Shown in pieces: positions 1-64,000 of a stretch of DNA of 64,000 bases. The stretch covers positions 2,852,001-2,916,000 of the forward strand of contig NZ_JBBNAC010000001.1 of the NCBI RefSeq assembly GCF_037996825.1. The letters are read 5' to 3'. The stretch comes from Bdellovibrio sp. BCCA (GTDB lineage Bacteria; Bdellovibrionota; Bdellovibrionia; Bdellovibrionales; Bdellovibrionaceae). A model generated the notes under the pieces. That model saw only the letters and a list, made by a program, of their open reading frames with translations. It made no database searches and was not told the origin of the DNA. The first letter of the stretch is position 1. Each line of letters opens with the position of its first letter. Position numbers and translations under genes: made by a program.

Positions 1-1866
1 AAGAGCCGATAGATAGTTGATGTCTTTAGAAACGTTACCTTGATCAACTTTGCGGTACGGAGTCTCAATGAAACCGTAGTTGTTGATACGAGCGTAAGTC
101 GCCAAAGAGGCGATCAAACCGATGTTTGGACCCTCTGGAGTTTCAATCGGGCAGATACGACCGTAGTGCGTAGGATGTACGTCACGTACTTCGAAACCGG
201 CACGGTCACGAGTCAAACCACCAGGGCCGAGAGCTGACAAACGACGTTTGTGAGTGATCTCAGACAATGGATTTGTTTGGTCCATGAACTGTGACAATTG
301 AGAAGAACCGAAGAATTCTTTAACAACCGCGTTCACTGGTTTCGCGTTGACTAGATCGTGAGGCATCATTGTCTCAACATCTTGAAGAGACATACGTTCA
401 CGGATCGCGCGCTCCATACGAACTAGACCGATACGGTATTGATTCTCAAGCAACTCACCTACAGAACGAACACGACGGTTACCCAAGTGATCGATATCAT
501 CGATAACGCCGCGACCGTTTTTAAGATCGATCAAAGTTTTAATAGTGCTCAAGATATCTTTGTGAGTGAGTGTTCTGTGTGAAGGAGGGCACTCATCCAT
601 AGAAATACCGAATCTGTGGTTGATCTTAATACGACCAACTTCAGACAAATCGTAAGTTTCTGGATCGAAGAACAAACGACCGAAGAATGTCGTAGCCGCT
701 TCCAAAGTTGGAGGCTCACCAGGACGAAGGCGTTTGTAAATCTCAACAAGTGATTCTTCTTTGTTAGATACTTTATCAACCAACAATGTGTTGCGAAGGT
801 AAGGACCTACAGTCAAACCGTCGAAGAAGATCATGAAGAAACGATCAATACCGGCTTCGATAGCACGCTTGATGATTGCAGAGTTCAACTCAGCATTCGC
901 ATCAGCGATGATCTCACCAGTAGATTCGTCGATAAGAGGTTTCGCCAAAACTTTTCCGTCAAGGTCGTTTGGCTCAACTTCAAGCTCAGTGATGTTAAGA
1001 TCTTTGATCTTCTTAACGATCGCACGAGTGATACGACGGCCCGCTTTTACAAGCGCTTCGCCGGATTTTGGATCCACGATATCAGTCAAAGCTCTTTGGC
1101 CTGACATTCTTTCGATGTCCAACTTACGGAACAACTTGCCGCCTTTAACGTAAACTTCGTCAAGGTCGTAGAAGTATTCAAGAAGTTGTTCAGCGTTGTA
1201 ACCCAATGCTTTCAAAAGAATTGTCACAGGGAATTTACGACGACGATCGATACGAACGTGGATCAAATCTTTTTGGTCAAACTCAGCATCCAACCATGAA
1301 CCACGATAAGGGATCACGCGTGCAGAGTAGATCAATTTACCAGAAGCATTGTTCTTACCACCATCGTGGTCGAAGAACACACCTGGAGAACGGTGCAACT
1401 GAGAAACAACAACGCGCTCAGTACCGTTGATGATGAAAGAACCGTTAGCAGTCATCAATGGGATTTCGCCCAAGTAAACTTCTTGTTCTTTTACGTCACG
1501 GATAGAACGTGCTTCAGTTTCTTCGTCTACGTCGAATACGATCAGACGAAGAGTCACCTTGATTGGCGCAGCGAAAGTCATACCACGCTGACGGCACTCG
1601 TCTACGTCGTACTTAGCTGGCTCTAGGGTGTAAGATACAAACTCAAGGCTTGCAGTGTTGTTGAAGTCTGTGATTGGGAACACAGATTTGAAAACGCCAT
1701 TGAGACCAGCTTCGCCACGGCGATCTGGATCCATATCTTTTTGAATGAAAGCTTCGTAAGAAGACTTCTGCAATTCAATCAGATTTGGGATATCAATGAC
1801 TTGCTTATTTTTCGCGAATGACTTTCTAACTCGAATGTTAGAAGCCGTAACTGGAGTTTTTTCCAA
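1..1866 (-). CDS. rpoB: RNA polymerase beta subunit, N-terminal part (cut by window edge)
   Basis: This is the beginning of the RNA polymerase beta subunit; 622 codons lie in the window and the frame runs off the left edge. The reverse-strand translation contains typical RpoB stretches: [20 protein letters not shown] (fork/protrusion region), [31 protein letters not shown] (the rifampicin region) and [14 protein letters not shown] place the start at the TTG at 1866, because GGAGAG lies at a normal distance upstream and the protein then begins [17 protein letters not shown]. No ATG fits without losing conserved sequence. It follows rplL in the usual order, but one opposite-strand gene lies between them. 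rpoC would be expected next, outside the window. Confidence 0.97.
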
Positions 1867-2142
1867 TGTACTCTCCGTGATAAGAAAATCGGATATTCGC
1901 TTCGGGGGGAATATTCCAAGGCCCACATTAAATAAAAGACAAGCAATTCAAACTACCGGAAGTTTTGAAGAAATCAAGTGTTTCTAGTGGTTTTTGGCAC
2001 TATTCCAGGCAGAGTGAAAACAGCCAATTATACATAGCGTCAATGCCGTCGCAACCCCGAAACGGAAATTTCTCCGTCACTTAGTCCGGAACTTGTCAAA
2101 GAACATGTCCACGCCTACCCTAAAAGCACCTTTAGGAGACCT
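1867..2142. promoter_or_regulatory. Divergent intergenic region between rpoB and a lipoprotein gene
   Basis: This 276-base gap separates rpoB (leftward) from the rightward gene at 2143 and should hold a promoter for each. On the plus strand, TTGTCA at 2093-2098 and TACCCT at 2116-2121 are 17 bases apart and fit a sigma-70 promoter for the 2143 gene. On the minus strand there are several T-rich candidates for rpoB (for example TTGATT with TAGTTT 16 bases away), and none stands out. I see no conserved RNA structure. If rpoB has its own promoter here, it is not strictly dependent on the rplJL transcript. Confidence 0.45.
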
Positions 2143-2886
2143 ATGAAAGCATTATTCGGATTTGCACTGCTTGTTTTGGTATCAGGATGCTCACATACGA
2201 TCAATTTTAGAGCTTCTCACTTCGCTGTTCCAGTCACAGGCGAAAATCAATGGAGCGGCCACATCGCAGGAGTCGGCTCTGCCGTCACAAAAATCACGGT
2301 GGTGAATGACATCACGTCAAATCCGCCGACAAGAAGCTCTCTTAAAGTGAACGAAGACGTGGATGTGGGTGATCTAATGATGATTAATAATATCGGAGTC
2401 GACGCGAGCCTTACAGTTTTTAAGGCAACAGACATCACCCTAGATAATTCTCTGTTCGGCCTACGCTACCAATTCTTAAACCACGGCGCAGGCCCACAAA
2501 ACTGGGTCGCCAGCATCCAGGGAGCCTACGGAGAAAGGACAACTTCGAAATCGCAAGATTCAGGCGGCAGCGAATCTAAAGCCGAATCCAAAGTAAAAAC
2601 CGCCCAGGCCGGAATCAGCTTAGGTTATAAACTAGAAAAAATAGTCCCTTATATTTCATACATTTACGAATCAAACGAAGTAAAAACAGACGTCACAAAT
2701 CCACACGGAAGCTTCGGCCCCTACAACGACAAAGGGATCCACCAATACTACTCCATCGGCTTAACGTCCTACGGAAAAGGCTTAGTCTACGGAATCGAAT
2801 ACAGCCGTCTAAGCATCGACTGGGACAGAGCCAGTAATATCGAAGGCCAAGACGCAATGGCAGTGAAACTAGGATTTGCTTGGTAG
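2143..2886 (+). CDS. Putative outer-membrane lipoprotein with a beta-barrel-like body
   Basis: A protein of 247 residues with no recognised family. It starts with a short hydrophobic signal and a lipobox (LVSGC, Cys16), so it is probably lipidated. The C-terminal half has alternating aromatic/polar strands and ends in AVKLGFAW, with a final aromatic residue as in outer-membrane beta-barrels. The middle (about residues 130-150) is a Ser/Lys-rich loop. AGGAGA precedes the ATG at a good distance. It is transcribed against the ribosomal and RNA polymerase genes and sits between rplL and rpoB, an unusual place for an envelope gene. The function is unknown; both membrane calls are inferences from sequence pattern. 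Confidence 0.8.
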   Translation: MKALFGFALLVLVSGCSHTINFRASHFAVPVTGENQWSGHIAGVGSAVTKITVVNDITSNPPTRSSLKVNEDVDVGDLMMINNIGVDASLTVFKATDITLDNSLFGLRYQFLNHGAGPQNWVASIQGAYGERTTSKSQDSGGSESKAESKVKTAQAGISLGYKLEKIVPYISYIYESNEVKTDVTNPHGSFGPYNDKGIHQYYSIGLTSYGKGLVYGIEYSRLSIDWDRASNIEGQDAMAVKLGFAW

Positions 2887-2890
2887 CGGC

Positions 2891-2918
2891 AAGGGTTCAA
2901 GCCCCGTTACTCACCCCA
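2891..2918 (+). other. tRNA 3'-end-like remnant (tentative)
   Basis: Directly after the stop codon of the 2143 gene is a stretch that resembles the T arm and acceptor 3' end of a tRNA: GGGTTCAAGCCC followed by TACTCACC and a CCA at 2916-2918. The T stem has one mismatch, and no matching 5' half of a tRNA is present here. It could be an integration scar that brought in the neighbouring gene, or a coincidence. Confidence 0.25.
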
Positions 2919-2929
2919 AAGTTCTTAAA

Positions 2930-2960
2930 AGCAAAAAGCCCCTGGGATAACCAGAGGCTT
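2930..2960 (-). terminator. Intrinsic terminator after rplL
   Basis: A nine-base-pair stem (2937-2945 with 2951-2959, one G-U pair) with a short loop is followed on the minus strand by a run of T. It lies about 30 bases after the rplL stop and would end the rplJL transcript before rpoB. Confidence 0.8.
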
Positions 2961-2989
2961 TCGGCATGTTCTCAAGTGAGAAACAAAAA

Positions 2990-3358
2990 TTACTTAACAG
3001 TAACTTTCGCGCCTGCAGCTTCAAGAGCTTTTTTGATTTTCTCAGCGTCTTCTTTAGTAGCGCCTTCTTTAACTGCTTTTCCGCCAGCTTCAACAAGAGC
3101 TTTAGCTTCAGCAAGACCCAAACCAGTCAAACCACGTACTTCTTTGATTACGTTGATTTTATTCGCGCCTGCATCAACCAAGATAACGTCGAAAGCAGTT
3201 TTTTCTTCAACAGCAGCAGCAGGGCCCGCGCCAGCAGCAGCTACAGGAGCAGCAGCAGAAACGCCCCATTTTTCTTCAAGCATTTTTACAAGTTCAGCGA
3301 TCTCAAGAACTGTTTTTTGAGACAACGCATCAACCAATTGATCGTTAGTTAGAGACAT
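2990..3358 (-). CDS. rplL: 50S ribosomal protein L7/L12
   Basis: L7/L12 forms the flexible stalk of the large ribosomal subunit and recruits translation GTPases such as EF-Tu and EF-G. The 122-residue length is normal. The order is standard: an N-terminal dimerisation helix region (about 1-35), an Ala/Gly/Pro-rich hinge (about 36-52), and the globular C-terminal domain with the conserved [20 protein letters not shown] stretch. GGAGGA precedes the start. It lies 57 bases after rplJ on the same strand and is followed by a terminator. Confidence 0.98.
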
Positions 3359-3415
3359 TTTTAAATCCTCCAGAGGATAAAATTATTTATTAATTCAATT
3401 TATAGCGCCGCAAGC

Positions 3416-3940
3416 TTATGCCTGAGGAGCTTCTTCAGTAGTAGCACCGCCACCAAGTTTCTCAGCGTAAGCATTCAAGCATCTAGCAAGTGCAGAACCT
3501 GCACCCAATAGTGTACCGAGGAACATAGCGCGAAGTTGGTCTTTGCCAGGAAGAGTCGCCAAGAATTTAATTTTAGCGTCATCCAAAGCTTCGCCATCCA
3601 TAACACCAGACTTGATTTGAAGAACTTCTACGTCCTTAGCAAACTCAGCAAGTGTTTTAGCTGTAGCGTTCACTTCACCGTATGAGAATACGATGGCGTT
3701 AGTACCTTTCATTGAATTAGCAAATGCTTTTTCAATAGCTGGGTGATCTTTGAACGCTCTCTTCGCAAGAGTGTTACGAACAACCTTCATCTCTGATTCA
3801 GCAGCATTCAATTTTTTGCGCAAAGTAGTAACTTGCTCAACCTTGATGCCCTTGAAGTCGACGATGAAGGCTCCTTTAGCTTTACCGAACTTTTCAGTGA
3901 TAAGCTTAATCTCTTGCTCTTTATCTGCGCGAGTGATCAT
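3416..3940 (-). CDS. rplJ: 50S ribosomal protein L10
   Basis: L10 anchors the L7/L12 dimers to the ribosome and, in other bacteria, represses its own mRNA at the leader. The protein has 174 residues. The N-terminal globular domain contains [20 protein letters not shown] and the [11 protein letters not shown] stretch. The C-terminal helix that binds L7/L12 covers the last about 40 residues and ends in an acidic tail. GGAGG lies just upstream of the ATG. It is preceded by a structured leader and followed by rplL. Confidence 0.97.
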
Positions 3941-3954
3941 GTGTGAGCCTCCTT

Positions 3955-4075
3955 TCGTTAGATTTAAGTTCCCCGTTTGACCGGAGAACCTTTGTGCGAA
4001 TCAGGTCGGCTTTGCCTTATCTCGGTAGGCCCCGCACAGTCGCGGGATTAGATCCACTAAAAGAAACCTACTGTC
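3955..4075 (-). promoter_or_regulatory. L10 leader (autoregulatory mRNA leader of rplJL)
   Basis: The region between rplA and rplJ folds into several GC-rich stems on the minus strand, including a CCCGCGACTGTGCGGGG hairpin. It lies exactly where bacteria carry the ribosomal protein L10 leader, to which the L10(L12)4 complex binds to repress translation. The position and stems are seen; assignment to the L10-leader family is inferred and would need a covariance-model search. Confidence 0.7.
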
Positions 4076-4099
4076 TCTGATCGCAATTAAAAATTATAT

Positions 4100-4807
4100 T
4101 TACTCAGCAGAACCAGTTGCAGCTGCAGCCGCATTTGGTTCAATTTTCACACCAGGACCCATAGTTGAAGCTACGGAGATAGTGCGAAGGTAGATACCTT
4201 TAGAAGATGCTGGTTTCGCTTTAACGATCGCGCCCAAAAGAGCCATGAAGTTATCACGAAGTTTAGCATCGCCCATAGATTTCTTACCGATACCAGCGTG
4301 TACGATACCTGCTTTATCAACGCGGAAATCAAGCTTACCTTTTTTCTCGGCAGCAACTGCTTCACCAACGTTCATAGTTACAGTACCTACTTTTGGATTC
4401 GGCATCAAACCACGAGGTCCAAGGATTTTAGCAACTTTAGAAACAGTCGCCATCATGTCTGGAGTTGCGATACATTTATCGAAATCCAACCAACCTTCTT
4501 GGATTTTCGCTACTAGGTCGTCAGCACCAACAAAGTCAGCACCTGCGTTTTTCGCTTCAGCCTCTTTAGGGCCTTTTGCGAAAACAACAACCTTAACGTT
4601 TTTACCAAGACCGTGAGGCAAAGAGATCGCGCCACGTACTTGTTGATCAGATTGCTTAGGGTCAATACCCAAGCGCAAAGCTACGTCGATAGATTCATCA
4701 AATTTAGCTGGAGCTGTCGCTACCACAAGTTTGAATGCTTCTTCAACAGAGTATTTTTTTTGAGAATCAACCTTCTTAGAGGCTGCTTCGAATTTCTTAC
4801 CTGCCAT
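4100..4807 (-). CDS. rplA: 50S ribosomal protein L1
   Basis: L1 forms the mobile L1 stalk that helps release the E-site tRNA, and in other bacteria it represses the rplKA operon. At 235 residues it has the normal length. Signature stretches include VRGAISLPHGLGK, the LGPRGLMPNPKVGTVT motif, and FRVDKAGIVHAGIGK. The last about 15 residues are Ala-rich and variable. It begins nine bases after the rplK stop, which suggests coupled translation. Confidence 0.98.
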   Translation of the reverse strand: MAGKKFEAASKKVDSQKKYSVEEAFKLVVATAPAKFDESIDVALRLGIDPKQSDQQVRGAISLPHGLGKNVKVVVFAKGPKEAEAKNAGADFVGADDLVAKIQEGWLDFDKCIATPDMMATVSKVAKILGPRGLMPNPKVGTVTMNVGEAVAAEKKGKLDFRVDKAGIVHAGIGKKSMGDAKLRDNFMALLGAIVKAKPASSKGIYLRTISVASTMGPGVKIEPNAAAAATGSAE

Positions 4808-4816
4808 ACATCACCC

Positions 4817-5239
4817 CTATGCGATATCGATGCCCATGCTCTTAGCTGTACCGGCAACTTGTGACATTGCTGATTCAACTTTCAAGCAGTTCAAATCAGG
4901 CAATTTCGTTGTAGCGATTTGCTTGATTTGATCGTTATTGATTTTGCCTACTTTGTCTTTTTGAGGCTGTTTTGAGCCTGATTCAAGCTTCAACGCCTTT
5001 TTGATCAAAGAAGACACCGGTGGTGTTTTTGTGATGAAAGTAAACGATCTGTCTTGGTAAACAGTGATGATGATAGGGATGATGCTATCACCCAACGCTT
5101 GTGTACGAGCGTTGAACTGCTTACAGAATTCCATGATGTTTACCCCGTGCTGTCCAAGTGCCGGTCCAACGGGAGGAGCTGGATTAGCTTTCCCTGCCGG
5201 TATTTGCAGCTTGATCATTCCTGTAACTTTTTTTGCCAT
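4817..5239 (-). CDS. rplK: 50S ribosomal protein L11
   Basis: L11 binds the GTPase-associated region of 23S rRNA and is needed for RelA-type stringent signalling. I choose the ATG at 5239, because GGAG is well spaced before it and the protein then begins [20 protein letters not shown], as in other L11 proteins. An in-frame upstream start at 5254 would only add MQEWV. The protein has 140 residues, with the N-terminal [19 protein letters not shown] motif and a C-terminal rRNA-binding domain. It follows nusG after a hairpin. Confidence 0.98.
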
Positions 5240-5264
5240 GACCCACTCCTGCAAGAGGTTTGTT

Positions 5265-5297
5265 AATAAGAAACGGAACCCTTAGAGGTCCCGTTTT
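5265..5297 (-). terminator. Hairpin between nusG and rplK
   Basis: AAACGGGACC (5296-5287) pairs with GGTTCCGTTT (5280-5271) in a ten-base stem with a six-base loop, followed on the minus strand by CTTATT. It may be a partial terminator or an RNA processing site separating secE-nusG from rplKA. Confidence 0.6.
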
Positions 5298-5328
5298 GTT
5301 CTAAGTGCCACCCTATGTAGCGCTTAAA

Positions 5329-5862
5329 TTAATTTTTTTCAACCTGAATGTAGTCCAATTCCACTGGAGTTGGTCTACCGAAGATGCTAACAAGGACTTT
5401 CAACTTACCTTTGTCCTCGTTCACTTCTTCTACGGAACCCTGGAAGTTAGAGAATGGACCATCAATAACAGTCACATTTTCACCTACAGCGAACTTCACT
5501 TTTGGCTTCGGTTTCTCTGCAACACCAGCCATTTGCTGAGTTACACGAAGAACCTCGGCTTCCGGAACTTCCGGAGGACGAGTTTTAGTACCGCCTACGA
5601 AGCCAGTCACCTTAGACGAATTACGTACTAAATGCCAAGTCTCATCATTCAAAAACATTTGAACGAAGATATATCCCGGGAAAAATTTACGCGATTTAGT
5701 TTGTTTTTGGCCTTTTACAAGCTCAACAACGCTTTCAGCAGGGATCAAAATCTCGCCGAAAAATTCTTCCATTTTATTGGACTTAATTTTTTCTTCGATA
5801 GCTTTTTTAGCCGTATTTTCACAGCTAGTTTGAACGTTAACGATGTACCACTTTTTTTCCAT
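5329..5862 (-). CDS. nusG: Transcription elongation and antitermination factor NusG
   Basis: NusG binds RNA polymerase through its N-terminal domain, and through its C-terminal KOW domain it links to Rho or ribosomal protein S10. The protein has 177 residues, the usual length. The NGN domain begins [20 protein letters not shown] and contains [10 protein letters not shown]. The KOW domain contains [19 protein letters not shown]. It starts ten bases downstream of the secE stop, the usual secE-nusG arrangement. Confidence 0.98.
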
Positions 5863-5872
5863 CTGCCCGTCC

Positions 5873-6250
5873 TTACTTCATTAGATAGTTAATAAAAAAG
5901 CCCGAAATCAAATCAAATGAACTGATAATCACGCTAGAGATAAGAACCATCACCACGCAAGCGATAGTCATAGCTGTTGTGTCTTTGCGAGTCGGCCATA
6001 CGACTTTACGAATCTCAGTTACAACCTCTTCACCCCATGTTTTAACACGTGGGTTGAATTGAAGAACCGCAAATACCACAAGACCCAAAGCTACTGGCAA
6101 TCCGTGTCTTACGACATCTGAGTCAGCAGCACGGGCAACAACACCGAATGCTCCTGCAAATGCCTTGATAAGAAGAGATGCTGTCAAAGCGACCAAGATA
6201 GCTGCAACTGCAAAGCTGGATGTCAAAATCTTAGAGTTAGCTTTTTCCAT
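5873..6250 (-). CDS. secE: Preprotein translocase subunit SecE
   Basis: SecE clamps SecY in the protein-export channel of the inner membrane. The protein has 125 residues and three predicted membrane helices (about 12-32, 50-66 and 95-118), as in gammaproteobacterial SecE rather than the short one-helix form. The conserved cytoplasmic stretch [13 protein letters not shown] lies before the last helix. It sits between tRNA-Trp and nusG. Confidence 0.96.
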
Positions 6251-6286
6251 AGTTCCCCATTCCTAGGATGCATTAACATTTTAATT

Positions 6287-6362
6287 TGGCAGGGGCGGAG
6301 GGATTCGAACCCACGACCTAACGATTTGGAGTCGTTCGCTCTACCACTGGAGCTACACCCCT
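6287..6362 (-). tRNA. tRNA-Trp (anticodon CCA)
   Basis: The reverse strand folds into a full cloverleaf with acceptor AGGGGTG/CGCCCCT (one G-U pair), anticodon loop CTCCAAA and T loop TTCGAAT. The 3' CCA is encoded at 6289-6287. It precedes secE, as in many bacteria. Confidence 0.97.
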
Positions 6363-6523
6363 GCGATCTTCTTGATGATAATTGGCGAATCCCCGCGTTG
6401 CTCGGTCGTCGGCGTACAAAAGTATGCTCTCCTTGGTCGCGCCTTGGGCTTCATCAATTCTCATCAAGAATCTCCCCATTTGGGAGACTTCATTGATTTT
6501 CCGGCCATGTCAAGAAACACCGA

Positions 6524-6551
6524 GGGGGACTCTCTTGTCAAGAAGTCCCCC
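6524..6551 (-). terminator. Strong hairpin after tuf, probable terminator
   Basis: GGGGGACT (6524-6531) and AGTCCCCC (6544-6551) form a stem that continues inward with TCTTG/CAAGA. It lies 35 bases after the tuf stop. The following T run is weak, so it may also act as an RNA processing or stability element. The rest of 6363-6585 holds no gene that I can support. Confidence 0.55.
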
Positions 6552-6585
6552 GGGTGATTTAAATTCAGCCTATGCTGCGTTAATC

Positions 6586-7776
6586 CTACTCAAGGATTTC
6601 AACAACTACGCCGGCGCCTACAGTACGGCCACCTTCGCGGATCGCGAAACGCAATTCTTTTTCCATTGCGATTGGAGCGATCAACTCAACAGCCAACTCT
6701 ACGCGGTCACCAGGCATAACCATCTCAGTTCCAGCTTTCAAAGTACAAACGCCTGTTACGTCAGTTGTACGGAAGTAGAATTGAGGACGGTAACCGTTGA
6801 AGAATGGAGTATGACGTCCACCTTCTTCTTTAGTAAGGATGTAAGCCTCAGCTTTGAATTTTTTGTGAGGTTTTACAGAACCTGGTTTCGCCAAAACTTG
6901 ACCACGCTCAACTTCTTCTTTTTTAGTACCACGAAGAAGAACACCGCAGTTGTCTCCAGCTTGACCTTCATCAAGAAGTTTACGGAACATCTCGATACCA
7001 GTTACTGTTGTTTTTTGAGTTGGACGGATACCGATGATTTCGATCTCGTCACCAACTTTAACGATACCACGCTCTACACGGCCAGTAACAACTGTACCAC
7101 GACCAGAGATAGAGAATACGTCCTCTACTGGCATCAAGAAAGTTTTGTCAGTAGCACGAACTGGTTCAGGGATGTAAGCATCGCAAGCGTCCATCAATTT
7201 CATGATAGCTGGACGACCGATTTCAGAAGTGTCACCTTCCAAAGCTTTCAAAGCAGAACCTTTTACTACTGGGATTTCGTCGCCAGGGAATTCGTACTTA
7301 GAAAGAAGTTCGCGAACTTCAAGTTCAACAAGGTCCAACAATTCTTTATCGTCAACCATGTCCACTTTGTTCATGAATACAACTAGAGCAGGAACACCTA
7401 CTTGACGTGCAAGAAGGATGTGCTCACGTGTTTGTGGCATTGGACCGTCAGCAGAAGAAACTACTAGGATAGCTCCGTCCATTTGCGCGGCACCAGTGAT
7501 CATGTTTTTTACGTAGTCGGCGTGTCCTGGGCAGTCAACGTGAGCGTAGTGACGTTTGTCAGTTTCATACTCAACGTGAGTTGTAGAGATAGTGATACCA
7601 CGCTCTCTCTCTTCAGGAGACTTATCGATTTGATCGTAAGACATCGCCTGAGCTTTACCAGCTGCTGCAAGAGTAGTAGTGATAGCAGCAGTCAAAGTTG
7701 TTTTACCATGGTCAACGTGACCGATTGTGCCGATATTTACGTGCGGCTTCGAACGGTTAAATTTCTCTTTAGACAT
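6586..7776 (-). CDS. tuf: Translation elongation factor Tu
   Basis: EF-Tu carries aminoacyl-tRNA to the ribosome as a GTP complex. The protein has 396 residues, the normal length. The GTPase motifs are GHVDHGKT (about 18-25), [12 protein letters not shown] (about 81-92), NKVD (about 136-139) and the SAL-type motif GSALKALEG. Domains 2 and 3 follow with [12 protein letters not shown] and [27 protein letters not shown] precedes the ATG. It is located between four tRNA genes and tRNA-Trp/secE, as in the tufB locus of enterobacteria. Confidence 0.99.
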
Positions 7777-7845
7777 TATTCCTCCTGCAGAGATTTATTT
7801 TTAAGTCTTAAACCATTAACTAATATCAAATCAATAAGTAACAAG

Positions 7846-7920
7846 TGGAGCCCATGATCGGAGCCGAACCGACGACCTCACCCTTACCAAGGGTGTGCTC
7901 TACCACTGAGCTACATGGGC
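7846..7920 (-). tRNA. tRNA-Thr (anticodon GGT)
   Basis: Cloverleaf on the reverse strand with acceptor GCCCATG/CATGGGC, anticodon loop TTGGTAA and T loop TTCGGCT. The CCA is encoded at 7848-7846. It is the last tRNA before tuf. Confidence 0.96.
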
Positions 7921-7936
7921 GTATAGTTCTGAAAGT

Positions 7937-8013
7937 TGGAGCGGGAAACGGGTCTCGAACCCGCAACCCTCTGCTTGGAAGGCAGATACTCTAGCCAATT
8001 GAGCTATTCCCGC
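7937..8013 (-). tRNA. tRNA-Gly (anticodon TCC)
   Basis: Cloverleaf on the reverse strand with acceptor GCGGGAA/TTCCCGC, anticodon loop TTCCAAG and T loop TTCGAGA, with an encoded CCA at 7939-7937. Confidence 0.96.
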
Positions 8014-8080
8014 CCAGTCAGAACGCCCTGAAGAGAAGTAAACTTCTCTTCCCATTCAATTTCCGAGTCAGCATTCAAAA

Positions 8081-8166
8081 TGGTGGGCAGGGAAGGATTC
8101 GAACCTTCGTAGACGCAAGTCAACGGATTTACAGTCCGTCCCCTTTAGCCACTCGGGCACCTACCC
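8081..8166 (-). tRNA. tRNA-Tyr (anticodon GTA)
   Basis: Class II tRNA of 86 bases with a long variable arm. Acceptor GGGTAGG/CCTGCCC, anticodon loop with GTA, T loop TTCGAAT, and an encoded CCA at 8083-8081. Confidence 0.96.
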
Positions 8167-8193
8167 AGTTGTGAATGTTGACTCAGAAAAAAA

Positions 8194-8269
8194 TGGAGCT
8201 GGTTATGGGACTCGAACCCGCAACCTGCTGATTACAAATCAGCTGCTCTACCAATTGAGCTAAACCAGC
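8194..8269 (-). tRNA. tRNA-Thr (anticodon TGT)
   Basis: Cloverleaf on the reverse strand with acceptor GCTGGTT/AACCAGC, anticodon loop TTGTAAT and T loop TTCGAGT, with an encoded CCA at 8196-8194. It is the first of four tRNAs leading into tuf. Confidence 0.96.
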
Positions 8270-8336
8270 CTTACTGAGATAACCGAAATGTTTTACGGAT
8301 AAAATCTATGTCCGTCAAAGATAATTATTTAACAGA

Positions 8337-9224
8337 TTACGATTTTTTTCGGTTTCCGCGCGGCGCGTGCTGCCTCAACGTCTCAGTTAACGCCATAGCT
8401 GTCGCTACGGATGCGTTGTAACTCGCTGAAGAACTAGCCTGCGGAATGAAAACCAATTCATCACAAAGTCTTTCCGTTGTCACTCTCAAACCTTTGTCTT
8501 CCGAACCAACTGCCCAAACAACTTTGTCGGGAAGATCTAATTCGAAAATAGATCGTTTTCCACGAGGACTTAGTCCAAAAATCCAATAACCTTGTTTTTT
8601 TAATTCTTCCGCATACTTAGCGAAATTCGTCGTCTCTTCAACCGGCACGTGTTCGACACCGCCGCAAGCGACTTTATGAACTGTCGGAGTTAGACCCACC
8701 GCGCGATCTTCTGGAATCAAGACACCTTGAGCACCCGCAAGCCAAGAAGTTCTCACAATTGCGCCTAAGTTGTGCGGATCTTCGATACCGTCCAACATCA
8801 AGACGATGGACTTCTCAAAATTTTCTAGACCTTGCATATCCAAAGTCGGTGCACCATCGACAAAAATCGCAGCACCTTGTTGAGATGAACCGAATTTTTC
8901 AATCACAGTTTCTGGTTTGATGTCGACTTTCACTCGGTTCTCAAGAGCAAGCTCATGCATTTCGCGCAAGTCATTGGAACTCTCCCATCCTTGACGAATC
9001 CACATGCCCTTCACCTGTTGAGGACGCACTTTTAAAACTTCATTGATCGCGTGCGTACCGATGACGATGCGCCACTCGCGAGGAATTTGATTTTCAGAGC
9101 GTTGAGAAGGAGCCCCTCTCCCCTGCTGAGGACGACCGCCTCCGGAGGGACGACCACCTTGCGAAGGACGTTGTGAATGAGAATGAGAGTTGCGAGATCC
9201 AGGACGAGAATTATTTTTCTTCAT
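8337..9224 (-). CDS. rlmB: 23S rRNA (guanosine-2'-O)-methyltransferase of the SpoU/TrmH family
   Basis: Probably methylates the 2'-O of a guanosine in 23S rRNA using S-adenosylmethionine. The protein has 295 residues. The first about 45 are a low-complexity Gly/Arg/Ser/Gln/His stretch not typical of RlmB. A small substrate-binding domain (IGTHAINEVL) follows, then the knotted SpoU domain with motif 1 LDGIEDPHNLGAIVRT, motif 2 WAVGSEDKGLR and motif 3 IPQASSSASYNASVATAMAL. The start overlaps the end of pyrF by 14 bases without a clear ribosome site, suggesting coupling. Family assignment is firm; the exact target nucleotide is inferred. Confidence 0.9.
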   Translation of the reverse strand: MKKNNSRPGSRNSHSHSQRPSQGGRPSGGGRPQQGRGAPSQRSENQIPREWRIVIGTHAINEVLKVRPQQVKGMWIRQGWESSNDLREMHELALENRVKVDIKPETVIEKFGSSQQGAAIFVDGAPTLDMQGLENFEKSIVLMLDGIEDPHNLGAIVRTSWLAGAQGVLIPEDRAVGLTPTVHKVACGGVEHVPVEETTNFAKYAEELKKQGYWIFGLSPRGKRSIFELDLPDKVVWAVGSEDKGLRVTTERLCDELVFIPQASSSASYNASVATAMALTETLRQHAPRGNRKKS

Positions 9225-9930
9225 ATACAGCCATTACGAAATCAGTTGCAGTTTCCTTGATGTTTTTTGCTTCAAGGATCGGACGACCTACCACCAAAGC
9301 CGATGCTCCTTTGCGGAGAGCTTCTTTAGGGCCCATGATACGTTTTTGATCGCCAGAATCCTGCATACTAAAGCGAATTCCCGGCGTGACAAGGTAAAGA
9401 TCGCGGTTTTGTAAAAGGTCTAATTCGTGAGGAGAGCAGACAATACCTGAAAGACCCGAATCTTTCACCAATGTCGCGAGATCCGTCACGTGTTGAGCAA
9501 TCGGTTGCTCTTTCATATTCAGCGGCAAAGAGTTTTGATCCCACGATGTCAGTATCGTGACAGCCAAAACTTTAAAAGGACGTTTTTGATTTAATTCCTT
9601 TTCCACTTCCGCCATTTTTTTCAGAGCTTCAGAGCCGCTGAGGGCATGCACAGTGACGAGAGAGGCTCCCGCCTCAAAACTTGCTCGAACCGCCGCTTCC
9701 ATGGTCGACGGAATATCGAAGTGTTTGTTATCCAGGAAAATCGGGGCTCGTGCCGCCATTTCTTTGACGAACTCCATGCCGTAGCGAAGACACAAGCGCG
9801 GGCCCAACTTGATTCCGCCGACAATATCAGCGACGTCATCGGCAATTCGCATCGCCTGATCGCGAGTATCAACGTCCAACGCCAAAATGATCGGATTTTT
9901 CATCGGATGAGCACGAAGATTTTTATTCAT
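9211..9930 (-). CDS. pyrF: Orotidine 5'-phosphate decarboxylase
   Basis: Catalyses the last step of UMP synthesis, the decarboxylation of OMP. I start it at the ATG at 9930 because AGGAGC lies six bases before it; an in-frame upstream start at 9984 has no such site. The protein has 239 residues. ILALDVDTRDQA marks the first barrel strand, DNKHFDIPST carries the catalytic D-x-K-x-x-D pattern, and VTPGIRF is the phosphate-binding region. Its 3' end overlaps rlmB. Confidence 0.95.
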   Translation of the reverse strand: MNKNLRAHPMKNPIILALDVDTRDQAMRIADDVADIVGGIKLGPRLCLRYGMEFVKEMAARAPIFLDNKHFDIPSTMEAAVRASFEAGASLVTVHALSGSEALKKMAEVEKELNQKRPFKVLAVTILTSWDQNSLPLNMKEQPIAQHVTDLATLVKDSGLSGIVCSPHELDLLQNRDLYLVTPGIRFSMQDSGDQKRIMGPKEALRKGASALVVGRPILEAKNIKETATDFVMAVYEEK

Positions 9931-10105
9931 GGAAGCTCCTAAAGGAAGTGAACCTAGCTTCTCATTCTGGGAGGTGCAACGCAACCTTCGGTGCGAGTGG
10001 GCGAACGGAGCAACGTCTCAGTTGGGGACGAAATAGTGCTGCAGCCGACATTTCATGGAGGTTTTTCGGCCGTAAGCTACAATCTTATTTAGGAGCAAAA
10101 AACAC

Positions 10106-10528
10106 ATGTCGATATTTAAGCCCCGCCGCAAGATGGTTGTGAACCGTGAGGTTCAATATGACGTACTGATGTATGTCGGTGTCTTCGTTGTCGCCCTCTT
10201 TATAGTCCAAGTTTTCACGGCTTATCTTTTTTTGGATCAAGTGCAACGCGTGGTGGGCACAATGTCAGCCTTGGAATTTATTGCCCGCTATAAAATAAGC
10301 TTCCTCGTTTATCAAATTATTCCGGTTTCTTTTAGCTTGATTGTCGGTGTTTATATTTTCAATCGACTTACAAGTCGCATCGCCGGACCTCTCTTCAATA
10401 TGAGAAGGATTTTGCAGAAGGCGCGCAACGGAGAACTTGAAACTGCAGAAATCAAACTGCGAGAAAATGATTATTTCCAAGAAGAGATAAACGACATCAA
10501 TGTCATTCTAAAAAGAAAATCCGACTAA
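10106..10528 (+). CDS. Two-helix membrane protein with a HAMP-like domain and no output domain
   Basis: A protein of 140 residues with membrane helices at about 18-42 and 66-90, followed by a HAMP-like linker (SRIAGPLFNMRRILQKARNG, then E-rich helix). HAMP domains normally connect a sensor to a kinase, cyclase or chemotaxis domain, but here nothing follows. It might modulate a partner receptor through HAMP packing; that is inference. AGGAGC precedes the ATG. A GC-rich hairpin after the stop may act as a terminator. Confidence 0.8.
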   Translation: MSIFKPRRKMVVNREVQYDVLMYVGVFVVALFIVQVFTAYLFLDQVQRVVGTMSALEFIARYKISFLVYQIIPVSFSLIVGVYIFNRLTSRIAGPLFNMRRILQKARNGELETAEIKLRENDYFQEEINDINVILKRKSD

Positions 10529-10674
10529 CGAGGCCTTCGGGCCTCCGCCATCAAGCCAGTTTTTAAAATTTGACATTTCCTAGCTCCGACTTTGCATGAC
10601 AACTCGTGCATTCTTTGAATTTATTTTGCCCGCCTTGCTCCTTCAGAAAAAAATAGAGGAGACAGGAGGTGCCT

Positions 10675-11106
10675 ATGAAATTATTATTCCTCTTACTTCT
10701 CAGCATTTTCTTTGCCGTGCCGAGCAACGCCGATGAGACTTCAGCGCCGTCCCTTTCTGAAGAGGTTTGCGGCATCGTCATCGGCGATGAAGATATGCAA
10801 ATTCAGACTCAGTATCTTTTCTACAATTTCGGCCGGACACTCGTAAACACAACTAAATCCGTGCGCTTCTATCTTCGCAACAATGGCCGCTTTCCTTTTT
10901 ATATCAACAGCATTAACACGAACGGCGACCGTTTTAGAGACGAAGAAAATTGTCCCGGCGTTTTATGGCCAGGACAGAGATGCACCATTCGGGTCCTCTT
11001 CCGCCCCAATCAAGTGGGACTCTTCACAGGAAGTTTGGAAGTCGATCTTATTGGCCGTGAGGATACTATTGTGAATTTACGTGGAAGAGGAGTTTGGGAA
11101 TTTTAA
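10675..11106 (+). CDS. Small secreted protein with an Ig-like (ASPM/SPD-2/Hydin-type) fold
   Basis: A protein of 143 residues. A signal peptide of about 19 residues ends near SNA. The remainder resembles one immunoglobulin-like domain of the type often found in secreted proteins that bind or space others: VRFYLRNNGRFPFYINSI, then CPGVLWPGQRCTIRVLFRPN and a closing strand TIVNLRGRGVW. Three Cys are present in the mature part. The ATG at 10675 is preferred over the GTG two codons earlier because AGGAGG ends six bases before it. The domain call is from pattern only. Confidence 0.75.
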   Translation: MKLLFLLLLSIFFAVPSNADETSAPSLSEEVCGIVIGDEDMQIQTQYLFYNFGRTLVNTTKSVRFYLRNNGRFPFYINSINTNGDRFRDEENCPGVLWPGQRCTIRVLFRPNQVGLFTGSLEVDLIGREDTIVNLRGRGVWEF

Positions 11107-11157
11107 CTTCTTAAGCCACAGTATTTTTAAAAACGGAGGGAAGACAGCCTCCGCAAA

Positions 11158-11195
11158 AAATAAAGCTCCACAGAACTTGTGGAGCTTATTTTTTA
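11158..11195. terminator. Bidirectional terminator
   Basis: AAGCTCCACA (11163-11172) pairs with TGTGGAGCTT (11178-11187). A T run follows on the plus strand and an A run precedes, so the hairpin can end both the 10675 gene and the purine operon. Confidence 0.9.
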
Positions 11196-11206
11196 CTGGG
11201 ACTATT

Positions 11207-12211
11207 TCACGACCATGCCGCAGTCATCTCAATTTGACCTTGGCCTTGGCGTATTTCTCCTAGGCGCCAGGCTTTGACTTTGTTTTCATGCAAGTGGCTT
11301 AAAACAGAAACCGCTTGGTCTTTTTTTACTAGAAGAGTGAAGCCCACTCCCATATTGAAGGTGCGGAAGAGTTCTTCCTTTGGAATGTCGACTCTTTGCA
11401 AGATTGTTTTAAAGACCGGAGCTATTTCGGCTGTCGTCGGCCAGTAATTGATTTCGTAATCGAAGTTTTCGCTCATGCGCGGAATGTTGTCGAGGCCCCC
11501 GCCCGTCATGTGGGCTGTTGCGAGCAAGGCTGTGGGAAATTTTTTGCGCAGATCCTCGAAGATTTGCACGTAGATTTTTGTGGGCTCAAGAAGTTCTTTC
11601 ATGAGTTCCGTTTCTTCGTCCTTCACAAGTTTGCGTAAAAGAGAATAGCCGTTGGAGTGAAATCCACTTGAAGCGAGACCGATAAGAACATCGCCTTCAC
11701 TCATGCGCTCCTCTGAGAACATTTCTTCAGGTGTAAGATCTCCGACGCTGAAACCTGCAAGATCATATTCTCCGTCTTGGTAAACGCCGGGCATTTCTGC
11801 GGTTTCTCCACCGATTAAGGCCATGCCGGACTGTTTGCAGCCGTCAACCATGCCAGCGATCAATTCTTCGCTGACACGCGTGTCGAGTTTTCCGAAGGCC
11901 ATATAGTCTAGGAAAAACATCGGACGTGCGCCTACACAGAGAAGATCATTCACACACATTGCGACTAAGTCGATGCCGATGCCGTGATGTTTATCTACTT
12001 TTTGCGCGAGTTTGAGTTTGGTACCAACACCGTCAGTGCAAGATGCGAGATATTTTTTGTCGTTCAGTTTGTAAACTGCGGCGAATCCGCCGATTCCCTG
12101 CAAAACTTGATCGTTAAAAGTCGTAGGGACTAATGATTTGATACGATCTACAAAGGCATCGGCTTTGTGAACGTCAACACCGGAAGTTTTATAATCAATC
12201 GACTTAGACAT
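11207..12211 (-). CDS. purM: Phosphoribosylformylglycinamidine cyclo-ligase (AIR synthetase)
   Basis: Makes aminoimidazole ribotide (AIR) from FGAM and ATP in purine synthesis. The ATG at 12211 has GAGGAG upstream and gives MSKSIDYKTSGVDVHKADAF, the usual N-terminus; an in-frame start at 12238 would lie in the leader. The protein has 334 residues. Motifs: GIGIDLVAMCVNDLLCVGA, FFLDYMAFGKLD, GGETAEMPGVY and AHMTGGGLDNIPRM. It is the last gene of the purine operon. Confidence 0.97.
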   Translation of the reverse strand: MSKSIDYKTSGVDVHKADAFVDRIKSLVPTTFNDQVLQGIGGFAAVYKLNDKKYLASCTDGVGTKLKLAQKVDKHHGIGIDLVAMCVNDLLCVGARPMFFLDYMAFGKLDTRVSEELIAGMVDGCKQSGMALIGGETAEMPGVYQDGEYDLAGFSVGDLTPEEMFSEERMSEGDVLIGLASSGFHSNGYSLLRKLVKDEETELMKELLEPTKIYVQIFEDLRKKFPTALLATAHMTGGGLDNIPRMSENFDYEINYWPTTAEIAPVFKTILQRVDIPKEELFRTFNMGVGFTLLVKKDQAVSVLSHLHENKVKAWRLGEIRQGQGQIEMTAAWS

Positions 12212-12278
12212 TTTTATCTCCTCAGTTTCTAAATCCAAATTCGTAGCGTGCTGCGTTTCAAAAAGGTACGGCGTACCT

Positions 12279-13802
12279 TCAGTGCAGGAAGTGGCGACGA
12301 CCCGTGAACATCATCGCGATTCCTAGTTTGTCGGCTTCTGCGATCACTTCATTGTCTTTAACGGAGCCCCCTGGTTGAACGATGTATTTCACCCCGAGTT
12401 TGGCTGCGACTTGCACAGAGTCGGCAAAAGGGAAAAATGCATCGGAAGCTAAAACCACGTCGGAGACATCTTTGATGTTTTTGTCTTGCAGCCTTGAAGT
12501 GACCAGTTTTTCGATGCAATCAATACGGTTGGTTTGACCTGAACCCATCGTGAGAAGCTCAAACTCAGGACCTTCTTGGCGGCATAAAGCGATGGCGTTG
12601 CTTTTTAAATTTTTCACGGCAAGCATCGCAAATCCTGCGAGTTGTTTTTTATCTTCGGCAAAATTATTTTTTGTGACGACTTTGCTTTGCGAAAGATCGA
12701 AAGTGTCCTGCTCTTGAACAAGAAGACCGCCTTCAATAGAACGCACATTCCACGAAGGTTTTGTTTTCAGATTTACTTCCATCACTCGGCAGTTTTTCTT
12801 TAATTTTTCGCGGGCACCTTCTGCGAAAGAAGGAGCCAAAATCACTTCAACGAATTTTTCTGAAAAGAAGGCGGCGACTTCTTCTGTCACTGGGAAATTT
12901 AGAGCGATGATTCCGCCGAAAGAACTTTTCTCGTCCCCTTTCCAGGCTTTTTCCAAAGCACGGAGTGGAGTTTCTGCAACCGCCAATCCGCAGGGCGTAT
13001 TATGTTTCACGACGACTGCTGTTGGTAAAGATTTATTTCCCTGCCAACCGTGCACGTCTTGCAAAGTCTTTAGAGCAAAGTCGGAATCCAGATAGTTGTT
13101 GTAAGACATCTCTTTCCCCTGAAGGGAACGCGCATGTGCGATCCCCTCTTGGAAAGGATCTTTCATCACAAAGGCTTTTTGATGAGGATTTTCGCCGTAG
13201 CGTAAGGCGTCCCCTGTACTTTGAGTTAAAAAGCCTGCGATGGCTAAATCATAAAATGATGTCATGGTATAAACGCGAGCCGCACATTTTTGACGGAACT
13301 CAAAACTTGTTGTTCCATTCTTTTCTGTGAATTCTTTTTGGAATTCTTCGTATTGAGAAGGTTCGCAAAGAACTGTGACTGAGCGAAAGTTTTTTGCTCC
13401 GGCACGTAGAAGTGTCGGGCCTCCGATGTCGATGTTTTCAATGCACTCCTCGAAGCCCGCTTGTTTTTTTAGCGTTTCATGAAACGGATATAAGTTCACG
13501 ACGACCAAATCAATGGGACTGATGCCCAGCTTTGCGGCTTGTTCAATGTCCTGCGGATCTTCTCGACGAAATAACAACGATGAAGCGATTTCAAAACTGA
13601 TGGTTTTCATGCGACCTTGAAAAGCTTCGCCTTTGCCACTTAAGGTTTCTACTGGAGTGACTTTAAGTCCTGCTTCCATCAAAGCTTTTGCTGTGCCACC
13701 GCTGGCAATGAGTTCTACATTTTTTGCGGCAAGAGCTTTAGCCAATGGAAGCAAACCTGTTTTATCAGAGACGCTCAAAAGAGCTCTGCGAATGGATGTC
13801 AT
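12279..13802 (-). CDS. purH: Bifunctional AICAR transformylase / IMP cyclohydrolase
   Basis: Catalyses the last two steps to IMP. The protein has 507 residues. The N-terminal MGS-like cyclohydrolase domain begins RRALLSVSDKTGLLPLAKAL and contains ASGGTAKAL. The C-terminal transformylase has RYGENPHQKA, the VVVKHNTPCGLA catalytic K-x-x-x-PCG region, and FFPFADSV. The last residues GRRHFLH match the family end. Its 5' end overlaps the 3' end of purQ by four bases. Confidence 0.97.
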   Translation of the reverse strand: MTSIRRALLSVSDKTGLLPLAKALAAKNVELIASGGTAKALMEAGLKVTPVETLSGKGEAFQGRMKTISFEIASSLLFRREDPQDIEQAAKLGISPIDLVVVNLYPFHETLKKQAGFEECIENIDIGGPTLLRAGAKNFRSVTVLCEPSQYEEFQKEFTEKNGTTSFEFRQKCAARVYTMTSFYDLAIAGFLTQSTGDALRYGENPHQKAFVMKDPFQEGIAHARSLQGKEMSYNNYLDSDFALKTLQDVHGWQGNKSLPTAVVVKHNTPCGLAVAETPLRALEKAWKGDEKSSFGGIIALNFPVTEEVAAFFSEKFVEVILAPSFAEGAREKLKKNCRVMEVNLKTKPSWNVRSIEGGLLVQEQDTFDLSQSKVVTKNNFAEDKKQLAGFAMLAVKNLKSNAIALCRQEGPEFELLTMGSGQTNRIDCIEKLVTSRLQDKNIKDVSDVVLASDAFFPFADSVQVAAKLGVKYIVQPGGSVKDNEVIAEADKLGIAMMFTGRRHFLH

Positions 13803-14533
13803 CTTTCACTCCTTAAATAATTCACGGCACTTTTAAAAAATTCCAAACCCCACGCTTTTCCTTCAAAAGGCAAATGCCAATCGTGAAGAGCGGCTTCAGG
13901 ATGCGGCATAAGCGCAAATACCAAACCGGAAGCATCACAAACCCCGGCGATCTGCGCTGCTGCACCGTTCACGTTTTCTTTGTATTTTAAAACTGTTTGG
14001 TGATTTGTTTGAAGACGGTGCAAAGTTTTTTCATCTTGGCAGACGAAGCGACCTTCTCCGTGACGGATCGGAAGAACAAAATCTTGAGGGAGCGTTTTCG
14101 TCCATACACAAGGGGATTTTTCATCTCTTTCAAGTTCCACCCAACGGTCGATAAAATGTCCTTGTTCGTTTTTCACCAAAGCACAGCTTCTTTGAAAATC
14201 AGCATCAGGAAGAAGGCCCAGTCGCACCAAGGTTTGAAAGCCATTGCAAATTCCTAGAACCGGTTTTGTTTTTACGAAGCTTTGCAATTCTGCTTTCAAA
14301 GTATTTTCTAATTTTAGGGCCAGGATTTGCCCGCTCCCCAGATGATCACCGAAAGAAAATCCTCCTGGAAAAACCATCGCTTTGTAGTTTTGCAAACTCT
14401 TTGGATTTTTTAAAAGTTCGTTCACATGAACTTTGCAAGCTTCACCACCAGCAAGCTCAATTGCGCGAGAAGTTTCATTTTCACAGTTAATTCCGTCGCC
14501 CCACAGGACTAAGAACTTAGGCTTCATAGACAT
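13799..14533 (-). CDS. purQ: FGAM synthase glutaminase subunit PurQ
   Basis: Supplies ammonia from glutamine to PurL. The protein has 244 residues. The nucleophile elbow GICNGFQ contains the catalytic Cys, and MPHPEAALHDW provides the His and Glu of the triad. FPGGFSFGDHLGSGQ is the oxyanion region. The start lies within the end of purL (17 bases overlap), with GGAG upstream. It is separate from PurL here, unlike the fused enterobacterial enzyme. Confidence 0.95.
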   Translation of the reverse strand: MSMKPKFLVLWGDGINCENETSRAIELAGGEACKVHVNELLKNPKSLQNYKAMVFPGGFSFGDHLGSGQILALKLENTLKAELQSFVKTKPVLGICNGFQTLVRLGLLPDADFQRSCALVKNEQGHFIDRWVELERDEKSPCVWTKTLPQDFVLPIRHGEGRFVCQDEKTLHRLQTNHQTVLKYKENVNGAAAQIAGVCDASGLVFALMPHPEAALHDWHLPFEGKAWGLEFFKSAVNYLRSER

Positions 14534-17500
14534 TTTGCACTCCTTGAGCCCAGATAGTTTGAATATCTTTTAACGGCGTTTGCATTTCTGTCCCGGCAAA
14601 TTTGTACTTAAGCTGAGAAGAAGCTGTGACTTTTCCCAAATGCAAAACATGTCCTTTAAAATGATTTTCAAATGACGTTTTTTGATTTGGGGGAACGCTG
14701 ACAATAAAGACTGACCCTGTTTCAGACCATAATTGATTCCATGTCAGAGTGTTGAAATTTACATCCGCACCGAGATCATTCCCGAAGCAGGACTCTACCA
14801 AAGCCCCCATCAAACCGCCTTCAGATATGTCATGACAGGATGAAAGGTATCCTTTTTGAATGCCTTGATAGATTTTTTCATAAAGAGCGGCATTCGCATT
14901 TAAATCTGGATATTCCGGGTTGAGCACTTTTTCTTCAGTAAACTCTTGTGCAAGAGCAGATCCGCACAAACTTTGTGTCAAAGTTCCGAGAACATAAATT
15001 TCATCACCTGCTTTTTGAAAAAAGCCCGGAGTTGTTTTTTGAGCGTCAGGAACTTGACCAATGGCTGTCACTAACACTGTTGGCGGAACAGAGATTTTGA
15101 CGGTGTCTCCTGATTTTGTCTTACCGATAAAATCATTCTTCATGCTGTCTTTACCGCTGACAAAGGGAGCTTTGAAAGACTGAGCCGCATTGTAGAGTCC
15201 TTCACACGCACGTACTAATTGCGCCATTTTGTGAGAAGCATCGGGATTGCTTTGCTTTGCAATAGGATCAGGCCAGCAGAAATTGTCCACCAAAGCCATA
15301 CGCGATGGATTTACACCTGTTGCGACTAAGTTTCTGACAGCTTCATCCACTGCTTTTTGCGCCATCAAATACGTGTCATAGTACGAGTATTGTGGGCAAA
15401 GGCCGTTGGAAACGGCGACGGCGTTGTTTTCTTCTCCACCATGAACGGCGAGATCTATGACGCCCGCATCGTTGGCCCCTTGTTGAGTTTTTCCACCGTA
15501 AGGTTTAAGGCGAGTCGCTCCTTGAACTTCATGATCGTAATAACGAACGATAGGTTCACGTGAGGCCACGTTCGGAGACGCCAGAACCTGTTTTAACGCT
15601 GTCAAAAGACCTTCAGCTGTCGCTTCAGGCATTTTTTTCTTTGGCGTTTCGCGATGATATTCCTGGTATGTTTTGGGTCCATCGAAGTGAGCTTTTAACT
15701 TCATTCGACTTAAACCTTCGTGAAGGAAGTGCAATTCCAAAGAAGCTAGCGGCGTTTCTGCATAATGGACTTCGAAAACGCCACTATTTGTGAATTCACC
15801 AAGAACGCTCGCTTCAACGCCCATATCATGCGCTAAAGAAAGGAATTGCTTAAGATGCGCTGGTTTCACTGCATAAGACATGCGTTCTTGCGATTCACTG
15901 ATAAGCATTTCCCAATATTCAAGATTGTCATACTTCAGCGGATGCTTGCTTAAGTCCATCCGAGCGCCACCAGAAAATTGCGCCATTTCTCCAATGGAAG
16001 AACTGACACCACCTGCTCCGTTATCGGTGATAGCTTGAATCCAGCCTTTGTCACGAGCTTGCAGAGTGAAATCCAAAAGACGTTTTTGTGTGATGCTATC
16101 CCCAATTTGCACAACGTTCGAAGAGACTTGGTCGTGCAATGCTAAAGAACTAAATGTCGCGCCATGAACACCGTCTTTTCCTAAGCGGCCCCCAGCGACA
16201 ACGATCAAATCTCCAGCCGCAATTTCTTTTTTCTCAGAGGGACGTCCCTGCACTGTTTTTGGCATGACTCCCAAAGAGCCAACGAAGATTAACGGCTTCG
16301 CTGCAAATTCGCTCGCGAAATAAAAACTTCCGTTGATGGTTGGAATGCCACTTTGATTTCCGCCCTCTTCGACGCCTTGATGAACTCCGCGGAAGATAAC
16401 GCCGGGATCTTTCAATAACTCGGGTCTTTTTGGTGAATCGGCGCCAGGGAAAAGATCTTTTTTAGAAAGGCAGAAAACGTCGGTATTCGCAATGGGTTTT
16501 GCGCCCAAGCCGCATCCAAGAATGTCGCGATTCACACCGAGGATGCCCGTGAGTGCACCGCCAAAAGGATCTAAAGCTGACGGACTGTTGTGCGTTTCTA
16601 CTTTCACGCAGATGTTGACGTTTTTATCGAAATCAACGATACCGCCGTTGTCTTTAAAAACCGAAACCAGATAACCGCAGTTCTCAAGATCTTTGGTCGC
16701 TTTTTGAATATAGCTTTTATAAAGGCTTGTGATCTTTTTATTACCAAGAGCAGGAAGATTACCTGACTCTTCAGAGTATTCCACTTCGGCAGCAAAAATC
16801 TTGTGCTTGCAGTGTTCGCTCCATGTTTGGGCCAGACACTCCAGTTCCACCTCAGTGATTTTTCCATTCCAACCAAGACGAGCTCTTTCATTTTGAACTC
16901 CTGCAGAAGAAAAATGCGTGATGATCGTTTGAATTTCTTCATCACTCAAAGCCAGTCCACGCTCTTGATTGATTTTGTTTAAGACGTCCGCTTTTAAATC
17001 AAAAAGAAGAAGCTCGCGCTTTTCCATTTGTGGCGCTTGCCAAAAGGTTTGGAATTTCTGCCATGGATTGTTTTTCTTTAATTCCGCTCCACGAAGACTT
17101 TCGACTTTGTTGAGCAATGGATTTGCGAGCGATTGAAACAAAACCTTCTCAATTTGTTTTTGAGAAAAATCACCGTGAATTTCAATTCCCCAACCGCTGT
17201 GCGCCTCGATCCCAAACTCTTGCCACGATTGTTGAAACTCTGGTGCAAAGAGCATTAACGCTTCAGTCGCAGAACGAGCAAGATTGTCCGTCACTCCCGC
17301 CAAGAAACGAACTTCAACATAAGTAGCCGTTTCATTAAAGGGACCAAAACCGTGTTGGATTTCTTCAGCGATAGGATCAAAAAAGATTTTATCCATCAAA
17401 GAATCCAAACGTAGTTCTTTCCCGAATCCCGGTTTTTTTTCTAGGAGCCAGTACACACGTCTTAGTCGTAAATCCGCAATGGGTGCTTCTTTTTCAAAGG

Positions 17501-17561
17501 CTTTTTTTAGAGCTTTTTCGGCACTGTGGTCATAGAGACTTCGCACAGATATTCTTTGCAT
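14517..17561 (-). CDS. purL: FGAM synthase, large subunit with a PurS-like N-terminal domain
   Basis: Converts FGAR to FGAM with ATP and ammonia. At 1014 residues it is longer than the small PurL (about 740) and shorter than the one-piece enzyme (about 1290). The first about 180 residues resemble the PurS-like domain of the large enzyme. Then come a linker and two AIR-synthetase-like halves, with WSEHCKHK, VKVETHNSPSALDPFGGALTG and FVSGKDSMKND. No glutaminase domain is present; that is supplied by purQ. Hence a PurS-PurL fusion working with a separate PurQ, and no free purS is found in the operon. Confidence 0.95.
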   Translation of the reverse strand: MQRISVRSLYDHSAEKALKKAFEKEAPIADLRLRRVYWLLEKKPGFGKELRLDSLMDKIFFDPIAEEIQHGFGPFNETATYVEVRFLAGVTDNLARSATEALMLFAPEFQQSWQEFGIEAHSGWGIEIHGDFSQKQIEKVLFQSLANPLLNKVESLRGAELKKNNPWQKFQTFWQAPQMEKRELLLFDLKADVLNKINQERGLALSDEEIQTIITHFSSAGVQNERARLGWNGKITEVELECLAQTWSEHCKHKIFAAEVEYSEESGNLPALGNKKITSLYKSYIQKATKDLENCGYLVSVFKDNGGIVDFDKNVNICVKVETHNSPSALDPFGGALTGILGVNRDILGCGLGAKPIANTDVFCLSKKDLFPGADSPKRPELLKDPGVIFRGVHQGVEEGGNQSGIPTINGSFYFASEFAAKPLIFVGSLGVMPKTVQGRPSEKKEIAAGDLIVVAGGRLGKDGVHGATFSSLALHDQVSSNVVQIGDSITQKRLLDFTLQARDKGWIQAITDNGAGGVSSSIGEMAQFSGGARMDLSKHPLKYDNLEYWEMLISESQERMSYAVKPAHLKQFLSLAHDMGVEASVLGEFTNSGVFEVHYAETPLASLELHFLHEGLSRMKLKAHFDGPKTYQEYHRETPKKKMPEATAEGLLTALKQVLASPNVASREPIVRYYDHEVQGATRLKPYGGKTQQGANDAGVIDLAVHGGEENNAVAVSNGLCPQYSYYDTYLMAQKAVDEAVRNLVATGVNPSRMALVDNFCWPDPIAKQSNPDASHKMAQLVRACEGLYNAAQSFKAPFVSGKDSMKNDFIGKTKSGDTVKISVPPTVLVTAIGQVPDAQKTTPGFFQKAGDEIYVLGTLTQSLCGSALAQEFTEEKVLNPEYPDLNANAALYEKIYQGIQKGYLSSCHDISEGGLMGALVESCFGNDLGADVNFNTLTWNQLWSETGSVFIVSVPPNQKTSFENHFKGHVLHLGKVTASSQLKYKFAGTEMQTPLKDIQTIWAQGVQNVYEA

Positions 17562-18181
17562 TACGGATTCTCCTGAAAATAAACGGTTCTTCTTTGAAAA
17601 GTCGCAAGACTCTCGAGAAAGCCTGTGTACATACGATGTTCTAATTCATGAATACGCGCTTCCCAAGCCTCTAAAGAATCCTGAGAATTTCGCACCAAAG
17701 ATTCTTGAGCTAAAATCAAACCTGTATCCATTCCTTCATCGACTAAATGGATACTGACTCCGCTTAAGGGGACCTCATCTTGATAAGCGCGTGCGATAGA
17801 GTCCACCCCAGGATAGGCAGGAAGCAAAGAAGGATGGATGTTGACGACTTGAGAGGCGCCATTATGCCACTCTGAAAATGTCTTTAAAAAATCCGCAGAC
17901 AAAAGGCGCATATACCCCGCAAGGAAAATCCAATCTATGCGATGTTCACGCACAAGGCCGAGGATTTCTTTTTCATGAGATTTTTTGTCAGACCTCTTAG
18001 GAACTAAGTACGTGCGTATGCCGTCGTTTTTTGCTTTCTCTAAAACAAGTGCATCTGTTTTGTCTGAAAGAACAAAACTGATTTCGACTTGTCCTTCAGA
18101 AAAGACTTTGGCTTTCTGAATTAAGGCCATAGCATTAGAGCCCTTACCGGAAGCAAAAATGGCAATACGCGGAGGTCTCAT
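17561..18181 (-). CDS. purN: Phosphoribosylglycinamide formyltransferase
   Basis: Transfers a formyl group from 10-formyl-tetrahydrofolate to GAR. The protein has 206 residues. It begins RIAIFASGKGSNAMALI, the phosphate-binding loop. The catalytic Asn and His lie in QVVNIHPSLLPAYPG, and the Asp in GVSIHLVDEGMDTGLILAQ. It overlaps purD upstream by four bases and ends one base into the purL start, so translation is probably coupled. Confidence 0.96.
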   Translation of the reverse strand: MRPPRIAIFASGKGSNAMALIQKAKVFSEGQVEISFVLSDKTDALVLEKAKNDGIRTYLVPKRSDKKSHEKEILGLVREHRIDWIFLAGYMRLLSADFLKTFSEWHNGASQVVNIHPSLLPAYPGVDSIARAYQDEVPLSGVSIHLVDEGMDTGLILAQESLVRNSQDSLEAWEARIHELEHRMYTGFLESLATFQRRTVYFQENP

Positions 18182-19416
18182 AGTCCGATGTCCTCTCTCA
18201 TATACATGCCTTCAAAAGAAATCTTACGCATATCCTGATACGCCTGAGCACGAGCCGCTTGTTTGGAGTCGGCAAGGGAGGTAACACCTAAAACGCGACC
18301 TCCTGAATTGACGAGATGATTTTGTTTTTCGCTCACTCCAGCAAAGTAAAGGTCCGACGCCATATTTGCTTTTTCTGGATATGAAATAGGATTTCCTAAA
18401 AGCATTTGTGTTTGCGGATAACCCTGGCTCACGGCCACGACATGAACTGACGTTTTCTTAGAAAGTTCACACGTTTGATTTTTAAGCTCGTGAGTCACGG
18501 CAGATACAATCAATTTTAAAAGATCCGTTTTGATTCTTGGAAGCAACGCCTGCGTTTCAGGATCTCCCATACGCACATTGTATTCGAGAACGTAAATTCC
18601 TTGATCCGTTTTCATAAGACCTGCAAAAAGAAACCCCTGATAAGGCATCTTTTTTGACTCTAAACATGTCAAAGTCTTGGCGAAAATATCACGGATGGTT
18701 TTTTCTTCATCTTGAGAAATAAAATCACAAGGACTATAAGCCCCCATTCCACCGGTGTTTGCACTAAATGGGTCCGGAGTGATGCGCTTGTAGTCGCAGG
18801 CCGTTCCTAACAAAACAAAATCTCTGCCATCACACAGAGCAAAGGCAGAGAGTTCTTTTCCGATCAAACATTCTTCTAATAAAAGAGGATATCCAAACTG
18901 AGTTCCCAATGTTTCGACGGCTTCCATAGCCTTCGCGCGGCTTTCACAAACCCACACACCCTTGCCTTGCGCAAGGCCGTCGGCTTTCACAACCAGAGGC
19001 GATGAGAAGTCATGCTTTTCAACAGCGAGAACTGCATCGGCTTTCGTGTAACTCACCGCACATTTTGCTGTTGGAACCTGCGCATCGTGAAGAATCCCTT
19101 TACAGAAAAGTTTCGAGGACTCCAGTTCAGCGACAGTTCTAGAGGGTGCAAAACAAGGAATGCCTTGCGCCTCCAGATTCTTTTTTAAATCCGAAAGAAT
19201 CGCCGCCTCGGGTCCTACAACAACCAAAGAGACTTTATTTTCAAGACAAAATCTCTCGATCATTTCTGGACTTTCAAAAGGCGCACAAGAAATTCCCACT
19301 TGAGCAATACCGGGATTTCCCGGGCACACCCAAAGCTCTGTCACTAAAGAAGACTCTTTGAGTTTTTTTGCTAAAGCGTGTTCTCTTCCGCCTTTTCCGA
19401 CGACGACGACTTTCAT
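18178..19416 (-). CDS. purD: Phosphoribosylamine-glycine ligase
   Basis: An ATP-grasp enzyme that joins phosphoribosylamine and glycine. I start it at the ATG at 19416, which overlaps the purC stop as ATGA and has GGAG upstream; it gives MKVVVVGKGGREHALAKKL. The protein has 412 residues. Motifs: FAPSRTVAELESSK, VVKADGLAQGKGVWV, SANTGGMGAYSP and EYNVRMGDPETQ. The in-frame start at 19455 would lie inside purC. Confidence 0.97.
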   Translation of the reverse strand: MKVVVVGKGGREHALAKKLKESSLVTELWVCPGNPGIAQVGISCAPFESPEMIERFCLENKVSLVVVGPEAAILSDLKKNLEAQGIPCFAPSRTVAELESSKLFCKGILHDAQVPTAKCAVSYTKADAVLAVEKHDFSSPLVVKADGLAQGKGVWVCESRAKAMEAVETLGTQFGYPLLLEECLIGKELSAFALCDGRDFVLLGTACDYKRITPDPFSANTGGMGAYSPCDFISQDEEKTIRDIFAKTLTCLESKKMPYQGFLFAGLMKTDQGIYVLEYNVRMGDPETQALLPRIKTDLLKLIVSAVTHELKNQTCELSKKTSVHVVAVSQGYPQTQMLLGNPISYPEKANMASDLYFAGVSEKQNHLVNSGGRVLGVTSLADSKQAARAQAYQDMRKISFEGMYMREDIGL

Positions 19417-20450
19417 AAAGACTTCTCCAAAACCTTCTGCGCTTTTTGGTGCCAAAGTTTTAAAGTGAATTCTTCAGAGAAAGGCTTCGTTCTTCCAACA
19501 AGAGCTGCAATTTCATTTGCCAAGGATTGATACAACAATGAACTGACTTCAATCTGCTCTTTGGATAAAGACTTCGGCGTTTCACTTAATTCTTTTACGC
19601 AAATCGCTTTCCAATCCTGCGTTTTTCGTTCTTGCGCCAAATCTTTCGCATTTTTCACAGCATCGCTCCAAGAAGTGTTGCGATAAAGCTGGCGCAGGAA
19701 TTCTTTAGATAAAGGCAGGCCTTCATAAGTTAAACGCAATTCATCAGGACCGATAGAGTCTACAAGAAGGAGCGTCCGTGCTCCAGAGGGTCCTTTATTT
19801 CCAAAAGCATATTCTAATTTTCCATCCCAAAGCTTCACACCAAACGATGCAAAGAGCTTATCAAGCTCCATCGCCACCATTTGTGTCTGCGTACGCAGAT
19901 TTTGCAATTCTTCATGAGACAGAATTTCCATTTCTGCGATTTCTTGACGAGTTAAATAGCGATCCGAGCTTTCAAGTTTTGTTGAGAACTCAATCAACGG
20001 CGGAGTGAAGCTGGCTTCTCCGTTTGGGATTTTCTCTAAACCCAAATCTTCAAGATAATCAGGATTTTTCTTTAGACGCCCTTCCAAAGAATTTCCTTGC
20101 CCTAAGTGTTTTCTGAAAATCACTTCCAAAGGAACAAGACAGTTTGTGGGAACATCCTCATAAATAGAATAATCATATCGGCCTTCAATCCACTTGGGAC
20201 GAAGAACATTGACTGATTGCACTTCGATTGCATTGGCTGCAACAGAAGAAACAAAATGCGACGGAATTCCCTTTTTTGCCAAGTATTCAAAAAAGGAAGC
20301 TGCCATTGAAGCCAAGGCTTCTCCTTTATAGGGAACTTCATCCGGCATCTCCCCCCAATCGAAAATAGAATAACGATTGCTGTATTGAAAAACCAGATGG
20401 GATTCTTTTTTATAAAGATCTTTGACTGAGCCTTTGTAGATTAGTTCCAT
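19413..20450 (-). CDS. purC: SAICAR synthetase
   Basis: Joins CAIR and aspartate using ATP. The protein begins with the family signature IYKGSVKDLYK and continues with RYSIFDWGEMPDEVPYKGEA. RPKWIEGRYDYSIYEDVPTNCLVPLEVIFR and LYRNTSWSDA are further landmarks. At 345 residues it is about 100 longer than the common bacterial enzyme, with an enlarged middle and C-terminus, closer in length to the longer form found in some bacteria and fungi. It overlaps purE and purD. Confidence 0.93.
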   Translation of the reverse strand: MELIYKGSVKDLYKKESHLVFQYSNRYSIFDWGEMPDEVPYKGEALASMAASFFEYLAKKGIPSHFVSSVAANAIEVQSVNVLRPKWIEGRYDYSIYEDVPTNCLVPLEVIFRKHLGQGNSLEGRLKKNPDYLEDLGLEKIPNGEASFTPPLIEFSTKLESSDRYLTRQEIAEMEILSHEELQNLRTQTQMVAMELDKLFASFGVKLWDGKLEYAFGNKGPSGARTLLLVDSIGPDELRLTYEGLPLSKEFLRQLYRNTSWSDAVKNAKDLAQERKTQDWKAICVKELSETPKSLSKEQIEVSSLLYQSLANEIAALVGRTKPFSEEFTLKLWHQKAQKVLEKSL

Positions 20451-21160
20451 GCGCTTTTTCCTGTCTCAACAAGTTTTTTCCATTGAAGAACAAAGTTTCC
20501 GATATTGTTCGCTCCAACCCACGCTCCGGCGTGACGGGCCTTTGCGAAAAAATCCAAAGCGAGATTGGAGCTTGTCAGCTGCACTTTTTCACAGAGGAAT
20601 AAGTTAAGACCATTGACTTTAGGTAGCTCCCAAGGGCTCACGATTTCTCCGACACAGCGATCTTCTGGGGCCGCCGTCCAAATAATTTCTGCCCCACTTT
20701 GAGTTTGAATTTCATCAAGGGCTTTTTGAATCGGCGAATAAGATTCCAGATTGCGATTCCAGTGCAGATAGATTTTATCTGAAGGAAGATTTTTCCAACG
20801 TAAAAGCAGATCAGCAATGCTGCCGGCGTTTTCTTCTGTGACCGCCATTACTGGGACACCTTTTGGCATCTGTACAATAGACAAGAATGAATCCAGCCCT
20901 GCAAAAGCTCCATTTACTGCAATTCCGAAAACAGGTTTATTTGTTAACGAAGCCACAACTCCCGGTAAGTGAGCCGCAAGACCTGCTCCTGCGACAAAAA
21001 CATCGGCTCCGCAGCCTTTCACGATTTCATGAACTCGGTCTGGATTTCTGTGAGCCGAAGCGACTTCCATTTTAACTTCGCCACATTTTTCCAATGATCG
21101 ACATAAAGGACCATACACACGTTCATCACTGGCACTGCCAAAAAGAACTTGAATCTTCAT
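20441..21160 (-). CDS. purE: PurE-type AIR carboxylase / CAIR mutase with a C-terminal extension
   Basis: Residues 1 to about 150 are a PurE fold: VLFGSASDERVYGP, ASAHRNPDRVHEIV and AGAGLAAHLPGVVAS, the pattern of class I PurE, which normally works on N5-CAIR made by PurK. From about 155 to 239 there is an additional region of about 85 residues (WTAAPEDRCVGEIVSPWELP, then LALDFFAKARHAGAWVGANN) that I do not recognise. No purK is present in this operon. Either PurK lies elsewhere, or the extension contributes to the reaction; the latter is speculation. Confidence 0.9.
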   Translation of the reverse strand: MKIQVLFGSASDERVYGPLCRSLEKCGEVKMEVASAHRNPDRVHEIVKGCGADVFVAGAGLAAHLPGVVASLTNKPVFGIAVNGAFAGLDSFLSIVQMPKGVPVMAVTEENAGSIADLLLRWKNLPSDKIYLHWNRNLESYSPIQKALDEIQTQSGAEIIWTAAPEDRCVGEIVSPWELPKVNGLNLFLCEKVQLTSSNLALDFFAKARHAGAWVGANNIGNFVLQWKKLVETGKSAWN

Positions 21161-22614
21161 AGAGGCACCTCATTTTTTCCATCACCGCCAATATTTGTCT
21201 TGCGGGTTTTCATAAATTTTTCGGTTGAAACTGGAACGGGATAATCACCGTCTAAACAAGCACTGCAAAGATCCTTAAGACCAATGCCTTCTTTCAGACG
21301 ATTTAACGGCAAAAAGACAAGACCATCGACCTCAAGAATTTTCGCCACTTCTTCTTCGCTCTTTTTATGAGCGACCAGAGCTTCGCCCTCTGGGAAATCA
21401 ATGCCATAAAAACAGGGATGACGAATTGGAGGACACGTCGAAGCGAGATAAACTTTCTCAGCGCCTGCTTCGCGCAGAAGACGAATGATGCGGGCTGAAG
21501 TTGTACCTCTCACGATACTGTCATCAACCAAAAGAACTTTTTTCCCGCGGATTTCACTTTCCACCGGAGACAGTTTTAAGTTCACCATCATCTTGCGCAA
21601 TTCAGGTTGGTTGACTATGAAACTGCGTTGCACATAACGGTTCTTAATTAAAACTTCGCGATAAGGTTTTTCCAAAACTTCGGCTAAACGACACGCAGCC
21701 GCACGTGAGGTGTCCGGCACAGGAGCCACCACATCCACATCAAGGCCCTTGGCGATACATTCTTCCGCTAAAATTTTTCCTAAATTCAAACGCACTTCAT
21801 AGACAGGACGCCCGTGCCATTCTGTTTCTGATCCTGCAAAATAGATCCATTCAAACATACAAGGACGAGCTTTTTTCTCACTTAACAAAAACGAATGAAG
21901 ATTGAGATCCCGGTCGACAAGAACCAATTCACCAGGACGCAGATCGCGCCAGTATTCAAAGCCTAAGCCGAAAAAAACCTGTTTTTCAGAGGCAAAACAG
22001 TAACTGTACTTATCCCCTTTTTTCTTTCGTCCAATCAGCAACGGTCTGATTCCGTTGGCATCACAGAAAGCGAACATACCTTGCTCTGCAAGCATTCCGA
22101 TAGCGCTGTAGGCACCTTGGACTTGCTCTAAAAGTTCTTTCACGGAGGCCGCTAGATTTTCCGGAATGTTTTGCAGTTCTTTACGTGAAGCAAGTCCTAC
22201 GGCTGTCATATGCAAAAGAATTTCAAGATCGTTACGGCTGAAAGTCCAACGCAGTTTGCGATTGCGAAGGTAATCCACGACTTCGTCATAATTAGTGACA
22301 TTTCCGTTGTGAATCATGCCTATACCATAAGGATAGCTTAAGAACAGCGGCTGCAAATCTTCTTTATCAACAGTGCCAATTGTCGAGTAGCGCGTGTGTC
22401 CCAACGCCATGGAACCTTTAAGGCGTTGCATGCGCTCGGGAGTGAAAACATCTTCGACCAGCCCCAAATCTTTTTCGAGATGAAACTGCGAGCGTTCAAA
22501 ATCATAGCTAAGAATTCCAGCCGCGTCCTGACCGCGATGCTGAAGAGCAAATAATGCGGGATAGAGTTTTTCGCCTGCTTTTTCTTCACCGATCAGACCA
22601 ACAACTCCACACAT
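21157..22614 (-). CDS. purF: Amidophosphoribosyltransferase
   Basis: First committed step of purine synthesis, making phosphoribosylamine from PRPP and glutamine. The protein has 485 residues. The N-terminal nucleophile is Cys2 (MCGVVGLIGEE, with no propeptide). LQHRGQDAAGI, LGHTRYSTIG and MIHNGNVTNYDE are glutaminase motifs, and VLLVDDSIVRGTTSARII is the PRPP-binding loop. The Cys residues CPPIRHPCFYGIDFP and LCSACLDGDYP suggest an iron-sulfur cluster, as in the Bacillus type. It is the first gene of the operon and is preceded by a leader terminator. Confidence 0.97.
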   Translation of the reverse strand: MCGVVGLIGEEKAGEKLYPALFALQHRGQDAAGILSYDFERSQFHLEKDLGLVEDVFTPERMQRLKGSMALGHTRYSTIGTVDKEDLQPLFLSYPYGIGMIHNGNVTNYDEVVDYLRNRKLRWTFSRNDLEILLHMTAVGLASRKELQNIPENLAASVKELLEQVQGAYSAIGMLAEQGMFAFCDANGIRPLLIGRKKKGDKYSYCFASEKQVFFGLGFEYWRDLRPGELVLVDRDLNLHSFLLSEKKARPCMFEWIYFAGSETEWHGRPVYEVRLNLGKILAEECIAKGLDVDVVAPVPDTSRAAACRLAEVLEKPYREVLIKNRYVQRSFIVNQPELRKMMVNLKLSPVESEIRGKKVLLVDDSIVRGTTSARIIRLLREAGAEKVYLASTCPPIRHPCFYGIDFPEGEALVAHKKSEEEVAKILEVDGLVFLPLNRLKEGIGLKDLCSACLDGDYPVPVSTEKFMKTRKTNIGGDGKNEVPL

Positions 22615-22629
22615 CGGCTACACTCCCTT

Positions 22630-22663
22630 GAAAAAACAAAACGGCGTCACATGGACGCCGTTT
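22630..22663 (-). terminator. Intrinsic terminator just upstream of purF (possible attenuator)
   Basis: AAACGGCGTC (22639-22648) pairs perfectly with GACGCCGTTT (22654-22663) around a five-base loop, and on the minus strand a run of T follows. It ends about 16 bases before the purF ATG, so it either terminates a leader RNA under control or marks the end of an upstream transcript. No other complete minus-strand gene ends close to it; the LysR gene ends about 230 bases upstream. Confidence 0.85.
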
Positions 22664-22866
22664 AATTTATTAATATCGATATTCAATTTTTTTTGGTGAC
22701 ACTTCGGGTATTCGGACACACGAAGCGGACTTCCTCCCGACGGAGGCCAGTAGAGCACTTTTTTCCTTAAGAATGATTCTAAGAACACTCGCTGAGCCAT
22801 ACTCTCTCAAACTCAAAAGTTATGATTGGATGGCCAAGGCTATCGACCGTGACAGAGTTTGGTCAA
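22664..22866 (-). promoter_or_regulatory. Structured leader of the purine operon
   Basis: Before the terminator lie two hairpins: CCTCC/GGAGG at 22746-22733 and CGCTTCG/CGAAGTG at 22727-22700. A possible -35 TTGACC is at 22866-22861, with only weak -10 matches. A 60-codon open frame (22800-22618) starts after GAGAGAGT, runs through both hairpins and the terminator, and stops three bases before the purF ATG; it could be a leader peptide or chance. I see no match to the purine, ZTP, PRPP or ppGpp riboswitch signatures I know. Confidence 0.4.
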
Positions 22867-22890
22867 GAGCCCTAACACAATCCTAACAAT

Positions 22891-23775
22891 TCAACTCTTT
22901 GCGTCTTTGAACTGCTTCAGCAAGTAATCCAGAAATACCTTCTTACGCTTATCTATTAATATTTGTTCGTGGCAAATCAAATAAAGCGTCTGCGGCTTTT
23001 TGTCCTGCTCAACAATTTCTACATATCCTTTTTCCACGGCGCGAACCGCGCTGGTTTTCGGAATGACGGACATGCCATGTTGTTTGCGAACTAGGTCAAT
23101 AATGGCGCCGTGAGAGTTCACACTGGAAAGATAGCGCACCTTGGACATTTCCGTTTTATTTAAATGTCTCTCGAGAAACCCTTTTAAATAGAGATCGTTT
23201 TCACGATAGCCGATAAAATTATACCGCTCCTGCTTTCGCCAATTTGCCGCAGCTTTCTTATCTGCAATCATGACAGGGATATCCTGAGTCACCGCAAAGG
23301 CCTTCACGGATTTGCGCTCACTCAACTCATAGACAAATCCAAAATCCAGAATTCCCTTAGCAACCTGATCATTCACTAGGGACGTTGACATTAGGGAGAC
23401 GTGAATTGTGGACTCTGGGTGAACTTCTAAGAACTGAGCGACCTTAGGGAGAAGCAAAAGCTGGCCAGCCTCGTACATGCTTCCCATCCGGATATTGATT
23501 TTCAAGAGGGTACTATTTTCACTTCTGTCTAAAATTAGAACTCTTTTGATTTCTTCGACAAGAGGCCCGAGTTTCCGCTTCAGCTCCAAGCCTTCCGGCG
23601 ACAAAGCCACACTTTTCTTAGAACGCAGGAAAAGAGCATATCCTAAATTCTCCTCCAGCATTTTAATTTGCCGTGAGACCACGGGTTGCGCCGTATTGAG
23701 GATTTTGGCCGTCTCGCTAAAGTTTAAATTCTCGGAAAGCACCACAAAAGTTTCCAGGAAATTCCAGTTGAGCAT
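22891..23775 (-). CDS. LysR-family transcriptional regulator
   Basis: A protein of 294 residues. The N-terminal winged helix-turn-helix is typical: FVVLSENLNFSETAKILNTA, QPVVSRQIKMLEENLGYALF, then a linker helix. The effector domain runs from about 90 to the end and contains an LVRKQHGMSVIPKT stretch. It is divergent from the exported protein and Fic gene at 23914, so it probably controls them and itself from the shared A+T-rich region. The ligand is unknown. Confidence 0.92.
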   Translation of the reverse strand: MLNWNFLETFVVLSENLNFSETAKILNTAQPVVSRQIKMLEENLGYALFLRSKKSVALSPEGLELKRKLGPLVEEIKRVLILDRSENSTLLKINIRMGSMYEAGQLLLLPKVAQFLEVHPESTIHVSLMSTSLVNDQVAKGILDFGFVYELSERKSVKAFAVTQDIPVMIADKKAAANWRKQERYNFIGYRENDLYLKGFLERHLNKTEMSKVRYLSSVNSHGAIIDLVRKQHGMSVIPKTSAVRAVEKGYVEIVEQDKKPQTLYLICHEQILIDKRKKVFLDYLLKQFKDAKS

Positions 23776-23913
23776 CGCAAACCTCGTCTAAAAAGCCTGT
23801 CTTTAATATATATCAAAATTGTATATATTAAATGTTTTTATTCTATTATTATATTTACTTCCTATCGTGTATAAGACTCCTGAAACCCAACATTTCCCCT
23901 CTAAGGAGTTTTT

Positions 23914-24516
23914 ATGAAAAAGGAACTTTTAGCGAGCGTATTGACTTTGACTGCAGGTATGGCAAGCACAGTGAGCTTTCCACAACAGGCTCTTGCAAGA
24001 TCCACCATCGTGGAGCAACAATTTGCAAAGACATTCAAATTAAAATTGGACCTGCAAGCTCGTCACACCAACGACAAAGGCGAAGTGATCCTGGGCCACA
24101 TCTACTTGTACCTGCAACAAGAACCCATGACTCCGACTTACAGCAACTTGCTTCACGGTGAAATGACAGGCTCTTTGTACTTTGAAAGCGATGAATACAC
24201 ACACAGCTATCAAGATCATCAGTACAAAACAATCGTGCCTTTGACAGGTGATGACGGCGAAGTTCTTTTGGATATGACGAACAAAGATAAAAAGAACGGC
24301 AACAAATATCAAATCTACGGTTGCAACTCGACGCAAACTTTGTGTTCAGCTGACAGCTACGAAGTGGAAATCTTGACCAACAAAACAGCGAACATGACTT
24401 TGAAAATCGCTGCTGATTTGAAAGTTGAAATCAATCACATTTACAACGATGGGAAGTCAGAGTGGCTTTCTTTCGGCTACGACATTCCAATGGTTGAAGC
24501 ACCAGTAGAAAAATAA
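23914..24516 (+). CDS. Exported protein of unknown function, coupled to Fic gene
   Basis: A protein of 200 residues. A signal peptide of about 28 residues ends near QALARS. The rest is polar with short beta-like stretches and one Cys pair (YGCNSTQTLCSAD). I recognise no domain. AAGGAG precedes the ATG. Its stop overlaps the Fic start (TAATG), so the two are probably made together, even though this one appears to be secreted and Fic lacks a signal. It faces the LysR gene. Confidence 0.8.
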   Translation: MKKELLASVLTLTAGMASTVSFPQQALARSTIVEQQFAKTFKLKLDLQARHTNDKGEVILGHIYLYLQQEPMTPTYSNLLHGEMTGSLYFESDEYTHSYQDHQYKTIVPLTGDDGEVLLDMTNKDKKNGNKYQIYGCNSTQTLCSADSYEVEILTNKTANMTLKIAADLKVEINHIYNDGKSEWLSFGYDIPMVEAPVEK

Positions 24517-25202
24517 TGTCTGACTTTATCGAGCGTCTTTCCAGAAAACCAACGGATTCTGAATCTGCCGAGATTCAAAAGCAGTTGGATATTCTCGAAG
24601 AGCTCCGTCAAAAAACCGAAGACCTTCCCGCTGAAAAATGGCAGGAAGGTCTTTTGCGTTTAGCACCCTTTCGTCTGAAATCCTCAGGCACACTTAAAAA
24701 AGGCGACGTCGAAAGCTGGCAGCAGGCTAATATTTATGTCGCTCAAAAAATTCAGACGGATCAGCTTCCCAGTTGGGAAGACATCATGCAGATCAATGCT
24801 CTTCTTCTTGGAAAACCCCAGGGCACTTTGCGCGAAAAACGAATCTTTTTAGGCCCCATTGAAGCTTGTCCCTTGGAAGATCTAGAAAACGCTCTTGATG
24901 GTTTCAAAGAAATTTTAAATCTGAAGTCGGATTCCAATCCCTTGATTCAAGCCGCTCTTTGCCAGTATTGGCTTGTCAGCATTCATCCTTTTGACGACGC
25001 TAACGGCAGAACCTCTGTTTTATTGACCGATTGGATTCTGGGAGCCCACGGATATTTGCCCATGAGCTTTGCGACAAAACTGGATGCGATCGTTGCGAGT
25101 CTTTCGGATGGCCGGGCTTCTGCAACTCCAGGAAATGCTATTCTTAAACTTATCAACAACGTTCAACGCAGTTATCGACTGATTCTGAATGAGGCGCCTT
25201 AG
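24516..25202 (+). CDS. Fic-family protein (predicted AMP- or NMP-transferase)
   Basis: Fic enzymes attach AMP or related groups to protein hydroxyls. The protein has 228 residues. The core motif HPFDDANGRTS fits the consensus HxFx(D/E)(G/A)N(G/K)R, with the catalytic His, the metal-binding Asp and the phosphate-binding Arg all present. The flap is around GTLREKRIFLGP. I do not see a clear inhibitory (S/T)xxxE(G/N) helix, so regulation may come from a partner. Its end overlaps the antiporter gene on the other strand by 50 bases. The target is unknown. Confidence 0.92.
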   Translation: MSDFIERLSRKPTDSESAEIQKQLDILEELRQKTEDLPAEKWQEGLLRLAPFRLKSSGTLKKGDVESWQQANIYVAQKIQTDQLPSWEDIMQINALLLGKPQGTLREKRIFLGPIEACPLEDLENALDGFKEILNLKSDSNPLIQAALCQYWLVSIHPFDDANGRTSVLLTDWILGAHGYLPMSFATKLDAIVASLSDGRASATPGNAILKLINNVQRSYRLILNEAP

Positions 25203-26559
25203 CCTTTCGCACGAGTGGTACCGCCATCAATGATGTGATGATGCCAACTAGAACCAATCCCGCAAAAGAAGCTCCATCAATCAGCCCAGCCCGATAAGCA
25301 AAATGCGCCGCCAAAACTTCCATCGCTCCTCGGGCGTTTAGAAGAACAGCCAGGTCCATGGCGCTTTGATGAGGTTCTCCGGCACAGCGTGAAGCCACGT
25401 AAGTTCCCAGACTCTTTGTCACAATGGCCACAGCCAATAGAGTTAAGAACACCGGCAATGAGAATAGCTCAACGATATCCACCTTCCAACCCAGTCCAAC
25501 AAAGAAGAAGGGAGCTAGTCCCCACATCTGCAAATTCAGAATGGCCGGAGTCATCTGCAAAGTCTTAAAGCGTCCGACAGCAAGACCTACGAAAAATGCA
25601 AGCACCACCCAGTGACTGAGGACCCAAGCTTTGATGTCCTGTTTTGGTAAAAGAAAAATTAAAATAATCCACGGACAGATATCACAAAGACTTGCTAGCG
25701 TAATTGTTCGCTTCGCCAGAAGAGTTCCGTAAAGACCTTTTTCTTTGAGAAGCTGAATTGCCACGGGCAAAGCGGAAATTCCCATCGCCAAGGCTAGAAA
25801 CATTTTCTGTCCCAGCAAGAAATAACCCACAACACATGGAAAAACAAAAGAACCGACAAAGAGAATGGAATAAAAACGCACGTCTCTTTTTAGATTTAAA
25901 AAACGCATTTCCCATCCTGCAAAAAACAAAAAGAGTCCGCCCGCGGCCTGAGAAACGGAGGAGAACCAAGAAGGCATGCCCACATTGAAAAGTGAAGGAC
26001 CCAAGAGAATGCCTAAAACAATCCACCCTACAAATTTCATTGCCTCAGTCTTATTCGAATTTTTGGATTTGCGGTAGGCAAACCACCCCAGCGAGACAAA
26101 TGAAAACAACATCGCCAAGGCAACGGAAATTTTTCCGTCTGTGGTGCCTTCTTGAGCGGATTTAAGTCCCAGATAGAAAATCAAAGTTTTGACTATGAAT
26201 AGGGCCTGCAAAAGAATCCAAATGTAAGAAAAAAGTTCCCAGAAAATAATCTGCTCTTCCGTGCGCGGCTTCTTTTCTTTTTTTCCCAGACGATGCTCGC
26301 CCCAAAAACCCTGATGAAAATCGCGGACAACTTCAGTCCACGCATTTTTATAATCGTCCCTTGAATTTCCGCGAAGCTCTGCCGCCAATTTTTCCATAGC
26401 GACACGACGAAATTTCACAATGGAAATTTTCGCCCAGTGCCCGCCCGCACTGAGCCAAAGATCTTTTCCAATGGACGCTTCTAACTCCGTTAAAAACGTC
26501 GCCCCCTCGGGTGAGATCTCGCGGTGTTTTTCAAATTCCTCAATAAGGGTCGTACTCAT
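25153..26559 (-). CDS. CPA2-type cation/proton antiporter with an N-terminal soluble domain
   Basis: A protein of 468 residues starting at the ATG at 26559 (MSTTLIEEFEK). The first about 105 residues are soluble and charged, and not part of the usual transporter. Two membrane helices follow, then the antiporter core from about 160: VGWIVLGILLGPSLFNVG, AAGGLFLFFAGWEMRFLNLK, and the C-terminal LNARGAMEVLAAHFAYRAGLI, typical of KefB/NhaS-like antiporters. Probable role is sodium or potassium/proton exchange; ion specificity is unknown. No TrkA/RCK domain is present. Confidence 0.88.
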   Translation of the reverse strand: MSTTLIEEFEKHREISPEGATFLTELEASIGKDLWLSAGGHWAKISIVKFRRVAMEKLAAELRGNSRDDYKNAWTEVVRDFHQGFWGEHRLGKKEKKPRTEEQIIFWELFSYIWILLQALFIVKTLIFYLGLKSAQEGTTDGKISVALAMLFSFVSLGWFAYRKSKNSNKTEAMKFVGWIVLGILLGPSLFNVGMPSWFSSVSQAAGGLFLFFAGWEMRFLNLKRDVRFYSILFVGSFVFPCVVGYFLLGQKMFLALAMGISALPVAIQLLKEKGLYGTLLAKRTITLASLCDICPWIILIFLLPKQDIKAWVLSHWVVLAFFVGLAVGRFKTLQMTPAILNLQMWGLAPFFFVGLGWKVDIVELFSLPVFLTLLAVAIVTKSLGTYVASRCAGEPHQSAMDLAVLLNARGAMEVLAAHFAYRAGLIDGASFAGLVLVGIITSLMAVPLVRKAKAPHSESVDNCVERC

Positions 26560-26615
26560 AACTTTCTTTATCTTAGTTTGTGAAATGCGCCAACGTCCAG
26601 TATGATGGCACTGCA

Positions 26616-27266
26616 ATGACGACGAAAAAACTCAGCGAAAGCAGATCCCACAGTTTTAAGGCCTTTAGCGAAAAAATCGCTGCGTTGATCTTTGAAGAAG
26701 GAATTCTGTTTCGGCCTTATGCCAGTCCTTCGCTGCCCTACTTCCATATGCTTTCAGACAACGAGCAAGAAGATGTTATTCGGGATCTTGAAACCTTTCA
26801 TCGAATCTGCATCAATGTGAAAAACGCGGGTGGCACTCTTAAAAACACTCGCCTGATGACAGAAATAGCTTTGAAAGAGTTCGGTTACTCTGTAAAAAGT
26901 GAAGATCTTGACCTTATAGAACCCTATCACTTGACTGAAATCTATAATTTATCACAGTTGCAAATTTTTAGAAGCTTTCGCTTCTTCGAACTTTCTAGCT
27001 ACACATTAGAAGATCTCTATTGTCGTAAATGGTATCACCTCTATGAACGACGCGAAGAAGATCACGTTGCAACGGCGGAAAAAGTAACGGAATTCCTGAA
27101 AAGTCCCGCGTCGATGAAGCTGAATTTCAAAGAGCATTCCATTCGCGAAAAAGAAACACTGGAACGTCTTCACGTCTACAGTCAGCTTCACTGGTTTATT
27201 CCAACATACCACCAAGACACCCTCAGCGGCATCTTGGTGATCGAGACGGCCCGCGCCGCTCTTTAA
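26616..27266 (+). CDS. Conserved-looking protein of unknown function
   Basis: A protein of 216 residues if started at the ATG at 26616 (MTTKKLSESRS); an in-frame start 36 bases upstream is also possible and neither has a strong ribosome site. It is hydrophilic, rich in aromatic residues and predicted mostly helical, with no signal peptide or membrane helix. No motif is recognised. It diverges from the antiporter (56 bases between starts) and its stop abuts the stop of the L,D-transpeptidase gene on the other strand. Confidence 0.7.
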   Translation: MTTKKLSESRSHSFKAFSEKIAALIFEEGILFRPYASPSLPYFHMLSDNEQEDVIRDLETFHRICINVKNAGGTLKNTRLMTEIALKEFGYSVKSEDLDLIEPYHLTEIYNLSQLQIFRSFRFFELSSYTLEDLYCRKWYHLYERREEDHVATAEKVTEFLKSPASMKLNFKEHSIREKETLERLHVYSQLHWFIPTYHQDTLSGILVIETARAAL

Positions 27267-27935
27267 TCAAATATCTTCGACAATGATAAGGGTTCTCCAC
27301 TTAACGGCGCGCAAAGGACGTCCATAGCGATCGCGAGAAACCATGCCGCTTTGATTGATGATCGGCACCAAACCACGGCCCGCCTGCAGAATTTTTTCGT
27401 AAATATAAGAGGCATTGTTACGGTGCAAACGAACACAGCCTCCTGAAGCCCGATACCCAAGCTCGCTATAATGATTGGAAGTCGTTGCGTGAACGGCGAC
27501 ACCACCATTAAAGAAAACACTAAATTCCATAGGAGCATCCCATGTCTCTGACCAGCCATTGCGAATCAATTCATAGGGATAATAGTAACCCGTAGGTGTT
27601 CCGGTGAAATATGTTCTTCCACTTTTCGCTGTTTCCCAACGCTCGCGCCCCGTGGAGGTTTTCCATTCTGCGGTCAGGCTTCCGTATTCGTACACTTTCA
27701 TTCGCTGCGCGCCGGGGCCTGAGGCTTTTTTATTGATCACCAGAACAATAGGAAACTCTGAAAAAATATTCATCGCTTCGACTTGTTGAAACTCTGCCAG
27801 AGTCCGAACCTGGCTGGTGTATTGAGGCTGCGGCAGACCCAACGCCTCAGAAATTTCTGCGGGCGCCTGTAAATCTTCTGCAGTCGCGCGCAAAGAGAAA
27901 ACAAATAAAAAGAACGAGAGCAATAGGAACTTCAT
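27267..27935 (-). CDS. Secreted L,D-transpeptidase (YkuD domain)
   Basis: These enzymes form 3-3 cross-links in peptidoglycan or attach groups to it. The protein has 222 residues with a signal peptide of about 19. The YkuD core begins PIVLVINKKASGPGAQRMKVYE, and the active site is HATTSNHYSELGYRASGGC followed by VR, with the catalytic Cys and the partner His. In Bdellovibrio, L,D-transpeptidases remodel prey wall during invasion (established for other members); a similar role here is inference. Confidence 0.93.
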   Translation of the reverse strand: MKFLLLSFFLFVFSLRATAEDLQAPAEISEALGLPQPQYTSQVRTLAEFQQVEAMNIFSEFPIVLVINKKASGPGAQRMKVYEYGSLTAEWKTSTGRERWETAKSGRTYFTGTPTGYYYPYELIRNGWSETWDAPMEFSVFFNGGVAVHATTSNHYSELGYRASGGCVRLHRNNASYIYEKILQAGRGLVPIINQSGMVSRDRYGRPLRAVKWRTLIIVEDI

Positions 27936-28026
27936 CAGTCTCTCCTTTGTTTATTCAGTTCTATTTACTGTAAGCACTTCGCGACGAAGTTCAACGACTT
28001 GAAAAAAGGAAGATAAAAGACACGTT

Positions 28027-29007
28027 CTAGAAATTAATGTCGATACTGACGTTGACTCCCGGATTCATGGCAAAATTGCGTTTTTGCGTAAAATCCAAGT
28101 TGGGGATCACCCTGTACTCAAGAATTTTTTTATAAACGACATGGTGCCAGGTCACGGAAAAGTTGTAAGCATCCAATTGATAGTTGGGACGATTGATAGA
28201 GGTCACAAAAGTATTGTAGGCCAGTGACATGCGTTTGTTAAACTGCTGCCCTAAAGACACACCGTTGGTGACTGTGTAGATATGCGGTCGGCTTTGATAG
28301 TCACCTTCGTTGATAAGAGTGACGGAGTACATTTTTGTTAATTCCCAGTTAAAGTTAAGGGACTGAAAAAGCCCTGCACCTTTACTTGGAGTTGCATAGA
28401 ATTCAAGTTCAGGATTGATTCTATAAGACCGACGTTCCGCCACACTTTCAAATTTAAGCGAGTGAGAAATCGCCGGCGTTCCTTCAAAAGCGATGCGCGG
28501 GCGGAAAGAGGTTTTGACTTCACCAAGTTTTTTGAAAAGTCCCACGGAAGCACCGATGTTTCTTTCTCTCGGTGTTTGACGTAAATATCTTGTTCTCGCA
28601 CTTCGATCTTCGGTTTCGTCATAACTTGTGAAAGTCAGCTGCCAATACTCTTCCACATTGGGAAGTCGTAAATCGACATTAAAGTTAATTGCGCCCGAAG
28701 CCCCATCGGCCTCATTGTAAAAACCGGAAGATTCCAACGTCACCGAAGTCTCATTGGGCTTTTTCGTGTAACGTTCCCCGGCCAAGAACAAATCAAGACC
28801 GTCAGCAACGCCATTGAACCATTGGGCCACAGAAATGTTTCCGCGAATCATGGATTGCTCAAGGCTTTCGGGAGCATCTGGCTCAGCGTGATCCAGAAGA
28901 TATTCCTTAGCATCGACAGGAGCGGAAATACTAGCCACAAAGAGACACAAAAGGACTTTGAGCCTCAACATGACTTGGAGCTTTTTTGATTGTATTTTCC
29001 CGCTCAA
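28027..29007 (-). CDS. Putative outer-membrane beta-barrel protein
   Basis: A protein of 326 residues. I use the TTG at 29007 because AAGGAG stands eight to nine bases before it; the ATG at 28971 is the alternative. The N-terminus has Lys residues followed by a hydrophobic signal, with likely cleavage near APVDA. The body is rich in alternating strands (for example NFNVDLRLPNVEEYWQLTF) and ends GVNVSIDINF with terminal Phe, as expected for an outer-membrane barrel. Its start is only 16 bases from the start of the divergent gene at 29024. Confidence 0.75.
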   Translation of the reverse strand: MSGKIQSKKLQVMLRLKVLLCLFVASISAPVDAKEYLLDHAEPDAPESLEQSMIRGNISVAQWFNGVADGLDLFLAGERYTKKPNETSVTLESSGFYNEADGASGAINFNVDLRLPNVEEYWQLTFTSYDETEDRSARTRYLRQTPRERNIGASVGLFKKLGEVKTSFRPRIAFEGTPAISHSLKFESVAERRSYRINPELEFYATPSKGAGLFQSLNFNWELTKMYSVTLINEGDYQSRPHIYTVTNGVSLGQQFNKRMSLAYNTFVTSINRPNYQLDAYNFSVTWHHVVYKKILEYRVIPNLDFTQKRNFAMNPGVNVSIDINF

Positions 29008-29023
29008 AATTTAATCTCCTTAC

Positions 29024-29656
29024 ATGGACTACTGTAAACTGATTCTTGCTATTTTGTCCTTTATTTTATTTTTTCCTTTTGCGAATTCCGCCCACGCTTA
29101 TACACCGCAAAGGGGAAACGTCCATACTGTCTTAGCTCCCTATGTTTTTAAAACAAACTACGACGGCGAAGGTGCAAGAACGAGCTACGATTCCGGCGGC
29201 CTTTATTGGGTGATTTTAGGTGACGTCAATGATCGTGGCAGTCTTGAGATCACGACAATCTTCATGAATAAAATATTCTATCGCCGCGACAGCGGATATA
29301 CGGTAGCAGAAAAATCACAAGTCGTTCACGTTTCGGCAGGTTATCGCCGTTGGCTCAAACCCTGGTTAAGTGCCTCCATGTCCCTATACACTTCCTATCC
29401 TTTGGGAGATGCCGAAAAAATCTTCAATACTTTTCCTCAAGGGAATGCTGTTGCCACTTATGCCGAAGAAAATGCTGAAACCGGATTAGATTTTGGCTTG
29501 CAGACGGAACTCTGGAGCCGCGGCCGCTACGCTTTGGTGGCCGAGGGCCGTTACTCGTGGGCTTTGACAAAAAAGCATGACGAGTTTTCCGACCAATATG
29601 GAATCGCCATCGGAATTCGTTATTTCTTCCAAGGGCAAGACACTCCCCGCGAATAG
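29024..29656 (+). CDS. Putative outer-membrane beta-barrel protein
   Basis: A protein of 210 residues with a signal peptide ending near NSAHA. The mature part has amphipathic strands and a penultimate strand GIAIGIRYFFQGQ. It resembles a small outer-membrane barrel such as an acyltransferase-like or OmpW-like fold, but no active-site motif is seen. The start codon lacks a clear ribosome-binding site, and the gap to the divergent 29007 start is too short for two full promoters. Confidence 0.72.
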   Translation: MDYCKLILAILSFILFFPFANSAHAYTPQRGNVHTVLAPYVFKTNYDGEGARTSYDSGGLYWVILGDVNDRGSLEITTIFMNKIFYRRDSGYTVAEKSQVVHVSAGYRRWLKPWLSASMSLYTSYPLGDAEKIFNTFPQGNAVATYAEENAETGLDFGLQTELWSRGRYALVAEGRYSWALTKKHDEFSDQYGIAIGIRYFFQGQDTPRE

Positions 29657-29741
29657 TTTTAACACTGGCCCCGTCTAAAATATCAGGAATGAAAGTACCC
29701 TTTTCAGCAAATTAGACGCAGTCTTGCTGTAGGGGGTTTTT

Positions 29742-30152
29742 ATGAAAACAATTTCGTTAGTGACTTCCTGCACGTTTCTCTGCGCACTTCTTTTTGCCAT
29801 TCCTACGCATGCATCTATAAAAAATCTCGCGCTTTCCGGACCCGAAATGGTGTCGTCGGAAAGCTCCAATAAAATGAATCTTGTCGATGCCGCAAATTAT
29901 TGCCGGACACTGAACTCCGTTTGTGAGCTGCGAGCTGACGGTACGCCTTGCAACGGAGATTCTTTTAAAGGGTGGCGCCTTCCTTCTGCCGACGAGTTGG
30001 GTTGGTTCCTGGGTCTTTCTAAATCTGAAGACTACCTTTGGACTCGCACGCAATACACGGAGTTGGATAAATATATTATTTTAAGCCTTGTTGACGGTTC
30101 CTGGGGTTGGGCTGGATACGCCGCTGATGTGAACGTCCGCTGTGTGAAATAA
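29742..30152 (+). CDS. Secreted DUF1566-like protein
   Basis: A protein of 136 residues with a signal peptide ending near THA. The mature region carries the features of the DUF1566/Lcl C-terminal domain: AANYCRTL, FKGWRLPSADELGWFLG, LWTRTQY and VRCVK. Four Cys (CRTLNSVC, PC, RC) may form disulfides. Such domains are common in surface and secreted proteins of deltaproteobacteria-like lineages; the function is unknown. GGGGGT precedes the ATG loosely. Confidence 0.75.
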   Translation: MKTISLVTSCTFLCALLFAIPTHASIKNLALSGPEMVSSESSNKMNLVDAANYCRTLNSVCELRADGTPCNGDSFKGWRLPSADELGWFLGLSKSEDYLWTRTQYTELDKYIILSLVDGSWGWAGYAADVNVRCVK

Positions 30153-30184
30153 AAAAAGCCTGCGGTTTCTCGCAGGCTTTCCCT
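30150..30184. terminator. Bidirectional terminator
   Basis: AAAGCCTGCG (30155-30164) pairs with CGCAGGCTTT (30171-30180). The A run before it becomes a long T run on the minus strand, making it a strong terminator for proS and a weaker one for the 29742 gene. Confidence 0.9.
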
Positions 30185-30204
30185 ATCTGGATTTCAATCT
30201 CTTC

Positions 30205-31704
30205 TTAGTAAGATTTCGCGAACAAAACCCACTTCGTTGCCGGTTTTCCAGAGAAGATACAAGTTCCTTTCACCGGTTCTTGTTTCAATGGAATACAGCG
30301 TGGAGTGACTTTAAGTTTCGCAAGAAGCTCATGACCGATGCCTTCTTCACACCATGGAACCATCGCGAAACCAGGTGCAGAAGCTTCATCCCCTGCAAAG
30401 TGCTTTTCAAAGTCTTGCAAGTTTGTGATGAGCTTGATGTTGTCATCGCGGAATTTTTTAGCTCTTTCAAAAAGACCGTCTTGGATCTCTTGCAAAAGAT
30501 TTCCGATATTTTCAACAAACGCGTTTCTTGCTTGAGACGCTTTTTCTTTTGGACCACGGTCACGACGACCGACGAACACTTCGCCTTTGGCCATATCACG
30601 AGGACCGACTTCGACTCTGACAGGGACACCTTGTTTAATGTACTGCCATGCTTTCTCACCACCGCGCATATCGCGATCGTCGATTTTCACACGGATTGAA
30701 GAGCCCACGTAATTTTGTTGCTTCAAATCTTTCGCCAGCGATTGAACGTATTCAAGCACCTGAGCTTTTTCTTCGTCATTGCGGTAGATTGGAATGATCA
30801 CCACATGCAAAGGCGCAATCCTTGGTGGAGCAATAAATCCATTATCATCAGAGTGAGTCATGATCAAACCGCCAATCAAGCGAGTTGAAACACCCCAAGA
30901 TGTTGTCCATGCAAACTCTTCTTTACCTTCAGCGCTGAGATACTTGATCTCAGAAGCTTTCGCAAAATTTTGACCTAAGAAGTGAGACGTTCCTGCTTGC
31001 AACGCTTTACGATCTTGCATCAATGCTTCGATCGTATAGGTATCCACCGCACCCGGGAATCTTTCGTCCGGCGTTTTCATACCCTTAATCACGGGCATTG
31101 CCATGTAGTTCTCGGCAAAGTCAGAATAAACATCCAACATCTGCAAAGTTTCTTCTTGGGCTTCTTTTGCTGTCGCATGAACCGTATGGCCTTCTTGCCA
31201 TAGGAATTCCGCTGTACGAAGGAACATGCGTGTGCGCATTTCCCATCTCATCACGTTACACCATTGGTTTACCAAGATTGGAAGATCACGATAAGACTTC
31301 ACCCATTTCGCGAATTGGTGACCGATGATTGTTTCACTCGTTGGACGAATGATAAGTGGCTCTTCAAGCTCGCCATCTGGCACAAGCTTGCCGTTGCCGT
31401 CACCTTTCAAACGGTGATGGGTCACAACCGCACACTCTTTCGCGAAACCTTCCACGTGAGCAGCTTCTTTTTCTAGGAAGCTTAATGGAATCAACAATGG
31501 AAAGTAGGCATTCACGTGGCCCGTGTCTTTGAACATGCGATCTAGAACGGCTTGCATGTTTTCCCAAACAGCGTAACCCCAAGGCTTGATCACCATGCAA
31601 CCACGAACGGGAGAATTTTCCGCCATGTCGGCAGCGACGATGACTTGTTGGTACCACTCAGGATAATTTTGCGCGCGCGTTGGCGTAATAGCTGTATCTG
31701 ACAT
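30205..31704 (-). CDS. proS: Prolyl-tRNA synthetase, archaeal/eukaryote-like type
   Basis: Charges tRNA-Pro with proline. At 499 residues and without the editing insertion, it belongs to the type found in archaea, eukaryotes and some bacteria. Class II motifs: motif 2 LVNQWCNVMRWEMRTRMFLRTAEFLWQEGHT and motif 3 GGLIMTHSDDNGFIAPPRIAP. The C-terminal zinc-like region keeps CEEGIG and CIFSGKPAT, and the protein ends in Tyr, as typical. It starts 14 bases after ntrX, so it is probably cotranscribed with the ntrYX genes. Confidence 0.96.
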   Translation of the reverse strand: MSDTAITPTRAQNYPEWYQQVIVAADMAENSPVRGCMVIKPWGYAVWENMQAVLDRMFKDTGHVNAYFPLLIPLSFLEKEAAHVEGFAKECAVVTHHRLKGDGNGKLVPDGELEEPLIIRPTSETIIGHQFAKWVKSYRDLPILVNQWCNVMRWEMRTRMFLRTAEFLWQEGHTVHATAKEAQEETLQMLDVYSDFAENYMAMPVIKGMKTPDERFPGAVDTYTIEALMQDRKALQAGTSHFLGQNFAKASEIKYLSAEGKEEFAWTTSWGVSTRLIGGLIMTHSDDNGFIAPPRIAPLHVVIIPIYRNDEEKAQVLEYVQSLAKDLKQQNYVGSSIRVKIDDRDMRGGEKAWQYIKQGVPVRVEVGPRDMAKGEVFVGRRDRGPKEKASQARNAFVENIGNLLQEIQDGLFERAKKFRDDNIKLITNLQDFEKHFAGDEASAPGFAMVPWCEEGIGHELLAKLKVTPRCIPLKQEPVKGTCIFSGKPATKWVLFAKSY

Positions 31705-31718
31705 CTCTTGTCTCTTTC

Positions 31719-33095
31719 TTAGTTGTCTTTTGTATCAATACCGTAGGCTTTGATCTTTCTGTGAAGGTAACTTCTTTCAAGACCAATGACTTCCGCAGTT
31801 TTACTGATGTTTCCGTTATTTTCAGAAATCTTGCGTAATAGATATTCTTTTTCAAATTGCGCACGGGCTTCTCTGAAAGTGGAAAGATCTTGCATCTCAA
31901 CGGCCTTCTCATCGTCTTTGTCGATAAGACCCGCAAAGCGCAGATCGTGCACATCCACAAACTCACTTGGAGTTAAAATATACACACGTTCAATAAAGTT
32001 TTTTAGCTCTCTCACGTTCCCTGGCCATTGGTAGGAAGTCATTTTCTCAATGGCTTTTTCAGAAAACGCTTTCTTTGGATATCCGCTTTCTCTGGAAACA
32101 TTGTCAGAGAAGAAGGACACCAACACCGGGATATCTTCCATATGCTCACGCAAAGCCGGCACGCGGAATGGAATCACGTTTAAGCGATAATAAAGATCTT
32201 CACGGAAGCGGCCTTCTTTAACTTCTTTTTCAAGATCTTTAGAAGACGCTGCGATCACGCGCACGTCGTTTTCGATCAACTCATGACCACCGACGCGAGA
32301 GTATTTCTTTTCATCCAAGTAGCTAAGAAGCTTTCCTTGCGCGGCCATATTCATCTCACAGATTTCTGCGATATAAAGAGTTCCGCCTTGAGCTAAATCA
32401 AGCTTTCCTTTTTTTACGCGGTCAACCCCAGGCATTGCACCTTTTTCGATTCCGAAGATTTCTGATTCCAAAAGATCTTCAGGAATTCCACCGCAGTTGA
32501 TTTCAACAAACGGACGGCTGGCACGTGCACTCATGTAGTGAATATTTTGAGCGACAAGTTCTTTTCCAGTTCCCGCTTCCCCTTGGATTAGAACCCACGA
32601 GTTTGTTGGTGCTACACGCGCGATGATTTGCTTTGTTTGCACAATCGAAGGAGCTTCACCGATCAAAGCGATCGACTTACGAAGTTTGTTCAACAAAAGA
32701 ACTTTCTCTTCTTTTTGTTGTTGGAAGCTTAAGATGTTCGTGATCGTGATAAGAATTTTATCCATCGATAAAGGCTTCTCGATAAAATCCCATGCACCTA
32801 ATTTTGTCGACTTTACCGCAGTCTCAATTGTTCCGTGTCCAGAGATCATGATGAACTCTAGATGCGGAAACTCTTTACGAGCCATCGTTAAGACTTCAAT
32901 ACCGTCGTACTTACCTGGCATCCAGATATCTTGGAAAACGATGTCGGGTTGGAAATCACGAATGGCTTGCAAGCCTGTTTCACCGTCGTGAGCAAACGCC
33001 ACTTGATAGCCTTCGTCTTTCAAAGACGCAGACAAAACATCACGAATGGGAGCTTCGTCATCGATAATAAGAATTTTAGTATTTTGAGCCGTCAC
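31719..33095 (-). CDS. ntrX: NtrX-like response regulator with degenerate sigma-54 activation motifs
   Basis: A protein of 458 residues if started at the GTG at 33095, which has AAGAAGG upstream; an ATG at 33134 overlapping ntrY is the alternative. The receiver domain has IIDDEAPIRD and the phospho-acceptor in FQDIWMPG. The AAA+ domain keeps Walker A (GEAGTGKE) and the arginine-finger region FREDLYYRLNVIPFRVP. However the GAFTGA loop reads GAMPGV and Walker B reads GGTLYIAEI instead of the usual DEI. The C-terminal Fis-type helix-turn-helix ends LERSYLHRKIKAYGI, the NtrX hallmark. It may act without sigma-54. Confidence 0.9.
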   Translation of the reverse strand: MTAQNTKILIIDDEAPIRDVLSASLKDEGYQVAFAHDGETGLQAIRDFQPDIVFQDIWMPGKYDGIEVLTMARKEFPHLEFIMISGHGTIETAVKSTKLGAWDFIEKPLSMDKILITITNILSFQQQKEEKVLLLNKLRKSIALIGEAPSIVQTKQIIARVAPTNSWVLIQGEAGTGKELVAQNIHYMSARASRPFVEINCGGIPEDLLESEIFGIEKGAMPGVDRVKKGKLDLAQGGTLYIAEICEMNMAAQGKLLSYLDEKKYSRVGGHELIENDVRVIAASSKDLEKEVKEGRFREDLYYRLNVIPFRVPALREHMEDIPVLVSFFSDNVSRESGYPKKAFSEKAIEKMTSYQWPGNVRELKNFIERVYILTPSEFVDVHDLRFAGLIDKDDEKAVEMQDLSTFREARAQFEKEYLLRKISENNGNISKTAEVIGLERSYLHRKIKAYGIDTKDN

Positions 33096-33108
33096 CGGAA
33101 CCTTCTTT

Positions 33109-35313
33109 CTATTCGCCAGCAGGTTTCCATGCACCTACTTCATTGACAGGCATTTCGATCACCATCTTCACCCCTTTGGGTTCATTGGCTGTCGCTCGAA
33201 TGAATCCATTATGGTCTTCAATGATCCTTTTCACAATGGCTAAGCCTAGCCCAGTTCCGCCTTCTTTTGTAGAGTAGTATGGCTCAAAAATGCGACTTCG
33301 ATCTGCTGCAGGAATACCTTCCCCGTTATCAGCCACCGTTAAACGCACGGTTTTGATATCCTTGTCGTATCGAGTCACGATTTCCACTGTGGCCTGTGGC
33401 TCTTTTGCAACAGCAGAAACCGAGTTGTCGACCAAATTTACAAGAACACGCTTGATCTGATCCGGGTCAAATTTGAAATCGGGAAGTTCTTCGTCTTTTC
33501 TAAAATCAAATCGAACTTGCGGATGCGCCTGACGATAAAGCCCGATGGATTCTTCAACAACGCTGTTGAGATTCGCAACCACAGGGCGCGCTTGTGGCAG
33601 ACGAGCAAAGTTGCTGAACTCATTCACCAGATTTTTAAGACCATCCACCTGTTTTACAATCATCGTCGTACATTCGCTGAAAGCCGGATCTGTGATCGAA
33701 GCACCGAATTTTCTTTGCAGACGTTCCGCAGACAATTTAATCGGCGTCAGAGGATTTTTAATTTCATGCGCGATACGACGGGCCACTTCCGTCCAAGCCG
33801 CCGCTCTTTGTGCATTTGCAATCGGAGTCAAATCGTCGAACACCAAGATCTTACCCATCTCCTGTCCCTTTTCATCTTTTAGAATGGAAAGAGTCATGAG
33901 AAGCGGCAACGCCTCTCCTTGGATGTTCAAACGAAGTTCTTTCTGAATACTTTCGATCTTGTGATCGATCATCGTTTTTTGTAGTTCAGCAAAAGTTCTG
34001 AAGTACTCTAACGTCAAAAGATCACGCACAGATTTTCCGATGTATTTTTCAGCATCGATCTTTAACAACTGAGCCGCGTGACGATTGATGGTCGTAACCT
34101 GACCCATTTCATCAACGGAGATCACACCAGCGCTGACGTTCTTAAGAACCGTGTCTGTGTAACGCGCATGCTGATCCAGTTCTTCCAGGGTTTTTTCAAG
34201 AGTCACTGTCATCGAGTTAAAGCTTGAAATCAGATCGTTGATCTCTTCAGAGCCGGCTTGAATTTGCAAAGGCGTATAGTCCCCGCCCGCTACTCGACGA
34301 GTGGCGCGTCCCAATTGCACAATCGGAATCGAAAGTTGTTTTGCGAGATAAAATCCAAACCACGTCGCTGCAAGCAAGATCACGAAGGTCATCAAGACCA
34401 AGATGTACAAGTAAATAGACTTCAAAGGATATTCGAGCGGATTGATATCGCGGAATTCGTCATAGGCCGTCGAGATATCATTCATTTTAGAAATGAGCGA
34501 CAACGGCAAGAAACTTGAAACAACGACAGCGCCTTTTTCAGCACCTTCTTGCACCGGCACGATCACGCGAACTAAGTTTCCATCTCCGAATTGATGGATG
34601 ATACTGGCCTCGGCTTGAAGCTTGATCCCTTTTTGCAAGAACTCCAGCGACACTGCCGGCACTGTTGGAACTGTGTCGTCTTCGGCAGACACGACGGCGC
34701 GCTTTCCAAAAAGCGATGGATAGTATTCCACCGCGTCTAAGCTAAATTCTTTTCTAAGATGATCAATTCGGTTTTTAATCTCGTTTTGATTTTTCAGAGG
34801 ACGAATCGCATCGGCAATCTGATGGGCGAAGTGATAGTTCTTTTTCTTCGCATTAAAATAATAAGCATTCGTGACTTCGATGGAGCTTTTTAAAACACCC
34901 GCCATCTTCGCACTGAACCACTTATCAAAACTTGAGTTGATATAAAACACCGAGATAATAAACATCAGCACTGTCGGAACGAAGCTGAACGTCACAAAGG
35001 CCGCGATCAGTTTTGCTTTCAGGCTGCTTCCGAAGACTCGGCCCTGCCTTTCCACGAAAACCTTCACGACGTTTCGGAAGATCATGAAAAGCAAAAGTAA
35101 AAGCAGAATGATGTTAAAGTTTACGAGACCAAAAAAGAAAATACTGTGAACAAACGGAAGCTGCTGGCTTGTCGCAAAAAGGCGGATCTCAAACCAAGTG
35201 AGAAGGCCAAAAAGAAACGACACCACAAGAACCAATAAAATCTCGCGGCGTCGTTTTTTAAATTCCTGAGGACCAGGAGGAAGAAATTCGTCGTTTTGCG
35301 GTGTATTTTCCAT
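33109..35313 (-). CDS. ntrY: NtrY-like membrane sensor histidine kinase
   Basis: A protein of 734 residues. Hydrophobic helices lie near 25-45, 55-80 and 95-115, with another near 300-320, enclosing a large periplasmic sensor region. Then follow HAMP (QLSIPIVQLGRATRRVAGGD), a PAS domain (VLKNVSAGVISVDEMGQV), HisKA with RRIAHEIKNPLTPIKLSAERLQ containing the phospho-acceptor His, and the ATPase domain with NLVDNS, ADNGEGIP and GGTGLGLAIVKRI. It is the cognate kinase of ntrX directly downstream. The usual role is redox, nitrogen or envelope sensing; the signal here is unknown. Confidence 0.93.
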   Translation of the reverse strand: MENTPQNDEFLPPGPQEFKKRRREILLVLVVSFLFGLLTWFEIRLFATSQQLPFVHSIFFFGLVNFNIILLLLLLFMIFRNVVKVFVERQGRVFGSSLKAKLIAAFVTFSFVPTVLMFIISVFYINSSFDKWFSAKMAGVLKSSIEVTNAYYFNAKKKNYHFAHQIADAIRPLKNQNEIKNRIDHLRKEFSLDAVEYYPSLFGKRAVVSAEDDTVPTVPAVSLEFLQKGIKLQAEASIIHQFGDGNLVRVIVPVQEGAEKGAVVVSSFLPLSLISKMNDISTAYDEFRDINPLEYPLKSIYLYILVLMTFVILLAATWFGFYLAKQLSIPIVQLGRATRRVAGGDYTPLQIQAGSEEINDLISSFNSMTVTLEKTLEELDQHARYTDTVLKNVSAGVISVDEMGQVTTINRHAAQLLKIDAEKYIGKSVRDLLTLEYFRTFAELQKTMIDHKIESIQKELRLNIQGEALPLLMTLSILKDEKGQEMGKILVFDDLTPIANAQRAAAWTEVARRIAHEIKNPLTPIKLSAERLQRKFGASITDPAFSECTTMIVKQVDGLKNLVNEFSNFARLPQARPVVANLNSVVEESIGLYRQAHPQVRFDFRKDEELPDFKFDPDQIKRVLVNLVDNSVSAVAKEPQATVEIVTRYDKDIKTVRLTVADNGEGIPAADRSRIFEPYYSTKEGGTGLGLAIVKRIIEDHNGFIRATANEPKGVKMVIEMPVNEVGAWKPAGE

Positions 35314-35351
35314 CACACCACCATGCTAGTCCCTCAAGAGGGACCATGCCA

Positions 35352-35891
35352 TTATTTTCTAGTTTTTTTCTTATTTTTTTGCGCTTTTGCCGCAGGCTTT
35401 GAAGCCTTTTTCGCGGACTTCGCAGGTTTTGCCTTGGCCATCATGGAAGCTGTTTTCAAAGCAGCAGGAATCTCGTTCGTTAGACCGATCATTTCCATCA
35501 CGACTTGTGCGGCTTCCTCACCTTTATTGCCGTGTTTACCACCAGCTCTATCAAGGGCTTGCTCGTCGTTTTCTGTCGTCAAAACGCCAAAACCGATCGG
35601 CTTTTTATAGTCCAACATCAAGCGAGTGATACCGTCAGTCACAGAGTTGCAGACATAGTCATAGTGAGAAGTTTCACCACGGATCACCGCGCCCAAAGCC
35701 ACAACACCATCGCAACCCGCATCCAAGAAAGCTTGGCAAGCCAGAGGCAATTCCACAGCACCAGGAACGAGAGCTGCGAAGATCTCAACCCCGTCACAAG
35801 ACTCTAGGTAGTTGATCGCGCCTTCTTCTAGTTTTTCAGTGATCTCGTTGTTAAAGCGTGCTGTGACAACACCGACTTTGATAGTTCCCAT
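35352..35891 (-). CDS. ribH: Lumazine synthase with a lysine-rich C-terminal tail
   Basis: Makes 6,7-dimethyl-8-ribityllumazine, the precursor of riboflavin. The protein has 179 residues; the first about 150 are the usual enzyme, with VPGAVELPLACQAFL, GAVIRGETSHYDYVCN and the substrate-binding PIGFGVLTTENDEQA. The final about 28 residues are a tail rich in Lys, Ala and Pro (AKPAKSAKKASKPAAK), absent from standard lumazine synthases. The ATG overlaps the ribBX stop (TAATG). A GTCCCTC/GAGGGAC hairpin lies between it and ntrY. Confidence 0.94.
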   Translation of the reverse strand: MGTIKVGVVTARFNNEITEKLEEGAINYLESCDGVEIFAALVPGAVELPLACQAFLDAGCDGVVALGAVIRGETSHYDYVCNSVTDGITRLMLDYKKPIGFGVLTTENDEQALDRAGGKHGNKGEEAAQVVMEMIGLTNEIPAALKTASMMAKAKPAKSAKKASKPAAKAQKNKKKTRK

Positions 35892-37021
35892 TACTTATGC
35901 CCCTTTACATTTTCAATAGCGACAATTTCAACAATCTCAATATCAAAAGCTTTTAAGCCGACTTTCTTTTCCGGTTTGTTCGTCAAAAGACGAACTTTGC
36001 GAGCTCCGATTTCACGAAGGATCTGTGCGCCGATACCGTAATCTCTTTCATCCATCAGCGGCGTCGGAGGACGAACGTCATCCATACCTGCAAGAACTTG
36101 CAACTCTTGTACAAGACCTTGTGTGCGGTTGTTTCCACGAAGCAAAACGAAAGCGCCACTGGGTTGTTCATTGATAAGCTTAATGCTTTCAAGAACCGTG
36201 GAAGCGCCTCTTTGTAGAACCGCCATAAAATCACGAGTGAAGTTATCCACGTGAACGCGGACCAATGTTTCTTTCTCTGGAGTGATTTCGCCTTTTTGAA
36301 TCACCAAGTGCTCAAGTCCGTCCACAGTGCTTCTGAAAACACGCGCTTTCATGTCTTTGCCAAATGAAGGAGGCAAATCCATGGAAGCGATTTCTTCCAC
36401 CAAAGTTTCATTCGCTAAGCGATACGCGATCAAATCCACGATCGTGCCGATTTTGATGCTGTGTTTTTTTGCGAAGTCTTTAAGATCATTCACGCGAGCC
36501 ATCGTGCCATCTGGATTCATCACTTCACAGATAACCGCTGCAGGATTAAGACCCGCCAAGCGAGCCAAATCCACACTGGCTTCCGTGTGACCGGCACGTT
36601 TCAATACGCCACCTTGCTGTGCACGAATTGGGAAGATGTGACCAGGCATGTGAATGTCTGAAGGTTTTGCGTGGGGATTCGCCGCCACTTTCAAAGTGTG
36701 CGCACGGTCTGCCGCAGAAATACCTGTCGAGATTCCTTCCGCCGCTTCGATACTCACTGTGAAAGCTGTTTTGTTCGGCGCAAAGTTCATGTCATCACGA
36801 ACCATCAAAGGCAATTGCAAGCGCTCGATTTGTTGAGCTGTCACAGTTAAGCACACAAGACCGCGCGCCTCTGTGATCATAAAGTTCACAGCCTGAGTTG
36901 TTACGTGATCTGTCGCAAGGATCAAATCACCTTCGTTCTCACGATCTTCGTCATCAACCAGGATGACCATTTTTCCATTACGAATATCTTCGATGATTTC
37001 AGGGATGGTATTAAAAGACAT
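35891..37021 (-). CDS. ribBX: DHBP synthase with a degenerate GTP cyclohydrolase II half (RibBX type)
   Basis: The N-terminal half (1 to about 205) is 3,4-dihydroxy-2-butanone 4-phosphate synthase: VDDEDRENEGDL, ARGLVCL, and HIFPIRAQQGGVLKRAGHTEASVDLARLAG, all with expected catalytic acids. The C-terminal half resembles GTP cyclohydrolase II (RDYGIGAQILREIGARKVRLLTN) but lacks the three zinc-binding Cys and the catalytic EGRGIGL-like motif, reading NNRTQGL instead. This matches the RibBX class. The start MSFNTIPE at 37021 follows AGGAAAG. A true RibA must be encoded elsewhere. Confidence 0.93.
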   Translation of the reverse strand: MSFNTIPEIIEDIRNGKMVILVDDEDRENEGDLILATDHVTTQAVNFMITEARGLVCLTVTAQQIERLQLPLMVRDDMNFAPNKTAFTVSIEAAEGISTGISAADRAHTLKVAANPHAKPSDIHMPGHIFPIRAQQGGVLKRAGHTEASVDLARLAGLNPAAVICEVMNPDGTMARVNDLKDFAKKHSIKIGTIVDLIAYRLANETLVEEIASMDLPPSFGKDMKARVFRSTVDGLEHLVIQKGEITPEKETLVRVHVDNFTRDFMAVLQRGASTVLESIKLINEQPSGAFVLLRGNNRTQGLVQELQVLAGMDDVRPPTPLMDERDYGIGAQILREIGARKVRLLTNKPEKKVGLKAFDIEIVEIVAIENVKGHK

Positions 37022-37022
37022 T

Positions 37023-37622
37023 TTAATCTTTCCTAACTTCCAAAGAACGTTGAATCGCACGAGCCATGTAATCAGGCTCTACATTCACAACTGAACCGAC
37101 TTTAAGATCGCCCAAGTTTGTGCGCTTTAAGGTTTCAGGAATCAAACACACAGATACGGTATCGTTATTCAGTTCATTCACCGTGAGACTCACGCCGTTC
37201 AAAGTCACACTCCCCTTTTTCCAAACAAAAGGCAGAATCGTGTTTTTGACTTTCACATCGAGGAAAAAAGATTCGCCTTCAAGAGAAGCGCGAGTCACAG
37301 TGCCCAGGCTGTCAACGTGGCCCGTAACAAGGTGACCATGAATGCGATCGCCAAAACGCAATGATCTTTCAAGATTCATTTGCTTACCGATCCAGCTTTG
37401 CGGATTCCAGTTCAAAACTTTGATCGTCTCTGCCGCCAAAGCAAAGGTCATTTGCTCATCATCAAAGGCTTCCACGGTCAAACAAACGCCGTCACAAGCG
37501 ATGCTGTCGCCAAGTTTTATATCATTGAATTTACTAGGTTTTTTAACTTTAATACGATACGCATTCGGAAGCTCTTGGGAGCTCACAATCGGCATCACAG
37601 ATTCTACGATTCCAGAAAACAT
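37023..37622 (-). CDS. ribE: Riboflavin synthase alpha chain
   Basis: Dismutates two lumazine molecules to riboflavin. The protein has 199 residues made of two similar barrel repeats: MFSGIVES at the N-terminus, GDSIACDGVCLTVEAFDD in the first barrel, and HGHLVTGHVDSLGTV and KGSVTLNGVSLTVNELNND in the second. It begins the ribE-ribBX-ribH gene group. I see no FMN riboswitch in the 120 bases upstream; that gap has a terminator of the preceding gene. Confidence 0.96.
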   Translation of the reverse strand: MFSGIVESVMPIVSSQELPNAYRIKVKKPSKFNDIKLGDSIACDGVCLTVEAFDDEQMTFALAAETIKVLNWNPQSWIGKQMNLERSLRFGDRIHGHLVTGHVDSLGTVTRASLEGESFFLDVKVKNTILPFVWKKGSVTLNGVSLTVNELNNDTVSVCLIPETLKRTNLGDLKVGSVVNVEPDYMARAIQRSLEVRKD

Positions 37623-37682
37623 AAAGGCCTCAAGCTTGAATGCCTGAAACCTACACTTTTGCCTCTATATTGGCAAGGAAAG

Positions 37683-37770
37683 GGCGTCATGTTTGCACAT
37701 TGTTCTAGCCATGACGCCAGATCTAATAAAAACCAGCTAGAGGTCTTAGCCACGACCTGGTTTTGAAGGC
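37683..37770 (-). terminator. Tandem terminator-like hairpins before ribE
   Basis: Two inverted repeats follow the 38933 gene on the minus strand. AAAACCAG/CTGGTTTT encloses the stop codon and ends in TTTTTATT. A second, GGCGTCATG/CATGACGCC, has a long loop and is followed by CTTTCCTT. They separate the exported protein gene from ribE. Confidence 0.65.
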
Positions 37771-38933
37771 GTTTGCGGAGTGCCGCTATTGCCGTTGTTT
37801 GGATTCGAAGGATTTACCGGTTGCACACCTGGATCTTGCGGTTTGTAGTTCGCATCGTGGAACTTAAAGAGTTTCACTTTTGCGCCGATCACCGCGTTTT
37901 CATCGTTTTGCTCAATCACGCGACCGCGAGAGATCTCGTCACCGACCCAGTCGATTTCAATTTTCGCCACAGCCGAACCTGCCTGCGCGCCACCACCAAG
38001 GTAACGGGAATCACAAGGCTCGCCTTCCCAGTAGTAGTCTTCGTTGTAAACGAGCAACTGGTCACCTGGTTCTAACTTCACATCCAAACCACCAACGATC
38101 ACCAAGTGTGTGTCGTGATTGGCAAGAACGCGTGTATACCACTCTTCTGATTTAAGCTGTCCGTTTAGATCGCCCACAGCTTTTGTAAGTGCATTCTTTG
38201 TGACTTGCGCGAGAGGCGTTTGATAGTAAGCACTCGGGCCAATCGAGAAAGCACCAAAGTTCAAACCAAAGCTCACTTTGGTTTTTGTTTGTTTCGATGT
38301 CACATTCGCAGCCGCCATCGCTTTAGATGTCAGAGGACGCATTGCCACCATCGATAAATCTAATTGTGCAAACTCAACATTGAATCCTGCAGAGCTTAAA
38401 CCATTCACTGGCAACGCTCCTGCGGGAGTGAAACCCAAAGTGATTCCACCTCCACCGATCAATTCAAAGGAATTTACGGAGCCCGCGATTTTCGCTTGCG
38501 GGATATTCACCATACACCACGCTGTCTTTGCGTATTGTACGTTGTAGTTGTCTTTACCTGCAGCTTGCGCGAAGGCTTTCATCATCTGACCGTCCGCTTT
38601 AGTCAGATTGAAGAAGCCCACATCCCCCGGTCTTGCTTCCTGCGGAGGGACCGCGATCGGCGGATTATACTTCAATGTAAATTCCTTGCTATCCAATAGC
38701 ACGCCGTAGATTTGTTGATTCGCGACAAATTGAAAATCGAAAGCACTTCCGCCAGGAAAGATGATCGGACTTGATCTGATAGCACCAAGCTCTACGATTT
38801 TTTTCAGCGCGCGTGCGGGAACCTCTGGTGGTTTTTGTTCACACTTCTGGTTACCCATGGTCATTGCAGCACCAGCCACCATGATGGATGCTTTAAAAAT
38901 TTTCTTAGACCAATTCGTGCTCTGCGATTTCAT
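37746..38933 (-). CDS. Exported protein, possibly envelope-associated
   Basis: A protein of 395 residues if started at the ATG at 38933, which follows AAGGGAAAG. The first about 28 residues look like a signal sequence, with a Cys in GNQKCEQ that could be a poor lipobox. The body is beta-rich. One part (about 225-300, TPLAQVTKNALTKAVGDLN) is reminiscent of the helix of CsgG-like proteins but this is weak. The C-terminus is a Pro/Asn/Gly tail. No family is assigned. Confidence 0.75.
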   Translation of the reverse strand: MKSQSTNWSKKIFKASIMVAGAAMTMGNQKCEQKPPEVPARALKKIVELGAIRSSPIIFPGGSAFDFQFVANQQIYGVLLDSKEFTLKYNPPIAVPPQEARPGDVGFFNLTKADGQMMKAFAQAAGKDNYNVQYAKTAWCMVNIPQAKIAGSVNSFELIGGGGITLGFTPAGALPVNGLSSAGFNVEFAQLDLSMVAMRPLTSKAMAAANVTSKQTKTKVSFGLNFGAFSIGPSAYYQTPLAQVTKNALTKAVGDLNGQLKSEEWYTRVLANHDTHLVIVGGLDVKLEPGDQLLVYNEDYYWEGEPCDSRYLGGGAQAGSAVAKIEIDWVGDEISRGRVIEQNDENAVIGAKVKLFKFHDANYKPQDPGVQPVNPSNPNNGNSGTPQTPSKPGRG

Positions 38934-39308
38934 GTCTTTCCCTTTCCACAAATACGTGCGGAGGTTTCATGCACAGTATACGGAGTAGATGGGCTGGACC
39001 TTAAACCAGAGCTAAGTTATTGACGACACTTGCAAAACTAAAACCGGTCTTACCTTGAGACACGCTAAGTGCATGAATTTACTGTGAAGGTAAAAAATTT
39101 CGATTTACAAAAAAATTTTCGCTTGTCGAAACATTAGACTCTTTTGTTCAACCTTTTTTATGGGAACACTCGCGTCTGCGACAAGAGTGTCCACATGTTT
39201 TTCACTCTGTGAAAAATGAAATTCCTACTCGATCGCCATACGAACAGAATCTTGACTTGAGGATTTTCCACGCGATGTGGTTTAACCCTCAAAACCTAGG
39301 AGTCTGCT
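38934..39308. repeat. Intergenic region with palindromes
   Basis: This 375-base gap between two divergent exported-protein genes has no supported gene. It contains a perfect inverted repeat TTTTTCAC/GTGAAAAA (39198-39216, loop TCT), and a GC-rich palindrome TCGC/GCGA near 39172-39183 inside an ACACTC/GAGTGT stem. These may be regulatory or terminator elements. TTGACT at 39252 may be a -35 for the 39309 gene but has no good -10. Confidence 0.4.
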
Positions 39309-39662
39309 ATGAAAAAATTTGTGCTAGTTCTTCTATCTCTTGTCGCGTTTACTGCGCATGCCAACGAAACGTGTCTTTCACAAGACGAAGCTCGTGAAGT
39401 TTTACTCAATCAAGACAGAACAATCCTTAGTGAATTAAAACAGCAATACAACGTCGGCTTGTGCAAAGGCCGTCCGAATCAAGGTTGCATCACGAAGACT
39501 CATCTTTCCCAAGTTTTGTTACAAACATATTGGGACGCGAGAAACAATCGTTACCAAAGTGGTTCTTTGTATTACTGGCTTTGCGGACCAGGCGCTGATT
39601 GCTGGGTTCACGCGACATTGACTTGCAACGGTGAAATGAAATTGATCGTTGTTGGTGATTAG
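39309..39662 (+). CDS. Small secreted protein with six cysteines
   Basis: A protein of 117 residues. A signal peptide of 18-19 residues ends at THA. The mature part has six Cys (ETCL, GLCK, QGCI, WLCG, ADCW, LTCN), suggesting disulfides in the periplasm or outside the cell. I recognise no family. AGGAG precedes the ATG. It converges on the 40181 gene. Confidence 0.78.
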   Translation: MKKFVLVLLSLVAFTAHANETCLSQDEAREVLLNQDRTILSELKQQYNVGLCKGRPNQGCITKTHLSQVLLQTYWDARNNRYQSGSLYYWLCGPGADCWVHATLTCNGEMKLIVVGD

Positions 39663-39683
39663 TGTAACGGACGTGGTGGCAGC

Positions 39684-40181
39684 TTAAAAACTGCCACCGC
39701 CAGAGACCGTGATAAAGTATTGAGTTTCGTCTTTGTTGAGGATGCGGTCTTGTTTATCATGACGATCTTCGAAATAGTGAAACGCTTGAATGCCGCCACC
39801 AAGACGAAGTCCGCCCAAACCAAAAGTGATCCCCGCTTTTCCAAAAACCGCATTGGAGTCTTCCGTCGCAAAACGCAAACCGGGGCCCGCGAAGAGTTCG
39901 ATCCCTAAGCCTCGTCCTTGCGTGTAGGCTTCCCAGTTAAACAAAGCCGCCGTATCCAAACCGTAAACCGTATTAATATCAGTTCCAAATTGCGTGAAGA
40001 TGGAGTTGCGCCAATTCAACCAATCGTGAATATACCAATTGAGTCCCAAATGAATTTCGCTGAATGATTCATCATCGCGCGTTCCCGAAGCACCACTAAG
40101 ATCATAAGTCACGCGCGACTGCGCCCAAGAGCTGACTGCCATTCCACAAATCATCATGAAAACTAAAATTGATTTTTTCAT
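39684..40181 (-). CDS. Putative small outer-membrane beta-barrel protein
   Basis: A protein of 165 residues from the ATG at 40181 (MKKSILVFMMI); the longer in-frame start at 40217 would put charged residues before the signal. The signal ends near SSWA. The mature part contains repeated amphipathic strands (EIHLGLNWYIHDWLNW, AGITFGLGGLRLGGG) and ends GGGSF with terminal Phe. Outer-membrane location is inferred. Confidence 0.75.
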   Translation of the reverse strand: MKKSILVFMMICGMAVSSWAQSRVTYDLSGASGTRDDESFSEIHLGLNWYIHDWLNWRNSIFTQFGTDINTVYGLDTAALFNWEAYTQGRGLGIELFAGPGLRFATEDSNAVFGKAGITFGLGGLRLGGGIQAFHYFEDRHDKQDRILNKDETQYFITVSGGGSF

Positions 40182-40228
40182 ATCTCTATTGTGAAAAGCC
40201 CCACTGAGAAAGGTCAAACTGTTTTTAG

Positions 40229-40263
40229 AAATGAAAAAGGCCCCTACAGATTTGCAGGAGCCC
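40229..40263 (-). terminator. Terminator after clpB
   Basis: GGCTCCTGCA pairs with TGTAGGGGCC (two G-U pairs) with a four-base loop, followed on the minus strand by TTTTTC. It begins a few bases after the clpB stop. Confidence 0.8.
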
Positions 40264-40268
40264 TGTTT

Positions 40269-42851
40269 TTAGAATGTTAAGCCTGAGTCCGAGCCTTTAA
40301 CGTGCACTGTGTCTCCAGCTTTGATTTTGCCAGAGATGATTTCTTTAGAAAGCGGATTCAAAAGTTCTGTTTGAATCACACGCTTCAAAGGTCTTGCTCC
40401 GTAAACCGGGTCGTAACCTTTCTTCGCTAAGAAGTTCACTGCCGACGGGTCAAAGTCGATGTTGATTTTCTTCGCTTTAAGTCTTTGCGCTACAAGATCA
40501 AGCTGCACTTTTACGATACCGCCGATTTGCGATTCACCCAAAGAGTTAAACATCACGACTTCATCAATACGGTTGAGGAACTCAGGACGGAAACGCTCTC
40601 TTAAAGCTTCCATCACGGCTTCCCGTTTGTCCGTCTCGCTCATGTGGCTGTCCAAAATAGACTGCGAGCCTACGTTGGATGTCATGATCAAGACCGTATT
40701 TTTAAAGTCTACGGTACGACCTTGACCATCGGTCAAACGACCATCATCAAGAACCTGCAACAAGATGTTAAACACATCCGAATGCGCTTTCTCAACTTCA
40801 TCAAGCAAGACGACGCTATAAGGTCTGCGACGAACGGCTTCCGTCAACTGACCGCCTTCTTCGTAACCCACGTATCCCGGAGGTGCACCGATCAAACGAG
40901 CGACCGCATGTTTTTCCATGTACTCACTCATATCAATGCGCACAACCGCTTGTTCATCGTCGAACAAAAATTCAGCCAGAGCTTTTACAGTTTCGGTTTT
41001 ACCGACACCCGTTGGTCCTAAGAACATAAATGTTCCAATAGGACGATTCGGGTCCGAGATTTCAGCACGGGCTCTGCGGATCGCATCGGCAACAATCGTC
41101 AACGCGTGATCTTGTCCGACAACGCGTTTTTTAAGCTCATCTTCCATATTGAGAAGTTTTTGTGATTCGCTTTCAAGCATCTTGCTAACAGGAATGCCTG
41201 TCCACTTTGCCACAACTTCGGCCACATCTTCGGGACCGACTTCTTCTTTGAGCATGCGGTTTTCAGAAGCTTTTTGTTCTTTGCTGCGCTCTTCAAAAGT
41301 TTTGAGTTTCTTTTCCGTCTCAGGAAGTTTGCCGTATTTCAATTCAGCCGCTTTTCCTAAATCCCCTTCGCGTTCGGCTTTGGAGATTGCAACTTTCAAG
41401 TCCTCAATATCCGCTTTGAGTTTTTTAATCTGATCAATGCCGCCTTTTTCAAACTCCCACTGTTCACGCAAGAGTTGGTTTTTGGCATTAAGGTCTGCGA
41501 TCTCCTTATCAATCACAGCCAAGCGCTCTTTGGCACTTTCATCTTTTTCTTTTTTCAAAGCTTCTTTTTCAATTCGAAGCTGCATCAACTCACGCTCAAT
41601 TTTATCCACTTCTTCAGGAACCGAGCGTGTTTCAATACCAAGCTTACTTGCCGCTTCGTCGATCAAATCAATCGCCTTATCCGGCAAGAAACGATTCGTG
41701 ATGTAACGATGAGATAACTTCACCGCCGATACCAACGCCGCATCCGTAATACGAATACCATGATGGACTTCGTATTTCTCTTTCAGACCACGCAAGATCG
41801 TGATCGCATCATCAACGCTTGGTTCTTCCACCATCACGGTTTGGAAACGACGTTCAAGAGCCGCATCTTTTTCGATGTACTTGCGATACTCATCCAAAGT
41901 CGTTGCACCAATACAGCGCAACTCACCACGCGCCAAGGCCGGTTTTAACAACTGCCCAGCATCCATGGCGCCTTCGGTTTTTCCGGCACCCACAAGCGTG
42001 TGCAATTCATCGATGAATAAAATGATTTGTCCGTCGCTGGATGTGACTTCTTTGATGACTGCTTTCAAACGGTCTTCAAACTCACCACGGTATTTGGCTC
42101 CCGCGATCAAAGCCCCCATATCCAAAGACATGAGTTTTTTGCCAATCAGGTTATCAGGGACGTCGTGCTTGATGATTCTTAAAGCCAAACCTTCCGCGAT
42201 GGCTGTTTTACCAACGCCGGGCTCACCGATAAGAACCGGATTGTTTTTTGTTCTACGCGAAAGAACCTGCACGACACGACGAATTTCTTCGTCACGCCCT
42301 ACGACAGGATCTAACTTTCCTTCTGCCGCCAGAGCCGTTAAATCACGAGCGTATTTTTTTAAAATCTCGTACTTGTTTTCAGGCTCATCATCCGTGACCT
42401 TTTGATTGCCGCGCATTTCTTCCAAGGCTGTTTTCACGGCATCCGCGTTGATCTTTGATTTTTTAAAAAGAGCATTCAACTCGGCATCGCCGGATTTCAA
42501 CATTCCTAAAAAGAAATGCTCTGTAGAAATATAGGCATCACCCCAAGCTTCGGCCTCGGCTTCCGCCGCTTTAAAGACCTTTTCTAAACGAGGGCCCGCA
42601 AAAAGTTTTTGCCCGCCACCGGTGACTTGAGGAAACTTATCCATGCGCGTGCGAAGTTCCGTTAAGAACTGTGCTTGCGCCACGTTTAATTTGTCCAATA
42701 AACGCGGAACAATGCCTTCGGATTGCTGTACTAGCTCCGTTAGCAAATGTTCCGGCTCCACAGAGGGGCTGTTCTTACGCTCGGCCAGTCGGGCCGCCGC
42801 TTGCATGGCTTCCTGACTTTTTCGCGTCATTTTTTCAATATCGTTGCTCAT
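40269..42851 (-). CDS. clpB: Disaggregase ATPase ClpB
   Basis: A heat-shock AAA+ hexamer that, with DnaK, resolubilises aggregated proteins. The protein has 860 residues, close to the usual 857. The order is an N-terminal Clp repeat domain (about 1-145), NBD1 with Walker A GEPGVGKT and [20 protein letters not shown], the coiled-coil middle domain (about 400-525), and NBD2 with GPTGVGKT and Walker [12 protein letters not shown]. The sensor 2 region [10 protein letters not shown] is present. GGAGGGATT lies just upstream of the ATG. Upstream TTGACA may be its -35. Confidence 0.98.
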
Positions 42852-42886
42852 AATCCCTCCATCTGAAATAAAGAATGAGTCCTATT

Positions 42887-42899
42887 TTGACTTTGTCAA
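42887..42899. promoter_or_regulatory. Palindromic shared -35 region between clpB and 42927 gene
   Basis: TTGACTTTGTCAA is a perfect inverted repeat. On one strand it gives TTGACT with TTTATT 17 bases downstream for the rightward gene; on the other it gives TTGACA for clpB. The two promoters may thus overlap. I see no CIRCE element. Confidence 0.4.
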
Positions 42900-42926
42900 T
42901 AGAGGATTATTTATTAAGGAACTGAG

Positions 42927-43184
42927 ATGCCAGGAATCGTAAATCCCAAGGGAAAAAAGTCACAGCCCCGTCTTACGCCGTCTATCAAAAAAGACACTGT
43001 GAACCCGCGCGATTTTATGAAATATGACACACGCTTTTCTTGTGAAGATTGCTCCCACTATGATGGAGACAAGAACGTCTGCACCATTGGCTACAATCCT
43101 TCGCATCATTTAAAAGCGGAACAGTTTCATCAATATGAACTCGCTGGCAATATGGCCTTTTGTCGCTTTCTAGAAATTGACTGA
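42927..43184 (+). CDS. Small cysteine-containing protein
   Basis: A protein of 85 residues, divergent from clpB. The first about 25 residues are basic. Four Cys (SCEDC, VCTIG, FCRFL) plus His residues (SHY, PSHHLK) could bind a metal or cluster, resembling ferredoxin-like high-potential iron-sulfur or zinc proteins only in Cys content. It has no signal. GGAACTGAG precedes the ATG weakly. Confidence 0.72.
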   Translation: MPGIVNPKGKKSQPRLTPSIKKDTVNPRDFMKYDTRFSCEDCSHYDGDKNVCTIGYNPSHHLKAEQFHQYELAGNMAFCRFLEID

Positions 43185-43675
43185 GCTTCCGTCTAGCAAA
43201 TCACGATTTTTCCCTCTGAAAGTATTGTATCTAACTGACTCAGGACAATCTTACGTCCTGAAACCCCGATCTATCCTTAGACTAGTATTGTAGAAATAAA
43301 ACAAAACCCGCCGGACGTCCTGTCAAGAGAACGTCTCAAATCCCGATCATATACGCATCAACGATTCACTCAGAAGGAGTCAGAGAGAGAAGGTCACTCT
43401 CTCTGTAGAACCGAAAGGAGGGCCTTCAAGGATGACGTAAGTAGAACAACAGATTGTTCGCGCGCTGGGCGCAGGAGCATGAAAGAGCGAAGCTCTGAAA
43501 TGCGGACTTAACCAGCGACTCTCTCTAAGCCGGAGAGAAAACAATAAAGGCCATTCAATTAGCACAGACTCGGATGTCAGTGCTCGGCAAAGCAGAGTAG
43601 GTTCTGCCAAGCCAAACAAAACAAATCAAGGAGGGTATTGAAAATGAAAAATAAATATTAACGGAGGAATTTAAA
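43185..43675 (+). promoter_or_regulatory. Long structured leader and promoter region of flagellin
   Basis: This 491-base gap has no annotated gene. A sigma-28-like promoter TCAA-N15-CCCGATCA lies at 43323-43349, giving a leader of about 320 bases. An earlier CCCGATCT box is near 43267. The leader has a strong hairpin CAGAGAGAG/CTCTCTCTG at 43381-43405. It contains several mini-ORFs behind purine-rich sites: MT (43432-43440), MKERSSEMRT (43479-43511) and MKNKY (43644-43661, after AAGGAGGG). The last one ends 14 bases before the flagellin ATG. Confidence 0.6.
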
Positions 43676-44509
43676 ATGGGAATGAGAGTAACAACAAACA
43701 TGGCAGCGATCAACGCACAAAGAAACCTCGTTGGTTCGCAAAGACAAATCAACGATTCTATGGCGAAACTTGCTTCTGGTAGCCGTATCAATAAAGCGGC
43801 TGACGATGCAGCAGGTCTTGCGATTTCTGAAGGCTTGAAAGCTCAGATTCGTTCTGCAGCACAAGCTCAACGAAATGCGAACGACGGTATCTCAATGGTT
43901 CAAACTGCTGAGGGTGGCTTGAACGAAATCGGTAACATCGTGGTTCGTCTTCGTGAGTTGGGAATCCAAGCGGCTTCTGACACTGTTGGTGAAACAGAGC
44001 GTGGCATGTTGAATAAAGAGGTTCAGCAATTGAAATCTGAAGTTCAACGTATCGCTTCTGTAACTACTTGGGGTACTACTAAACTTCTTGATGGTTCATC
44101 TCCGAAGTTTGATTTCCAAGTTGGTTTGTTCAACAACCAAGAAGAAGATCGTATCTCTTTCAACGCTGGTGAAAACGTAGCTACGTTGGATGCTCTTGGA
44201 ATCGGTGGTATTGACTTCTCTTCTAAAGAGGGAGCTCAAGAAGCTTTGGGTCTGTTGGATAACGCTCAGACTTCAATCTCTGGAACTCGCGCTAACCTTG
44301 GTGCGCTCCAAAACAGATTGACTTCAACAGTAGACAACTTGGGTGTCGCTCAAGAGAACTTGTCAGCTGCTAACAGCCGTATCCGTGACACAGACGTTGC
44401 TCAAGCATCTTCAGAGATGACTCGTAACAACATCTTGTTGCAAGCTGGTACTTCAACTTTGGCGCAAGCTAACCAATCTAACCAATTGGCTCTTAAGTTG
44501 ATCGGCTAA
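43676..44509 (+). CDS. fliC: Flagellin
   Basis: Main subunit of the flagellar filament. At 277 residues it is a short flagellin. The conserved N-terminal helices run about 1-140 (NMAAINAQRNL, RINKAADDAAGLAISEGLK), the central part is brief, and the C-terminal helix is about 190-277 (LGALQNRLTSTVDNL, ARLRDTD-like SRIRDTDVAQASSEMTRNNI, LLQAGTSTLAQANQ). The variable surface domain is almost absent. GGAGG stands eight bases before the ATG. Bdellovibrio flagella are sheathed and built from several flagellins; only one gene is seen here. Confidence 0.98.
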   Translation: MGMRVTTNMAAINAQRNLVGSQRQINDSMAKLASGSRINKAADDAAGLAISEGLKAQIRSAAQAQRNANDGISMVQTAEGGLNEIGNIVVRLRELGIQAASDTVGETERGMLNKEVQQLKSEVQRIASVTTWGTTKLLDGSSPKFDFQVGLFNNQEEDRISFNAGENVATLDALGIGGIDFSSKEGAQEALGLLDNAQTSISGTRANLGALQNRLTSTVDNLGVAQENLSAANSRIRDTDVAQASSEMTRNNILLQAGTSTLAQANQSNQLALKLIG

Positions 44510-44587
44510 GGCGCGGACGCGCACAGTGTGTAGGACGACGACGTCGCCCGAAACTGGAGTAGCTCAAGATATATAGATACTAAAATA

Positions 44588-44615
44588 AAACCCGATGAGA
44601 AATCATCGGGTTTTT
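44588..44615 (+). terminator. Terminator after flagellin
   Basis: CCCGATGA (44591-44598) and TCATCGGG (44603-44610) pair around a GAAA tetraloop, flanked by AAA/TTT and followed by a T run. Confidence 0.9.
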
Positions 44616-44783
44616 CATTTGCTCCCATTTCAAAAAAATTCGCTCACTCTTTTTACAGGACCCTGTTTGAATATTTCCATCATCAAAAAAGTGTAAAACT
44701 TTTTTACCAATAATTTCAAATATTTAGCTAAAGTCCAGGAGAATTTCCTCCGAAATATTATGTACGAAGCATGGAGGAATATT

Positions 44784-45548
44784 ATGAACATTTCTAAAAC
44801 AACAAGCCTGATGGTTGCACTGATCGCTACCACCACCCTTCTTGCAGCTTGCAGTAAAGACGGTTTTCAAACTCTACCGGCAGCGGGTGGAAATACAAGC
44901 CAAGGTTCCAGCGATAATTCAGGACAAGGCACGACGCCGACTCCAAAACCTCCGAGCGCTTATGACAAATTGGAAATGTCTGGCATCGTTGGCGGGACTT
45001 CGTATGAAAATGAGCAAGTCATCGCTCTAGACAAAAACAATAACGCGCTACTTCTTTACCTTCCCCTTCCTCCAGGACCTTTCAGCAATATCTATATAGA
45101 TGTCCCAAATGTTAAAGGGGTCAAAATTCAAACCGTTCTGGACTCTCAGCAGAAAGCGCGCGTGGCCGTGAGCATTCCGTTGAAACTCATCGTCAAAGAC
45201 AAGGTGACATTGCCTCCTGCGAACAGTCTTCCAGGCGGACGCGCTCTTCCAATGATGCCAAGCGGAGAGTTCCCATCACTAGCCCTGGGGCTTAATCAGA
45301 ACTCGGACAACAAGATCTACCTTTATTTCGGCGTGAATGCGGTCGGAATGTTCATGGAAAGCTCTTTCTTTCCGGAGTATTTGGGAATTACGGCACCGAT
45401 TAAAAACAAGGCTGGGACAAGAACTTTGGGTTATTTCACCATCGTTCCGAAGGCCGGGGCCAATAACGGAGGTCTCTTTCTTTCGTTTATCCTTCCCAAT
45501 GACCTCGCGAAAATTATCGACGACCATTTGAGTGGAATTATCAACTAA
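44784..45548 (+). CDS. Predicted lipoprotein of unknown function
   Basis: A protein of 254 residues from the ATG at 44784, which follows GGAGGAATATT; an upstream in-frame start at 44760 is less likely. Signal with lipobox LLAAC (Cys about 23), then a Gly/Ser/Thr/Pro-rich linker (about 30-60), then a compact domain rich in beta and Pro. No motif recognised. It is probably anchored in the outer or inner leaflet of the periplasm. Confidence 0.8.
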   Translation: MNISKTTSLMVALIATTTLLAACSKDGFQTLPAAGGNTSQGSSDNSGQGTTPTPKPPSAYDKLEMSGIVGGTSYENEQVIALDKNNNALLLYLPLPPGPFSNIYIDVPNVKGVKIQTVLDSQQKARVAVSIPLKLIVKDKVTLPPANSLPGGRALPMMPSGEFPSLALGLNQNSDNKIYLYFGVNAVGMFMESSFFPEYLGITAPIKNKAGTRTLGYFTIVPKAGANNGGLFLSFILPNDLAKIIDDHLSGIIN

Positions 45549-45652
45549 ACAAGACCGATAAAAACTCGCTCTATTTTGATTTGCCTGCCCCCTTAAATCT
45601 CGCTAGTCTAAGGGGGCAATCATTTTTGAACCAGCATTTTAGGAGCGAATCA

Positions 45653-46234
45653 ATGGCAAAGAAAAAAGCAAAACCAGCGAAGAAAAAAGTAGCTAAAAAA
45701 GCAGCGAAACCTGCTAAAAAAGCTGCTGCAAAAAAAGCAACTAAGAAAACAGCAAAGCCTGCTAAAAAAGCGGCTACAAAAAAAGCTACTAAACCAGCGA
45801 AGAAAGCTGTTACAAAAAAGGCCGCTAAGCCCGCTAAAAAAGCAGCCACTAAAAAAGCTGCTAAACCTGCGAAGAAGCCTGCTGCTAAAAAAGCAGCTCC
45901 TAAAAAAGAAAAAGCAGCTAAAGCCGCTGTTGTTGGCGCAGCCGCAGTTGAGGTTTTAAAACCAACAACTCCAGCTATCGACGAAATGTCTTCTGAGTTC
46001 GAAGACGAAGCAGACATGGACAACATGATCGATATCGAAGACGAAACTTCAACTTCTGAAGACGACGAATGGGAAGATGAAGGCGAAGACGAAGAGTCTG
46101 ACGAAGTTGGTTCATTCGAAGAAGAAGATGAAGAAGAAGGCGACGATGACCTTCTTAAGAAAAAAGAAACTAGCGATGACGACGACGAAGACGATGAAGA
46201 TGACGACTTCGGCGATGACGAAGGCTACTTCTAA
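45653..46234 (+). CDS. Bipolar histone-like protein: Lys/Ala/Pro-rich repeats then acidic tail
   Basis: A protein of 193 residues. The N-terminal about 90 residues are tandem PAKKAAxKKA-type repeats, like eukaryotic histone H1 tails and bacterial AlgP or Hc1-type proteins, and would bind DNA or RNA. The C-terminal about 80 residues are almost entirely Asp and Glu with a few Ser. GGAGCGAATCA precedes the ATG at 45653. A short Ala-rich hinge joins the halves. It probably compacts or organises nucleic acid, with the acidic part modulating it; that is inference. Confidence 0.88.
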   Translation: MAKKKAKPAKKKVAKKAAKPAKKAAAKKATKKTAKPAKKAATKKATKPAKKAVTKKAAKPAKKAATKKAAKPAKKPAAKKAAPKKEKAAKAAVVGAAAVEVLKPTTPAIDEMSSEFEDEADMDNMIDIEDETSTSEDDEWEDEGEDEESDEVGSFEEEDEEEGDDDLLKKKETSDDDDEDDEDDDFGDDEGYF

Positions 46235-46255
46235 TCTAATGAAAATTTAGATATT

Positions 46256-46287
46256 AAAAAGCGCTCCCTAGAAAGAGCGCTTTTTTT
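46256..46287 (+). terminator. Terminator after histone-like gene
   Basis: AAAAAGCGCTC (46256-46266) and GAGCGCTTTTT (46275-46285) form a stem with an eight-base loop and end in a run of seven T. Confidence 0.92.
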
Positions 46288-46303
46288 ATTTCTGCGAGGA
46301 CTT

Positions 46304-47461
46304 ATGTACAAACACCTTTATCGCCGCTTCTTAGAGGCCCACGCACAAGAACTTCACTTTGCCTGTCACAGCCATCACTACTGGCCGGATGTTTCCAGAG
46401 ACGCTCACCTTCAATACTGGGACGATTCTTGTCAGTTCGTCGACGATAAATGGAATTATATCTTTTCAAAAAAAATTCCTCACGCGCAGAAATTGATTTC
46501 CGAAGTTTTACATCTTTCAAAACCGGAACAGATTGTCTTTGCTCCGAACACGCATGAATTTGTTTTTCGCCTTTTAAGCTCTCTGGATTGGAACAAAAAA
46601 GTTCGCGTGCTTACGACAGATTCCGAGTTTTACAGCTTCGATCGCCAAATCAATCGTTTGGCGGAGTTCCCTAATTTTGAAATCGTGAAAGTGCCGACTC
46701 TTCCCATTGAAACTTTCAATGCGCGGTTTGAAAAAGAAATGGCTTCAGGACCTTGGGATCTTATTTTTGTAAGCCACGTGTTTTTTAATTCCGGCCTTTC
46801 TTGCGATGTCGAGAGCTTTGCAAAGAAAGCTCCAGCCAATGCGATCTTTGCGATTGATGGTTATCACAGCTTTATGGCGGTGCCTTTGAGTCTTTCGGCC
46901 ATTGAGGATCGTGCGTTTTATATTGCTGGCTCTTACAAGTATGCTCAAGGTGGTGAGGGCGCCTGCTTTATGTATGTGCCGTCTGGAACCCGCCACCGCC
47001 CTTTCCATACAGGTTGGTTTGCAGAGCTTTCACACCTATCCGCCGTTGGAAATCAAGTGGGCTACCCTACTGATGCTCTTCAATATGCGGGAAGTACGAT
47101 GGACTTTTCGGCTCTTTACCGTTTGATCGCGGTGCTTGAAAAATTTAAGTCTGAAGGCCTGACTGTTGAAAAAATTCACGGCTTTGTTCAAAAGAATCAG
47201 GAACTGTTTTTAGCAGAGCTTCAGAAAAAACCGCATCCGCTGGTGAATCCGCAAAGCCTTCTTCGTGGACCAGCCTCAGCTCACCACGGGCATTTTCTTA
47301 CTTTTGAGCTTCCTTCTACTGAAAAGACTCAGGAAATGGTCAAATCTCTGGCGAAAAACCATTTAAAGACGGATTCTCGCGGGACACGTCTGCGCTTTGG
47401 CTTTGGACTTTATCACGATGAAAACGATGTTCGTAAGGCCGTCCAGGCGTTATTCATATAA
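46304..47461 (+). CDS. PLP-dependent enzyme, aminotransferase class V fold (kynureninase-like)
   Basis: A protein of 385 residues. Fold type I features: AIDGYHSFMAVPLSL with the cofactor-binding Asp, and the likely Schiff-base Lys in IAGSYKYAQGGEGACFMY. The N-terminal CHSHHYWPDVSRDA and SSLDW stretches resemble kynureninase/cysteine desulfurase relatives. Substrate is not evident; kynureninase itself is only one possibility. GAGGACTT lies upstream of the ATG. Confidence 0.85.
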   Translation: MYKHLYRRFLEAHAQELHFACHSHHYWPDVSRDAHLQYWDDSCQFVDDKWNYIFSKKIPHAQKLISEVLHLSKPEQIVFAPNTHEFVFRLLSSLDWNKKVRVLTTDSEFYSFDRQINRLAEFPNFEIVKVPTLPIETFNARFEKEMASGPWDLIFVSHVFFNSGLSCDVESFAKKAPANAIFAIDGYHSFMAVPLSLSAIEDRAFYIAGSYKYAQGGEGACFMYVPSGTRHRPFHTGWFAELSHLSAVGNQVGYPTDALQYAGSTMDFSALYRLIAVLEKFKSEGLTVEKIHGFVQKNQELFLAELQKKPHPLVNPQSLLRGPASAHHGHFLTFELPSTEKTQEMVKSLAKNHLKTDSRGTRLRFGFGLYHDENDVRKAVQALFI

Positions 47462-47546
47462 CGAATATTTACTTTATAACGATTTATTGGATAAATGATG
47501 AGGAGAACGGTACTTCTACATGCGAAACAAACCACGGAGACTTACC

Positions 47547-48041
47547 ATGAACAAAATCATTCTTTTTCTTTCTGTCTTAATGCTTTCTAAATTTGCTTTG
47601 GCGACAACAACACCGGCTCACGTGGAGTTGTGCGCTCTTGAAATCGCGGAGGAAGCAGAAGCGCAGTTCACGGAAGAAACCATTTTCGACATTAGAAAGA
47701 CTAAAACGATTTCTGCGTTCCACCTTTCTTTGATTAATAACTACATCGCTGGTTACAACCAAGAACCGAATAAAAATCTCACTCTTGCTGATCTTCAAAA
47801 AATGTTCGGCAAAGATGGCGAAGAAAGCTTCAACGATCTTTACATCGTGAAATACACTTCTAAAACAACAGGCCAAGTTTATCTTGAAGTGCGCACTTAC
47901 CCAGGCGACAACCCTGTCGGCACTGTTTACAATTCTAAAACCGGCGAAATCCTTGCGCAAAATAGCGACGACAGCTATGAACTTACATTGCCTAACGGCG
48001 GCACTTTCTCTTGCTACGATCTTAATAAAGATAAGTACTAA
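47547..48041 (+). CDS. Small secreted protein of unknown function
   Basis: A protein of 164 residues from the ATG at 47547 (after GGAG); a longer start at 47520 would add nine charged residues. Signal peptide ends near FALA. The mature part is acidic with two Cys (ELCALE and FSCYDL), which may pair. No family is recognised. It is followed by a strong terminator. Confidence 0.72.
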   Translation: MNKIILFLSVLMLSKFALATTTPAHVELCALEIAEEAEAQFTEETIFDIRKTKTISAFHLSLINNYIAGYNQEPNKNLTLADLQKMFGKDGEESFNDLYIVKYTSKTTGQVYLEVRTYPGDNPVGTVYNSKTGEILAQNSDDSYELTLPNGGTFSCYDLNKDKY

Positions 48042-48061
48042 TTTTTTAACAAATCTTTGAT

Positions 48062-48095
48062 AAAAAGTCCGAATGAAAATTCGGACTTTTTATTT
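48062..48095 (+). terminator. Terminator
   Basis: AAAAAGTCCGAAT (48062-48074) and ATTCGGACTTTTT (48079-48091) form a perfect 13-base stem around a GAAA loop, followed by more T. Confidence 0.93.
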
Positions 48096-48178
48096 TGTCT
48101 CACCTAAGTCCAGATAAAACATACAATAGTTTACTTATCCGCACGAATAATGCTTTCATAGAAAACTATGGAGGAGTC

Positions 48179-48796
48179 GTGAAGAGTATTATTTCGTTCT
48201 TGTTTTTGTTTGTCGGAACTTCTAGTTCCGCTTTCGCTGATTGGCAATTCGGTCTTAGTGTCGGCTACAGTCCCAACTATCAAGTTAAGATGACGGGAAC
48301 CGGAATCAACTCTGGAACACCCTATTCGACAGATTATAAACTTGAGTATGATAGTTCCGCGGAATTTGGCGTCGACGCGTGGAATACACCGAAAAATTCA
48401 TGGGGTTTCATTAGTGGAATTCAGATCGGCCAGGAGCGCAAATTAAAATCGGGAACTATTAACGGTTTTCCGATTTCGACATCTTCAGGGGTTTCAAAGT
48501 ACCAAACCAATTTTCTTTATGCGGGAACGGCTTATCGTTGGGAATCTTTTTACATCCCATTGGCCCTCGTCTATGGAATGACAAAATTCACATCTGCGAC
48601 CCCCATGGACTCAATCGAACTAAAAAATGGCTTCGGAGCGCACCTCGGTGTGGGTTGGATTATTAACGATCACTTTGTTATTGAATACATCGGGCGCGCA
48701 GTAACAACAGAACTTAACGTAACGTCTGGAAGCAGTTCGGAAAAAAACACTGGCACCATCGGTTCCGCCGTTCTAAATTTCAAATACTTATTTTAG
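48179..48796 (+). CDS. Putative outer-membrane beta-barrel protein
   Basis: A protein of 205 residues from the GTG at 48179, just after GGAGGAG; the open frame extends 84 bases upstream but without a signal peptide there. The signal ends near AFA. The mature part has beta strands, and ends VLNFKYLF with terminal Phe, typical of outer-membrane barrels (OmpA/OmpW-like size). Function is unknown. Confidence 0.75.
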   Translation: MKSIISFLFLFVGTSSSAFADWQFGLSVGYSPNYQVKMTGTGINSGTPYSTDYKLEYDSSAEFGVDAWNTPKNSWGFISGIQIGQERKLKSGTINGFPISTSSGVSKYQTNFLYAGTAYRWESFYIPLALVYGMTKFTSATPMDSIELKNGFGAHLGVGWIINDHFVIEYIGRAVTTELNVTSGSSSEKNTGTIGSAVLNFKYLF

Positions 48797-48875
48797 CACT
48801 GTTCCATCACAGGGAATTTAACCTTCCCTGTGATTAAACATTGTTCGTCTTATAGAAGCTCAGCTAAACTATGAC

Positions 48876-49721
48876 ATGAGCAAAAATTCCAAGAAAATTA
48901 AAGAAGAGCTTTTTTTTCCAAAGGATAAAGATTTAAAAGATTGTTCAACGGATGCCTCGAAATATTTTTCGGGCGATAAAGATGACCTAGAAAAAGAAAT
49001 CGACAAGCTCACAGATAAACTTTCGGACCTGCAAGAACTGATTTTTGCAGAATCCAATCACAAAATTCTTATTATTCTACAAGGCCTTGATACTTCTGGA
49101 AAAGACGGAACTGTGAAACATGTTTTCAGCAGTACGAATCCGCAAGGCGTCAGAGTCGTTTCCTTTAAGCCTCCCACTGAAATTGAAAAAGCCCACGACT
49201 ACCTTTGGCGCATTCACAAAGAGTCTCCTAAACGAGGCGAGATCGCGATTTTCAATCGCAGTCACTACGAAGATTTCATCGTTCCTTACGTGCATCACTT
49301 TCTGCCGCCTCATAAGCTCAAGCAACGTCTTAAAGACATTGTGAACTTTGAAAAAATGCTGAGCACAGAGGGTGTTATCATTTTCAAATTCTTTCTGCAT
49401 ATCAGTCCCACCGAGCAGGCTAAAAGAATTTTGGAAAGAATCGATAACCCTGCCAAGCATTGGAAGTTTTCAATGAGCGATCTGCGTGAAAGAGAACATT
49501 GGAAACGATATATTAAGGCCTACAATATCGCTCTAAAGAAAAGTCATCATCCGGATGCGCCTTGGAATATTATACCTGCTGATGATAAACGCCTTCGTGA
49601 TTTTTTAATTTCGTCCATTTTAGTCGAAAGACTGTCGAATCTAAACCCACGTCCCGCAAGAATGGATCCCGCCATCATTCGCAAGGTTCAACGCGAGGCA
49701 AAGCTTCTTCTTAAGAAATAA
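48876..49721 (+). CDS. ppk2: Polyphosphate kinase 2
   Basis: PPK2 enzymes transfer phosphate between polyphosphate and nucleotides. The protein has 281 residues. Walker A is LQGLDTSGKDGT, Walker B is IAIFNRSHYEDF, and the lid region holds RILERIDNPAKHWKFSMSDL with Arg residues. DLREREHW and VERLS follow as in the family. Single-domain length fits class I or III; the exact nucleotide preference cannot be told from sequence alone. Confidence 0.95.
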   Translation: MSKNSKKIKEELFFPKDKDLKDCSTDASKYFSGDKDDLEKEIDKLTDKLSDLQELIFAESNHKILIILQGLDTSGKDGTVKHVFSSTNPQGVRVVSFKPPTEIEKAHDYLWRIHKESPKRGEIAIFNRSHYEDFIVPYVHHFLPPHKLKQRLKDIVNFEKMLSTEGVIIFKFFLHISPTEQAKRILERIDNPAKHWKFSMSDLREREHWKRYIKAYNIALKKSHHPDAPWNIIPADDKRLRDFLISSILVERLSNLNPRPARMDPAIIRKVQREAKLLLKK

Positions 49722-49808
49722 ATCGCTCTTTCACAGAGATCAAAAACTAAACCCCTAACTGGAGTGTTTTTCATCTTGAACCGATGAACTTGTGAGGAGG
49801 CGCTGCTC

Positions 49809-50750
49809 ATGAGACCACTTGGAAATAAGGGATTTATGATTGTTCAAGCCTTAATGGGAGCCATGCTCTTAGGCATCCTTGGGCTTGCTTTTGCCGGTTT
49901 GGTCAAAGACATGTGGATGGAGAACCAGACATTGCAAAGCAAAAATGATGAGCTGACACTGGCACAAGTGATCCGTCAACAAATCTCTACTCCCAGTCTT
50001 TGCAATGCTTCATTTGAAGTGGGTCGTAGAAGCTTTAATCCTACTGCAACTTCTCGCAATATCAGCGTAAGACTGAATCCTGCAAATCCTGCCAGCGTTG
50101 TCGCTCAAGGGGTTACCTTGCAAAATTGGAATCTCACGGTTCAGTCTTTTAGTTTAAACAATATCACCAAGGCTGTGGCTTCCTTCGCGGGAGAAACTCT
50201 TTATGCTGGAGATTTATCTCTCCAGGCGCAAGCAACCAACGGACGCAAAAACATATACAAATCAAAAACGCTGGGCAAAATATTCTTGCGTGTTGATGAT
50301 GCTACACAAACGATCACGAGTTGCTTTATCAGTGAAGATGGAACCGGTATTGCCAGTTCGGCATGCGCAAGCCTTGGGGGAACTTTCAACGAAACAACCT
50401 CGGTCTGTGATATTTCAAATCTAAAACAACGCCTGCTTGCATCCGTCGGTCAGTGTCCGAATGGAGAAACCATGACGGGATTTGATGCTCAAGGAAAAAT
50501 GCTGTGTGCAGTACCGGCTGCCCCGGCTGTGGCCTCAAACTATCAGTGTCGAGGTAGCGTCACGGTTGGTTGCTCAGACTCCGGCGGAGGAGGCAGCGTT
50601 GCTTCGATAAGAGGCGCTAACTGTTGCCCCGCTCAAACAGTGAGTTGTGAGCCCGTTGGAAAAACTCATACAGGAGGAAGCTGCGGACCTCACGGTGACA
50701 GAATGAATGTTTATCAAGATTATATATGCACCTGCAAAGGTGTTCTTTAA
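49809..50750 (+). CDS. Type IV pilin-like (prepilin-signal) surface protein
   Basis: A protein of 313 residues. The N-terminus GNKGFMIVQALMGAMLLGI resembles a type IV prepilin signal: Gly-Phe cleavage site followed by a hydrophobic helix. The conserved Glu at position five of the mature protein is replaced by Gln. The rest is a periplasmic or extracellular domain with many Cys in the last third (about 14 Cys, including GANCCPAQTVSC and YICTC). It could be a minor pilin or pseudopilin adhesin. Assembly without Glu5 is uncertain. Confidence 0.8.
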   Translation: MRPLGNKGFMIVQALMGAMLLGILGLAFAGLVKDMWMENQTLQSKNDELTLAQVIRQQISTPSLCNASFEVGRRSFNPTATSRNISVRLNPANPASVVAQGVTLQNWNLTVQSFSLNNITKAVASFAGETLYAGDLSLQAQATNGRKNIYKSKTLGKIFLRVDDATQTITSCFISEDGTGIASSACASLGGTFNETTSVCDISNLKQRLLASVGQCPNGETMTGFDAQGKMLCAVPAAPAVASNYQCRGSVTVGCSDSGGGGSVASIRGANCCPAQTVSCEPVGKTHTGGSCGPHGDRMNVYQDYICTCKGVL

Positions 50751-50829
50751 ACTCATCTCATCGCTGAGCGACCGTATTGTTTTGCCGTACTCTTGACCGT
50801 CGAAAATCGTCGATAGAGCATAACCACTT

Positions 50830-51600
50830 ATGGCACATTGGCAGGACGAATTTTTAAATCTATTGCGAGAGTATTACCAAAAACAGAAAAGAAAAAATCC
50901 CCGGTACTCAATGAGGGCTCTTGCTAGAAATCTTAATATTGCGCCCGGCCCTGCTTCCGCGCTTATCAAAGGTTCTAAGGTTTGGAATATATCCGAGGAG
51001 TGGGCTCTTCGCGTTCTGGCAAAAATGAATCTTAAACCGACAGAACGTAAAAGAATTCTGGCTTTGATGAGATTTCGTTCAAGCGCCACACAAACCAAAC
51101 CTATTGAAGACCTTTCAGGATTGCCTGTTGAACATTGGGCCTACTGGCCTATCCTTTGCTGCTTTGATGTTCCGGACCTCGCCGACTCCGCTCTGAAGAT
51201 CTCTAAAAAACTGGGAATAAAAAAAGCTGACGTGGACACCATTGTTCAAGATCTGCTTCGCCGACGTTTCCTTATTAAGTCTACTGACGGATCCATTAAG
51301 CGTCCCTCGGAATACCTTGCAACCACAGATGATATTTCAAGTGAAACCATCCGTCTGCTTCATAAGTCGAATTTGGATTTAGCCAAAAAAGCTTTAGAGA
51401 AGTTTCCAGTTCTACAACGCGAGTTTCAAACAATTACGGTCGCAGGAAGCTCCGAAGCTGTGCAAGAGATTAAAAAAGAAATTCGCGACTTCACGGACCG
51501 TTTGGCTCATATACTCAATCGAGACAAGGACAACGACCAGGTTTTTCGTTTGTCGGTGCAATTATTCCCCATGGGATTAGGAGAAGGTGATGTTACTTAG
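50830..51600 (+). CDS. TIGR02147-type regulatory protein
   Basis: A protein of 256 residues. It begins with a helix-turn-helix region (SMRALARNLNIAPGPASALIKGS), then a region that pairs HWAYWPILCCFDV with two further winged-helix segments (KKADVDTIVQDLLRRRFLIK), a layout typical of TIGR02147/DUF4423 proteins, abundant in Bdellovibrio and Fibrobacter. Its 3' end overlaps the next gene by 11 bases, suggesting it controls or is coregulated with it. Confidence 0.85.
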   Translation: MAHWQDEFLNLLREYYQKQKRKNPRYSMRALARNLNIAPGPASALIKGSKVWNISEEWALRVLAKMNLKPTERKRILALMRFRSSATQTKPIEDLSGLPVEHWAYWPILCCFDVPDLADSALKISKKLGIKKADVDTIVQDLLRRRFLIKSTDGSIKRPSEYLATTDDISSETIRLLHKSNLDLAKKALEKFPVLQREFQTITVAGSSEAVQEIKKEIRDFTDRLAHILNRDKDNDQVFRLSVQLFPMGLGEGDVT

Positions 51601-52666
51601 AACCGTCTTTATTTTAGCTTTGCTTGCTCCACTTTCATCTCCTGCTTATGTACGTATTGGAAATGGTGGAGAAGGCGTTTTAGTCGATGATCAAGTTTAT
51701 GTGCGCGATTTATATGAACAAGGGGCGCACCTGCATCCTCGATTTGGTTCGCAAATTTCAACCTCCTTGCTTGGGGCGTGGAATAACACCACACTTGCAA
51801 AACAATTTTCTTCTGAAAAAAGTTTGGTGCTACAAAAACTGACTGATATTGAAATGACGTTTCCAGGATTGGGGTTTGCTACTATGCAAGCCCTTGAAAA
51901 ATACAATTATCTTTTCGTCGATATGCTGGAGCTTCTCGCAAACGACAGCCCCACGGTTCCAGAATCACAGCGAATTCAAATAGCCGTACGCTATTACAAG
52001 ACAATTTATCTTTCAAAAACGGCTTGGGGTAAGATGTCTCTCGAATCCAAAGCCGCCCTCTTGATTCACGAAGGGCTTTATGGTCTTGCAAAAATCACGT
52101 GCGATGAAAACGGCTGCCAGCAAAAATCCAAACAAGTCCGCCCTCTTATTGGCCGGTTTTTTTCATCAGCGTCTCACGACGAACTTAAGGCACTTATTCG
52201 TGAAAATCTCGATGTTCAATCTCTTGAGAACCTATGCACGGACCCCGCGGCGAAATTTCAGTTTTCAATAGTTTCAGAAAAAAATATGACGAAGGTTTTT
52301 GAGAGTTTTAACTCTGCCTATCTCGCTATTTCTGAAGACCTCTGGCAAGACGTTCATAGAATCTGTCAGCTCGCTTTACCTTATAAGAACCAAAAAGTTC
52401 TTGTAAAATACGAAGGCCTTTTCCTTTTTCAAAGTATCGGGGTGACGATATATAAGATGAACGATCAGGGCGAATGGCAGACACAGCAGGGATTTTCTAC
52501 CAAAAACCTTGATGGTCGCCAAAAAAAATTCGTCTCTTTTGAATCTTCGGAAAACTGTGAGCTGCACCTCAGACATCTGCTCACACAATCCCTGGAAGCC
52601 CTAAAAAAAACACCGAATTTAGATCCATCGTTAATATGTGAACAAGGGCGCGGTTCTCAAAAGTAA
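51590..52666 (+). CDS. Exported protein coupled to TIGR02147 gene
   Basis: A protein of 358 residues from the ATG at 51590 (AGGAG six bases upstream). Signal peptide ends near SSPA. The mature N-terminus YVRIGNGGEGVLVDDQVYVRDLYE matches a style often seen in predatory bacterial exported proteins of unknown function. SKAALLIHEGLYGLAK resembles a metal-binding helix but lacks a full HExxH. A later C-rich stretch (CDENGC) may form disulfides. It overlaps the gene at 52657 on the other strand by ten bases. Confidence 0.75.
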   Translation: MLLRTVFILALLAPLSSPAYVRIGNGGEGVLVDDQVYVRDLYEQGAHLHPRFGSQISTSLLGAWNNTTLAKQFSSEKSLVLQKLTDIEMTFPGLGFATMQALEKYNYLFVDMLELLANDSPTVPESQRIQIAVRYYKTIYLSKTAWGKMSLESKAALLIHEGLYGLAKITCDENGCQQKSKQVRPLIGRFFSSASHDELKALIRENLDVQSLENLCTDPAAKFQFSIVSEKNMTKVFESFNSAYLAISEDLWQDVHRICQLALPYKNQKVLVKYEGLFLFQSIGVTIYKMNDQGEWQTQQGFSTKNLDGRQKKFVSFESSENCELHLRHLLTQSLEALKKTPNLDPSLICEQGRGSQK

Positions 52667-53190
52667 TACCTCACCCCAAAACCGCCGGCCCAATATGACC
52701 TTGCTTTATTGGCAAAGCGGTCGTTGTTGTAGACAGCGATCGCTATTTGATCCAACAACGTCCAATCCCAGTAAGCTTCCCAATTTTTCCACTGCACTGT
52801 TGTCGCGAATACCAATCCCAAACGATAAGCCGTTTCATCGTAATAGTTGTCCTCGGGATAAACACCCGAGTTCTTTATAAACATCTCATCGCACAAACAA
52901 CGACTGACCAAGAAACCCACACCTAACCAATTCGTTTCGATTTCCTGGTATGAAGAATGAAAAGGCGAATAAATATATTTAAGATTGAGCTGTTGAACGT
53001 CGCTGCCCAAAATACCCGGAGTCGTTCCATAGGTAAAAACCGTATTGTGATTTCCCGATTCTGATGTGTAGGCTACTCCGAAATGCCGGTCACCCATGTA
53101 CGAACCCGTTCCATAAGCGACACCCCATTGAGCAACAGCCAACTCACTCCATAAGCTCAGAACCAGAATGATAATCTTTCTGAGTTTCAT
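52657..53190 (-). CDS. Putative outer-membrane beta-barrel protein
   Basis: A protein of 177 residues with a signal ending near LAVA. The mature part has alternating strands, a CLC Cys pair (SRCLCDEMF), and ends AGGFGVRYYF, the Phe-terminal pattern of outer-membrane proteins. Size and pattern recall PagL- or OmpW-like barrels, but no catalytic motif is seen. Its start lies 47 bases inside the end of the metallophosphoesterase gene, so they are coupled. Confidence 0.75.
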   Translation of the reverse strand: MKLRKIIILVLSLWSELAVAQWGVAYGTGSYMGDRHFGVAYTSESGNHNTVFTYGTTPGILGSDVQQLNLKYIYSPFHSSYQEIETNWLGVGFLVSRCLCDEMFIKNSGVYPEDNYYDETAYRLGLVFATTVQWKNWEAYWDWTLLDQIAIAVYNNDRFANKARSYWAGGFGVRYYF

Positions 53191-53986
53191 ACTTACACTC
53201 TTTTCTTAAACATTGTTCTACAACAACCTCGTCCTCCTTGAGAGTGATTCGCGACCAGCGTCCGCGTTCTAAACGCTCGACCTGATGGCGCAATATCCCT
53301 GCTTTTACTTCCGTGTGATAAACGTGCTTATGTCCATTCATAATCAAACGAACAGATGAGTCCCGTACAATATCCCAAAAGATTTCTTTGTCTTGAGAGG
53401 TAAAATACTCGTCGTTGTCAGGATCAACATGCATAAGCAAAACAATGGGCAATGGACTTGAACGGACCTCTTGAGCCAACCAATCCCATTCAATTTTTTC
53501 GTCAATAAAATCCAAACGATTGTTATTAAAAATAACAAAGCGATATCCTTTATGATCGAAATGGAAGTTATACGGACCGAAAAGCCGCTTATATAACAAC
53601 TTGCCTCTACCGACAGAGTCATGATTGCCCAGCACCGTAACCAAAGGCACACGCAAAGGAGAAATCAACGATAGATAAGCATCGTACTCAAAATTAAGTC
53701 CCTGATTCGTGAAATCACCCAGGCTTACCACAAAGTCGAAATCCATCGAGTTGGCGTCTTTCACCCAATCTTCGAGAGCTGCATAATTTTGATGACTGTC
53801 AGAAAAAACGCCGAAGGTGACTTCATCGGCGGGTTCATAAAACAAAGGACTGTTCTTTAAAGAACCAAGATATTGCCCGTTTAAGTTAGAAACCGAACTC
53901 TCTGTTTCTTCTGAAAACGGAGAGTTCTTAAGAGGGGCACAGCTTAACAAAAATCCTGCTACAACAACTGTCAAAAAGCGTTTCAT
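53144..53986 (-). CDS. Lipoprotein metallophosphoesterase
   Basis: A protein of 280 residues from the ATG at 53986 (GGAGATAGGT upstream). Signal with lipobox LLSCAP. The calcineurin-like phosphoesterase motifs are all present: FGVFSDSHQN (D-x-H), VSLGDFTNQG (G-D), VLGNHDSVG (G-N-H-D), LLMHVD and MNGHKHVYH. So it should be a dimetal phosphoesterase anchored in the cell envelope. Substrate is unknown. It overlaps the downstream barrel gene. Confidence 0.9.
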   Translation of the reverse strand: MKRFLTVVVAGFLLSCAPLKNSPFSEETESSVSNLNGQYLGSLKNSPLFYEPADEVTFGVFSDSHQNYAALEDWVKDANSMDFDFVVSLGDFTNQGLNFEYDAYLSLISPLRVPLVTVLGNHDSVGRGKLLYKRLFGPYNFHFDHKGYRFVIFNNNRLDFIDEKIEWDWLAQEVRSSPLPIVLLMHVDPDNDEYFTSQDKEIFWDIVRDSSVRLIMNGHKHVYHTEVKAGILRHQVERLERGRWSRITLKEDEVVVEQCLRKECKYETQKDYHSGSELME

Positions 53987-54032
53987 ACCTATCTCCAATC
54001 TTTCGATTTGGGAGATGGAGAATATAAGGATG

Positions 54033-54542
54033 CTAACTCAGCATAGATGTATTCTTCACCATTCTATCTAAAATACCGTTCAGATCTGATCTTTCTTCCA
54101 CCGACACCTGATTCCAGAAGGCCGCCACTTTCGGCGCCCACTGCGGAAAGATTTCTTTAATCAAAGCTTCACCTTTATCAGCGAGCTTAATGACAAAAGA
54201 GCGTCCGTCTTTTTGGTGAAGTTCGCGTTTGATCAACTCGGCCTTTTCAAGACTGTTAATCAATCCGGAAATCGTTGCCTGCGTGACACCTACTCTTTGC
54301 GACAACTCCGAGGGCATAAGGCCCTCGGGAGCATCACTCAAAAGATATAAAAGCGTAAAGCGTCCACTGGAAAGATTGTAAGGAGCTAGCAAGCCATCCA
54401 GATAGTTCTCTAACTCCGTTGCAACCTTCATGAATAACAAGTTCGTGTACAGAGCGCTGGAATCCACTTCTTCGTGCAATCGCGTCGCTGCTGCTTTAAA
54501 TTCCTCTTTCGAAGGTAGGTTCTGAATAAATAACTTAGCCAT
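54033..54542 (-). CDS. MarR-family transcriptional regulator
   Basis: A protein of 169 residues from the ATG at 54542 (GGAGG upstream). Winged helix-turn-helix: SELSQRVGVTQATISGLINSLEKAELIKRELHQKDGRSFVIKL, the wing marked by KDGR. It is the last gene of the TolC-RND operon and probably represses the pump in response to a substrate, as MarR proteins do. Confidence 0.92.
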   Translation of the reverse strand: MAKLFIQNLPSKEEFKAAATRLHEEVDSSALYTNLLFMKVATELENYLDGLLAPYNLSSGRFTLLYLLSDAPEGLMPSELSQRVGVTQATISGLINSLEKAELIKRELHQKDGRSFVIKLADKGEALIKEIFPQWAPKVAAFWNQVSVEERSDLNGILDRMVKNTSMLS

Positions 54543-54554
54543 AATAACCTCCAA

Positions 54555-57500
54555 TTAGCTTTCTGAAAGACCCAAGTCTGTGGATTCTGAAACAGATCCT
54601 TCAGGGCCTGCAACTTTCACTTCAACGTGTCTGTCTTGTTTTTCTTTTTTATTCGATGTCAAACGTCCACCGATGTTGTTTGCCCATACTCTGAAGCGAT
54701 CCACATAAGTGAATACTGCAGGGACTACGATCAATGTCAGAATTGTCGATGAAATCATACCACCGATAATCGCAACACCCATCGCGGTACGAGATTTCGA
54801 AGCTTCATTCAAACCAATCGCTACTGGCAATGTACCGGCAATCAACGCGAAGGACGTCATCAAAATCGGACGAAGACGTGTTTTACCAGCTTCGACCAAG
54901 GCTTCGCCTCTTTCTTTACCTGTCGCCATCATTTGTCTTGTGTAGTCGACAAGCAAGATACCGTTTTTACCGGCGACCCCGATCAACATAAAGAAACCGA
55001 AGATCGCAAAGATCGTCATTGTCTCTTTCATCACAAACAAACCAAGGAAGGCACCACACAGAGCCAGCGGCAACGCCACCATGATTGTGATTGGCGTGAT
55101 GAATGATTCATACAAGCTTGAAAGGATCAAGTAGATGAACATGATCGCAAAGCCCAACGCTAGAACTGTTGAAGTTGCAAGCTCTTGCATGTTCTCAGCA
55201 TCACCACCCCAAGAGAAACGAACGCTTGAAGGGAATGCTGTATCACCAGTTGTCATCGCTTTCACGGCATCGTTCACCACTTCGCTAAGACCCACGCCCG
55301 GAGCAAGACCTGCTGTGATTTGAATGTAACGACCGCGGTCTTGACGTTCAATCGAAGCCGGACCGGAAGCCAAGTCACCTGTGGCTACGTCAGACAAGCG
55401 GACAAGCTTTCTATTTACGTTTGGAACGTAAACTTGGTTGAAGCTTTCTTTCAAGTCACGTTGCTCAGGCATCAAGCGCACGCGGACTTCATACTCACGC
55501 CCTTTTTCACGGAATTTCGCTGGAGTGAAACCTTCGACTTGCGCACGAAGTTCCTCACCCATTGTTTTCGTGTTGATACCGTATTGTTTTGCGGCACCTG
55601 GTTTTAAGTGAACTTGCATCTCGGGTTTACCGGGACGGAAGTTTGTATCCACGTCTTTCAAACGAGGATCGGCTTTAAGTTTTGCAAGAATTTTTGTTCC
55701 TGCTTCCTCAAGAGCTTTTGGATCTGCAGAGATGATATTCAACATGAATGGTTGTCCACCCATCCCACCTGTTGCATCGTATTTTTTCACAACAGGATTT
55801 GCATTTTCAACAAAGCCTGCCAATTGCTTACGGACTTTATCGCGGAAAGCTTCCGTTGTGTAACCGTTACGAGCTTTACCGTCCTTCATACGTACGTAGA
55901 AAGTCGATTTATTAGACTCACCGTAAAGGCTTCCGATAATCATCGCTGTGTAATCCACTTCTGAATTCGCACGGATGATTTTATCAACCTCGTCACCGAC
56001 CTTGTTCATACCATCCAAGCTTGTGCCTGGTTGCATTTCAAGAGTCACTGTGAACTCACCGCTATCGTCGTCCGTGATGAACGCGCCTGGAACTTTTGTC
56101 ACAGTGTAAATACTGAGAACAAACACCATGAACGTCGCACCAATCGTCATCAATGGATGGCGAAGAGTCACACGAAGAAGTTTTTCGTAAATGACTTCCA
56201 ACCAACCTTGGAAACGGTCGAAACCTTTTACAAGACGGCCTAAAGTTTTATCGTAAAGACCATTTGAAGCAGGCTTATGACCGCCACCATGGCCACTACC
56301 ACCGAAGTAAGCAGTCAGCATAGGGATGATGGTCATCGCCACAAACCAACTGATCATCATCGAGAACACGACAGTCATACCGAATTGTTTTAAGAACTGA
56401 CCAATCGTTCCTGACATCGTACCCACTGGCACGAACACCGCGATCACCACCAGAGTGATAGCCATGACCGCCATTTGGATTTCGGTCGTTCCTTTTTCAG
56501 CCGCAGTGAGTGAATCCTCTCCGAGCTCCATACGACGGTAGATATTCTCAATAACCACGATCGCGTCGTCGATCAAAAGACCTACGGCCAATGTCAATGC
56601 GAGCATCGAAACGATATTAATTGAAAACCCTGCCACCTTCATAATCATGAAGGCACCAATCAAGGAGATCGGTAAAGAAAGCGCCGTGATCAGTGTTGAA
56701 CGCGCACTTCCTAAGAAGAAGAACACCGTAATGACTGTGAGGATGATACCGATAATGATCGTTTCATTCACGTCATAGATATTGTTTTTAATTTTAATAG
56801 AAGCATTCGTTACAAGTTGAACTTGAGGAGCCCCTTCCATTTTTGCAAGTTCAGGCTTTAGTTTTTCAAGTTGCTTGATAACGTCGTCAGCCACTTTAAC
56901 TGTGTTGGAACCTGATTGACGATACACTTGCAAGAAAAGAGCCTTGTTACCATTTACGAACGCACGAGATTTTTCATCTTCAAGCGTATCAACAACTTTT
57001 CCAAGATCTGCAACACGTGTTGGAACTTCGTTTCCGTAAAGATTCACAAGAGTGTCAGCCACCTCGGGAACGGATTTAAATTCCCCAAGACCGCGGAACA
57101 CAAGTTCTTTCCCGCCTTGTTCCACTTTACCGCTTGGAATGTTTTCCCCTGAAGCACCGACTTGTCCTGCCACTTGGCTCACAGACACTTCGCGGGCTTT
57201 CAATTTGTTGCGATCTAATAGAACGTGAATTTCTCTTTCACGACCACCAAAGATCTCAATCGCACCGACGTTGTTCACTTGTTCCAAACGAGGTTTGATA
57301 AATTGATCGGCGATATCAAAAAGTTGCGCGTCCCCTAAACCATTGGCTGTCAAAGACACCATGATGATAGGCGTATCCGACGGGTCGAATTTTTTAATTA
57401 CCGGATCGTCGACTTCATCGGGAAGTTTTGGTTTTGCGATATTTACTTTATCGCGCACTTGTTGTTCGGCGTATTTCACGTCAACGCTGCTGTTAAACTC

Positions 57501-57779
57501 AACGATAACTTGTGAAACACCTTCCAAACTTTTTGAAGTCAGACGTTTAATACCGGAAATGGTACTGACCTCTTCTTCAATAGGACGGCTCACCAAAGTT
57601 TCGATCTCAGAAGGACCGGCACCACGGTAAGTCGTTTGAACTGTGACGACAGGGATACTGACATCCGGGAACAAATCCACGCTCATGGATTTGAAGGAGG
57701 CCCAACCCACCACCACAAGGGCGATTGTCACACACGTAATAAAAATAGGTCTGCTAATGGATATCTTAGGTAAGCTCAT
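54555..57779 (-). CDS. RND-family multidrug efflux transporter (HAE1, AcrB-like)
   Basis: A protein of 1074 residues, with the inner-membrane trimer architecture: first helix FITCVTIALVVVGWASF, two large periplasmic loops with AEQQVRDKVN, and the transmembrane core with GLLIDDAIVVIENIYRRM and GVAGKNGILLVDYTRQ. Acidic residues in TM4 (DD) are retained. A charged tail of about 30 residues follows the last helix. GGAGG lies upstream, and it begins two bases after the tolC stop. A drug or metabolite substrate is inferred. The normal periplasmic adaptor is not in this operon. Confidence 0.95.
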   Translation of the reverse strand: MSLPKISISRPIFITCVTIALVVVGWASFKSMSVDLFPDVSIPVVTVQTTYRGAGPSEIETLVSRPIEEEVSTISGIKRLTSKSLEGVSQVIVEFNSSVDVKYAEQQVRDKVNIAKPKLPDEVDDPVIKKFDPSDTPIIMVSLTANGLGDAQLFDIADQFIKPRLEQVNNVGAIEIFGGREREIHVLLDRNKLKAREVSVSQVAGQVGASGENIPSGKVEQGGKELVFRGLGEFKSVPEVADTLVNLYGNEVPTRVADLGKVVDTLEDEKSRAFVNGNKALFLQVYRQSGSNTVKVADDVIKQLEKLKPELAKMEGAPQVQLVTNASIKIKNNIYDVNETIIIGIILTVITVFFFLGSARSTLITALSLPISLIGAFMIMKVAGFSINIVSMLALTLAVGLLIDDAIVVIENIYRRMELGEDSLTAAEKGTTEIQMAVMAITLVVIAVFVPVGTMSGTIGQFLKQFGMTVVFSMMISWFVAMTIIPMLTAYFGGSGHGGGHKPASNGLYDKTLGRLVKGFDRFQGWLEVIYEKLLRVTLRHPLMTIGATFMVFVLSIYTVTKVPGAFITDDDSGEFTVTLEMQPGTSLDGMNKVGDEVDKIIRANSEVDYTAMIIGSLYGESNKSTFYVRMKDGKARNGYTTEAFRDKVRKQLAGFVENANPVVKKYDATGGMGGQPFMLNIISADPKALEEAGTKILAKLKADPRLKDVDTNFRPGKPEMQVHLKPGAAKQYGINTKTMGEELRAQVEGFTPAKFREKGREYEVRVRLMPEQRDLKESFNQVYVPNVNRKLVRLSDVATGDLASGPASIERQDRGRYIQITAGLAPGVGLSEVVNDAVKAMTTGDTAFPSSVRFSWGGDAENMQELATSTVLALGFAIMFIYLILSSLYESFITPITIMVALPLALCGAFLGLFVMKETMTIFAIFGFFMLIGVAGKNGILLVDYTRQMMATGKERGEALVEAGKTRLRPILMTSFALIAGTLPVAIGLNEASKSRTAMGVAIIGGMISSTILTLIVVPAVFTYVDRFRVWANNIGGRLTSNKKEKQDRHVEVKVAGPEGSVSESTDLGLSES

Positions 57780-57781
57780 GA

Positions 57782-59230
57782 TTAGATACCTCCTTCAGAA
57801 GAAGAAGCTTGATAAAGTTTAATTTGTGCCTGTAATCCAAGGATCTGAGAAGCCGCTTGCACGCGGTTCACTTCAGATTGAGAGAAGTCCTGTTCAAAGA
57901 GAAGAACTTGATATGTCGTAGTTCTTCCTTGGCGAAGACGTGTTCTCTCGTTCTCCAATTTGGCTTTTTGTGCGTTCACGATGTTCGTCGCCAAACGAAG
58001 ATTTTCTTTTGCTTCACCCAATTGCTGAACCAAGTTTGTCCAGTCTTGTTCTTGAGTGAACTGTTTATATTGATAAGAAAGCTCTGCCGCTCTTTGCGCT
58101 TTCAAAGCACCCGCTTTAGCATCGGACGTTGCAGAGAAATTCAAAGGCATGCTCATGCGAACACCGACAAACGCTGTATCGTGCTGTGTGTATCCGGCAT
58201 TTTTCATCGCCTCATTCATTTCTTCATCGCGACCGTTCAGTGCATAACTTCCGTAAAGATCAACACTCGGTTTGTTTCTTTCAGCAACAAGTTTCGCTGA
58301 TGATTTGGCCAAACGAGCTTGCGCTTCGGCCGCCTTCACATCGTAGCGATCGCCTGGCTTCGCAGTAGGAACCGCGACCTTTTCGAGGCTTCCATAGTTG
58401 ATACTATCCAAAGAAGGAACGGATTCTTCAGCTCCTTTATTGATGTATGTATTGAAAGCGCGGCGTGCTGACTTTTCTTGGTTCTGTGCAAGTTGCAATT
58501 GATAAGTCGTTGCTTCAACCAAAGCTTTGGCTTGAAGAACGTCTGCGTTTTCGCCCAAGTTCATGCGAGCTTTGCGACTCACATAATCTAAAATGCCCTG
58601 TGCATTTTTAAGAGCACGTGTTTGCACTTGCACGACTTCTTGAGCTGAAGACAATCTCCAGTAAGCCGCTTCCGCCTCTACCATATATCCTTGGTTTTGC
58701 GCCTGAGCTCCGTATTGTTCCGCTTTGTTTTGTTGACGAGTAAGATCTTCATTCGCGCGAGCCGAACGACCGAAACCATTCGCCCATAAAGGCATTGTTA
58801 ATTCCAACGTTGGAGTCGCTGTCCAAAATGTATCGCCCATTCCCGCCGGAAGAGTTGCTCCCTCCACCTGGATCTTATCTAAGGCGTAAGACAATTTGGT
58901 CTGCAGACCAAAGCTAAAATCTTGAGAAACACCCAAGGAATAGTTTTGCATTTTGAGACGGTCGTAGGTAATCGCCGAACCAAATTGCTCTTTACCATCG
59001 TGTCCAATTCGCGCATTGGCGAACAGACGCGGAGTAAAAATCAAATCAGCTTCGCGTGATTTCAGCGCCGACGCTTCGGCCTGCTCACTGCTTGCTTTAT
59101 ACCCAGAACTTTGTTGTTGAACTTGCCCCAAATACTCATTGAGTGAGAGGGCAGAAGCTGAGTTTCCAGCGAGAAGGGCTGCAAAAATCAGCGTGAGACT
59201 AGAGAATTTCAGTACATCGGATTTCTTCAT
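57782..59230 (-). CDS. TolC-family outer-membrane efflux protein
   Basis: A protein of 482 residues. Signal peptide of about 28 residues ends near SASA. The body consists of two TolC-like repeats with long helices (SEQAEASALKSREADLIFTP early, AQARLAKSSAKLVAERNKPSVDLYG mid), consistent with a trimeric channel-tunnel. It is the first gene of the operon, so it is transcribed with the RND pump and MarR gene. Confidence 0.93.
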   Translation of the reverse strand: MKKSDVLKFSSLTLIFAALLAGNSASALSLNEYLGQVQQQSSGYKASSEQAEASALKSREADLIFTPRLFANARIGHDGKEQFGSAITYDRLKMQNYSLGVSQDFSFGLQTKLSYALDKIQVEGATLPAGMGDTFWTATPTLELTMPLWANGFGRSARANEDLTRQQNKAEQYGAQAQNQGYMVEAEAAYWRLSSAQEVVQVQTRALKNAQGILDYVSRKARMNLGENADVLQAKALVEATTYQLQLAQNQEKSARRAFNTYINKGAEESVPSLDSINYGSLEKVAVPTAKPGDRYDVKAAEAQARLAKSSAKLVAERNKPSVDLYGSYALNGRDEEMNEAMKNAGYTQHDTAFVGVRMSMPLNFSATSDAKAGALKAQRAAELSYQYKQFTQEQDWTNLVQQLGEAKENLRLATNIVNAQKAKLENERTRLRQGRTTTYQVLLFEQDFSQSEVNRVQAASQILGLQAQIKLYQASSSEGGI

Positions 59231-59242
59231 AAGTGCTCTCCG

Positions 59243-59266
59243 TTAAGTAATCGCTTACATACTTAA
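59243..59266. promoter_or_regulatory. Operator palindrome TTAAGTA-N10-TACTTAA near tolC
   Basis: A 24-base perfect-arm inverted repeat just upstream of tolC. Further TTAAGTA copies occur at 59282-59288. On the minus strand TTGATT and TATTGT (16 bases apart) could be the tolC promoter beside it. A TetR or MarR dimer could bind; both regulators are encoded next to it. Confidence 0.7.
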
Positions 59267-59305
59267 CCTACAATATGAGGATTAAGTATGCAATCAATTA
59301 CTTTC

Positions 59306-59359
59306 TTGATCTAGACAAAGGCTTATGATACATTATATAAAGTTAAGTACTTTTAAGTA
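59306..59359 (+). promoter_or_regulatory. tetR promoter with two TTAAGTA repeats
   Basis: TTGATC (59306-59311) and TACATT (59329-59334) are 17 bases apart and form a likely promoter. TTAAGTA repeats at 59343-59349 and 59353-59359 lie at the expected start of transcription, so a bound regulator would block it. This suggests autoregulation. Confidence 0.6.
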
Positions 59360-59385
59360 TTTAGTTAATTTTCAGGAGGTTTTCA

Positions 59386-60042
59386 ATGACGGAAACATCT
59401 CAAACAAAAACGCATAAAGACGAAAGTCCAGCTCATGTTAAGAGTAAAAAAAGGGACCGTTCGGCTTCCGAGGACCGCCTTATTCACGCGGGCTTAGAGA
59501 TGTTCTCAAAGCTGGGCTTTGACGGCGCAACCACTCGAATGATTGCGAAAAAAGCCGACGTAAATGAATCCCTGATCGCACGTTATTTTGACGGCAAAGA
59601 AGGTCTTCTTGTTGCGATTATCGAAAAGTTTCTTGAAGAGATGAACACTCGCGAACTTCCCTACCCTCTTCATGACACTTTGGCCGACGAACTTGAAGCT
59701 TACGTGAAAGACCGCATTCAAGAAGGTTGTACTCACGAGGACTTCGCAAAAATTATTTTCTCTCAAGCATTAGTAAATAAGAAATTTAAAAAGCGCGTGA
59801 CCGAGACAATTCCCATGCAGCTGGATGCACGCCTAATCGCCCGTATGGAAATGCTGGCTGCGCAAGGAAAGATCAAGGCCGGTGCCAATGTTGAAGAGCT
59901 TTGCCAAGATATTGATACTTATATGGACGGAATGTTTTTCTTTGAATGTATTCTGCACGAGACAACGAAAGAAGAACTCGTGAAGCGCACGGTGAGATTT
60001 GTGCGTTTGTATGCGAAGCTTTATGAGCCTTCTGCGAAATAG
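59386..60042 (+). CDS. TetR-family transcriptional regulator
   Basis: A protein of 218 residues. After a charged about 25-residue N-terminal tail comes the TetR helix-turn-helix, GATTRMIAKKADVNESLIARYFDGKEGLL. The C-terminal ligand domain is helical. AGGAGG is close to the ATG. It is divergent from tolC and probably controls the pump and itself through the TTAAGTA sites between them. Confidence 0.93.
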   Translation: MTETSQTKTHKDESPAHVKSKKRDRSASEDRLIHAGLEMFSKLGFDGATTRMIAKKADVNESLIARYFDGKEGLLVAIIEKFLEEMNTRELPYPLHDTLADELEAYVKDRIQEGCTHEDFAKIIFSQALVNKKFKKRVTETIPMQLDARLIARMEMLAAQGKIKAGANVEELCQDIDTYMDGMFFFECILHETTKEELVKRTVRFVRLYAKLYEPSAK

Positions 60043-60069
60043 TTTTTATTTTTGATTTGTGCGAAAAAC

Positions 60070-60098
60070 AAAACCCGGTGGAAGACCGGGTTTTGTTT
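60070..60098 (+). terminator. Terminator after tetR, left boundary of cassette
   Basis: AAAACCCGGT (60070-60079) and ACCGGGTTTT (60085-60094) pair around a five-base loop. It closes the tetR transcript. From here to 60286 the sequence is A+T-rich with no gene. Confidence 0.9.
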
Positions 60099-60255
60099 TC
60101 TAAGACCAATAACGACTTAAGTCGCGCCGCAAAAAACAAATATTTATTTATTAACTCATTTGCCGTAATGTATTAAAAGGGGACGCCTTTGTAATTAATA
60201 TTATATTAATATTATTGTCATTTTCGTATCCACACTTAAATTGAGTTTAATTTTC

Positions 60256-60264
60256 TGGTATGAT
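60256..60264 (+). promoter_or_regulatory. Extended -10 promoter of the three-gene cassette
   Basis: TGGTATGAT is an extended -10 (TGn-TATGAT), about 23 bases before the TTG start at 60287. No good -35 is at the right distance, as often for extended -10 promoters. The region upstream contains the repeat TTAATATTATATTAATATTATT. Confidence 0.5.
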
Positions 60265-60286
60265 ATCCGATAATGGGTAGGTAGAG

Positions 60287-60706
60287 TTGGCAAAAACAAG
60301 AGTTCATAGGAAAGTAAAACCTGCACATGTTCCACCGGCAAATCATCTCGCTAAAGTTAAAAAGCTAACGGAACAAAATAAAATTGAAGCCACAAAGACT
60401 AGGGCTTTGGATTTTGTGCAAAGAATTTACAAGTGTGGACCTTCAGACGCCATAAAAAAAATCACTAAAGAAATACTGGAACTAGATAAATCCAACTTTG
60501 CGCATACACGAACTATCAACTCCCTTGAATGTGATGTTTATGGAAAAATTATTGATGCGATTCCATGGTATATCAAGTTTTGTATAGATAAAGACAATCT
60601 GGGCAGAAAAGGCGAGTTCGTAAACAATCTGTCTTTTCACCCAACAGAGGAAGAACTAACAACACAGTCTGGAAAAATTCCGGCATACTCCGGAGGAAAA
60701 AAATGA
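60287..60706 (+). CDS. Small basic protein, first gene of cassette (possibly MqsR-like toxin)
   Basis: A protein of 139 residues from the TTG at 60287, with GGTAGGTAGAG upstream. The first about 40 residues are basic. The middle (AKKITKEILELDKSNF region) and VYGKIIDAIPWYIKFCIDKD have some likeness to MqsR toxins, which have a DFYKSM...VWQDVY...LYIKF pattern. That is weak and only suggestive. The stop overlaps the next ATG (ATGA). It has no signal peptide. The gene order toxin then antitoxin fits mqsRA. Confidence 0.7.
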   Translation: MAKTRVHRKVKPAHVPPANHLAKVKKLTEQNKIEATKTRALDFVQRIYKCGPSDAIKKITKEILELDKSNFAHTRTINSLECDVYGKIIDAIPWYIKFCIDKDNLGRKGEFVNNLSFHPTEEELTTQSGKIPAYSGGKK

Positions 60707-61239
60707 ACAAAAAAATGCAATGCCCAGTTTGTGGCGGGTTGGTCGAGAAAAAAAATATTAAAGGAAAGACCTTTCAATGGAAGTGGTTTTCCGAAGTCCC
60801 TGTTTTAAGCAACTACTACCTCCCGGTATGTTCAAAATGCGGAGAAATGTTTATCAATCCTGAAGCAGCACGTAGTTTAGACATTTTTTTAAAAGATTCT
60901 GTACTTAGCGCAACAAAAGAATTCCTTCGAAAGCTAAAAGAGAATTCAAAATTAAGCCAGAAGGAGTTGGCAGACGATATCGGAATTTCGGAAGTATATT
61001 TGTCGAGCCTCATAGGCGGCAAAAAGGTTCCAAGCTTATCAGTTTTTAACTTAATCAAAATCACGGCAAAGAACACAGCTTTATTAGACGAAATGAAAAC
61101 CCTCAAAGGCAGATCAAGTAATTATGCATCTAAAAATTCTGAAATGAAAAAGTTTAAGTTTTTGAGTACTTCCGAACAGGAAACATACAGCAAAGAATCT
61201 ACATTCAATAACATCCTTTGCGAGGAAATAATACATTGA
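60703..61239 (+). CDS. Zinc-ribbon / XRE protein resembling MqsA-type antitoxin
   Basis: A protein of 178 residues. N-terminal zinc ribbon: CPVC (Cys7, Cys10) and CSKC (Cys43, Cys46), typical of YgiT/MqsA proteins. Then the EEAARSL-like linker and an XRE helix-turn-helix about residues 78-118 (LSQKELADDIGISEVYLSSLIGGKKVP). A polar tail of 50 residues follows. MqsA antitoxins of this layout repress their own operon. Overlaps genes on both sides by four bases. Confidence 0.85.
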   Translation: MNKKMQCPVCGGLVEKKNIKGKTFQWKWFSEVPVLSNYYLPVCSKCGEMFINPEAARSLDIFLKDSVLSATKEFLRKLKENSKLSQKELADDIGISEVYLSSLIGGKKVPSLSVFNLIKITAKNTALLDEMKTLKGRSSNYASKNSEMKKFKFLSTSEQETYSKESTFNNILCEEIIH

Positions 61240-62924
61240 AGGTCTTCAAGCCCTATTTTACGACATTTTATTCTTATAAAGGCGGTGTCGGACGCACCAG
61301 TGCTCTGATTAATTCTGCTCTTCATAGAGCAATTGAAGGAGATCGAGTTGTTGTGATTGATTTCGACCTTGAAGCTCCTGGAATCTGGCCTTATGTAAAA
61401 GAAATTGCCAAACATTACTCAGTAGACGTCGAGCTAGAAAACAGAGATGGCATCCTTGAGTATTTATATGAGGCAGTAAATTCTAATGAAATACCGAACT
61501 TAAAATCGCGTGCTGTTTCCGGTAAAGATCTGGGATTAAAAAACATCGAAGGTCAGATTTGGTTTATTGGGGCGGGAAATACTTCAAAAGCGGATTACTC
61601 CAGAAAGTTATCAGCACTAAACTGGGCAAGTATTTTTGAAAATAATGCCGGTGCTGCGATTTTAGCAAATTTTAAAAAACAATTGGCGCACGAATTTGAC
61701 CAACCCGATCATATCTTTATAGACTCCAGAACAGGAATCACAGAAGTCGGCGGAGTTTGTACAAAGTATTTAGCTGATCAAGTGGTCACATTGTCATCAT
61801 TAAATGATCAAAACATTAGGGGAACTGCAAAAGTTGTAAATTCTTTTAGACAATCAAATATATCAACAATACTGGTTGCCTCAAACGTACCCGCAGGTCT
61901 TCCCTGGGGGAAGGATCAAATGTTCACAGAGAGAATCAATCTCTACAAAGAAGCCTTTGGGTCATTCCCTAGTCTGCTAGTTTACCACTACCCGAGTCTT
62001 TCTCTTTCTGAATGCATACCTGTTTTGTTCTATGCAGAAAAAGAACACTCAATTCTCCCCGCTGATCCTCTCCTAAAGTCATACGCCAATCTTTCTGATG
62101 AAATCGATCAAAGAAATCCAAATAGTTTTAAGATATTAGTTCATGACATTAGCTATTCTTTATTTGCTTCCGCTCCAAATAAGGAAGTATTAGACGCGTA
62201 TTTTGCATTCTGGGAAAAATACTATTCAAACAGAAACTCGCTGTTAAATTTTCTTAAAGACCTATATTCGGTGATTCTTGTTTTGCAAGAAAACGACATC
62301 GGAAAAGAGCTGTTAAAAAAAGACCGCCTGAAAGAACTCAAGGCTATAAATAATTATGCTCCGACCAACTACCCTTCATTAGAAACCTTAAAAGATTTTA
62401 TAACTATGAAAGCAGGAGTGGAAATCGTTAAGGAGATAGAGAAAGATTGTTCATATTGCAAGAGCGCCGGAGAATGGTTTCAATTATTACATGAAATGCC
62501 GAGAATTCGTGCGACTGAGATTCTAATTCGCGAAGGCTACTATGATTTCATTCTAAAAAACGTTAAGTCTTCAGAAGACGACGAAAGCACCGTGAATATC
62601 TTTGGAAGGGCCTTCTGTTTTGAAAAAACAGGGCAAGAAGAAAAAGCTTTGGAGCTCTATGAACAATACATTCAAGCATTAGGAGAAAGATTTGACGAAT
62701 TCGAATCCTCACTTCCATTCATCACAATGGCATTTGCAGCTGAAAAGATTAATAATTTGGAATTAGCCCAAGAGGCAATCCAAAAAACTCACAAATTCCT
62801 TAAGACTTCTAGTGAGTCCGAATATTTTATACCAGCAACCTGGAAAAAAACGAATAACATCAAAGAGTTTAAAAAGTATGTTGCAGAGTTAGAAAACTCG
62901 ATAAATAAAAAAATGCAAATTTGA
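61236..62924 (+). CDS. KGGVGR-motif ParA/MinD-like ATPase with helical (TPR-like) C-terminal half
   Basis: A protein of 562 residues from the TTG at 61236 (GAGGAAATAATACA upstream, overlapping the previous stop). The N-terminal about 280 residues are a ParA-type ATPase with deviant Walker A FYSYKGGVGRTSAL (residues 11-24), VIDFDLEAPG (switch/Walker A') and HIFIDSRTGITEVGG (Walker B region). The rest is helical; residues about 430-560 resemble TPR hairpins (NIFGRAFCFEKTGQEEKALELYEQYI). ATA codons are frequent, unlike neighbours. Function is unknown; candidates are defence, partition or signalling. Confidence 0.88.
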   Translation: MKVFKPYFTTFYSYKGGVGRTSALINSALHRAIEGDRVVVIDFDLEAPGIWPYVKEIAKHYSVDVELENRDGILEYLYEAVNSNEIPNLKSRAVSGKDLGLKNIEGQIWFIGAGNTSKADYSRKLSALNWASIFENNAGAAILANFKKQLAHEFDQPDHIFIDSRTGITEVGGVCTKYLADQVVTLSSLNDQNIRGTAKVVNSFRQSNISTILVASNVPAGLPWGKDQMFTERINLYKEAFGSFPSLLVYHYPSLSLSECIPVLFYAEKEHSILPADPLLKSYANLSDEIDQRNPNSFKILVHDISYSLFASAPNKEVLDAYFAFWEKYYSNRNSLLNFLKDLYSVILVLQENDIGKELLKKDRLKELKAINNYAPTNYPSLETLKDFITMKAGVEIVKEIEKDCSYCKSAGEWFQLLHEMPRIRATEILIREGYYDFILKNVKSSEDDESTVNIFGRAFCFEKTGQEEKALELYEQYIQALGERFDEFESSLPFITMAFAAEKINNLELAQEAIQKTHKFLKTSSESEYFIPATWKKTNNIKEFKKYVAELENSINKKMQI

Positions 62925-62957
62925 CTATAACGACTCAGGGATTTTTTTAAATGCATT

Positions 62958-62988
62958 AAGCCCGATAAAAATATCGGGCTTTTTCTTA
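62958..62988. terminator. Terminator, right boundary of cassette
   Basis: AAGCCCGATA (62958-62967) and TATCGGGCTT (62972-62981) pair around a four-base loop, followed by TTTTCTT on the plus strand. It also lies just past the stop of the minus-strand gene at 62997. Confidence 0.9.
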
Positions 62989-62996
62989 AATTATTG

Positions 62997-64000
62997 TTAC
63001 TCAAAAGCCGGAAGATCTACAATCACTCCACCACCGTTATTTGCTGGTGGATTCGATGGTTGCTTTTGCTGCTCTTGTTGTTTCTTCTTTTCTTCTTCCT
63101 CTTTTTTCTTACGAGCTTCTTCGTCTTTCTTGCGTTGCTCTTCTTGCTGACGACGTAATTCTTCTTGGCGTTTTTGCTCTTGAGTGCGTTGCTGCTGTTG
63201 ATCCGCAGATTGACGACGCTGTTCTTCCTGGCGACGTTGTTCATCCAAACGACGTTGCTCTGCCGCACGCTGTTCGGCTGCACGACGAGCTTCTTCAGCT
63301 TGTCTGCGTTTGTCTTCTTCGATACGGCGAAGCTCTGCTTCACGACGGGCTTTGGCTACGGGGTCAAATTTCTCCAAGCACACGCGAGCTGCCTGAACAC
63401 CAGACAAACCGTCATTGTTATAAGCGCTGATAATACACTTATTCAATTCTTGGTTGGTATTATTGCGGCACAAACGATGAGCATCTGTCGCAAGTCTTGA
63501 ATTTTCGATTTCTTGACCGCCGCGGGAGTAAAGGTCGATTACACATGATGAATAGGACGGATTAATAGTTCCTTGGCAGAGCCCTAAAGCGTATGAGCGG
63601 TAATCGAAATTTCGATCTTCAGTAACACCGACGAGATATCTTGATAATGACAATGTACATTGTTGGACTTGACTGCGTGTCTCATTTCTCGAGCACAAAA
63701 GGCCCGCTGTATCAAAATCTTTCTTAGATATATTCTTTGTAAACTCAAGAGTACAGTTTCGGAACTCACGGTCGCCCCTACCGTTTGAGTACAAGCATGC
63801 TTGAGAAGCATAGATAACATTATCCGGATGCGGACCTCCATTGGCACGCAAAATAGAATCCAGATCGTTCGTCAAACCGATAGTGCAATCTCTAAATTGG
63901 AAATCAGTGCGTCCCTGCATACAAGCAAGATCAGTCTTGGATTCATGAGTACTCAATTTTTGATAAAGATACATTGAGCAAGTTTCTTCCTGAGGAGTCA
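62997..64000 (-). CDS. Protein with tandem Cys-pair repeats and charged coiled coil (5' end outside window)
   Basis: The frame has 325 residues from the ATG at 63974, but it remains open to the right edge and already contains TC-S in the upstream codons, so the gene probably begins outside the window. Pairs of Cys occur at about 18/30, 60/74, 94/106, 133/144 and 169/180, with a further Cys at 199: tandem modules of about 35-42 residues with the pattern C-x(10-13)-C-(T/V/I). From about 205 to 305 there is a Glu/Arg/Gln-rich coiled coil. It ends NGGGVIVDLPAFE. Probably exported; function unknown. Confidence 0.85.
   Translation of the reverse strand, partial: TPQEETCSMYLYQKLSTHESKTDLACMQGRTDFQFRDCTIGLTNDLDSILRANGGPHPDNVIYASQACLYSNGRGDREFRNCTLEFTKNISKKDFDTAGLLCSRNETRSQVQQCTLSLSRYLVGVTEDRNFDYRSYALGLCQGTINPSYSSCVIDLYSRGGQEIENSRLATDAHRLCRNNTNQELNKCIISAYNNDGLSGVQAARVCLEKFDPVAKARREAELRRIEEDKRRQAEEARRAAEQRAAEQRRLDEQRRQEEQRRQSADQQQQRTQEQKRQEELRRQQEEQRKKDEEARKKKEEEEKKKQQEQQKQPSNPPANNGGGVIVDLPAFE

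Follow-up and report, generated by a model that had tools for sequence, protein, structure and literature searches.

Genes and features of the locus

We analysed a 64-kb stretch of DNA from Bdellovibrio sp. BCCA, referred to below as the window, in which three plus-strand genes (60287-60706, 60703-61239 and 61236-62924) form a compact cassette. Each adjoining pair overlaps by 4 bases, through ATGA at 60703 for genes 1 and 2 and TTGA at 61236 for genes 2 and 3, as the original prediction had stated, and the TTG start of gene 3 at 61236 agrees with the N-termini of its homologues. The cassette and its surroundings contain the following features:

60109..60117, no strand: left copy of the 9-bp direct repeat ATAACGACT flanking the insertion (9-mer count, comparison with congeners)
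60196..60214, no strand: candidate operator upstream of the promoter, the perfect palindrome TAATATTA-tat-TAATATTA (repeat search)
60256..60264, plus strand: extended -10-like promoter element TGGTATGAT (read directly from the sequence)
60287..60706, plus strand: gene 1, small basic protein of 139 aa, predicted MqsR-type toxin (sub-cut-off PF15723 match, alignments)
60703..61239, plus strand: gene 2, MqsA-type antitoxin of 178 aa, likely autorepressor (PF15731, zinc-ribbon cysteines, HTH_3)
61099..61236, plus strand: C-terminal tail of gene 2, residues 133-178 (46 residues), motif KFKFL...STFNNIL, proposed docking or addiction segment
61236..62924, plus strand: gene 3, KGGVGR P-loop/TPR protein of 562 aa, proposed controller (NF047398, PDC-M28B, family profile)
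61278..61298, plus strand: variant Walker A motif KGGVGRT of gene 3, residues 15-21, with the signature Lys15 kept and Arg20 in place of the usual Walker lysine
62927..62935, no strand: right copy of the 9-bp direct repeat ATAACGACT (9-mer count)
62958..62981, plus strand: terminator-like hairpin behind gene 3 (10-bp stem with a T tail)

Terminator-like hairpins lie on both sides, as expected: the one at 62958-62981 closes the cassette, and on the 5′ side another terminator-like hairpin, a perfect 15-bp inverted repeat at 60065-60099, lies directly behind the upstream TetR gene. The proposed extended -10 promoter can likewise be read at 60256-60264, but it has no -35 box at normal spacing and a two-hexamer promoter scan does not list it. 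By analogy with the autoregulation of MqsA-type antitoxins, the palindrome at 60196..60214 may serve as an operator.

The cassette is an insertion

The cassette is a ~2.8 kb insertion that is missing from congeners. Seven or more relatives within the genus have the upstream TetR gene and the downstream gene facing each other at a distance of ~60-230 bp, in most cases with one terminator-like hairpin common to both, and in the window the cassette sits alone between these two chromosomal genes. The 9-mer ATAACGACT has just two occurrences in the 64-kb window, at 60109 and 62927. This pair may be the product of target-site duplication; there is no integrating enzyme to account for it, and no mobility genes are seen among those adjoining the cassette.

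The composition of the insertion sets it apart as well. Its GC content is 0.367 versus 0.444 for the window, which bears out the A+T richness noted earlier. ATA makes up 17/66 of its isoleucine codons versus 37/952 in 50 other open reading frames of the window (p = 6e-9), a strong enrichment, although the codon is not absent from the neighbours as had been claimed: it accounts for 1/82 isoleucine codons in the RND gene and 1/11 in the downstream gene. No KGGVGR protein scored above the cut-off in any of the 142 other genomes of the class that were searched, where the gene 3 protein found weak partial matches only. Horizontal acquisition of the cassette is one point in favour of the explanation that we prefer below.

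Proteins encoded by the cassette

The gene 3 protein belongs to NCBIfam NF047398 (KGGVGR-motif variant AAA ATPase; 156.9 bits, cut-off 90), and its P-loop part (residues 9-203) matches the PADLOC candidate PDC-M28B (E=1.2e-26). Its C-terminal half is TPR-like by the family profile. Residues K15, G16, G17, G19 and R20 are invariant in 47 aligned homologues, so that the lysine of the canonical ParA Walker A motif (KGGxGK[ST]) is an arginine, Arg20, in 47/47. With this Lys-to-Arg exchange the protein could hydrolyse ATP or merely bind nucleotide, both being possible. Neither family library gives a function for NF047398 or PDC-M28B, and none was found in the literature searched. A search of phage records found no relatives of gene 3.

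Gene 2 matches PF15731 over the whole model (E=2e-8, 34.9 bits, cut-off 30), while its score against TIGR03830 (40 bits) lies under that model's cut-off of 61.8. Its cysteines C7, C10, C43 and C46 line up with the conserved zinc-ribbon cysteines, and HTH_3 marks an XRE-type helix-turn-helix above cut-off at residues 75-115. Beyond this MqsA core the protein continues into the C-terminal tail, to which we return below.

Gene 1 is harder to place. It matches the MqsR model PF15723 with E=0.0011 and 19.8 bits (cut-off 26.2), with residues 17-104 aligned to positions 2-88 of the 95-position model; MqsR scores are soft here, as PF15723 also reaches 27 bits within a MarR-type frame from a relative. 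Alignments place in gene 1 a Y95-x-K97 ... S116-F117-H118 pattern common to the related class-II toxins; a profile-profile comparison with these toxins was not significant, and a sequence search of the PDB returned nothing useful. The structure model of gene 1 (helix-helix-4 strands) has a pLDDT of 63, which is low confidence, and with it Foldseek and VIA-align gave generic alpha-beta rows only and no useful structural match. No relatives of gene 1 were found on plasmids or viral contigs, and the toxins at loci with the ATPases most like that of the window are too divergent for a good alignment. Since the model of the window toxin itself is poor, the identity of gene 1 rests on the sub-cut-off match together with its position and motif, from which we infer a predicted MqsR-type protein that would be toxic.

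One of the class-II toxins could be modelled with confidence. Among the 34 that were aligned, none had a relevant match in Pfam or NCBIfam. For one of them (L029, 28 sequences) AlphaFold gave a model with a pLDDT of 93.3, and VIA-align over the Foldseek-ranked chains placed E. coli MqsR (3hi2_D) at the top, with Z 9.5 and an rmsd of 2.6 Å over 90/91 residues; the next rows were RelE-type toxins at Z 5.2 and lower. Foldseek's own list, before realignment, held no significant match for this toxin. The class-II toxins are thus MqsR-like by predicted structure and constitute a family that has no Pfam or NCBIfam model.

The core of the original prediction, an MqsRA-like pair together with a KGGVGR ATPase, holds: gene 2 (PF15731) and gene 3 (NF047398) both score above cut-off, gene 3 has the TPR-like half, and gene 1 matches MqsR below the cut-off but over nearly the full length of the model.

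The three-gene arrangement recurs across phyla

We sought the same arrangement around related ATPases at 93 loci, comprising the best 80 of a genome scan with five ATPase queries, 7 from viral contigs and 6 from plasmids. Neighbouring genes were identified with profiles seeded from plasmid and window sequences, an E below 1e-20 being taken as a strong MqsA match. An MqsA gene lies directly before the ATPase at 48/93 loci, a fraction that is not a whole-family rate, as the sample was picked by similarity to mostly MqsA-linked ATPases. In front of the MqsA gene at these 48 loci we found an open reading frame matching the toxin profile in 39, another of 100-140 aa in 8, and none in 1. MqsA and ATPase genes are closely spaced: many pairs share a 4-base overlap or are separated by a few bases, and usually they overlap or lie within ~20 bases. 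The loci span at least nine bacterial phyla, as judged from record titles; these include Pseudomonadota, Acidobacteriota, Planctomycetota, Verrucomicrobiota and Myxococcota, as well as Gemmatimonadota, Bacteroidota, Latescibacterota, Binatota and Armatimonadota.

Plasmid relatives found by tblastn conform to this picture. Of the four record types that came nearest, three (from Rhizobium phaseoli, Massilia forsythiae and Rhizobium gallicum) have an MqsA-family gene annotated directly before the ATPase, with an unannotated open reading frame of ~120 aa before it; in the fourth, L016, the ATPase is preceded by a different protein of 221 aa that has no Pfam match. Three of the nearest relatives are carried by plasmids, of which two are typed as conjugative, and four MqsA-linked loci are on viral contigs, while most relatives come from genome contigs, several of them megabase-sized.

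In a tree of the P-loop part, 41/42 loci in one well-supported group are MqsA-linked, and the MqsA-linked label changes 4 times over the tree versus 28.6 times in shuffles. The window ATPase sits on a long branch and its placement is unsure. Searching from the toxin side, we found the class-II toxin profile in 2/385 alphaproteobacterial and 1/247 acidobacterial genomes, and in all three the toxin is present only with MqsA and a KGGVGR ATPase behind it; one of the three had been missed by the ATPase search, and there too the same two genes follow the toxin. The original prediction had been staked on homologues of the three proteins occurring together: MqsA and the ATPase do so at 48/93 loci, 39 of these with a toxin-profile open reading frame in front, and the association also holds from the toxin side. 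The composite had further been called unusual, which is apt in that it is rare per genome, but it is recurrent and not a one-off.

KGGVGR ATPases also have other partners. In the Acidobacteriota sample, proteins above the cut-off occurred in 8/247 genomes, and 1/9 of the loci read was MqsA-linked. Other copies lie behind a Gp49-like + HTH pair in a cyanobacterium and behind DUF6932 + HTH pairs in Bacteroidota, which hints at a wider class. Family tallies, which carry no background rate, place the defence families pAgo, AriAB, HerA, SIR2 and MTase near some copies. One related cassette is directly followed by a PARIS (AriAB) gene.

Antitoxins linked to the ATPase carry a C-terminal tail

All 49/49 ATPase-linked MqsA proteins (those of the 48 loci and the window) extend past the MqsA core by 36-67 residues. 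In the class-II group these tails share a short pattern, (K/R)F(R/K)xL ... FxLR, and the window tail, KFKFLSTSEQETYSKESTFNNIL, scored better against the profile of class-II tails than 996/1000 shuffled versions of itself. Within the group that has the most similar ATPases the motif is weak, with only the window, L027 and L040 clearly above shuffles. Among the few MqsA-like proteins that have no KGGVGR neighbour, two stop four residues past the core, and the others carry longer, unrelated extensions. In the TAC system of Vibrio cholerae, MqsA has a chaperone-addiction segment at residues 136-176 (PMC5105189). The tail of the ATPase-linked proteins resembles this segment in place and length, and by that analogy it may have an addiction role.

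Comparison with known systems

Like MqsRAC and TAC (PMC5105189, PMC9519451), the cassette combines a predicted MqsR-type toxin, an MqsA-type antitoxin with a C-terminal extension of ~40 residues, and a dedicated third gene. In TAC, however, this third gene encodes a SecB-like chaperone, whereas in the cassette it encodes a KGGVGR P-loop/TPR protein, and the cassette proteins had no match to a SecB family in Pfam or NCBIfam. MqsRA joined to a SecB-like chaperone (MqsRAC) protects E. coli against phage T2 (PMC9519451). With the two-gene mqsRA of E. coli the cassette shares the toxin-first order and the zinc-ribbon/HTH antitoxin, and the toxins related to gene 1 have the MqsR fold in the predicted structure; the cassette differs in having a third gene and in the antitoxin tail beyond the 131-position MqsA core. 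Near its C-terminus E. coli MqsR carries SFK, where the cassette toxin has SFH.

Gene 3 clearly belongs to NF047398 and shares its P-loop part with PDC-M28B, but the M28A partner of PDC-M28 found no counterpart, none of the three cassette proteins matching an M28A model at E up to 1. PARIS (AriA-AriB), in which an ATPase controls a growth-stopping effector, provides a working analogy, although the three cassette proteins have no match to the PARIS models of PADLOC. The literature searched contained no paper with the terms KGGVGR or PDC-M28, nor did we find in it a description of this arrangement among tripartite systems with MqsA or ParA-type proteins; one may exist elsewhere. A 2025 survey of RelE/ParE-fold toxins covers other composites (PMC11980606).

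A proposed three-part toxin-antitoxin module and its alternatives

On balance, we favour the view that the cassette forms a three-part toxin-antitoxin module and that gene 3 acts through the tail of the antitoxin to control it. That it is a three-part toxin-antitoxin module is very probable, and the pairing of an MqsA-type gene with a KGGVGR ATPase is well supported. Control of the antitoxin by gene 3 through the gene 2 tail, with the tail touching the TPR-like half and control running in this direction, comes slightly short of an even chance. In this module gene 1 would be an MqsR-type toxin that cleaves mRNA, and gene 2 a zinc/HTH antitoxin of the MqsA type that would block it and probably repress the operon. 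Gene 3 would be the dedicated third component that governs the antitoxin, most likely by binding the C-terminal tail and holding the antitoxin in a folded or stable state, the part that the SecB-like chaperone plays in TAC; such a component need not be a chaperone. Were gene 3 lost or disturbed, the antitoxin would fail, the toxin would cut mRNA and growth would stop. The trigger might, for example, be a phage product, and the cassette may have a role in phage defence or, as the original prediction had also suggested, in abortive infection.

A close rival has gene 3 acting in the opposite sense. MqsA alone would hold MqsR, and the ATPase would be a sensor that detects infection and strips the antitoxin off, thereby activating the toxin; we consider this possible but rather doubtful. 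The combination of an altered P-loop with a TPR-like half fits a nucleotide-switched sensor, as does the PARIS gene behind one related copy, and the Gp49-like + HTH and DUF6932 + HTH pairs in front of other KGGVGR ATPases look as if one sensor served several effectors. The tail on every ATPase-linked MqsA, on the other hand, looks like an addiction segment, though a sensor could dock there too. Control through the tail and sensing both predict arrest by an mRNA-cutting toxin and differ on what follows the loss of gene 3, which under the sensor reading, with the same doubt attached, would silence the system and not poison the cell. The plasmid and viral-contig relatives suggest another role for a toxin-antitoxin pair with a ParA-like protein, namely the stabilisation of plasmids or islands. 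We think this improbable: an arginine invariably replaces the usual Walker lysine, the cassette has no ParB gene, the window copy stands alone between two chromosomal genes, and most relatives are in genome contigs, including megabase-sized ones.

Doubts about gene 1 bear on the module itself. With its sub-cut-off MqsR match, low-confidence model and divergent relatives, gene 1 could be an unrelated open reading frame or a decayed toxin beside a regulator-ATPase pair formed by genes 2 and 3, and the ATPase of L016, which belongs to the MqsA-linked group, does follow a different protein. Its toxin-first position, the 4-base overlap, the nearly full-length MqsR match and the Y-x-K ... S-F-H pattern that it shares with confidently modelled MqsR-like toxins nevertheless make a non-toxin an unlikely reading. 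As for an ordinary MqsRA pair that happens to stand next to an unrelated ATPase, the 1/9 linkage in Acidobacteriota indicates that KGGVGR ATPases at large are not bound to MqsA. Yet the same order and tight spacing across many phyla, and the clustering on the ATPase tree, leave a chance neighbourhood with next to no probability; MqsA linkage in 48 loci, the spacing and the tree clustering refute it in substance.

Implications

The arrangement may be a new way of leashing a growth-stopping toxin, and it adds a toxin family that is MqsR-like by predicted structure yet has no Pfam or NCBIfam model. More tentatively, and with some scepticism on our part, KGGVGR P-loop/TPR proteins could be a general third component of toxin-antitoxin operons, a single type of controller working with unrelated toxins. 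As part of the same reading, and no more probably, these toxins would be of MqsR type, of Gp49/HigB type and DUF6932 nucleotidyltransferase-like, giving an NTPase-controlled class parallel to TAC. Common enough to warrant an NCBI model of its own, the KGGVGR family nevertheless had no function assigned in the literature searched; the conserved link to MqsR/MqsA and the antitoxin tail make it possible to test directly and cheaply what these proteins do. If the proposed control is true, antitoxins can be made dependent not only on a chaperone but also on an NTPase.

Borders of the cassette

The inserted cassette, comprising the predicted MqsR-type toxin, the MqsA-type antitoxin and the KGGVGR P-loop/TPR protein, is bracketed by a 9-bp direct repeat, ATAACGACT, with only these two copies in the 64 kb window:

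60109-60117, first copy
62927-62935, second copy

No integrase or transposase was evident adjoining the repeat-bracketed cassette in the window.

Elsewhere in the window, five minus-strand tRNA genes (Trp, Thr, Gly, Tyr and Thr) were found at 6287-8269, four of them clustered at 7846-8269.

Genes accompanying related ATPases

Database loci with ATPases related to the third cassette gene have these features (local coordinates):

L072 253-1198 and L098 5128-5989, cyanobacterial, Gp49/HigB-type toxin and HTH genes upstream
L073 4995-5986 and L076 5008-5966, Bacteroidota, DUF6932 gene upstream
L016 4333-6839, ATPase belonging to the MqsA-linked group, 221-aa protein in the antitoxin gene's place
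L065 5347-5976, L067 1795-2436 and similar loci, ~210-aa protein of unknown family with an RPPY... motif, preceding KGGVGR ATPases
L018 5007-9704, Rhizobium plasmid, KGGSGR ATPase gene with an apparent IS21-type insertion
L066 6720-8797, two genes immediately 3' of a related cassette

By predicted gene content, the cyanobacterial loci share the cassette's three-gene plan but with a different toxin type. A confirmed HTH gene also precedes the ATPase in L073, whose DUF6932 protein matched the PADLOC candidate PDC-M63A. The 221-aa protein, which had no Pfam match, may have replaced the antitoxin in a partner swap. In the Rhizobium plasmid, the ATPase gene appears split by the insertion, with the TPR-like part resuming downstream. 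A 27-bit Pfam MqsR match within a MarR-type frame (L207 1162-1782), although above the model cut-off, is probably a false positive.

The RPPY... protein recurs in this position, ahead of the ATPase, in archaea as well as in bacteria of several phyla. The second gene behind the L066 cassette matched the PARIS (AriAB) defence system (E=1.3e-105).
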